Source: Planoprotostelium fungivorum
Lineage: Eukaryota > Evosea > Variosea > Cavosteliida > Cavosteliaceae
Reading direction: 5' to 3'
DNA: 40,768 bases
Assembly: GCA_003024175.1 (NCBI GenBank)
Contig: MDYQ01000235.1
Coordinates: 1-40,768 of the forward strand
Shown here: piece after piece, positions 1 through 40,768 of the stretch
How positions within the stretch are numbered: the stretch's first letter is position 1
How the letters are laid out: each line of letters begins with the position of its first letter
Made by a program: the position numbers and the translations under genes
Notes under the pieces: model-generated
The model's database searches: none
What the model was told of the DNA's origin: nothing
What the model saw: only the letters and a program-made list of their open reading frames with translations

Positions 1-60
1 ACCCTAAACCCTAAACCCTAAACCCTAAACCCTAAACCCTAAACCCTAAACCCTAAACCC
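1..60. repeat. Telomere repeat array, CCCTAAA type
   Basis: Eight perfect 7-base units (ACCCTAA in this phase) plus four bases run from the first base of the window to position 60. The C-rich strand reads 5' to 3' inward, as expected at the left end of a chromosome, so the G-rich strand would end in TTTAGGG repeats. This is the plant-type unit, also found in several protists. Only the inner edge of the tract is probably present. The array stops abruptly at the retroelement fragment, with no degenerate units between them. Confidence 0.95.
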
Positions 61-809
61 GAAGCATATCCAGAGAGTGATGCCTATGTGTTAGATATAC
101 CAACGTTGTGGCAAATACACCCAGTATTTCACGCATCACTTCTGACACAGTTTATTGAGGACCCTGTCCCAGAAAGATCGCAACCTCCTCCACCATCAGT
201 CATGGTGGATGGTCATGAAGAATTCGTCATCAAGAAATTCCTTGATTGGAAACCAACTCAAGGAAACGCAATGCAGTTTCTTGTGAAGTGGTTGGGGCAT
301 GATGACCCAAAGGAAAACTCATGGATGCACGAAGGATACCTAGAAGAGTGTGGTACCCATCTTGAGGATTTCTTTAAGCGGTGTCCGGAGGCGCGCGACT
401 ATTTTGAGAATAGGACAAGAGTCCCTCCAAAGAAGAAGAGAAGGGCTAGGAGTTAAACAATAGTGTCGTGACTACTGTCAGACATAAGACCAAGTCCGTG
501 AGAGATCACGGACGCACCAAATAATTGCCCCAATTACAACGGCCGGAGTTTCCCCGAATTTCCGACTTTCGAGAAACACACCCTTTTCACGGAAACATTT
601 CACCGGCTCTTTCCATGACTTTTATTGGACATTTCTACGTTCAAGAATGAACGATTTGAACACAATAAAATCACTTCTCAAGTCTTCCACATAGGAAGCA
701 ACCAGCAGTTGTCACTCTTCTTTATCATTCTACGGGGTCTAAGGACCTCAAATAGTCTTTGCTCCTTATAGTAGACTAAAACAAATATGTTCTTAGTCTA
801 GGGGGACAA
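61..809 (+). mobile_element. Chromovirus (Ty3/gypsy LTR retroelement) fossil, 3' part
   Basis: From the first base after the telomere repeat to position 456 the sequence encodes the end of a retroelement polyprotein. It has the integrase tail motif around 'IHPVFHASLL', then a chromodomain-like segment ('FLVKWLGHDDPKENSW'), then a basic tail. This order is typical of chromoviruses, whose chromodomain follows the integrase. A noncoding stretch follows, with a purine-rich tract at about 800-808 that could be the polypurine tract next to a 3' LTR. Everything 5' of the integrase end is missing because the telomere begins there. The copy is a fragment and cannot be a working element. The reading frame is still tidy, so it is probably not very old. 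Confidence 0.8.
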
Positions 810-1103
810 TGTCAGGAAGCAAAGCGAAGGTGCTAATTCACTTGTAAATTTAATAATGTAAATATTCAGGTCGATCAGTAAACAGGTGATTGTAGATGTA
901 AAGAATTATATAATAATTGCGCATTCAAAGCGCATCAGTGATCTGCGGATCTGCCGACTTCATTCTTTTAGCTCTGAAAGGTAGTGGGTGCTCGTAGGAG
1001 ACCACTCTAGACTCGTTAGAGTCTGACAGTTTCTTGGTGAGATTTCTCTGAGATTTCTACAAGTTTTCAAATTTATCAGTGATGTCAAATGTTGGGCACA
1101 ACA
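810..1103 (+). repeat. Candidate 3' LTR of the chromovirus fossil (ends uncertain)
   Basis: TGTCAGGAAGC directly follows a purine tract at 800-808 that looks like a polypurine tract. TGTCAGG-like starts are common in Ty3/gypsy LTRs. A TATA-like TTATATAATAAT lies near 906. The right end is placed at an ACAACA near 1103 only because it could pair with the TGT start. No second LTR copy is in the window to compare, so the boundaries are guesses. Confidence 0.3.
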
Positions 1104-1592
1104 AAATCACTTGTATTCTAAGTAGAGAAAGGGCACCCATTCTTCTCCTCTTTATCCATCCATCTTATACATCACCCTCTCTGGAGATTGAATGGTCTCC
1201 CCTTTCTGAACTGCCAGATCAGTTTGGTTGTTAACGCTGACAATATCCCATTCCAATAATTTTGTCTACAACTTGGAATCACAAATTAATTCTACACCTC
1301 CTTACAGTGAGGCATGGATCTTTGCTTAATGGTTGATGGAATTCTTTGAAATTATGCACATGAGTATGTCTCCAGAAAGCTTACATATTAATACATTCAA
1401 AAATAGTCCCACAGAAGGCTTATGTTATTCCAAAAATCAATGTACAATCACCCACTAACCTGTCAAAAAAGAGAGGTTGTTGTCTCTTGGCAGTTTATTC
1501 TAATGCAACAATATTAGGTGCACTTGTTTGGTGTCATTTGGATGACCTGCTTTTCTTTCTTTTGTGCTCTTCTTGCAGATACTCTTTGAAAT
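1104..1592. other. AT-rich subtelomeric spacer, no gene seen
   Basis: This stretch is visibly richer in A+T than the sequence beyond 3.2 kb and has no open frame with recognisable protein content on either strand. It probably includes the 3' untranslated end of the ZZ-finger gene on the minus strand. Confidence 0.5.
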
Positions 1593-1865
1593 CTAAGTTT
1601 GATTGTACAGAAAGTTCTCCCTATTGATCTCTTCAATGTCATGTTGGATCAAGCGGAACTTGTGAGGGTTGTGATGATCAGACCTGTTCTTGAAACAGTC
1701 TGCACACAGGTCAAAATCTTTGCATTGCAGGCAATGGAAGATATCCATTCCCTCCTTCATAAAATTGTCACAGTGATCACACTGATAATAGTTCCACTCA
1801 TCAGAATCCATGTCTTCTGGCTTCTCAACCTCAGGTGGAGTAATTTTACTTTTGGACCCAGGCAT
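1593..1865 (-). CDS. Small ZZ-type zinc finger protein (90 aa)
   Basis: The protein is almost entirely one ZZ zinc finger. Cysteine pairs are spaced as YQCDHCDNF, then FHCLQCKDFDLCADCF, then two histidines in SDHHNPHKF. This is the C-x2-C / C-x2-C / C-x2-C / H-H pattern of ZZ domains, which usually act in protein-protein contact (for example p62, dystrophin, HERC2) and sometimes read histone tails. A short acidic N-terminus precedes it. It starts at a clean ATG (1865) and appears to be a single exon. It lies 137 bases downstream of the rhodanese-methyltransferase gene on the same strand. Most ZZ domains sit in large proteins, so a stand-alone 90-residue copy is unusual. An unseen extra exon is possible. 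Its partner and pathway are unknown. Confidence 0.8.
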   Translation of the reverse strand: MPGSKSKITPPEVEKPEDMDSDEWNYYQCDHCDNFMKEGMDIFHCLQCKDFDLCADCFKNRSDHHNPHKFRLIQHDIEEINRENFLYNQT

Positions 1866-2002
1866 GACTGTCTATTTTAGCCATATAAGATAGAAGTATT
1901 ACCTTCAATTATTTGGTTGAGGACAGTTGTGTTTAGCATATATGTAGGTTGTTTGTTTTGGGCATTCTTAAATAATGTAGACAAAGGTTGTAGTCTGTTG
2001 AT

Positions 2003-3159
2003 TTATGAATTATTCAAAAAGGGCTTTTGTGCTACAATCAATTGTATAGGACGTCCATCATCCAAGAACTGTTCTGAATAATCAATAATGGTCCAATTGT
2101 AAAAAATCCTCTTCAGCTCCTGTTCTTCCAATATAAAATTTGGATTCTTTGGCCTTCCAAACTGCTCACACCCTTTGCCCTTCAATTAATGTGTTGTTCT
2201 ACATTCTCACCTCTCATAAAAGTGTGATAAACAACAAATCCACCAGGAATGATCATCTCTTTCATTGCAGGGAAGAGAGGTCGATGGAGGTATCTCCCCA
2301 CATGGATGAGACTCAGTCCTACCTGCCATCAATTCCTCTTTCATTTACTGTTATCACCTCTGGGTAATACTGAATCAGCTCCAGGCACCTCAATGTCTGA
2401 GAGTATGGTCTTGATGCTCAACCTGTAGTTATTAGCAGGTACAAGAGTTGGTGGAGTCACTTGTGTTGTGAAGCCAATTGATTGGCCTTGTCCAATAAAA
2501 TCTGTTGGAAATCAACGCCAGTGACGCTCCATCCTCTCTCAGCAAGATACACTGCCTCTCTTCCACATCCACAGGCAACATCCTATTTCACATGAGACAG
2601 TCTCCTCTGTTGATGCATGTTGAACTCACCAATGCTTCGTGTTGTTTCCCAGGATAAATCTCTTGTAATTTCTCTTCTATCGTTTTGATGTGCTACTGCA
2701 TGTGTTGATGAATGAGCATGAGGAAGAATCAGACACACCTTGGACAAATAAGGTGCTGGAGTCCATAATCTCTTCGAAACCTCTCCAACTTCTACAAACG
2801 ACGAATGTCCTTCTGTTTAATTTCACATGTTGAAATGTTAATGAACATTGGTACCTCCTCGATCGATTATGAAGTCGTTGACTGTGTAGCTGTGACCCTT
2901 GAATCTTTGCATTAAAGCCTGGATAGGTGAGAAATGTCGTTGGTAAACACGAATCATCACCTGTGCATCCATATCCTCACTGAAGACAAGATTGATGTGG
3001 CTACCCTATAATAGATATCAGAATGGATACGATGCATATGGTCGTTACTTTTGGAGGAAGCTCATGCAGTCTAGGATCCAACTCCTTCAACGGAATGGAA
3101 CACGAATTTGGAACATGACCCTCTCGGTACCGATCAATTGTCCTAAGATCCACCCACAT
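2003..3159 (-). CDS. Rhodanese-SAM methyltransferase fusion protein
   Basis: The N-terminus is rhodanese-like ('MWVDLRTIDRYREGHVP', then 'IPLKELDPRLHELPPK'). After a linker with 'SKRLWTPAPYLSK' comes a class I methyltransferase with motif I 'DVACGCGREAVYLAERGW' followed by 'VTGVDF'. The C-terminus ('PNFILEEQELKRIF', then 'PIQLIVAQKPF') matches the TehB/thiol-methyltransferase-like family. The coding sequence is broken by about six short introns with GT..AG ends; the frame is restored each time. The rhodanese active-site loop has no cysteine ('INLVFSEDMDAQ'), so that domain is probably a non-catalytic adaptor. The first in-frame ATG is at 3159, but the frame is open to about 3234 and an upstream exon is possible. 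This fusion is best known from bacteria. The substrate is unknown. Confidence 0.8.
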
Positions 3160-3321
3160 CTCCTTGCCGATGATTCTGATCGAAATCGCGTGATGATTGG
3201 TCTCTTCAATCACCGAAATATTCGCAAGGAGCACTTTGCGTTGTAGACTACTCCGCGATTCGCAAGAAAGAGAAGTTGAACCCCAAAGCCATCACATCCA
3301 ATCCGGATCGAAGAGAGAAAG

Positions 3322-4652
3322 ATGAAGGTCGCTCGTTTCTTCCTCTTTTTCCTACTCTCATCTTTTGTTTTTGCCCAGACAAATGATACCACCCCGACAG
3401 CAAGTAACTCTGTACCCGTGGATTCAACAATCACAGATGCGAATGCACTCTCTTCTTCTACCAGCTCCAGCACTTCTTCATCCAGCACCTCATCAACCTA
3501 TACATCCAGCACCTCATCAATCGATACATCCGGCTCCCCATCAACCAATACATCCGGCTCCCCATCAACCGATACATCCGGCACCTCATCCGGCACCTCA
3601 TCCAGCACCTCGTCTAGCACTTCACCGACGTCTGGCGCTTCGACAAACTCGACTACTATTACTCCATCCACAACCCCAATGGAAGGACCATCTGACATCA
3701 TAATCAGAGCGGCCATTTCGTCACAGCAACTCAACTCCAGTTCAGCGATTCCTCAGATCATCAGCGCCCTCAACAAAAATGGGGACAACATCTCCGCCCT
3801 GCTACTTACCTACTATGACGTTGGTGAGGCACATACTCCCACGATGGGGATCAGGATAGCAGACACAGACCCCACCTATTCTGCTGCCTACATTTATTTA
3901 GCCATGAAGGATCTCTTCAGCCGACAGACACAACTCAATTTCACAATGGTGAGCTCGATCTTTCTCCTTTCATCAATTCGTTCTCCTCTGACCCTCATAG
4001 ACCATCGATGACACACAGTACATTGGGCACGCCGTAGTGACGTTCAGAGTACAGAGTGCCGTGAATAACAGCCGAGTGATTATCAATGCCATCGCCAACG
4101 TAGTCCTAGCTTCACCGAGAAGATTTTACGTCCACACTCCCCTCGTTACACTCAAGAGAGCAGAACAACCCGCAGTATCGGTTTACGTCCTCAATAATGT
4201 CAACTCTTTCGCCCCTTCCGAGGCCTTAGCTATCAACGTCATGAATACTATGAATGGCCATTCCTTCCCTGAGTATGAGGCCAACAATTTACCTGTTGTA
4301 TATGGATCTGCCGTGAGTATTTTGTCAGATGACCTCATTTATTCATCCATATCAGAACAACAAGAATTTCCCAGATGACGGAACGGGAGCAGAAATTTCC
4401 ACCACCACCACCACCACCACCACAAACAGCTCTACATCTTCACCTGCCGTCTCCGGTGACGACAGCAGCAGCGACACTGGATACCGAATCAATCTCGCCG
4501 CCGCCATTCTGATCCCCATCATCGTCGCTGTCATCATCATCGTCGGTATCGTTGGATACCTCGTCACCCGAAAGAAGAGAAGTCAGCCCGATTCATTCGC
4601 TCGCTGGCAAGATGATGAGGACAAGGATGTCATCCCCTTAGAAGACCACTGA
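3322..4652 (+). CDS. Mucin-like type I membrane glycoprotein (about 405 aa)
   Basis: Three exons (3322-3948, 4019-4312, 4356-4652) join in phase 0. The protein opens with a signal peptide (FFLFFLLSSFVFAQ). A Ser/Thr-rich region of about 90 residues follows, with short repeats such as DTSGSPSTNTSGSPST. Then comes a folded region of about 190 residues, a run of eight threonines, one transmembrane helix (AAAILIPIIVAVIIIVGIVG) and a short tail with basic residues (RKKR) and acidic residues. The Ser/Thr region is probably heavily O-glycosylated. The folded part matches no family I can name. The layout suggests a cell-surface adhesin or sensor. The start is the ATG just before the signal peptide, 162 bases from the divergent rhodanese-methyltransferase gene. 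Confidence 0.75.
3460..3640 (+). repeat. Coding Ser/Thr minisatellite
   Basis: Tandem, imperfect units of about 12 to 24 bases built on TCCAGCACCTCATCAA and TCCGGCTCCCCATCAACC encode the mucin-like repeats of the surface protein. Such arrays usually vary in copy number between strains. Confidence 0.7.
4401..4423 (+). repeat. (ACC)n coding microsatellite
   Basis: An uninterrupted ACC trinucleotide run encodes a threonine tract near the start of exon 3 of the mucin-like protein, just outside the membrane. Confidence 0.85.
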
Positions 4653-4817
4653 GCCAATACATAACATCTGAAGTCTACCTCTTCTCTTCTTCTCTCTCTG
4701 TTCTCTGTGAATTTCGCTTCTCAGCCTCGTGTGTCACGGTCGTGTGAGCTGTCTGCAAAACTACAACGCGAAATGAGATTCTATTTCGGGTAGAATCTGG
4801 TAGAGAGGCTCGGTGTC

Positions 4818-6506
4818 ATGAGCACCTCAGAGCAGAAGCTGAATCGCTCTCACTTCTCTTTAAACCGAGGAACATTCTACGACGAGACGAATCACAGCGC
4901 ATCATATGCAGGACATCTTCCATCGAGTCCGGGAGCTCCTCGAACACAGAAAGGAGACATCAATCGAACAAACTGGTCTCTCGGTTCTGATTTTAGGGAT
5001 CCTGTGTCGGTGTATCAGGCCAGCCATACGCATCAATCACCAACCAGAGAAGTATCGGATAGAGGCCACGTCAACGAATCACATTGGTCTGTGGGTCACA
5101 GCGGAAAATCATCTTATCAAACCACAAACAAATACGAGTTCCCCATCTCTACAAGTGAACAGAGATGAAATGCGACTACGGTGTAACTCGACACAGCCAA
5201 TTATGAGAGAGCTCCAGCGTTTGATCTATCACACAATACATTCCATACCATCGTGGCAGTCGAACACGATGAACCTGATCGATTCAAGACAACAAACGAG
5301 TTGAATTATCAAGAACATGATGTATCTCAGAGAACAGATCCATCCGTAGCAAGTGACAGTCTGAGAAAAACTTTGGTCAGCAGTGTCGTGATGGGTACAC
5401 ATTCAAATGATGTTCCACCGATTGACCGAACACAGGTAATAACGACAGCGGAAGAGATTTTGTCACATCATCCCACGTGTATTCTAGTTCTTCTGGAAAG
5501 AGAGTGAGTCCGATTCATGATCTGCCATTGATCACATCAGCCGCCGTCAGCTTTCGTGAACAACAAATCGACGTTGTTTGATCATCTGGTAGGAGGGACT
5601 GAATACGTCACATCCGCCTCATCGCAGCACAAACAGTTTGCCAATGCAGAGTGAGCCGGGTCATGTCCTAATGATCTAATCATCACAAAGACGACCCATC
5701 ACGGCTCAGAATCTGAATCAGATGAAGAAATACGAGAGAAATTCTCACTTCTCTATGGGCCACACGCAAGATACAAATCCATACCAAACCTCAGCCGCCG
5801 CCGATTATTCCAGAGACCTCCAATTCAAGCAACAAGTGGAAGAGTCCTACAAACCAAAATCGACGCTGTCTCGTTTAGGTACATCATCCACCGCATGAGA
5901 TGCTGATCGGTTCGCAGGTGTCAGCGATGAGGCGGATTACGCCACACAAACGTCCCTCCATTTCACTGGACAACCTGCAGAGCGGGTGCAGGAGGAGAGA
6001 AAATCATACACCCCCGGGATCGTCTTGAGCCGTGGGCCATTCAATTCACAGACCACACACGGGGATGCTTACAATCAATCGATCAGCCGACCCGCGTCCA
6101 CCAAGAGGCTGAACAGCTTGAGCCACCAAGCTTCGTCTGTACCTCTCTCTGATGGAGATTACGAAGGAAGGTTCACCACGGTTCATCATTCGAATTTCGT
6201 TCATCCGGCTCAGACGGGGCAATCTTCATCGATAGAAAGGTGATCCTCTCTTCTTGACGTGCACGAGCTCTTCCTCGTGATCTCTGAATCTTCACCGCGC
6301 CATGATCTGATGATGACAGAGAGAAACTGAAGAAGATTTCGCATCATACCCACGTGCTACCGAAGAGCCAGCCGAATGGTATCGATGTGTCTACGACGTA
6401 CGGATCAGACTTTGAAAAGCCCAGCACTCCTCCAAAGCGATTGCCGTATCGAAACGGAAGTAATGGAGCGGCAGCGGCCTTGGATCCCACCCAGAGTTAT
6501 AAATAG
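4818..6506 (+). CDS. SHF-x-G repeat protein, candidate axonemal microtubule-binding protein
   Basis: A repeated motif appears at least five times: NRSHFSLNRG, NRTNWSLGSD, NESHWSVGHSG, NSHFSMGHTQD, and more divergent SVVMGTHSND and TSLHFTGQP. Each copy is usually followed about 10 residues later by a Y-Q/V-T/S-[ST] element (VSVYQASHT, SSYQTTNKY, NPYQTSAAADY). From memory, this [ST]-[HN]-[FW]-S-[LMV]-G plus YxT layout resembles SAXO/PPP1R32-type proteins that bind axonemal microtubules. About six small introns break the gene; the last exon ends with TAG at 6506. It is convergent with a homeodomain gene 20 bases away. An axonemal role is inferred and gains weight from delta-tubulin in the same window. 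The gene is convincing as coding; the family link is moderate. Confidence 0.6.
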
Positions 6507-6526
6507 TAAGATGGACACGATTCATC

Positions 6527-7315
6527 TCAGTGTTTATATCCACGCTTACGCCACGGGGGATTTTCTGTGCGAGCACGTCTGTTATCGAACCACACACCCA
6601 CTCTCCGTGCAGATATGTTGTGCTCCTTTGCCCATTGTTCTTTCATGTCTTTCGTTGGAAATGGATCGTTGAAATGATCCACAAACCATTTATCCAGCTC
6701 GGCCGCGAGTTCTCTCGGAAATGGTGCCTTCTCGGTTTCAATTACATCGATGCGAGGGTGTCACCTTGACTTTGGAGCTCTTGGATTCACAAAAGGAATT
6801 TACCTGATCTCGGAATTGCATCTGCAGTCCCAGGATGGATTGCGTCTGCATCTCTCGTAGACTGTCGATACCCCTGTCAGACACTGTTTCTTCTCCCGCA
6901 AGAAGGCTCGATGCGATCATCGCTGAGAAGGCCTACTCTCTTTAGTTCACTTAGAAGAGGATCATCACCTCTCTCAACTGATTCTCTTGCTTCAAGTACA
7001 CATCATATGCATACTGCAATTGAACCATCGAGTCATCGTCTAAAGCAACACCAGGAGGTTTGATGTCACTCAGTAACAGTATCGCAGGGAGGTCATGGAT
7101 TTTCTCCTGTTTAGGAGGACTACAGAGTCTTATCTCAGCGTCCGCTTTGGCAAGTTGAGGATACCAATTCAATTCTTGTTTCACCAGATCTTTCGTTCCA
7201 ACTGCCTCCAACAGATCGTCATTCCGGGTGGTGAGCTCACCCAACAGGTGAGTCAGCTGTCAGTGCTCAGAATGCAGCAACACTAGAACAGTCTCACGTC
7301 CTCTACGGTTGTCAT
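6527..7315 (-). CDS. TALE-like homeodomain transcription factor (225 aa), left partner of divergent pair
   Basis: Four exons (7315-7298, 7256-6969, 6932-6765, 6730-6527) join in phase 0. The C-terminal 55 residues are a homeodomain: helix 1 around ELDKWFVDHF, a PFP loop (NDPFPTKDMKEQW) of the TALE three-residue-extension type, helix 2 AKEHNISARR, and recognition helix VGVWFDNRRAR with the invariant W-F-x-N-x-R. The N-terminal 160 residues are helical and acidic and match no named domain. They could serve in partner recognition. The protein ends about 12 residues after the homeodomain. It would act in the nucleus. It is transcribed away from a second homeodomain gene across 98 bases. The ATG at 7315 is the first in frame. 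A TALE assignment looks sound; its targets are unknown. Confidence 0.85.
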
Positions 7316-7413
7316 GTGTGAAGAAAATGCGGTCATCTAAATTTCGCAAACGTATCCGATTGGATAAGACGAGCCAAAGTCTGTTTTCAAACGACCTCAG
7401 GAAGCTACACCGC
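7316..7413. promoter_or_regulatory. 98-base bidirectional promoter between the two homeodomain genes
   Basis: The two start codons lie back to back with only 98 bases between them. The spacer holds an inverted CCAAT-type element (GATTGG near 7352) and AT-rich patches, but no clear TATA box. Any change here could affect both genes, which suggests co-expression. Confidence 0.6.
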
Positions 7414-8312
7414 ATGGACTCCTCTACGACTGAAGACGTTCGGAAGCTGTTGGATCAACGGGCTTCTTGGAAAGATGCACAGCCCGAGGCAAGAGTGATG
7501 TTACATTCTCACCGATGATAATCATCTACAGGTGAAGAAAGAACAGACAGATAGCTTCCTTCAGAACTATCTCGACCTCAAGTCAGTGAAGGATTATCTA
7601 GAACTTGGTTGGCACGTGAAGAACAAAGCCAGTGACACGCTCTCCTATTGCTTACAATACAGCACGAATCTATTGACAAGTATATGCTTCACTGTGATCG
7701 ACTTTGGTCTGGGGACTAAGGTGAATGATGATCTAACGCATCTGGAATTGAACGCCGCAGGCGCCTTCAACACCCACAGAAACGACAAACAAAAAGAGAG
7801 GAAGAAATTCGGATAACGATAAAACAGCCGCCCTGCAGGAGTGGTATAACGATCACTGGGTGAGACGAGAGATGTACGATGTGAGAATGACATCACACAG
7901 GACAATCCATATCCAAAGTTGGCCGAGAAAGAGCAGCTGTCCATCCAATCGGGCTTGAGCATACGACAGGTCTCCGATTGGTTCTGCAACGAGAGAAAGT
8001 ACGTCTCTCCACTTGATCTTCTCCTGACACAGCGGCAGGAATCAAGGAGGGGCTAGAAAGAGGAAGAATGCTCCTTTATTCGATTCCTCATCGAGCGACT
8101 TTGACGGGTTGTCATCACCAAGTCAATGGGAGGGCATCATCAACTTGCAAGGAGACTCTGCATCATCTCTCGATTACGCCCTGGAGTACAACACTCAATT
8201 GGACATGGGAATGGAACAGCTGAAGCACACAGAGAGCTATTATCTCGATGCCTTTCATAACAATGAGCCCTTCGGTGACGAATATCTTCCCACCCTCGAG
8301 ACTTGGAACTAA
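7414..8312 (+). CDS. TALE homeodomain transcription factor (248 aa), right partner of divergent pair
   Basis: Five exons (7414-7494, 7532-7720, 7761-7859, 7901-7998, 8033-8312) give one continuous frame. Residues of about 112-170 form a classic TALE homeodomain: helix 1 LQEWYNDHW, the extended loop DNPYPKLAEKEQL, helix 2 SIQSGLSIRQ, and recognition helix VSDWFCNER. The NPYP and QVSDWF elements match the PBC/MEIS/KNOX/fungal HD1 group. A basic stretch (NKKRGR) precedes it, and another (GARKRK) follows and may be the nuclear signal. The acidic, Ser-rich C-terminus (SSSSDFDG, EYLPTLETW) could be an activation region. The ATG at 7414 was chosen because the N-terminus then resembles that of the divergent neighbour (E-D-x3-LL). 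An upstream ATG at 7327 is in frame and would shrink the promoter. Confidence 0.85.
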
Positions 8313-8358
8313 ACAAATTCTCTGTACGATTCTCTATTCTTTATTCTCCATTGAGAGA

Positions 8359-10433
8359 TCATTGGTTCTGTAGAGAATGAATGGAAAAGACGGAAAGAGA
8401 CTTCACCTTTGATCTGACCTTCAAGCGAACTCTCTCCGCTCTTGGAGGGCCCAGACACATCCAAACGACGCGAATGGTGCCCACTGTGATGACGACCATT
8501 CCTCCCGCCAACAGCCCTGTTCAAGTCATTTCCTTCTCTCGATGATTCGATCCACTCACACCAATATAAATAAGCGTGCTCCCAATTCAATTCGGGGAAG
8601 AATTTGAAATTCATTCCGTACACTCCTTTTTTGGTTCAGACAAGAGTTCACGCAAGATGATGAACGATGAGGAGATGATGAACGATGAGAGGACGATGAG
8701 TGATGAGGTGAAGAGAACGAGGAGATGAGACGATAGGAGGATAAGTTGAATGGGAAGAAGAAGGATGTTACCGGCTAAGAAAGTGAGGGGAAGGAAGATG
8801 GTGGACACGATGGTCAAGATGAACATGATCTGGTTCATCATGTGATCGTTCGCCGATTGATGGATATTATCCAAGTTGTCGCAGATCTCTGTTCTCTGTC
8901 ACCGTCTCCTCTTCCATCATCCCTCACCCTTGTATAATTCGACCATATCTCTGATTCGAACGAGATTATCATCGATGTCCTTGATGTACGTTCGAATGGC
9001 GGATGAGAAATAAAACTCGTATTCCTTCATCTCGTCACGTAGAGTCTTCTCTGTTCAGAGTGAGTGAGAAACAGATGGAGGATGAGTTACCGTCCAGGAA
9101 AGCCCAGCCTCGAGTCAATGGTTTGAGCATCTTCTGTATGACGTTCTGTGTGGGATAGCTGATGCCTCGGATGAACATCAGCTCTCGATTGATCCCACGA
9201 ACGAGACTGATCTGTTCGCTTCATCAACTCATCATCAAATAATCCCATATCTATCCGTCACATGAAAGAGTATAGATAAGAAATAGAACGTGGATGGTGG
9301 ATACGTACGGTGGTAAAGTCTCTGGGATTAGCAAACAAATCCATCTCAGCTTGTTCTAAACGATCACCGAAGGCAGAAAGAGTCTCCAATAACATATCGA
9401 CGATGGCATCGATCAAGCTGTACAGAAAGAACTCGGCTGACCTCACATCAGAACCCGATCAAAATTTATGAATGACTCACAATCGCTATTTCGCAAGGTG
9501 GAAGGTCGATTTAAACTGGCCCTCACTGTTTTGTGTGAGAAGAGGAGAGAAACGAGAGGTACCTGGATTCCAGCAATCTCCCTTTTTTCCTTCTTGGATG
9601 GTCACGACGGTACGTCCAGAGATGATGATGGACACCTGACATCATCATCATCATCCATCACCATCCATCATCGTCACCTGTTCTCGATCCAACAATCCAT
9701 CGATGACGGATGGGATCTGAAAGACAAAGAAGAGATAGTTGCTGTAGAGCTCCATCTTTGGTCTGTGAGGTACCTCTGTAATATCCTCCACCGTGAGGGG
9801 ATGTAGTTGGTATCTCTGAGCCAGGGCTCTGATGTCGTTGGTGTTCAAACCTGCATCGTCTCATTCGTGTGTGAATCGAAGGTTGAGAATGTTCTCACCT
9901 TCTATGTTGACCCAGCGGACTCTCGCCCATGATGGATGTTCCTCAGGGACTTCTGATAGACGATGATACTTTTCTGTCTCGATTCGCTCGCCCGAATAAT
10001 TGATCTCTTCGATGGTACTGTGTCCTTCTGTCGTCTGAGATCGCATCAGATGTCGTGCGGAAATCGAGATGGGAAATGGAGAGGATGTGGAGAGATGGAG
10101 AGATGGAGAAGGGGACACGAACCGCTGCTCTGGAAGATCTTAAGGAAGTGACCGGAGGATCGACGGCCGAGTTTCTCTTTCGGGTCACAAACTTCTTTCC
10201 CAAAAGAGGTGTTCTCTCTGTCGACTCGACACTGGTCCACGTGTTAACAAAGAGGATGAACGTCTGATTCACCAGATGCTGAGGCCTGCTGGAGCAGCAT
10301 CGTACTCAGAGTAAGAGTAGTTTCGGTTCAGATGAGTTAAAGGTTTCACGTATTGGTCGCTGCCGTGCAGATTGTTGTGGTTCTGACTAACTGTCGGAGA
10401 TGGTAGCGATCGATTATTGATTAATCGATGCAT
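8359..10433 (-). CDS. CorA-like Mg2+ transporter
   Basis: A multi-exon gene on the minus strand encodes a CorA-type magnesium channel. The N-terminal domain contains 'WVNIEG', then 'IRALAQRYQLHPLTVEDI', the usual CorA start. A helical stalk follows (AEFFLYSLIDAIVDMLLETL, then LFANPRDF). TM1 is FILTIVSTIFLPLTFLAG, and after a roughly 120-base intron comes YGMNF, the G-M-N selectivity signature. TM2 follows, beginning around LLAGGMVVITVGTIRVVW. The start is the ATG at 10433, which gives an open frame through a polar N-terminus (MHRLINNRSL...) into the first splice site. The stop at 8359-8361 is reached whether or not the last small intron is removed. It is convergent with the homeodomain gene, 46 bases away. 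Fungal-type membrane members act at plasma membrane or vacuole; location here is not shown. Confidence 0.85.
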
Positions 10434-10910
10434 CACAGAACCCTATACAGATGTAGATCAGAATGACATCCTCTGTATGGGACACACCTTCGAGTTGTCT
10501 TCTTCGTGGGTCATCATCTTGCGTTTTGTAGATGTTGCGTCCTGGGATGTTTTTTGAAGGGTGATTACAACGAGCCCAGAGCGTGCTCAAACTCAGCCTC
10601 GAAAGCCCCCCTGTTGATTCACCTATACAATCACTCGTCTTAGTTTAGATGCTAGGAATGAGCTTCGAGACTCTGCCGTTCGTTGCGAGGAGCAAGAGTG
10701 TTCTTTGTTCCATTTTTCTGTGAATAATGAAACCTTGTTCCAGGATCGAGCACGTGATGAAAGACAGAAGCCGAGGGTGCTCGAAATCTCAAACACTCCT
10801 CCTCGCCACGTCCGACACATCAACAGGCAAGGGGCCCATAACTTCTCATCTACTTCTATTGGATCACTCATCCGCACACCCACGAACTCAACTTACGTAC
10901 CAACGCAAAC
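10434..10910. other. Spacer between CorA and sedolisin genes
   Basis: This 477-base gap lies between two divergent start codons and should hold both promoters. A plus-strand frame is open from about 10622 to 10929 but has no start, no recognisable motif and overlaps the sedolisin start, so I do not call it. No RNA gene was seen. Confidence 0.45.
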
Positions 10911-12459
10911 ATGCATTGGAGGGGACTGACGTCAGCTGTCCTCATTTTACTCTTCATTGTGCAATCGTCTGGTGATCCCGTCGTGGACAACGACCACGGA
11001 CGCCACGCCACTAGACCCATCTCTGAAGAGGACCTCGATCGGATGCTGGAGACTACAACCGGCTCTCGACAGAAAAGAGCCCCTGAGGCACGTGCGCTGA
11101 CACCAAGCATCGTGCGCACCATTTACAACATTCCAGGAGGTGATGTGATTTGATATCATCATTTCCCGCCAACCACATCATTTTGACTTTCTTTCAGGAG
11201 ATACGGCTGGCAGCGGACAGACTGTAGCCATCGTCGTTGCCTTCGGTGCTTCTTCAGCTGAGGCCGATCTCGAAGTCTACAGTACACGATTCGGTCTTCC
11301 CTCGTGCACCACCGCCAATGGCTGCTTCAAGAAAGTGGATCAGAACGGAGGGAACAACATACCCAGAGATGACCCCACTACACCCATCAGCTCCTCCTGG
11401 TTGGGAGAGACCAATCTCGACATTCAATGGGTCCACGCGACAGCCCCAGGGGCTAACATCACTCTCGTCTGTGCCAATTCATCTTCCTCGTCCGATCTCT
11501 ACCCCGCGGTGATGACCGCCGCCTCCCTGGCCGACATCGTCTCCCTCTCCTGGGGAGGTGCAGAGTCTCTCCAGTCTAATTTCGAACGATTCCTCGCCAA
11601 TGCGAGTGCACGAGGTGTCAGCATCTTTGCCGCCACTGGTGATTCAGGAGGTCCGGCCACTTATCCCGCCACATCGCCCAGCGTCATCGCTGTAGGAGGG
11701 ACGACCACATTGACCGAGTCTGATGGTATCTTCTCATCGGAATCTGGCTGGAGCGGATCTTCTGGTGGATGCTCCAATTTCTACACGGCCAGCGAGGCTC
11801 AGCAGGCTTCTGGCAGTGGAACTGACCCGTGTGGAACTCGCAGAGCCGTCCCTGACATCTCTTTCAACGGAGACCCCACATCGGTAATGATCTCATGGTG
11901 ATCGTGGACGCCATCGCTGACGTATCTAAGGGAGTTCCTGTCTATGTCGATGGATCATACGTTCAATTCGGTGGAACATCTCTGGCCACACCCATAGCGG
12001 CAGGGAGGGCGGCGGCAGTCAAGGCTTTCACCTCCGATATCAGAGTGATCGATTCGTTTTACATTTACAACAACATCACCCTTCGTGACATCACGTCGGG
12101 GAGCAATCAGAACTATTCAGCGGGTGAGATGATGTGATGATGGTGATGGTTCTGATGTCATGTCAGGCGGTGGATTCGATCTGGTGACGGGAAGAGGAGT
12201 GTGGACGGGAGATTTAGATATCAACACCCCCAATGCAGACGAGAACATGAAGATCACCCACCTCATGATCAGCGAAACGATGCAGACAAAACTGCCCATG
12301 AGCATGGTCTTGAACGTAGTAGAGAGCACTCAGGAGACTCTCTCCGCTACCACTCAGACAAGGGCAACAACTTCAGCGACGGCTACATCCATGTCGTCTT
12401 CCGCGCTGTCTCTCCCAGCCATCACCTTCTTCTCCTTCTCTCTCTTCCTACTCCTCTAA
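10911..12459 (+). CDS. Sedolisin (peptidase S53), probably membrane- or GPI-anchored
   Basis: This is a secreted serine-carboxyl peptidase. It has a signal peptide (LTSAVLILLFIVQSSG), a short region of about 50 residues with a basic site (RQKRA), then the S53 catalytic domain. The Glu/Asp pair is in GETNLDIQW, the oxyanion Asp in ATGDSGG, and the catalytic Ser in GGTSLATP. 'TSPSVIAVGGTTTL' and 'AVPDISFNGDP' are typical S53 blocks, and GGGFDLVTGRG lies near the end. The C-terminus has a Ser/Thr stretch and a final hydrophobic run (ALSLPAITFFSFSLFLLL), as in a GPI signal or tail anchor. Three small introns were placed. The prodomain is far shorter than the roughly 150 to 200 residues usual in eukaryotic members. 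It probably digests protein in acidic vacuoles or outside the cell. Confidence 0.88.
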
Positions 12460-12557
12460 TCTGGGTGGAAGAAAGGCAACGCATCAACAAAGTTAGTAAT
12501 CCATCAACCACTGGACATATCAAGATGGAGTCAATACATATCGCACGAGTTTTCATT

Positions 12558-15500
12558 CTAATCGCCGGTTGCTTCGAGGTTGATGACATCATAAGATGTT
12601 CCACTGTGACTGGATGCTTGTGTTCCAAAGGTCTCTTTTGGCATGGGATCTCCCTTCATGAGAGCACCGAGGTGCAACATGGTCGGCCTCTTTCCCGGTT
12701 CAGATTGCCAGCAGGCTATCCAAATCACTTTCATGCTCTCTCCTCCATCTCACCTCTCATCATCTTGTTCAGATCCTGCAGCTCCGCTTGTTCTTCCAGG
12801 TGAGGTCGAAGGCCATCGTTGACGACAGATATGGCGGCTTCCATCGAAGTCACCCCGGGGTAAGGTTCTTGTTCGTTCAATATCTCCCTGTCAGGATCAG
12901 CCTCCTCTCCTTCATCTCTCCTTCACCAGATAACGATACCAAAGGAATAGACATCGGACTGAGTGGAATACTGTTGAGATCGGATGGCTGTCCAGAGGTA
13001 AATCAACAGTCATGGTGGATGATGATCATCAAACGATAAATACCTTCTGGTGCCATCCATTTGAGGGGTCCCACCGTGGATGTAGTCTTGCTCACATCGA
13101 CACCCTCCTGCTGCTCTCGAGATAAACCGAAATCAGACACCTGTGACCGTTATTCTCCCTCCTCCTCTCACGACGTACCTTGCAGACCAGATCCGATGAC
13201 AAGAGGATGTTTCGAGTGGCGAGATCTCTGTGGATAATCTTCTCTTGATGGAGATGGAGTAATCCCAGGGCCACCTGAAGGATGAATCTCCTCTTTGATT
13301 CCATCTGTCTGATGTCACATCATCACCGACTCTCTCCACTCACGTCCACGCGGTTCTTCTTTAAGAAATTGAAAAGATCTCCTTCTGAGCAGAACTCAGT
13401 GATCAAACTGATGGGATCTGGTTGTACAGTGATGCCAATGAATAGAACTAAAATCTTTCAATTTCTTCCTTCCACCTTCAACTCACCGACGTTAGGGTGG
13501 GGTCTCAGCCTTCTGATGATGTCCACCTGTCTCATTCAGTTTGATTTCGTTTTACATTTGTCACCTCTTGCAAGAATTCGTCAAATTGCTTCTGTGTCGT
13601 CCTCTGATTCTGCAACTGCTTCATTGCCACGGTCAGATTACCTGAAGTCCTCCATCAGAACTTCTCCCTTCTATCCCGTGAAAAATGTGATTACTCACGC
13701 CATTCGGCTGAATAGACGACACCAAACGCTCCCTCTCCGATCTGAACCATGTCATCCTCAGTGAAATCGAATCTCTCACCTTGACAAAGTTCTTGATGTC
13801 AGAGTACGGAATGGTTGCCTTCTTCAGCTCGTCTGATTTCAGAACCAGAGTTTCCATGGGTATACCGTTTCTTCTCTTAGCAGAGCTGATGTCGTCAGTC
13901 CTTCTCTCTTCTTCTACTCTCACCTTCTGCGGAACAAGATGAATGCGATGACGAGGACGAGCAATAGGGCACCACCACCGGCACCAACAGCGATGGCCAT
14001 GATGGATCGATCGGACAACGTCGGCTTCACCTCGTTCTCATTCATCACACACGTTCGACTCGTATTTCTCTGTTGAATGGTACCTGAGCATTTCATTCGA
14101 TACTTTTCATGATGCGGGTGGATCTCACCGTTGGAACATACAAGAGGGGAGGAAGAGAAGTCACCGAGGGTGATGAGGAGAGCGTTCGATGCGGTGGACA
14201 GACTCTGTTGATTGAGAGTGTTGCTGTGACCCTCCGCAGTCGAATTGGACGAGGCGTACAACAATTGCCCGTTGGATGATTCACCTCTCGATACCGCCGT
14301 CCGTTCCATCTGTTTCATTCAGATGAGAATTATCCATGACGAGAGAAATGAGGATATCTCACGTGCAAGTTACCGGCTAGAGCAACAGCGGCACCTTGTT
14401 GAGCCTTGTTGGCGATCATCTGACTATCCTCCACGTTGACCCACAGCTCTCCTCCGTTGTTGTCAATCATCATTCCTCCTCCCATCGTGGCTTCATTTTG
14501 TTCCATGATGCTCTGGGTCACATTCACAGCACTGACCTCTCCTCTCTTCTTTCCTGTATATCTTTCAACTCTTCCCTTCATAAATTGCACAACAAAAGAC
14601 ATGAAGAATAGATCACCCAAAGGTAAAGAGCAGTAGATACCACCACCCATGACAGATGCAGTGTTGAGCGTCAAGTTGGAGAGGGAGATGGACACTTGTG
14701 ATCCAGAGCCGCTGATGTAAACACCTCCTCCTTGTGCTGCCGTATTACCATGGATGTTGTTCTCCGAGATGTACGTGATGCCTCCGTTGAGATAGATTCC
14801 ACCTCCACTGTTGGCCGAAGAAGCCGACACCTCCGTTCGAGTGATGTAATTCATCCGATTACCATTCAAAGAGATGGATCCTCCATTCGAGGCTGAATTA
14901 CCTAATTCGATTCAATTTGGTGTTGGACGAAGAGGATTTACCTTCGAAGGTAGAATCTGTGATGAAAATGTTGGTCGATCTCGTGACGTACAGTGCACCA
15001 TTGAATGCACTGATGAATGAATCAGAAACGTAAATTGAGAGTAAAAGGGAGGATGTACAGAATGATACCTGTTGTTGGTGAAAGAGCAGTGAGAGACGGT
15101 GAGATTGAATGGAACGCTGGAATAATAACCGGCACCCGAGACGAGCTTGCCACCGGTATTGCGGACGAAAGAAGTACCGATGAGAGAGAATGCACCGTTC
15201 ATGGCATTATACATCCCTCCTCCGTACTGCTCTGCGTAATTGTCTTCAAATCTTACATCTCTCGTGTTCCACTGTTGGTAGTTGACGGAGGCATCGATGG
15301 AGAGACCTCCTGATGAGAGATGAACAGGAGAAGGAGATGAACAGGAGGAGATGAAAGAATACCTCCGAGGGGGGAATCACAACCAGAGAAGGTGACATTG
15401 GACCATGTGATGTTCTGATAGGATCCCATCATATACAATCCACCTCCCGAGTAGAGAGCAGATCCACTGATGATGCTGTCGGATAGAATCATCTCGGTCA

Positions 15501-18500
15501 CACCGGGCTCGATGTAGATGGACCCTCCTCTCAGAGCTGCACGGCCGCTGATGGAGCTACGGGATATTCTGAGATGTTGTATCTGAATTGTGTCATTGAA
15601 TGGAAGGGATACTATTCGTAGAATGATGACAAGTTTAGATCACGCTCACCCTGGCAGAATATCGGATAGCGATGGCACCTCCACTGAGAATAGCCGATTC
15701 ATTCTTCATCGTCACATTATCGATCGATAACTCGTTCAACGATGTACTCGCTACGTACATAACACCTCCTGTGACACTTGAACCCACACTGACATACGGA
15801 GTACTCACCATAAGGAGCCGAATTACTCTGACAGATGGAATTCGACAGACGGAATTGATCCACTCGAAGGGAAGGATTGAGGACGATCACACCCCCGGGA
15901 CCTTCACCTGAATCGGGTCAGCTCCATCTCATTCGATCGAATGGATCTAAGAATAGATCTCACATGTGTTGTTGTAAATGGAACCATGATCCAGGACGAT
16001 CTTCTCCCCCACTAGATTGAATACGAATCCACCCTGAGTGGTGGCTCGATTTCCCACCGCAGTGAAACCACTGATGGTCAAATTCTCCATGATGCCTCCC
16101 ACGTACATGGATGGCCCAACGTCCGCCGAATTTCCGTGAAATTTACATCGAACAGGCTCGTAGTGGGACTCGATGCTCCGTAGATGGCGGTGGAGTAATA
16201 GAATGCTCCACCACTATCTTGCGCAGAGTTGTTGAGGAAAGTAACATTCTGCATGGACAGAACTGTAATGGAACCACTGATGGAGATAGCTCCTCCCTTC
16301 TGTTCAGCTCGGTTGGAGGAGAAGGTGCAGTTGTTCACGGCCATCTGTCTCTTTTCATTTCCTTCATCTCGTTCTTCTCTCACCTCCTTTACCAACAGGG
16401 GAATGTTCAATGCTCCACCTTGTACGGCAGCATTGTTCTACCATCATCAGCTTCTCGTTCTCTCTTCCTCTCTCACCTTCCAGTAGTTACCACTCATGGT
16501 GAATTGTTCCAAGATGTTGGTGGAGATGATGCAGGATGAGTATGTACCATCTAGAAAGGAGCTACCAGATATCTCCAAGTATTGTGTCGAATAGTGAGCG
16601 AGATTGAGAGAGGCAGAGGTAGCCCCCGTTCCCACGAAGGAATCGAAATAGAGACCACTGAAACGGAGAGCGAAAGCGGTGTTACCCTGTGACACATCTT
16701 CATGTGTGTAGATCCCGTTGGGTGCCGTACAATGAGTGACTCGAGCGTTGTGAACGGTCGCATTGACTGAGGTTCCGATAGATAGATAGACCAGACTCTC
16801 AATGGATGTGATGTTCTGGAGGGTGATGTCACTGAAAGTGAGGTAACTGGCGGCTCGACTGTAGATGGCATATTGACCTATCGATTGGAGAATTCCGTTG
16901 GTGAATGATGTTCGGGTGATGTTGAATTCGTTTTTGATCAAAGAGATGACTTGAATGCCACCCCCGAATTGATCTACCGTACAGTTGTCGACGTAGACAC
17001 TCGATATTACATTCAGAATGTAAGTCGCTAGGACAGCGTGTGTGACTTTTTGAAAGGTACAGGATTGAATGTAGATGATCAAGTTAGATCCATGTAAACC
17101 TGTGGTCCTGGCCGTCCAAATTCCACCATCTGTTCATGTCATTCACTCAAATTGGATGAGTTCCACTCACAGACAGAGACAAAGGAATTGCCGACGAAAG
17201 AAGCGGATACAACATCCAAATCAAAGAAGACGGAATACATGGTCTGCATCTCTCGGAAAGTGCTGTTCCTCACATCGAGAAACCTCACGTTCGTGTCCAG
17301 ACCTGAACAGGATGAGTTGATGATCACCCGTGACGTCACTCACAGATACATCCAGAGGTGTCAGACAGGGCAGGGAGGGTCGATGTGTTCTGAAAGGAAG
17401 AGTTGTAGATGGACACCGAATAAGCCGCCAGAAAGAAGATGGATCGACTCGTTTGGACGATATCGGAGAAAGATGAACCAGTGATGGTGATGCTACCAGT
17501 TGAGTTGATGTAGATCGGAGCCGATGAGGTGTCGACATCAGACAAGACACATCGATCAATGATCACATCGGCGGTGTAAGGGAGGTACCTGAAATCGTGT
17601 CAGTGATGTCACAGATGGATGTGTGGATCTCACAGGACAGTGCCCGTGGTGTGATCGATCTGCACGTTCTGAAAGAAGAGGTTGAGGGGAGGTACAGTGG
17701 TTGCGGATGGGTAGAAGAGGTGATACAACTGGTTCTGCAGATCGCCAGGGACGGAGGTCTTGATGAAACCAGACTGCCGTCCACCGATGAAGAGGGTGTC
17801 CGTGATGCTGATCTTCTGGGGTGATCCAATGGAAAACAGGACGCCTTGTGTGAAGGAGCGGTAGAAGGTGTTGTTCTTGACCAAAAATTGTGTGGCAACT
17901 CCAAATGTTAAGGTGACCATTGAACTGGTGAAATTGGTGTCCGTGAAGGTGTTACCACTGAAGATCAAGTTATTCGCACCATAACCGTAAGTCATCCCAT
18001 CGGTGATGATGTTGAAGTTGAAATTTGAACATGTCATCTCCATTGCATTCCAACTTCCAAAGAAAATTCCTACCTTGATGATTTCGTATTTGAAGGAATT
18101 CGACTCACTGGCGACAATGTTGCCCTGGAATGAGCACTGCGACACACTCAGATTGGCGGGACCGTTCACAGGATTGCTCCAGAAGATGTGTGACCCGTAC
18201 ATCGAAGTGAAAGAGCAATTGTAGGCGGTGGTATGACCAGCGAAAACGAGAGCATCAGACATCACATTACCGTGGAAGAGAGTTCGATTCATCTGTAGAG
18301 TGGAAGAGCCGAAGTCGAGAGCTGATCGTCAACATCAGATGAAAGGCTCTCCTTCATCATGTTTCACCTCTCCCCGCGGTCTTGATCTGAGAGAAAGTGC
18401 AGTCGTAGACTCCGGATTTGGCCCCCGAATATTGTATGATGGGCACTTGTGATGTGAAGGAGGTGAATATCAGACCAGACAAGATCAGGGTGCCGATGGT

Positions 18501-18819
18501 GTTGAATGCGAAGGTGAGATTCGTTAGAACGGTCCCCGACCCTTGGAGCGTGACGATCTGGTTGTTAGCAGAGGTTCCATTCAGAGTCAATGGAGTACTT
18601 GAACCGAGGATGATGTCGGCGTTGAATTGGAGTACAGGAGATGCATCCTTGTTGGCTAGGATGTCATTCCAAGCTTCGATGGTCAGAGAACATTCCGGTC
18701 CTTCACTCACCGGTTGTGATGTCACCCACAGTGGTGATGGAATATCTGGCGGAAAGACATGAAGAGAAGAGACAGAGCACGCAGAAGACTAGAGAGCTCA
18801 GTCTGGTGGTGTCTTGCAT
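12558..18819 (-). CDS. Giant receptor kinase: beta-helix ectodomain, one TM, TKL/TK-like kinase
   Basis: A single long, many-exon gene on the minus strand. It starts with a signal peptide (LSSLVFCVLCLFSSCLSA). Some 1300 residues of short repeated blocks follow, rich in N, S, T, V, such as 'ISDTLFIGGRQSGF' and 'ENNIHGNTAAQGGGVYISG', the pattern of right-handed parallel beta-helix (Pmp/pectate-lyase-like) proteins. One TM helix follows (IMAIAVGAGGGALLLVLVIA) with RRR after it. The kinase has a G-loop IGEGAFGVVYSAEW, lysine in VAMKQL, HPNV, catalytic loop IIHRDLATRNILL, DFG in VSDFGLSRE, WMAPEG, and CWQSEPGKRPTM. All catalytic residues are present, so it should be active. HRDLATRN is close to the tyrosine-kinase signature, while other blocks look TKL. 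It ends at TAG (12558-12560). Some ectodomain exon joins were not checked. Confidence 0.85.
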
Positions 18820-18915
18820 CTTGGCGGTTGTGAGGAAGAAATTATGTCTCAGTCGTCTGACAGGTCAACTTACCTTTTTTTTGCAAGCCGCATCCACGAC
18901 GACAACACCTGCAAA
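18820..18915. promoter_or_regulatory. 96-base bidirectional promoter
   Basis: This spacer separates the start codons of the giant receptor kinase (minus) and the ubiquitin-like gene (plus). It contains a T run (ACCTTTTTTTTGC). Both genes must use it as promoter and 5' leader. Confidence 0.5.
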
Positions 18916-19285
18916 ATGATGGTCAATGTCAAGACGACTATATTGGAAGTCGATTCAAACACATTACCTCATGTTGTTCAATTCATGATCGAGTCACAAC
19001 CCAAAGATACTGTGGACGATGTAAGATTATCGTAATCGACGCTTTAGCAACGTCTGATGTGGGGATAATAGGTACAGAAACAGATATTGAGCACTCACAC
19101 GGCTCACTTTCACGGGCTTCCACAGGTGCTCAGTTTTACATTTGATGGACAAGAGCTCGAATCTGCAGGTATTCTGACCGAGGTATGAGTGAGGACATAC
19201 AGATTCATACTGAACATTTATATCACAGGATTACCACGTGAAAGAGGGTGACACTTTAGAGCTGAAAGTGCGATTGAATCGATAA
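18916..19285 (+). CDS. Small ubiquitin-like protein (about 90 aa), no C-terminal GG
   Basis: Three exons (18916-19020, 19072 to about 19182, last exon ending 19285) encode about 90 residues. The fold pattern fits ubiquitin: an N-terminal beta-hairpin (MVNVKTTILEV), a helix region (DTVDDVQKQILSTH), then VLSFTFDGQEL and 'DYHVKEGDTLELKVRL'. The last part aligns with ubiquitin's YNIQKESTLHLVLRL. It ends in NR, with no di-glycine, so it should not be conjugated to targets unless processed in some other way. It may be a stand-alone binding module. Two adjacent ATGs at 18916 and 18919 are equally possible starts. The exact subfamily was not recognised. Confidence 0.65.
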
Positions 19286-19326
19286 AGCGATCCACGAATG
19301 CGCAACTCTTTCCTTCTTGTTCCACA

Positions 19327-19639
19327 TCAATCGTCTGAATCATCCCTTCTCGTCCACGGAAGAGGTCCGAATAATCGAGCAACGCCTGCACCCATCATCC
19401 CTGCATCAGACTGTCACCCATTTTACATCACATCACACTCCATCACCTATTCCGAGGACCGAGAAGAAGTGACGACTAGCACCAGTCATCATAGTTCGCT
19501 GAGACCATGCCGCATAACCCAGACCAGTCATGCCCGCAGCACCGGTCAGTTTGCAACCAAGACAGTCCTGAAACTGCTCCTTACGCTTCGTCTCTTCTTG
19601 ATTCATGATCGTTTTCGTGATGTGAAACGTTGTCAACAT
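19327..19639 (-). CDS. DMAC1/TMEM261-like small mitochondrial membrane protein
   Basis: A core of DCLGCKLTGAAGMTGLGYAA matches the DUF4536 pattern (D-C-L-x-C-[KR]-x-x-G), seen in human DMAC1/TMEM261, which helps assemble the distal membrane arm of respiratory complex I. A second hydrophobic stretch follows (ASRHFFSVLGIG, intron, MMGAGVARLFGPLPW). One intron of about 45 bases near 19400 joins the two exons in frame, with TGA at 19327. The start may be the ATG at 19639 or, giving a more family-like length, at 19606. It is 41 bases from the convergent ubiquitin-like gene and 100 bases from the divergent AP-3 gene. The assignment rests on one short motif. Confidence 0.6.
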
Positions 19640-19739
19640 CTACAACCCGATTTTTCTCGCGCGAAAGGCAAGAGATCAGATCTCCCTTCATCCATCGGAG
19701 ACTCGAGAGTAGGAGGTCATCTATCGAAAAGAAGAGAAA

Positions 19740-20486
19740 ATGATTAAGGCCATCATGATCATCAATACCAGCGGGAAGCCTCGCCTTGTCAAGTTCTACG
19801 AGCGAAAGGTGCATTCTTCCCATTGTCTTCCGACCTGACCCACATCAGACGGAACAACAGCAACAGGCCTTGTTGAAGGAGGTCTATAACCTCATCTCCA
19901 AGAGAGCTGACGTCATGTGCAACTTTCTGGGTGAGTCCATGCGATTGAGAGGGTCGAAACGAGCTGACACGTTACGAAAATAGAGGCCGACAAGTTGGAG
20001 AATTGGGGAGGAAAGGCAGGTGACACGAAGATCATCTACCGACACTATGCCACACTCTATTTCATCTTTGTCGCCGATGGTTCAGAGTCTGAATTGGGCA
20101 TCCTCGATCTGGTGACACACTTCATCATCATAGGAACATCGGACGACAAGATGCATATGATGTCTCCATCAAACAGAAACAACGACTGAGACAGAGACAG
20201 ATCCAAACATTCGTCGAGACATTAGACAAGTGCTTCAGAAACGTCTGCGAGCTCGATTTAGTGTTCCACGTGGACAAGGTGAGAAGATGACGACAGAAGG
20301 AGAGAGCTGATGTGGCAGGTGCACTTTGTGCTGGACGAAATCATCTGCGGAGGAATGGTGTTAGAGACGAGGATCAGTGAGATCTTCGATGTGGTGACGC
20401 AGCAGAAGAAATTAGAAGCACAAGAGAATCCAGTGGCCACCGCCAAGGGTGACATCAAAAACTTTTTCGGTGAATTTGGAAGATAA
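19740..20486 (+). CDS. AP3S: AP-3 complex sigma subunit
   Basis: This is the small (sigma) chain of the AP-3 adaptor, which sorts cargo from endosomes to lysosomes and related organelles. The start MIKAIMIINTSGKPRLVKFY is nearly the AP3S1 start. Further blocks are KLIS-like 'LISKRADVMCNFL', 'IYRHYATLYFIFVADG', 'ESELGILDL', 'FVETLDKCFRNVCELDLVFH' and 'GGMVLETRISEI'. These distinguish AP-3 sigma from AP-1/AP-2 sigma. About five introns split the gene, including one after residue 23 and one in the long helix. The C-terminus is short compared with animals. The ATG at 19740 gives the conserved N-terminus exactly. Confidence 0.92.
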
Positions 20487-20533
20487 AGAAATTGTAAAGA
20501 AGAGAGACACATGGGTTGAGCGTGTAAGTACAT

Positions 20534-21691
20534 TTATGGATGAGAGTCGGATGAGGCGTCGTCGAGTTTCCTCTTTGCCGATCTCGTGTTGAGTAGATCG
20601 AGACCAGTGATGTAGTCCAATCGGAGTCTGTGTAAGAAGGAATACATCTTGCTGCGAGCGAGAAACTCAAAGTTGAGGTCACCCATGATCTGATATTCCT
20701 CCGCCCACAACTCTTGCAATCTGACGAGAGCTCTTCTCTGTGTCACCTTGTCTCGAAACAGTTGGTAGTGTTCCTGTCTCTCGTGAGTTTCATCGTGTCC
20801 ATCCACCATCGACTGCCGTATGAGATGCAGATGAGATGAGATGATGAGCACCTCTTCTTCGGTGGATGCATTTGGATCGGGTGGAGTAATGACTTGCGTG
20901 TGTGAGGTCGTGGGTGGTTGAGAGGGTGCTATGGGTGATGGTGGAACGAGTGAAGGGTTGAATGATGCAATCGGATGATTCGTTGGTGTGGGGACGTAAG
21001 TGTGGGTCATGTTGCTCAACAGATTACTCTGCATCACGATCAGAACATCTCATGAGTTGTGAGATCGTTAAGTCCTCTCACCGCATGTTCTATGGCTTCT
21101 GATGTCGCATCTTCGATCTTCGCTTCCAATGGTTTCGAGATCTCTGTCGGTTCCACTTGAGGTTTGTTGACGGATGGAAGAGCTGGAGTTGGAACGCCCG
21201 TCATCTCGAAGTAGTATGGAGGAACTCCTGATGTGCCAGTGCTGCCTTCCGAGATTCTCTTCACGTATTTACGACGGTGAAGATCGGGTCGGTGACAGTA
21301 CTCCGGTCCTGGGCAATCTTGTCTCGAGCAGAGATGACCCAGTTTCGATTTGTGGCAGAGACCGCACACGGCAACCTTCCTCGGCTCACCACTCTTCTTC
21401 ATGGACCTCGCTTTCTGTGATTCTTCGTCCTTGAGATTTGCATTGTCTGAAGATGGTTCCTGTGTGGACGTCTCTTGTGTAGCTGGCTCTTGCGTGGCTG
21501 TCTCCTGCGTAGACGTCTCTTGCACAGATGATTCGTGAACGGATCTCTCCTATGCAAGTTAGTTTTGAACAGGGAAGAGGTCCTGTATAGTCGTGCAGTT
21601 GCCTCACCTCTACGATGGGTGGCCTCGGTGGCGGAGTTTCCGAAAGATTATGTTCTTCTTGAATGGAATTGTGTTGTGCATCTTCGCTCAT
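20534..21691 (-). CDS. Cys/His-cluster protein with pentapeptide TQE repeats
   Basis: Three exons encode about 350 residues. The N-terminus is polar, then tandem pentapeptides (T-Q-E-[TP]-[SA], e.g. TQETATQEPATQETSTQEP). A compact Cys/His cluster follows: CGLCHKSKLGHLCSRQDCPG, with C-x2-C-x5-H-x-C-x4-C spacing, plausibly binding zinc, and then basic residues (RRKYVKR). The middle is Pro/Ser/Thr-rich, and the C-terminal 100 residues are helical (QLFRDKVTQRRALVRLQELW, then LNFEFLARSKMYSFLHRLRL). I do not recognise the family. A nuclear, nucleic-acid-related role is a guess from the basic Cys/His cluster. The intron near 21080 is read as GTGAG...GCAG and keeps the frame. It is 47 bases from the AP-3 gene. 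Confidence 0.65.
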
Positions 21692-21754
21692 CTTTGAACC
21701 TTTCTCTCCTTTTGTCGATTGCAAAAAAAAGATGAAATTAATTCTGCATACATA

Positions 21755-21946
21755 CTACATATTTATTTCACGTCCATCAACATACTTGATGAGTCGTAAC
21801 CTTCCTGGATCACCCTCATCTTGCGTCAGAAGGACAATGTTATGGTGAGTCGTTCTTTCTATCTCCTGCAGTTTATGAAAGATACTCAATAAATCCATTA
21901 CTCTTCTTCGTACGAAGTACAGATACATAAATGATTGGTCATCCAT
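21755..21946 (-). CDS. Hypothetical small protein or last exon (63 aa)
   Basis: An open frame from ATG at 21946 to TAG at 21755 encodes a charged, helix-prone sequence (YLYFVRRRVMDLLSIFHKL, then IVLLTQDEGDPGRLRLIKY). The frame stays open upstream to about 22030 without an ATG, so it could be the final exon of a gene with an upstream exon, which I could not find. It lies 64 bases upstream of the Cys/His protein on the same strand. No family recognised. Confidence 0.35.
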   Translation of the reverse strand: MDDQSFMYLYFVRRRVMDLLSIFHKLQEIERTTHHNIVLLTQDEGDPGRLRLIKYVDGREINM

Positions 21947-22167
21947 CACCTGTTGCTTGGACTTACTAACTTGTTGATGTTGATTGGAAGTGAATGGAAC
22001 ATCGTGATTTGTTTGATGAGCAACACCTATTGTGAATTAGTTTGATATGTTCTTGTTGGTATCTCCTCGAACAGATACGTGGTGGTTCCGCAGAGGATGG
22101 GTCGTTGTTGATGCGAAGATTGAAGGGGCGGTTTATTCTTTTTCAGACGAAAACATCAGCGACACGA

Positions 22168-22706
22168 TGAGCACACAGAGGGAAGAGATCCGTCGTATAT
22201 CCAGCGTTGAGCTAAAGAAGGAGGAGAAGGACAGAAAGAACACAACCCCAACCGAAGGAGAAGCCAGAAGATGCAGCGACGATAACAAAGTGGAATGCAG
22301 TCAAAAACAGTGCTCGAGTTGGAAGCACGACACAAGTAGAGAGGAAGAGAAGAGCAGAACACAAGTACAGAAGGATGATATCAGAGGGGAGCCAATCAGC
22401 AATGAGAGGAAGAGAAAGTACGAAGAGGACTCTAGCTCTACAAAGAAGAGTCAGAAGAATCACGATCAAAGGGAAGAAGGCATCACAAAGGACATCGGAC
22501 CCACAACGGGGAGGAATGAGACTTCTCTCAGCGAAGAGTCACTCCTACCCATATTCAAAGTGAGACCAGCCGAGCAGAAGAGATACGAGTTGTTATATCT
22601 CTACGATGTGAGTCACATACATAGGGGTGGCAGTCTCTAACCAAAGCAGGCGAGGCAGTGCAATCGTATAGAGGAAGAGAAGAAAGAGAGTAAGGAGAAG
22701 AAATAG
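22168..22706 (+). CDS. Hypothetical highly charged protein
   Basis: About 165 residues, very rich in K, E, R, S, with patches such as RKRKYEEDSSSTKKSQK. It ends with FKVRPAEQKRYELLYLYD joined across a 42-base intron to ARQCNRIEEEKK. The charged, disordered body is typical of small nuclear or RNA-associated proteins, and the aromatic 'YELLYLYD' near the end may be a short binding motif. The ATG at 22168 is preferred; another at 22047 in the same frame would add 40 residues. No family recognised. Confidence 0.45.
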
Positions 22707-22952
22707 AGGGGCAGTTGGTCAACAGTGCCCGAACCAATTTGAAGATCAGAACATCAGACGAATCAGATGTATAGAAAGATCACGAGTGACTCTTGACACC
22801 TGAATTGGCAGAGGAAGATGGAGTTGAGTTTTGCACAATAAACGGTGTATATACGATAAATGTGTACTCATCTAACACTCGCTCGCCCTTCACAAACATT
22901 GTGTTGGAACAAAAATGGGTTTATTGAGAAGACAGAGACATCTCCTCTGGTA

Positions 22953-25649
22953 TTACTTTTGTACATTGACAACGTCGTTGGCAGATTTCGTCCTCTCTGA
23001 AAATCCCTTTTTGAGTCGCAGGGACTTTTCCTTCTTCTCTTTCTTCTCCTTCTTCTCCTTCTTCTCTTGTTTGTCCTTCTTCTCGTCTGGCTTGTCCTTC
23101 TTGTCCTCTCTCAAATTGTCCGCAGAATGGGATAGAAACCCCTGTTCGTGTCACTCTCCCTCCTCCTTCTTCATCTCACTCCATAAACAGGTAACTGTGT
23201 CGTCTTTCCTCTACCAGCCCAGGCGGTGAAATCAAAGAGTGAGCCCCTCGACGATGACCTGCACGGTAGTTCACGCGAGCTTCTCGGTAGTCGTGAGTCT
23301 CACCTCTCTTCTCTGGTGGACCTCTCTTCTTTCAATGCCTTCTCTTCCCTCGCAATTCGTTCCTCCCAGATCTCTTTACCGACAGATGGTTTCAATAATT
23401 CGTTGGATCGTTGCGGTGCTGCTCTACGTCAACCCCTTCTCATCAGTCCACTCACGCCTGGGTGACGCCTTCACTTGAGCCTTCTGTTCTTCTTCCAACT
23501 TTCTCTGCGCTTCCTTCTGTTCTCTCCATCAGTACAGAGAGTGAATGAGATCTTCACCTCGTGATATCTCTCCTCTAATCTGGCCGTCCACTTGTCTTTC
23601 ACATTCGGCTCTTTCAGTATTTCATCGAACGATCTGTTCATCATCAGTCGATCGAGGACGTCATCTCTGATGATGACTCACCTCTTCCTCTCCAATTTCT
23701 TTCCTTGAATCGATGGAGGGGAGCTCACTGCGGATGAGACACTGTTGACCCATGCATCTCTCAGCTAGTTGAATCGTTAACATCGATGATGTGACATCGA
23801 CGATAAATCGTGATATACGGATGACATCGATAGGTGGAAGGTGTGGGATGACTCACTTCGGGGGAAGAGAAGAAGAGGAAGGTGGTAGGATAAGTGGAAG
23901 ATGTCACTTTTGCACATCTCGGTTGTTCTCTCAGGGCTTCCGCTGAGACCTGATCGATGTAATCCACCCTCTCGAACTGGTAGTACTGTTCCTTTCCTAT
24001 CTTCACTTCGTAACACCACATCAATAGATCTGTCAAACTGGATGATGTCATTCGTGTCCGTTGGATGAGGAGTACACACGTGAAGAGTTGGAATGTCTCT
24101 TGGTGGGAGCAGATCTCTAAAGATACAGAAACTTGTTGTTGGGAGATCAATTTCCTGCTGGGTTGGACCCACGTCTGTAACTGATCAGATGACATTCCAT
24201 GTCAAATGAGAGATATCGTGTTTCGTGTCGTCGTGATGGATGATGTCATGATCGATGAAACCGTGATCTCATCACGTGATGTGACAGATCACCTTATTCA
24301 AACCTCTGATGGTACCGTGCAGATTGACCAACTTCTGTGATTCCTCCGCCGATTTGATGTTCTGATTGATTGTATTGGCCATGGTGTTGATCTTACCCAG
24401 TGCCATCATCAGATCTTTGTAATCTGGATGATCTTCCCTCGTCTCCCTCAACAGCTGCTGGATCAACATACTGTACCTGCACACCATCAACCTCCCCCTC
24501 TATGTCTTCTCACCTCGGTACACGTTGTATGGGCATGATCAACAGACTTGGAAGAGGTATCCTCTCTGTTCCCTTCTCCTCTTTGTCCTTGAAATTTCAA
24601 TTTGGATCCGAGCTCTTCACTTCACCTTGACGAATCTAGCGAAGGCTTTGTTGGTCGACTTCAATTTGGCGTACGTGTCGATGGCCGTGTTGTAGTTGTT
24701 GATGTAGGGGCTGTACAATAACAAGAAGGCACTCTGTCCGAGAGGTGAGAGATGTAGTGGAAGATGAGATGCAGATGAGAAGAGAAGAAACAGATGAGAG
24801 AAGAGAAGATGAGAAGAGAGAAAGAAAGAGAAGAGAGAAGCTGAGATGAGGGATGATGAGAGGGACTGACCAACTGAGCGATGGCAGGTCCGAGTCGTAT
24901 AGTTGAGCTCTTCTCCACGGGTTTACTGAGAGCCGTCTCCACCTTCAATAAGACCTGTCGATTGTAGTTGTGGATGATTCTTTCTTCGGTCAAGGATCGT
25001 GAGATGCATCATGAATGGAGTGACGAAAGGATACTCTATGTCGGAGAAGATGGCGGTGATAGATTCTTTTGGAATGAGGCCCAACTTCTTCAGTGGCTGT
25101 ACGTATTCCTAATCCAACGCATGAGGTGAAAATGAGAATTACGATGGAACGTACCTTGACGACGGCGTCCAAAGAGGCGACGTAGGTTCTCTCGGTGGTC
25201 ACAATCTCTTGCATGGCTGTCCTCCTCCGTCTAAATTTTTTCACTGTCGTAGCGATTGAGACGATGGTCGAGTGAAAACAACCTTTCACTTACAATCTTC
25301 TTTGTATCTCCTCACGAGTGCGCGTCTCCTCCACAGTCTTTGGATCCGAAGAGCTGCATTGTTTCGTATGGCATTCTGTTTGTTTTAATACGCGTATTAA
25401 AACAACCCCCTAATCGGTACAAGCACACCTCTTTCTCCTTTCTATCGTCTTCCACCTGTTTTATCATCAGATTGATACCCACAAATCGATCTCTCAATTC
25501 CAAGACACATAGCAATCGATCTCTATCATCACAGATGGATAGTTCCGCACCTCTAACTGCACTGCCGATGTATTATGCTGCGCGATCATATCTCTGAGAC
25601 TGGAGAACGAGGAAGAAAGAGAGAGCTCTTTCTGTGCAGGAACGCTCAT
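22953..25649 (-). CDS. RhoGEF with IQ motif, DH and PH domains and Lys/Glu-rich tail
   Basis: This is a guanine-nucleotide exchange factor for Rho/Rac GTPases. After an N-terminal stretch comes an IQ calmodulin-binding motif (ALRIQRLWRRRALVRRY), then the DH domain: 'AMQEIVTTERTYVASLDAVV', 'LKKLGLIPKESITAIFSDIE', 'AFARFVK', and the last helix 'YSMLIQQLLRETREDHPDY'. A PH domain follows ('ISQQQVSVSLEICSHQETF', 'LFTCVLLIQ', 'YQFERVDYIDQVSAEAL'). The C-terminal region is coiled ('EAQRKLEEEQKAQ', 'IAREEKALKEERSTREE') and ends in a Lys-rich tail (KEKKEKKEKKEKK...). Many small introns; the N-terminal exon joins near 25500 were not fully resolved. The start at 25649 gives MSVPAQKEL. The gene lies 155 bases from the divergent Trm10 gene. 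It would act at membranes in actin control. Confidence 0.82.
23025..23110 (-). repeat. Coding Lys/Glu repeat in the RhoGEF tail
   Basis: TTCTTCTCC-like units on the plus strand (GAGAAGAAG on the minus strand) encode the K-E-K-K repeat at the C-terminus of the RhoGEF. A low-complexity tract of this kind is prone to length change. Confidence 0.6.
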
Positions 25650-25804
25650 GTTGGAGAGAAACCCTTTCACCTCGGTTCTCTGGAAGGGCCGCTGGGGTTT
25701 TCGTCTTGGACAAGCTGTCAACCAGACAAACAACTCGACTGGGTATAGCCCAAAATTCCAGATTAATTCGATATGCCACATCAGTGATCGATTACACATC
25801 AACC

Positions 25805-27064
25805 ATGGAAGAGACAACATCTATCCCAACGACGAGCGTTGTCAGTGGCGATGAGATCGTTGAACCGATCGAGAGCGTAGATAATTCGAAAGAAGGGGCT
25901 AAGAAGAGGAAGAAGCAGGTGGTTGGATTAGATGATGTGAGCCTGATGATATCAGGTATCAGAAGAGGAAAGGAAGAAGTTCTGGGCACATAAGAAACAA
26001 CAGGCAAAGGAGAGAAAGAAGGCAAAGGGAGAAGAGAGAAGAGCTGAAGCAGCAAAAAGACCAAAGAGAGAGAAAGGTGTTGCACGATCACATCATATCA
26101 GTGCCAATCAAATCAGATGAAGAGGAGGAGGAGAAAGTGAAATTGTTGAGGAAAGAGAGAAAGGAATTGTGGTTGAACAAACCAACGGAGGGCAGTATCA
26201 TCTTCGATCTCGACTTCGATTCGTTGATGCTGGACAAGGTGAGACCATCACCGAGACACTAATGGATGATCGTCGTGACGAACAGACAGGAAATACGAAG
26301 TCTATCATCACAATTGGTCTTCTGTTACGCTTCAAACAAAAAGTTAGAAACACCAGTGCACATGGCATTCACAAGTTTCAACGGACGATTAGCGGATCAA
26401 TTAAAATTACACAATGGATTCTCCCACTGGAAGGTCAGGGGAATGACATCACCATCACGATCATCACTCAACCATCACAGATCGACATGCATCCAGAACA
26501 CTTTTCAAAAGTCTACCCTCTAGAGAAGACAGTCTACCTCACTGCAGAGTCAGACACCGTGTTACAAGACATCGAGAGCGATAAGCATTACGTCATCGGC
26601 GGAATCGTGGACAAGAATCGACACAAGGTGAGATAACGACGAGAGGCAATCGAAGCGTGACAGACGAAGGGCCTCACTGCCAACAAAGCGAAAGAGTTGG
26701 GAATGAATACGGCAAGGTTACCTCTGGAGCAGTACATGGACATGTCCACGAGAAAAGTCCTCACAGTGAACCAAGGTGAGTGATACATTCATAGAGAGAC
26801 GACTGAATCGATCGAAATAGTGATGGAGATCATCTGTCATTACTTGTCCACAAAGAGTTGGTCGAAAGCTATGGACGTGTCGATTCCCATGAGAAAGGGA
26901 GCTCATGTCAAGGTGGGTGAGATTCTATTCGATCCATCGTTCATCGTGATCTACAGGAAGGAGAAGAGAAATCAGAAAAGAAGGAAGGAGAGGAAAAGAA
27001 AGAAGAAGAAACAGAAAACACAGAATCGAAGGAGGGGACACAAGTGGCAGCGGGGAAAGAATAA
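25805..27064 (+). CDS. TRM10: Trm10-type tRNA (guanine-N1 position 9) methyltransferase
   Basis: This is a SPOUT-fold methyltransferase that makes m1G at position 9 of tRNAs. A Lys-rich N-terminus comes first ('KFWAHKKQQAKERKKAKGEE'). The catalytic core has 'IIFDLDFDSLMLDK', then 'EIRSLSSQLVFCYASNKK', 'AFTSFNGRLADQLK', 'EKTVYLTAESDTVLQ', 'HYVIGGIVDKNRHK', 'ARLPLEQYMDMSTRKVLTVN' and 'EIICHYLSTKSW'. These match yeast and human Trm10/TRMT10 blocks in order, including GG-[IL]-V-D-x-N with the key Asp. An acidic tail (KEGEEKKEEETE) ends at TAA, 27062-27064. Six or so introns; one near 25917 is read as 37 bases. It shares a 155-base promoter region with the RhoGEF. Confidence 0.92.
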
Positions 27065-27156
27065 AAGGAAATAAAAGGTACAGATTGTATTTCCTCAGAA
27101 CGTCACCGTTGTGACTTTCGAGTTTTCGATGCCGAGAAATGTACAGAGAGGGATGA

Positions 27157-28277
27157 CTACCTCCTAGAGAAGACACGAAAGAACGATCTCTTCTCTGGCT
27201 TCAGCCACAAATGCTTCAAAACTTGGTTCATGTCGGGTCGTTCGGCGGGGTCCATCTTTAGCATACTCGTGACTAACTCCCTCGCTGATTGGGATGGGAG
27301 TTCAGTCCCTTTCTTGATGGTCCACTCCAACTTGACCTGTTGCCTTCTTTTAGTCTCTCTCGGTGGATGTGTCGCGTCACCTCTTGGTCACCATTGATCC
27401 ATTCGTTCAGTTGGTTCGTGTTGAATGGCATGACACCCATCAACATGATGTACAGGACCTGTTGGAGGATGAGACGACATCGTCAGAAGATGATGGGTCA
27501 ACGACAGATAGTGATGAATTGGATGAGAGGTCTCACCATTCCTGCACACCAGACATCGGCCTTCGGTGCCATGAAGGGGATCCTCAGACGGACCTCGGGT
27601 GCTGCGTACTCATCGGTTCCTCCAAATTGATTGCACAACTCTTGTGTCTTCCTCTGACACAATCCAAAATCGATGAGAATGAGATCACCTGGATATGTTT
27701 AGTGGAGGGGTGAGATGAAATGAGATCACCTCTCGGTGTGACTCGAATGTTCTCAAGTTTGATGTCAAGATGGGCAATATCCTTTCGATGTGTGTGTTTG
27801 ATTGCCTTGGCTAATCCTCGAAACATTCTTTTGGCCTTGCTCTCTTCCATCGATTGCCATTTGGTCATGTTCATATACTCCCAAAGATTGCAGCCGTTCA
27901 CGTATTCGAGGACGATGTTGGTTCGATCCCCATCATCATAGGACTCCACAAATCTTACAATATTATCGTGTTTCAGCTTCTTCCCTGCTTCAACCTGAAC
28001 ATTCCTACGATCAGAAGATTCTTCAAAGCAGAAAAGCTCTTCTTACCTCATTTTTAATCATGGTAACTGTGTCTTCATTCTTTGTGATGTGTTTGATGAC
28101 GAAATTGTGAGAATTCCTCTTCTCACTCCTAGCCAGTGAGAGTGAAGAGTAATTACTGGTGGAAATGGTACTTGTGACAGAGTACGATCGACTCTGCCGT
28201 GTCGACGAGAGGCTGTTCATCTTTGTGTTCGCTGCAGTGATCTCCTCTTTACCCGAGAGAGATGTTGACTGCGACAT
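27157..28277 (-). CDS. Ser/Thr protein kinase (CAMK-like)
   Basis: A Ser/Thr-rich N-terminus (STRQSRSYSVTSTISTSN) leads into 'SHNFVIKHITKNEDTVTMI', read as the first kinase lobe. Then come 'KLKHDNIVRFVESY', hinge 'NIVLEYVNGCNLWEYM', catalytic loop 'DIAHLDIKLENI', DFG in 'LIDFGLC', then 'DEYAAPEVR', and a C-lobe ending 'MLKMDPAERPDMNQVLKHLW'. HRD reads HLD, but the catalytic Asp and the DFG are kept, so activity is likely. Layout is CAMK/SNF1-like. The start is uncertain: the first in-frame ATG is at 28277, but the frame remains open upstream, and further N-terminal exons may lie in 28280-28560. It is convergent with TRM10, 92 bases apart. Confidence 0.82.
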
Positions 28278-29069
28278 TCCACAAGGAGGAGGGGTTTGGA
28301 AATTGCTCTTCAACGGATTTTCCCTCGCTTGTAATTCTTCATCCTTTCCCTAAGGCACCTCGGCAAAAATGCCTGTGTCTGGCGTACTTTCTATTGAATG
28401 ACCAGGAACGGGTTCATCAGAGAGACAAACAGCACTGGATCACCTCTTCATTCTCCTCGGAGGTAGATATAGGATGGACTGTGAGATATACCATCTATAA
28501 ATGGTTCAGTGTGGGTAGATTCTGGCTCGTCTTGGTGTTTGTGGAACTGGATCAGCCACGGGCCGAAGAGTAGAAGCTGGATGACCTCGAACTGGTTCAC
28601 GGTGAACCCAGACAGGGGCTTAGGCTAATGAACCCAGCGTAGGGTTAATTCACCATATTGATACGAGGGACGTCCGAGGGCAACAGAACGACAGTATTCC
28701 AGAGCACGACGACAACGCCTCTGTTGGACTCTGATTCGCGAAGCAAACAGGAGAGACTTGAGACCACACCGTGTCACACGAACATCATCAACAGTGCTCC
28801 ATCACATCATCGACAGCGACCGTCGTTCAGCACCTCTAACGGTAACATCACGCTCATCACTGACCTTGAAGACATCGACGGCAGCTTCTGAGCCCTGTGT
28901 GGACAAAATTGGTGGAATAGTCAATGAAAAGAAATAAAATGACGCGATGCGTCTCAGATATGCAGACATCCATTTCACTCAACGAAATCTCATGGATTAT
29001 ACGTAACTCAACATTCAGAGCTCTCCCGTCTTCAAATTCACGCAAACCAACAACACCAACACACGCACG
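28278..29069. other. Spacer with a possible exon at 28658-28891 (+)
   Basis: Most of this 792-base stretch has no gene I can support. A plus-strand frame from about 28670 to 28891 encodes a polar peptide ending LITDLEDIDGSF, with plausible protein-like composition (TTTTPLLDSDSRSKQERLE). It has no ATG, so it could be the last exon of a small plus-strand gene or chance. The left part may hold the promoter and first exon of the kinase on the minus strand. Confidence 0.3.
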
Positions 29070-29140
29070 TTTATTTAAACACCCAATCCGTGAGTCCTAC
29101 TCTCTCTACCTCTTTATTTACATCTTCATACAGAACCAAA
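29070..29140 (+). promoter_or_regulatory. TATA-like box and 5' UTR intron of the alveolin-like gene
   Basis: TTTATTTAAAC at about 29070-29080 looks like a TATA element. About 10 bases on, GTGAGTCC at 29090 and a pyrimidine-rich stretch ending CATACAG at 29133 form a clean 44-base intron in the 5' leader. ACCAAAATG follows, a good start context. Confidence 0.6.
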
Positions 29141-30118
29141 ATGCCCATCCGTGACAAACTTTCTGGACTCCTCCACCGTGGAAACAGCGACAAGACCCTC
29201 AACAACAACACCACCGCCGCTCCCGTCGCTCCTCTGAACAACACCGTCGCTGGAAGATCATACGAACTCCCCGCTGAGGAGCCAGTCATCGCCACCGTTG
29301 CCCCCACCGCCGTTGCCCCCGTGGCTCACCACAACCCTCTGGACAGAAATCACGACGGCAGAGTCGATATGAACGACTTATCCGGCAGACGTATGTCTCA
29401 GGGTTACGAGGTCAACAGCCTGTCCCAGGGTTACGAGATGAACCAAGGAGTCTACGTCCAATCCGCTCAGAGATCCTCCATCACCAGAACCGAGCCCACC
29501 ATCATTGAGACCATCCAGAAGGACGTCGTCATCCAAGAGAGAATCCACCCCGTCGAGAAGGAGGAGATCCAGCCCATCATCTACAGAGAGAGAGAGCAAC
29601 TCGATGTCAAGCAGGTCACCCAGATGCTGCACGAGACTCAGATCGAGCCCACCATCATCCAGCAGAGAGAGCTCCCCGCCGAGAGACGTGAGGCGATCAT
29701 CGAGAGAGGAGCTCCCATCCAGGAGAACATCATCCTCCCCACCGTCCAGCGCGATGCCACCCTCCGCACCCAGCAGATCCACGCCCCCATCGTAGAGGAG
29801 ATCATCAAGAAGACCGTCATCGAGGAGGTCCAGCCCGTCCTCGAGAGAGACGTCTTTGTCCCCACCATCATCCAGAACACCCAGCCCATCTACGAGAAGA
29901 TTGTCGAGGCCCCCACCGTCTACCGTGAGGTCAGAACCGTCCAGGAGCTCGGAACCAGAGAGATCGTTCAGCCCCTCGAGCCCATCATCGTAGAGGCCCC
30001 CGCCGTCCTTCAAGTCGTTCCCATCACCACCACCACCACCGTGGAGACGTACGACCACAAGCTCAACCCCATTGAGACGAGAGACTTTGTCAACAACAGA
30101 GGTCTGCCCCTCCGATAA
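29141..30118 (+). CDS. Alveolin-like / IQPII-repeat filament protein (325 aa), likely highly expressed
   Basis: A single coding exon. The N-terminus (MPIRDKLSGLLHRGNSDKTL) is followed by an Ala/Pro/Val stretch, a NHDGRVDMNDLSG element that resembles a single EF-hand or dockerin loop, and then about 200 residues of E/R/K with alternating I and V: 'VIQERIHPVEKEEIQPIIY', 'IEPTIIQQRELPAE', 'IVEEIIKKTVIEEVQPVLE', 'PIYEKIVEAPTVYREV'. Charged-hydrophobic repeats of this type occur in alveolins and in fungal stress/allergen-like proteins. They suggest a coiled or filament-forming cytoskeletal protein. Codon choice is extreme (ATC, GTC, CTC, GAG, AAC, CCC), unlike its neighbours, which points to high expression. 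It is convergent with delta-tubulin. Confidence 0.7.
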   Translation: MPIRDKLSGLLHRGNSDKTLNNNTTAAPVAPLNNTVAGRSYELPAEEPVIATVAPTAVAPVAHHNPLDRNHDGRVDMNDLSGRRMSQGYEVNSLSQGYEMNQGVYVQSAQRSSITRTEPTIIETIQKDVVIQERIHPVEKEEIQPIIYREREQLDVKQVTQMLHETQIEPTIIQQRELPAERREAIIERGAPIQENIILPTVQRDATLRTQQIHAPIVEEIIKKTVIEEVQPVLERDVFVPTIIQNTQPIYEKIVEAPTVYREVRTVQELGTREIVQPLEPIIVEAPAVLQVVPITTTTTVETYDHKLNPIETRDFVNNRGLPLR

Positions 30119-30207
30119 AGAGGATCCATTGAGATAAAGATATGAAGGAAGAATGGTCATTGTCTACAGTGCTGTGTTTATTTACATGTTGTGACTCTGA
30201 AGAGTGA

Positions 30208-32036
30208 TCACAGGGAGCGATAGTCTTGAATGACTTTCTCTAATTGAACGAAGCTTAGATCGAAATCATCACGAGTGATTCCGTGTGCTTCGTATTGATA
30301 CAGATAAGCTCCCGAGTGGTACATGTTGTACGCCTTACTGACGATCTTATCTAACGGTTGTACGGCCGATTGGGAATTACTTTCATCTTCAGTTCTATCT
30401 CACACTGCATCTCTTCACCTCAATAAAGTGGCACACTTGCTGTACTTCTTAAAGGTCTTTGTGCTGGTGCACACCATCATGGGCTTTAAGGTCCATGAAG
30501 TGTACAACTTAGGATGAAAGAAAGAGGAGGGGTCGAATTTGTTCAGTTCACTTCCCCTGGCGAACAGAACATTGGAGAGGGATCGATTGATGGATCGATG
30601 GGGTCCTGCATCTGTTTGTCATCAGCCACATCGTTCTTTTCATTTAAGTCGATTCAAATTCGTCCCTTGTCTATACTATACCCCTTACGATGATGCTGAT
30701 GATGATGATGATACGATGATCACCCACCTTCGATTTTTACATTCCAGTTGATGCCTTCCTCTATCTTTGCGTCCGTCAATAACATTTGGTGAAGATGTTT
30801 CGTCAGCCCCGACCACAGGTACGAACTGAAAGCTACTGATGTCGATGGCATCTACATTCAGTGAGAAGAAGAGAGAAGAGGAAAGGAAACCTGTGGAATC
30901 GTCTTGAAGTGGATCATCTTGTAATTCGTGTGGGGAACGAGATGTCGCATGATCCCACTGAAGAAATGGACCCTCTCTCTCTTCATCGTATCGGTACTGT
31001 TTGGTCTCCAACGATGACAAGGTAATAGAGTGTTACCCACGTTGTGTGCGATCACCTTTTTGTCTTCCATTAGAAGACGAGATGACGAGATGATGGTGAT
31101 CGTCACCTTGTTCATGTCATCGAAAGAAACCTGTTTCGCTCAGTCGATGTATTTTAGAAGATGAATCCACCTGTTTGATATTGAGGAGTTTATTGCAGAC
31201 GGTGTGCAGTTGATCGTTCTCCATGATCATGATGGCATCTGCTTCCTGTTTGTGTCATCTCCCGTCGATCACTTGTTCTCACTTGATACAGATGAGACAA
31301 ACTCAACACGGCGTTGTAATTCTGTATGATGACTTCTCCTGTCTGAAACGGCCACACAGGTAGATTGACAATGTACGACTTTGGATACTCTTCTCTCAAT
31401 ATCTCCGTGGTGTAAGTCCCTGCAGGCGTGAGCGAACGATGTGATGTCCATCGATCACCGACTCCTGATCCCGTTCCACCGGCCAGACTGAGTGTGATGA
31501 GAAATCCTCCAAAGTGATCGCATGCTTCGACCTGACAACGCGTCACTCTTTGGACATTCCATCTCTGCTTCTCTCACCTCTCTCCTCGTGAGATCCAAGA
31601 CTGCTTCTTTAGAGGTGGGTCCGTGGGTGGAATGTCTTCGTCAGAGTGAGTGAGAGAAGGAGAATGGAACTCACCCGTAAGCCCAATTATTGGCTGAGCC
31701 ACTGGATTTATTGAAGCTTCCGAGGGGATTGTATCGCCATACACCATTCTTCTCTGCTTCTGACATCACTTGTGTAATGACTTTCGGTTCCATATCTACT
31801 AAGACAGCTCGAGCTGTGTGAATCGATCTCTTGACTGTTTTTGTCTCAGGATCAGATGATGTGACTTCGGAATCACCCTCTTCTGTATCTTGATGAAAGA
31901 ATGTGTTCCATATGAGATCACAATAGGTTCCATCGGATTGTGTCGCCTCAGCGCTCAGGGTATCATAGATCTCTTTTCCAACTTGATTTCCGCATTGTCC
32001 AACCTGAACAGTCACCAGTTGTTGATAGTTGGTCAT
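30208..32036 (-). CDS. TUBD1: Delta-tubulin
   Basis: This tubulin is needed for triplet microtubules of centrioles and basal bodies. The start 'QLVTVQVGQCGNQVGKEIYD' gives the GTP-binding T1 loop. 'ARAVLVDMEPKVITQVM' and 'SGSANNWAYG' match delta-tubulin specifically (not alpha, beta or gamma). 'LITLSLAGGTGSGVG' is the tubulin signature loop. 'FQTGEVIIQNYNAVLSLSHLY', 'MRHLVPHTNYKMIHF' and the C-terminus 'VQPLDKIVSKAYNMYHSGAY', then 'GITRDDFDLSFVQLEKVI', line up with human TUBD1. Several introns of 40 to 80 bases; the middle exon joins (30700-30860) were only partly resolved. The ATG at 32036 gives MTNYQQLVTV; an upstream codon adds three residues. An acidic insertion (HQDTEEGDSEVTSSD) lies in the N-terminal third. 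Confidence 0.92.
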
Positions 32037-32618
32037 CTCTATCACATAAGCCTCATCGGTGTACCTTTTTACAAGCCGGAACCAAAATAAATAGAATTCA
32101 AAGTGATGCGTGCATCGTGCTGCACCGCATCAGCCTTGCTAGCTATTGGTTGCCGGGTGTGGAGGTGGGGAATCCTGCTTCATTTGGTGTCCAAGGTGTA
32201 TCGCTTTTGGTTTGATGAGTGGCGGGATGACTTCGAACAGCCACACGATCGAACTACAGAAGGTGAGGAATAGAACATTGAGCCTGACTACTTTATGAGA
32301 CAAATTGAGTCGATAATACGTGGTTCATTTGAACATCGTTTGAGCTGCTGAAGATGTCACGGCGGGTACCCGTAGGAGTGTGTCGATGTTTGCTCATCGT
32401 CGAACGTCTTGAAGGCATTGAACCTCATAACGATCTCCTTATAATAGTAATTACCACTTAACCTGTTACTGAGTCGCATTTTGCTGCTGCGACCTTGCAA
32501 TGAGCGAAGAATTCTTCGATTTAACGTTCACCGAATGACTTAACTTTTGACGTGAAAGGCATCGGTGTGGTGCACAAAACACAAACACACCAATCCCAAC
32601 CACTCTAAAGCCGCAGGA
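32037..32618. other. Spacer between delta-tubulin and the LRR receptor
   Basis: This 582-base gap separates two divergent start codons and should contain both promoters. I found no open frame with protein character, no tRNA-like B box, and no clear repeat. Confidence 0.5.
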
Positions 32619-35600
32619 ATGGTGGTTACCACACCTCTTCCCGTATCCCTTTGTGTGTTCGCAATCCTCATTGGAATACCCGAAAGCAGCACGGCGATCG
32701 ATCTATATGGGGCACTGCAGAACATCTGGATGGCCCTGGAAGGTGACTCCTTCTATTTCGTACATATATCGGTCTCGATCACTGAGATGAGATGTTAGGT
32801 CCAACTCCATATTGGAGCGGAATGGATGTGGGTGAAGGGAAGAAATAAGAGCTAACGCCTTTCAGATCTGCAACGCGAAAGACTACATCGGAGTGACTTG
32901 CGATTCCACTGGATCGTGGCCTACCTCCATCCGGCTTAGCAGTAAAAATCTGAACGGCACTCTCTCCCCTTCCATAGGAGATCTCGTCAACCTCACATCC
33001 ATCGATCTCGGTAACAACCATCTGTCCGGTCCCATCCCCGACACCATCGGCCAGCTCGTTTCTCTCACACGTCTCGATCTCTACTACAATCGTCTCAACG
33101 GCTCCATCCCTGATTCCATCGGAAACCTCACCTCTCTCCAGTACCTCTCTCTCTTCTACAACCAATTGACCGGTCCTATTCCTGACTCCATCTGTAACCT
33201 CGCCCCCGTCACGACTCTTTATCTATCGAGCAATCGCCTGTCCGGTTCAATCCCTTCATGCATCGGCAACTTGCATCTTCTCAAGTATCTCTGGCTCTAT
33301 GATAATCAGCTAAATGGTCCCATCCCTAATTCCATCGGCGATCTCATTTCTCTAAGTGACCTCCATTTCGGCAACAATCAACTGAACGGATCCATCCCTT
33401 CTACCATTGGCGACCTCACCTCTCTCACCTCTCTCATCCTCTATGGCAATCAACTGTCCGGCCCCCTGCCAGACTCCATCTGCAACCTTCACCTGCTCAA
33501 TCAACTTCTTCTGCAGAGTAACAAGCTCACCGGACCTATACCTTCTTGCATCGGTAACCTCGCATCTCTCAGTACCCTCTGGCTGCACGGTAACAAGATG
33601 AGCGGTCCCATCCCGGACAGCATCGGCGACACATCCCTCCAGCAGATCCTCCTGAATGGTAATCAATTCGATGGAGTCATACCTGCCTCTATGGGAAAGT
33701 TGAGCAATTTGATGAACATCGAGATGCCGAGGAACCGATTCACGGGTGAGAATTAAATTTCAATTCCGATTTTCATGTTTGATGTTCGTCATCACATCAT
33801 GTCCATCACAGTCACTCACACTCTGATTCAGGAAGTATTCCACAAGAAGTCATCGATCTACCGATTCTGAGTTACTTTGATGTATCTTACAACCTCCTCA
33901 ACGGTACAGTACCCGATAGAAACTCTAGCCTTCCTGCTCTTGGCACTCTCTCGATGGATTACAATCGATTGACCTCGGTGGGGTACATCAATGTCACGGG
34001 CTCTTGTTCTCTCAATGGAAATGCTTTTCCTTGTCTACCCACACTCAACGTGTCGACAAAGTGTGTCGGCAGTGTAGTCTACCTGCCTTGTACCAGTAGC
34101 TCCAGCACCACATCTTCTAGTACCAGCTCAACGTCCAGCACCACATCATCGACATCATCCAGCTCATCCACCACATCATCAACGTCATCCAGCACCACAT
34201 CTTCCAGTACCAGCTCATCGTCCACCACATCATCGACGACATCCAGCTCATCATCCAGTACCACATCATCAACGTCATCCAGTACCACGTCATCAACGTC
34301 ATCCAGCTCATCATCCAGTACCACGAGTTCGTCATCGACGACATCCATCACACCCACCACCTTCATCACTGATCACACGAATGTCACTGTAGTCGTGCAG
34401 ACATTGTACGACAACAACACGAAGATATCAGCGACAGATGCAAAGGTGAGAACCACCTGAAGAGAATCGCGATGTAACTGATTCATCACAGAACATTTTG
34501 AACAGTACACTGCAGAATAATGCGGATGTGAGTGAATGACAGAAGAGAGAGATTGACATGTGATAGACCGTACAAGTCATATCTGCCGTTGTGGTGGCTC
34601 TGTTGCGTAACACTACCGCAGTATCCTTCGATTACATTACGAAAGATGTTTCGATCAAGCTGCAGACGTACAACACGACGAGCCTGAATGTGAGAGAGAG
34701 TATATCGAGTAAGATCGAGAACAGCAGTGTCGCCGTGGCTCTACCTGCGTCTGTCTTTTCATCTCAACAGCAAGGTGAATGGTGCGTGAGAAGTTGTGGA
34801 CTGAGGGACAACAGTTTCCGTGTCGTTATCATCTGTATCGTACAATCCGTTCGAGTCCGTCTACAACGAGACCATGTGAGTCATCGATATTTAATGTGAG
34901 AACAGGAAGATTGAAGGAAGAATAGATACAGTCCAGTCATCGGCGTCAGCGTGTATGCACAAGGCAAAGAGATCGATGTCAGAGGAGTCTCCGAACTCAT
35001 CAACGTCACGATGGGTTCGATCACATCTATACCCTCTGGCTATGGTGAACATTACTCGTCTATATCTCTCTGACGGTGAGAACAGAGGCAGTGTGTCAGT
35101 ATTGGAACGAGACATTCATCTTATGGTCGAGAGATGGTTGCAGCCTCGTCTTCGATGCAGATGTGGCCATCTGTCAGTGCACTCACCTCACCAACTTTTC
35201 CATCGGTGTTCAGCCGCGAGCAGCACCCACAGAACAAGTCATCCCTCCATCACAAGACAGCGGCAGCAGCAAGACGAAGCTGATCATCATTGCCTGCTGC
35301 AGCGCGGGAGGACTTCTTCTCATTCTCATCGTCTCCCTCTTGGTCTATCGCAAGATGCATCGATACAAGAGAGTGAGTAGAAGAGAAATCGAATCGAGCT
35401 GATGAAGCGTAGGATGATACCGAGACGAACTTATCTGTGGTGGTCGATACGGAAGGTATCGAGTTTCAGAAGAAGATTGGGGAGGGAAAGAGAGGACAGG
35501 TGTGGAAGAGCACATACAAAGAGACAACTGTCGTGGCTGTCAAGAAATTGATCGAAGGCATCGATATCGAGAGAGAATGTGATGTAGCAAAGGTGAGGAG

Positions 35601-36404
35601 AGAGATAGAAGTGAGAAATGACAGAATTAGGGACTGCATCATCCCAACATCGTACAATATCTCGGAAGAAGTTTGAAAGGTGAATCCATCACATCTATTT
35701 CGATCGACTGACAAATCCACAGAGAGGTACATCGTCATGGAATATATGGAAGACGAGACACTTCACCATCTTCTCTCCTCTCAATCTCGACTCACCATAG
35801 ACATGATGTTCATGATGTGAGACAGTCGACGTCACGCTAGAGTTTCTGACAGTAGAACAGATGTGAAGGAGTCAGCAAAGCATTATCGTACATATCATCC
35901 ATGGACATGGTACACATTTCTGTCGTGCCGAGCAAGGTATCTCTATCTATCATTTCATTCAAGATCTGACGAGAAAAGATTTTACTGAGTGGAATGACGG
36001 CCAAGTTGAACTGCTTCTCTTGCATCGTCGCAGAATCTTCTCCTTATCGCTCGAAATCGGATCGCTTTTACACGGTAGGTCACGTTCACATGATGACGAT
36101 TGAACTCCATCAGGCACCCGAGGTGATCGAAGACAAGCGATACAGAGCCAGCGGACATGTCTATAACGTCGGTGTGCTCCTGTGGTCGATGGTTACCGGT
36201 AGTTATTATCTCTACGATACGGCGAGAGAGGGCAGAGATGTGAAAGTGGCCGTGGATAAGACAATGGACGAGAAGGTGTCACAGCTGATCGTAGACTGCA
36301 CGAAGAAAAGACCAGAAGAGAGACCGAGCCTGAAGGGGATCATCGAGAGGATTTCGATCCAAGAAGAGAAACGTTTCTTTGGAAAGAAGTTTGAAGAAGA
36401 ATGA
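32619..36404 (+). CDS. LRR / Ser-Thr stalk / GPS / TM / pseudokinase receptor
   Basis: A signal peptide (PVSLCVFAILIGIPESSTA) and LRR N-cap ('LQNIWMALEG', 'CNAKDYIGVTCDS') lead into about 12 plant-type leucine-rich repeats of 24 residues (e.g. LTSIDLGNNHLSGPIPDTIG). A Ser/Thr stalk of about 85 residues follows, then a GAIN-like region ('VQVISAVVVALLRNTT', 'IGVSVYAQGKEIDV') ending in a GPS motif: VCQYWNETFILW, DGC, then ICQCTHLTNF, with the H-L-T cleavage triplet. One TM helix comes next (LIIIACCSAGGLLLILIVSL). The kinase keeps the glycine loop (IGEGKRGQVW) and lysine (VAVKKL), and 'HHPNIVQYLGRSL', but HRD reads H-I-S (MVHISVVPSK) and DFG reads N-C-F (KLNCFSC). The C-lobe 'APEVIEDKRY', 'YNVGVLLWSMVTG', 'KRPEERPSL' is intact. 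So it is most likely a pseudokinase. About 12 introns. Confidence 0.88.
34080..34350 (+). repeat. Coding Ser/Thr minisatellite (receptor stalk)
   Basis: Imperfect tandem units built from TCCAGCACCACATCATC / TCATCCAGTACCACG encode an almost pure Ser/Thr stalk (about 85 residues) between the LRR region and the GPS region. It is probably O-glycosylated and extended. Similar S/T repeats occur in the surface protein at 3322-4652. Confidence 0.75.
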
Positions 36405-37127
36405 AACACTTGGATACTTTGTCATTTACAATTTCCTTCACTACGTCTTCATATTGGACCATGAACAACATTAATGATTCTCTTCGATCTTTCTTTATCA
36501 CACGAAGGAACAGTAAAGATAAGATATTAAATAAATACTTGGATCATTTACAATTCTCTCTATTGTCATTGAAACGAATACAGATTGTCCAACTAGCTCG
36601 CGGCAAGGTTTAGTACTTACCTCGGTCGCACGTTGTTGTGGATCCAAAATCACCTAAAATCAGAAGTCCTTCACGCAGCCAGAAAGAGAAAGCACTTCAC
36701 AACTGATGAGAAGCAGAAGTCACTTTGAAAAGTCACATCCACTTGATTTACACATTTTTATCCACATTTCTCTAGCACCAATCTCCATTTCACCTCTAAT
36801 CCCATTGCATCACTGTCCACAGCAGCCGAGACGAATGAACCAACAACTCATCCGAGCTTGTCAATCTGTCATTTGTCAGGGACCTCAGTCTGGATCTACA
36901 GCCAATTCGAACACCTCTCCTTCCTCTTCGATGGCTTCAACGTGTGGAGAGAGGCTCAGAGGAACAACACATCGACAGCCCCGGAAATGAGATTGAGAAG
37001 TGACAACTTCGAAAGAGGAGAGGAGAATTTAAGGTGTGGTGACTTCCGCTTGCCACTTCTTTTTTCGCTGAGAGCGAGTGGACATCACAAGAGAGCGTAG
37101 CAACAGAAGCACGAATCGAGGTCAACG
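36405..37127. other. Spacer between the LRR receptor and the antiporter; no firm gene
   Basis: The first 250 bases are AT-rich and look like receptor 3' UTR. From about 36830 to 37060 the plus strand has a long open frame (for example 'SVWIYSQFEHLSFLF', then 'FNVWREAQRNNTS') that could be an exon of a small gene ending in a GTGTGG donor near 37033, but I could not find a convincing start or following exon. It could also be antiporter leader. No RNA gene seen. Confidence 0.35.
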
Positions 37128-40100
37128 ATGGCAGGGGGCTCTATATTATCTGGTGGAACCCCGGTGGATGCTCCAATCAGTCTTTTCCTCGTCCAGCTGT
37201 GCCTCGTGGTCACTCTGTGCCGCCTCCTCACATACGCTTTCCATCCACTCAAGAGTGAGATCCAGTGACATCAGATTATCATCAATTGACGAGAATGCAG
37301 TTCCAGGAGTGGTAGCTGAAGTTGTCGCTGGCATCCTTCTGGGACCATCTGTATTGGGTGATTCAATCGTTTGTCTCATTCACTATGATTCATAAAAGAT
37401 GCAGGAAGGATCCCAGGCTATATACCGAATCTGTTTCCACCCACGACCACCAATCTAGCATGCACTTATCCTCCCACACACGAAGGCGCCATCCACGTGA
37501 GAAGCTTCTCCTCTCGGCTTTTTTGATCCTCTGTCAGGGATCTCTACAAGCATACGGACCCATCGAGGTTCTCTATGTCTTTGCAAAATTTGGAGATATC
37601 CTCTTCATGTTTCTGATGGGTGTCGAGTTAGACATTGGCGTTCTGAGGAGAAACGTGAAATCTGGATTGGCCATCGGTGTCGCCTCTATGGCTCTACCTT
37701 TCGCCTTTGTGAGTGAACAACATTGCGAGACATCTCCTCAAACTGCAACAGGGAAGTGGCATCGCTTACGTCATCTACGATCACGTTGGAGATTCAGGAG
37801 CCACCGTCAATTTTTCGACCTTTCTCGTCTTCGTCTGTGTTGCCATGTCCATCACCGCCGTGAGTCAACATGATGATCTGATGGATCCTCCTGACTGTGG
37901 TACCGCAGTTTCCAGTCCTCGCCCACATTCTATCCGAGACCGGTTTAATGGGATCACGCATCGGAAAATTATCTCTCACCGCCGCCGTCTTCAATGACGT
38001 CATGTGACGATCGATCATCGTGAGATCATCACTGATACCACGCAGTGCGTGGATCTTATTGGCCGTCGTGGTCAGTATCGCAAAGGCTCACAACGCGGTG
38101 TATGCCGTCTACACTCTTCTGGTGTTGGCTGGTTTCTGTGGGGTCATGCTCTTCGCAGTGCGTCCCCTCTTGAATGCTCTCGCGAAATCCAGGAGCCTCG
38201 GAACTTCCGACGGAGTCTTATCTCTCAACGTCGTCGCCGCCTTCCTCGTCTGTGAGTCAACTTCACCTTCGTAAACGCATCACGACGCGGTAACTACCGT
38301 GACGCAGAGTCCATCGTTCAATTCGACTGACGAGATGTTCAGCCATCTTCCTCTGCGCATGGTTCACACAGATCATCGGAGTGGATGTCATCTTTGGTGG
38401 TTTCATCATGGGTCTCACTGTACCCAAGATCAATCATCTCCCAGAGAGATTCGTCAAATCCATCGAAGGTTTGTCCATCGAATGAAACATCCACTGATGC
38501 CCTCAGATATCGCCGTGGTGTTACTCTTACCTCTGTACTTTACCAATTCTGGTCTAAAGTGAGGGGAGATGTAAGGTTGGAGACTGACGTAGGCAGGACG
38601 GACATCGGACTGTTGAACACCGGAGTCAAGTGGGGAGTCGTACTTCTCGTCATCTTCGGTGCTTGTGTCGGTAAGATCGCTGCGGCTGTATTGGCGACCA
38701 AGTTGTTCGCAAAGACATCGTGGAGAGAGAGCTGGACCGTGGGATTCCTCATGAACACGAAAGGTGATCATCTCATCACGATCGTCACGTCATCCGATCA
38801 TCATCCAACATATCGATCGCATGACCTTCTCTTTCACACCGTTCACTCTCTCAGGACTGGTCGAACTGATCGTACTGAACGTCGGTTACACCAGTGGTGT
38901 CCTCAACAAAGAGGTAAATATTTCCTTCGTTTCGAGGCTCACACGCCTCAGGTCTTCACGATCTTCATCTTGATGGCCCTGGCAACTACAGCCATCACGG
39001 GACCCGCCGTACACTTTATCTATCAGAAATCACAAGCTCACGCTAGATACGCTGATTCCTTCCGTGCTGTCGTGGCTGTATCCCACAATACGACGGTACC
39101 GTGGTGCACCGAAGTCCTCCCTCTACTGTTTGGAAGAGGAAACAAAGAGTTGAAGCTCTTCGTTATGCAGGTGAGAGTGAATGTCATCGGAGGACTCAAT
39201 TGGACGTAGGAGATTGACGATCGACCATCGACGTACATGTACAGCGAGTTCAGTGGGCTCTTGGATGATCTGCAACTCAAAAAGACCAGCAAGAATTTAG
39301 ACTCGGGCAAATTGACGATCATCCCGAAGGTATTATCTTCGGCCAGATTGTCACACGATCTCCTGCTTCGATGCGAATACAAGGCTTACGATCTCGTCTT
39401 CGTGGAGATCCAAATGAAGGTGAAGAATGAAATGAATCGAGTAGATTGTGAATGGGATATCAACCGTTGGCAGGTCAAAGTGCACGAAGAGACGTCGATG
39501 AGAGTGAGATCGGACACATCGAGAGTCAACCTGATGAAGGTGAGAGGGAGAAGAAAAGGTTCGAAGTGAACCGAGGACAGACATCCGCTATCGCACATCA
39601 CATGATCACTCATTATCCAAGACCACTCGCCGTATTCATCCACAAGACCGAAGTTCAACCGAAGTGCACTCGTGTCTTGTTCGTGTACGAGGGAAAGCCT
39701 TTCGAGTCGTTAGCCTTAGATTTCATCAAGGTGACATGATAGAGAGTGGCCCAACTGATGATGAGATAGACGTTAGCCAATTCAGGATCAGACATGCAGA
39801 TCACTTATTTGGTGAAGAACGAAGTCGAGTTCGATCTACAGATGGAAGGAGAGAATGGAGAGAAAGAGATCAGCCCTCCTTCCCCCGCAGAGATCATCCG
39901 CTGTCAAGATCCCATGAACAGCTTCTCGAAATACGAGAACGCATGTGATCTCATCATCATCGGAGGTGATCGATCGTCTAGCACCACATTCCGCTCGGCC
40001 ACACTTCAAGACAGTCTCACTCCTCTCCTCGTCTTATTTGCTCCACCCGGAGAAGAGACACAAGAGAGGAAGAGTTTCCAGCTCAGTGACCTCGACGTGG

Positions 40101-40470
40101 AGATGTCTGTCTATCGAAGGGTGAGACGAGATCATCATCACCTCCACCTCCATCATCACAAGTTGACACGAGATAGCCTCGATACGTTGAGACGGAGAGA
40201 GAGAAGATCAGAACGACCACGGGTGGTAGACCCACTGGTAGAGCCTTCACAGGTGGTCGCATGGGTCCACCACGTCCTCTACCAGAGATCCTCCTCCCTC
40301 CTTCTCCTCCTCCCGTAGTGGAGATTCCTCTCGGTGTAAGCGAAGGTGTCAATGAGAACGAAAGTCAGCCAGTGCTGCAGGCGGACAAGGAGAGAGCTAG
40401 AGCCATCACGGGTGGAAGACCTCGCTCGAGAAAGAACTCTGTGGAAGCTCCACCAGTTGATTTGCCATGA
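37128..40470 (+). CDS. CPA2-type cation/H+ antiporter (CHX/Kha1-like)
   Basis: This is a monovalent cation-proton exchanger of the CPA2 family. The membrane domain has 'SLFLVQLCLVVTLCRLLTYA', 'PGVVAEVVAGILLGPSVLG', 'IPGYIPNLFP', 'LFMFLMGVELDIGVLRR', 'GVASMALPFAF', 'FPVLAHILSETGL', 'IGKLSLTAAVFNDV', 'GVDVIFGGFIMGLTVP', 'IAVVLLLPLYFTNSGLK', and 'VELIVLNVGYTSGVLN'. 'LTAAVFND' carries the ion-site Asp pair region in N-D rather than D-D form. The long cytosolic tail has blocks like the USP-fold tail of plant CHX proteins ('VVAVSHNTTVPWCTEVLPLL' and 'DLIIIGGDRSSS', then 'LTPLLVLFAP'). The extreme end is Pro-rich. At least 14 introns. It starts at ATG 37128. Likely K+ and pH balance in endomembranes. 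Confidence 0.87.
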
Positions 40471-40768
40471 TAAATTGTACAAACTTTGGAAGATCATAGG
40501 GCACGGTCCACTCTTAAATTCTGACTTCTGACTGACCACGTTGGGACCTCAGGTGGTACCTGAACGTCTGACAGCGCTCCTTAAGGGGTCAGTGCTGAAA
40601 TTCGGACGTCCTGCTCTTCAAGTCGGACCACCGCGAGATATTTATCGTTCCAATTTTAGAAATCTTTACCGGGGCTCATGTGCAGAAGGTGCCTCGAACC
40701 AGGACCGTCCATCCTCTCACACGACACAGATTTGCACAGACATCAACCTCTGTTCCGCTCCCACTGCT
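40471..40768. other. Right edge, no gene called
   Basis: The last 298 bases follow the antiporter stop. No open frame of useful length or RNA signature was found. A GGTTCGAGG on the minus strand near 40690 resembles part of a tRNA B box, but the flanks do not fold into a tRNA by eye. Confidence 0.5.

Follow-up and report, generated by a model that had tools for sequence, protein, structure and literature searches.

The window analyzed here corresponds to contig C187 in full (40,768 bp), from an assembly of 36.86 Mb in 471 contigs. Matches to annotated proteins identify its source as Planoprotostelium fungivorum, a member of the class Variosea in the Amoebozoa. Near the left end of this contig lie two intact TALE homeodomain genes that point in opposite directions (Table 1; hereafter named plus and minus after their strands). 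The divergent TALE pair described in an earlier sequence-only reading is thereby confirmed, and divergent transcription is evident in both gene models. Our model of plus with the long start comprises five exons (7327–7494, 7532–7720, 7761–7859, 7901–7998, and 8039–8312) separated by four GT-AG introns of 37–41 nt. The annotated protein P0001 is 98% identical to this model over 89% of the model, and one end of intron 1 differs. The minus gene consists of four exons (7315–7298, 7256–6969, 6932–6765, and 6730–6527) and three introns, all GT-AG and 34–41 nt long; protein P0002 agrees with this model except that it is one residue shorter. The 98-base promoter proposed earlier holds for the annotated start codons (ATG 7315 on the minus strand and ATG 7414 on the plus strand), but if translation of plus began at the upstream in-frame ATG at 7327, the gap from start to start would shrink to 11 bp.

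Table 1. Coordinates of the features at the divergent TALE locus and at the left end of the contig
Feature	Position	Strand	Remark
Telomere-type repeat (ACCCTAA)8.6	1..60	.	left end of contig
Minus TALE homeodomain gene	6527..7315	-	P0002, PROFUN_13966, 224 aa
Minus TALE homeodomain coding region	6569..6730	-	without internal intron
Two predicted long helices of minus (residues 80-113, 121-154)	6777..7037	-	PBC-B-like in layout only
Interval between annotated start codons, 98 bp	7316..7413	.	putative shared divergent promoter
Candidate N-terminal extension of plus, 29 codons	7327..7413	+	in-frame ATG at 7327; absent from annotated protein
Plus TALE homeodomain gene	7414..8312 as annotated (7327..8312 with long start)	+	P0001, 'irx-related', 241 aa
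Exon 2 of plus, weak MEINOX-B-like stretch	7532..7720	+	two-sequence profile
Plus TALE homeodomain coding region	7788..7998	+	split by intron 7860-7900
Phase-0 intron in TALE loop of plus	7860..7900	+	between first and second extra residue (site a/b, our own count)
Acidic C-terminal tail of plus	8067..8309	+	net -14 over 81 aa

Both proteins match Homeobox_KN (PF05920; plus 52.8 bits, minus 39.4 bits, Pfam cutoff 24) and the Pfam Homeodomain (plus 29.8 bits, minus 30.9 bits, cutoff 22.9), and the Pfam scan returned nothing else above cutoff for either of them. Neither sequence needs a gap when aligned with the PBX1 TALE domain, so both contain the TALE loop, the insertion of three residues between helix 1 and helix 2 that defines the superclass. 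The loops NPYP and DPFP and the recognition helices WFCNER and WFDNRR are also as first stated. Position 50 of the homeodomain is C in plus and D in minus. The homeodomain of plus is preceded by 94 residues in the annotated protein or by about 128 residues with the long start, and that of minus by 155. The sequence-only reading had assigned 110–165 unmatched residues to these N-termini. As far as Pfam is concerned they are indeed unmatched, but our own tests detected weak and mixed traces of dimerization domains, as described below.

Class Affinities of the Two Proteins

A MEIS/KNOX-like class for plus finds weak support in the homeodomain tree, in intron positions, and in the N-terminal sequence. 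In a tree of 26 rows the plus homeodomain groups with MEIS/TGIF-like rows (support 88/85), and its top paralogues within the genome (C116a, C173, C116b, and C47) all fall on the MEIS/TGIF side. The phase-0 intron in the TALE loop of plus occupies a site that we numbered after the scheme of PMC6219170. Four of the nine other distinct TALE loci (C95, C116b, C47, and C134) are split at the same site; the site is unsplit in C173, C116a, C175, and minus, and C231 carries an intron two codons before it. The homeodomain of C95 finds its best PDB matches in PKNOX1 and MEIS, and this locus also shows a sub-threshold match to Meis_PKNOX_N (18.6 bits versus a cutoff of 27). With a profile made from the two sequences C47 and C95, the N-terminus of plus scored 6.9 bits, a value reached by 3 of 5000 shuffles and by none of 162 decoy windows, while the N-terminus of minus scored −0.5 bits. 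A direct comparison of the plus N-terminus with C47, the best of 12 comparisons, gave a score of 43 (5 of 1000 shuffles as high). On the other hand, Pfam matched none of the MEINOX domains KNOX1, KNOX2, or Meis_PKNOX_N in plus at E ≤ 10, and genome searches found none of them on this contig. Among the PDB matches of plus, PBX1 has a higher raw score (41 bits) than PKNOX1 (31.5 bits). The 81-residue tail behind the homeodomain contains 15 acidic residues, a single basic one, and 25 bulky hydrophobic ones, a composition that resembles an activation tail. Structure prediction for plus failed (pLDDT 38).

For minus, a PBC-like class is only suggested. This protein groups weakly with the PBC rows of the tree (support 72/82), and it has almost no tail behind the homeodomain. 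An AlphaFold2 model computed without an alignment (mean pLDDT 60.5) predicts two long helices followed by the homeodomain. PBC-B likewise consists of two long helices ahead of the homeodomain. An alignment of minus with PBC-B made by eye looked convincing, but we do not claim a PBC-B domain in minus: the local score against the PBC profile is −0.7 bits (1811 of 4969 reported shuffles as high), and the profile-global PBC-B score was equaled by 29 of 72 reversed, composition-matched decoys. Other controls reached this global score less often (33 of 5000 shuffles, 49 of 5000 when shuffling preserved the pattern, 6 of 2363 decoy windows, and 0 of 193 coiled-coil windows; an initial, smaller run had given 1 in 300 shuffles and 1 in 400 decoys). 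On the same scale the PBC proteins used for training reach 210 or more, C231 scores 160, C175 82, and minus 21. Anchoring the full PBC plus homeodomain profile at the homeodomain gave a score for minus that 98 of 2000 shuffles attained, and with this profile plus (45.2) scores higher than minus (39.1). An hhalign comparison of minus with PBC (P 0.041) covers 30 columns only, and the amphipathicity of the two predicted helices, matched by 820 and 187 of 2000 shuffles, is in neither case clearly above that of the shuffles. The PBC domain (PF03792) was matched by Pfam neither in the minus protein nor, in the genome search, anywhere on this contig. In the exon-wise search, minus finds its best genome matches in loci outside the TALE group, C225 among them, and the PBC gene C231 is absent from its matches at E ≤ 1. 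The glycine that PBC proteins carry at position 50 (WFGN) is missing from minus (WFDN).

Relatives in the Genome and Chromosomal Place

Minus and plus have the longest end branches in the tree (4.6 and 3.8; median 0.22). Five AU tests rejected no alternative placement (p 0.175–0.329), nor did they reject sisterhood of plus and minus (p-AU 0.238). Single-sequence searches of 5.8 billion proteins, which require shared five-residue words and similar length, found no homologue of either gene outside this genome at E ≤ 0.001. A mixed TALE profile that included both genes found 82 proteins at E ≤ 0.01, of which 73 carry a PBC label and many are more than 40% identical to C231. Since the database appears to contain no close relative, the lack of homologues shows strong divergence and not positive selection.

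To place the pair among its paralogues, we counted homeodomains in the whole genome. Matches to PF05920 (61 places) and PF00046 (145 places) gave 149 places, namely these 145 and four PF05920 places outside them, which merged into 121 homeodomain loci. This number is large for a unicellular amoeba, and some of the weak loci may not be true homeodomains. Judged by eye from loop and motif, 11 loci are TALE; C116:9955 and C116:25783 are near-identical, which leaves 10 distinct ones. C231:21217 and C175:40202 are PBC-class TALE genes with the PBC domain above the Pfam cutoff in their gene models. Together with the MEIS-like C95, which like them lies apart from the pair, they indicate that a variosean amoeba has retained TALE partners of both kinds. 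A divergent pair of homeodomain genes that do not look TALE lies at C2:58810-61644, 2.5 kb apart. The stretch C116:6000-15900 is an inverted near-copy of C116:20000-29900, including a TALE gene, with pieces that are 99.6%, 95.7%, and 90.7% identical, and similar inverted pairs occur on C168 and C65. Either fold-back joins between haplotypes or genuine palindromes may account for these copies.

The telomere-type repeat at the left end of the contig suggests that this end is probably a telomere and that the TALE pair, about 6.5 kb from the presumed chromosome end, is probably subtelomeric. The two strands of the genome hold 193 and 145 matches to a four-unit version of the repeat. Among the matches listed, the repeat stands at the left end of C31, C89, C90, C91, and C118, where it is oriented alike, and lies 3.2 kb inside C20. 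A truncated piece resembling a chromodomain retroelement (43–456), with sub-threshold matches to Chromo and SH3_Tf2-1, abuts the repeat. The gene model upstream of the pair, on the plus strand, runs to 6506, which leaves 20 bp to the minus stop at 6527; tight spacing is thus nothing special here. The downstream gene model lies on the minus strand and is CorA-like, with 127.8 bits over the scanned part. Far from the pair, tandem repeats at 34101–34324 code for a Ser/Thr-rich stretch within an open frame (33954–34460).

Possible Roles of the Divergent Pair

We tentatively favor a reading in which plus and minus are co-expressed divergent TALE partners, plus MEIS/KNOX-like and minus PBC-like, that form a heterodimer and serve as a life-stage switch. 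One short divergent promoter would drive both genes together, and joint expression would supply matched amounts of the two proteins. The heterodimer would act on DNA, with plus as the MEIS/KNOX-like partner that brings the acidic activation tail and minus, which has predicted helices before the homeodomain and hardly any tail, as the PBC-like partner. This dimer may switch a life-stage program that leads to a sporocarp, a cyst, or a zygote. We infer the shared promoter, the dimerization, and the life-stage role. Co-expression as a heterodimer would explain why two TALE genes, perhaps of different class, are adjacent and why only one of them encodes an activation-like tail.

MEIS/KNOX–PBC dimers occur widely, as stated in PMC6219170. 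The pair described here resembles such dyads (KNOX–BELL, MEIS–PBX) in that both proteins are TALE, plus leans to the MEIS side and minus perhaps to PBC, and one partner has an acidic tail. Unlike in these dyads, Pfam detects neither class domain, position 50 holds C and D, and the genes are adjacent and divergent, a layout that goes unmentioned in the portion of PMC6219170 available. New features are the probable subtelomeric place, the long end branches, and the lack of outside homologues at the threshold of the single-sequence searches. Pairs of TALE proteins also control haploid–diploid programs in Ectocarpus (OUROBOROS/SAMSARA) and Chlamydomonas (GSM1/GSP1), according to PMC6368402 and PMC6219170; the present pair is like them in composition. 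If plus and minus form an obligate dyad, they would be a compact and readily testable candidate for the idea that, throughout the eukaryotes, TALE heterodimers sense the fusion of cells and change the ploidy phase. If they are merely a co-expressed developmental pair, they would still open a way into the life cycle of protosteloid amoebae. Searches of the open-licence literature on amoebozoan TALE proteins, homeodomains, and mating type found no description of this pair, and those combining Protostelium with genome and homeodomain found nothing.

Plus and minus could also be chance neighbors, that is, two fast-evolving members of a large homeodomain family that lie next to each other in a compact genome without acting together. 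We regard this explanation as possible but doubtful. With 121 homeodomain loci placed at random, one or more divergent pairs less than 1.5 kb apart arise with a probability of 0.13; five further divergent homeodomain neighbors within 12 kb (on C2, C316, C94, C426, and C5) and the upstream gene model ending 20 bp from minus point the same way. However, this probability falls to 0.001 for the 11 TALE loci alone, both values coming from a null that ignores clustering by duplication, and the five other pairs are 2.5–9.5 kb apart. An old inverted duplication of one TALE gene, the copies of which diverged quickly near the telomere and perhaps under relaxed selection, would account for the arrangement as well, and for the failure of the AU test to reject sisterhood. 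It would fit the probable subtelomeric place and the inverted near-identical copies of other homeodomain genes in this assembly. We consider it improbable in view of the gene structures: plus and minus have no intron position in common, their 33% identity is confined to the homeodomain region, and the similarity of their N-termini does not exceed that of shuffled sequences (270 of 1000 shuffles score as high). A recent duplication is unlikely because the pair shares neither introns nor N-termini, although the homeodomain tree still allows sisterhood.

A role as mating-type locus, to which the sequence-only reading had compared the layout, is unlikely in the form known from basidiomycetes. Under such a reading, each haplotype would have its own diverged version of both genes, products of the same haplotype would not pair, and after cell fusion plus would start the zygote program together with minus of the other strain. 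The comparison stands as far as it concerns two different, divergent homeodomain genes with N-termini of similar length (about 94–155 aa here; about 110–120 aa in HD1 and 130–150 aa in HD2, according to PMC8305134). The long end branches, the lack of outside homologues in single-sequence searches, and the activation-like tail on one partner only also suit a mating-type role. Pairs of TALE or homeodomain-like proteins bring about the change of ploidy phase in plants, algae, fungi, and Dictyostelium, as reported in PMC6219170 and PMC5580921. The genome encodes Mnd1 (51.8 bits), which suggests that the organism may be capable of meiosis. The comparison fails in that both domains here are TALE, whereas in basidiomycetes HD1 is TALE and HD2 has a 60-residue homeodomain. 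Moreover, Mating_N (PF12731), the mark of HD1 proteins, was not matched at E ≤ 10 with HMMER filters on, and no mip-type Peptidase_M3 is found on this contig, the 10 matches in the genome all being on C293, C387, and C4. We therefore reject identity with a basidiomycete HD1/HD2 locus. In addition, only one haplotype is seen: a search with the surrounding 9.5 kb recovered nothing but that region and seven short segments in other places, and the assembly contains no second copy or allele. The fusogen HAP2 (HAP2-GCS1) was unmatched at E ≤ 1 in an exon-wise search with a 515-position profile that can miss it, and the open-licence literature mentions "Protostelium" together with "mating type" only in a classification review.

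A subtelomeric mating-type locus of new make-up, in which a MEIS-like and a PBC-like TALE gene would be linked and divergent in the style of HD1/HD2, seems a slim prospect. If real, such a locus would give Amoebozoa a clear case of sex determined by homeodomain genes and would trace the systems of fungi and plants back to a single ancestral dyad. Compared by description with MatA/MatB of Dictyostelium (PMC5580921), the pair is similar in that both systems comprise amoebozoan regulators with a homeodomain-like fold and divergent sequences. It differs in that both genes here are clear TALE homeodomain genes and lie in one haplotype. Since MatA/MatB, according to the same paper, could not be linked to established homeodomain proteins through sequence comparison alone, a recognizable TALE pair from an amoeba would allow a cleaner test of common descent versus convergence. 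Elsewhere in the genome, at C4:89735-92341, a homeodomain gene that does not look TALE has a Peptidase_M3 gene about 0.8 kb away, an arrangement that recalls fungal mip and is probably a coincidence.
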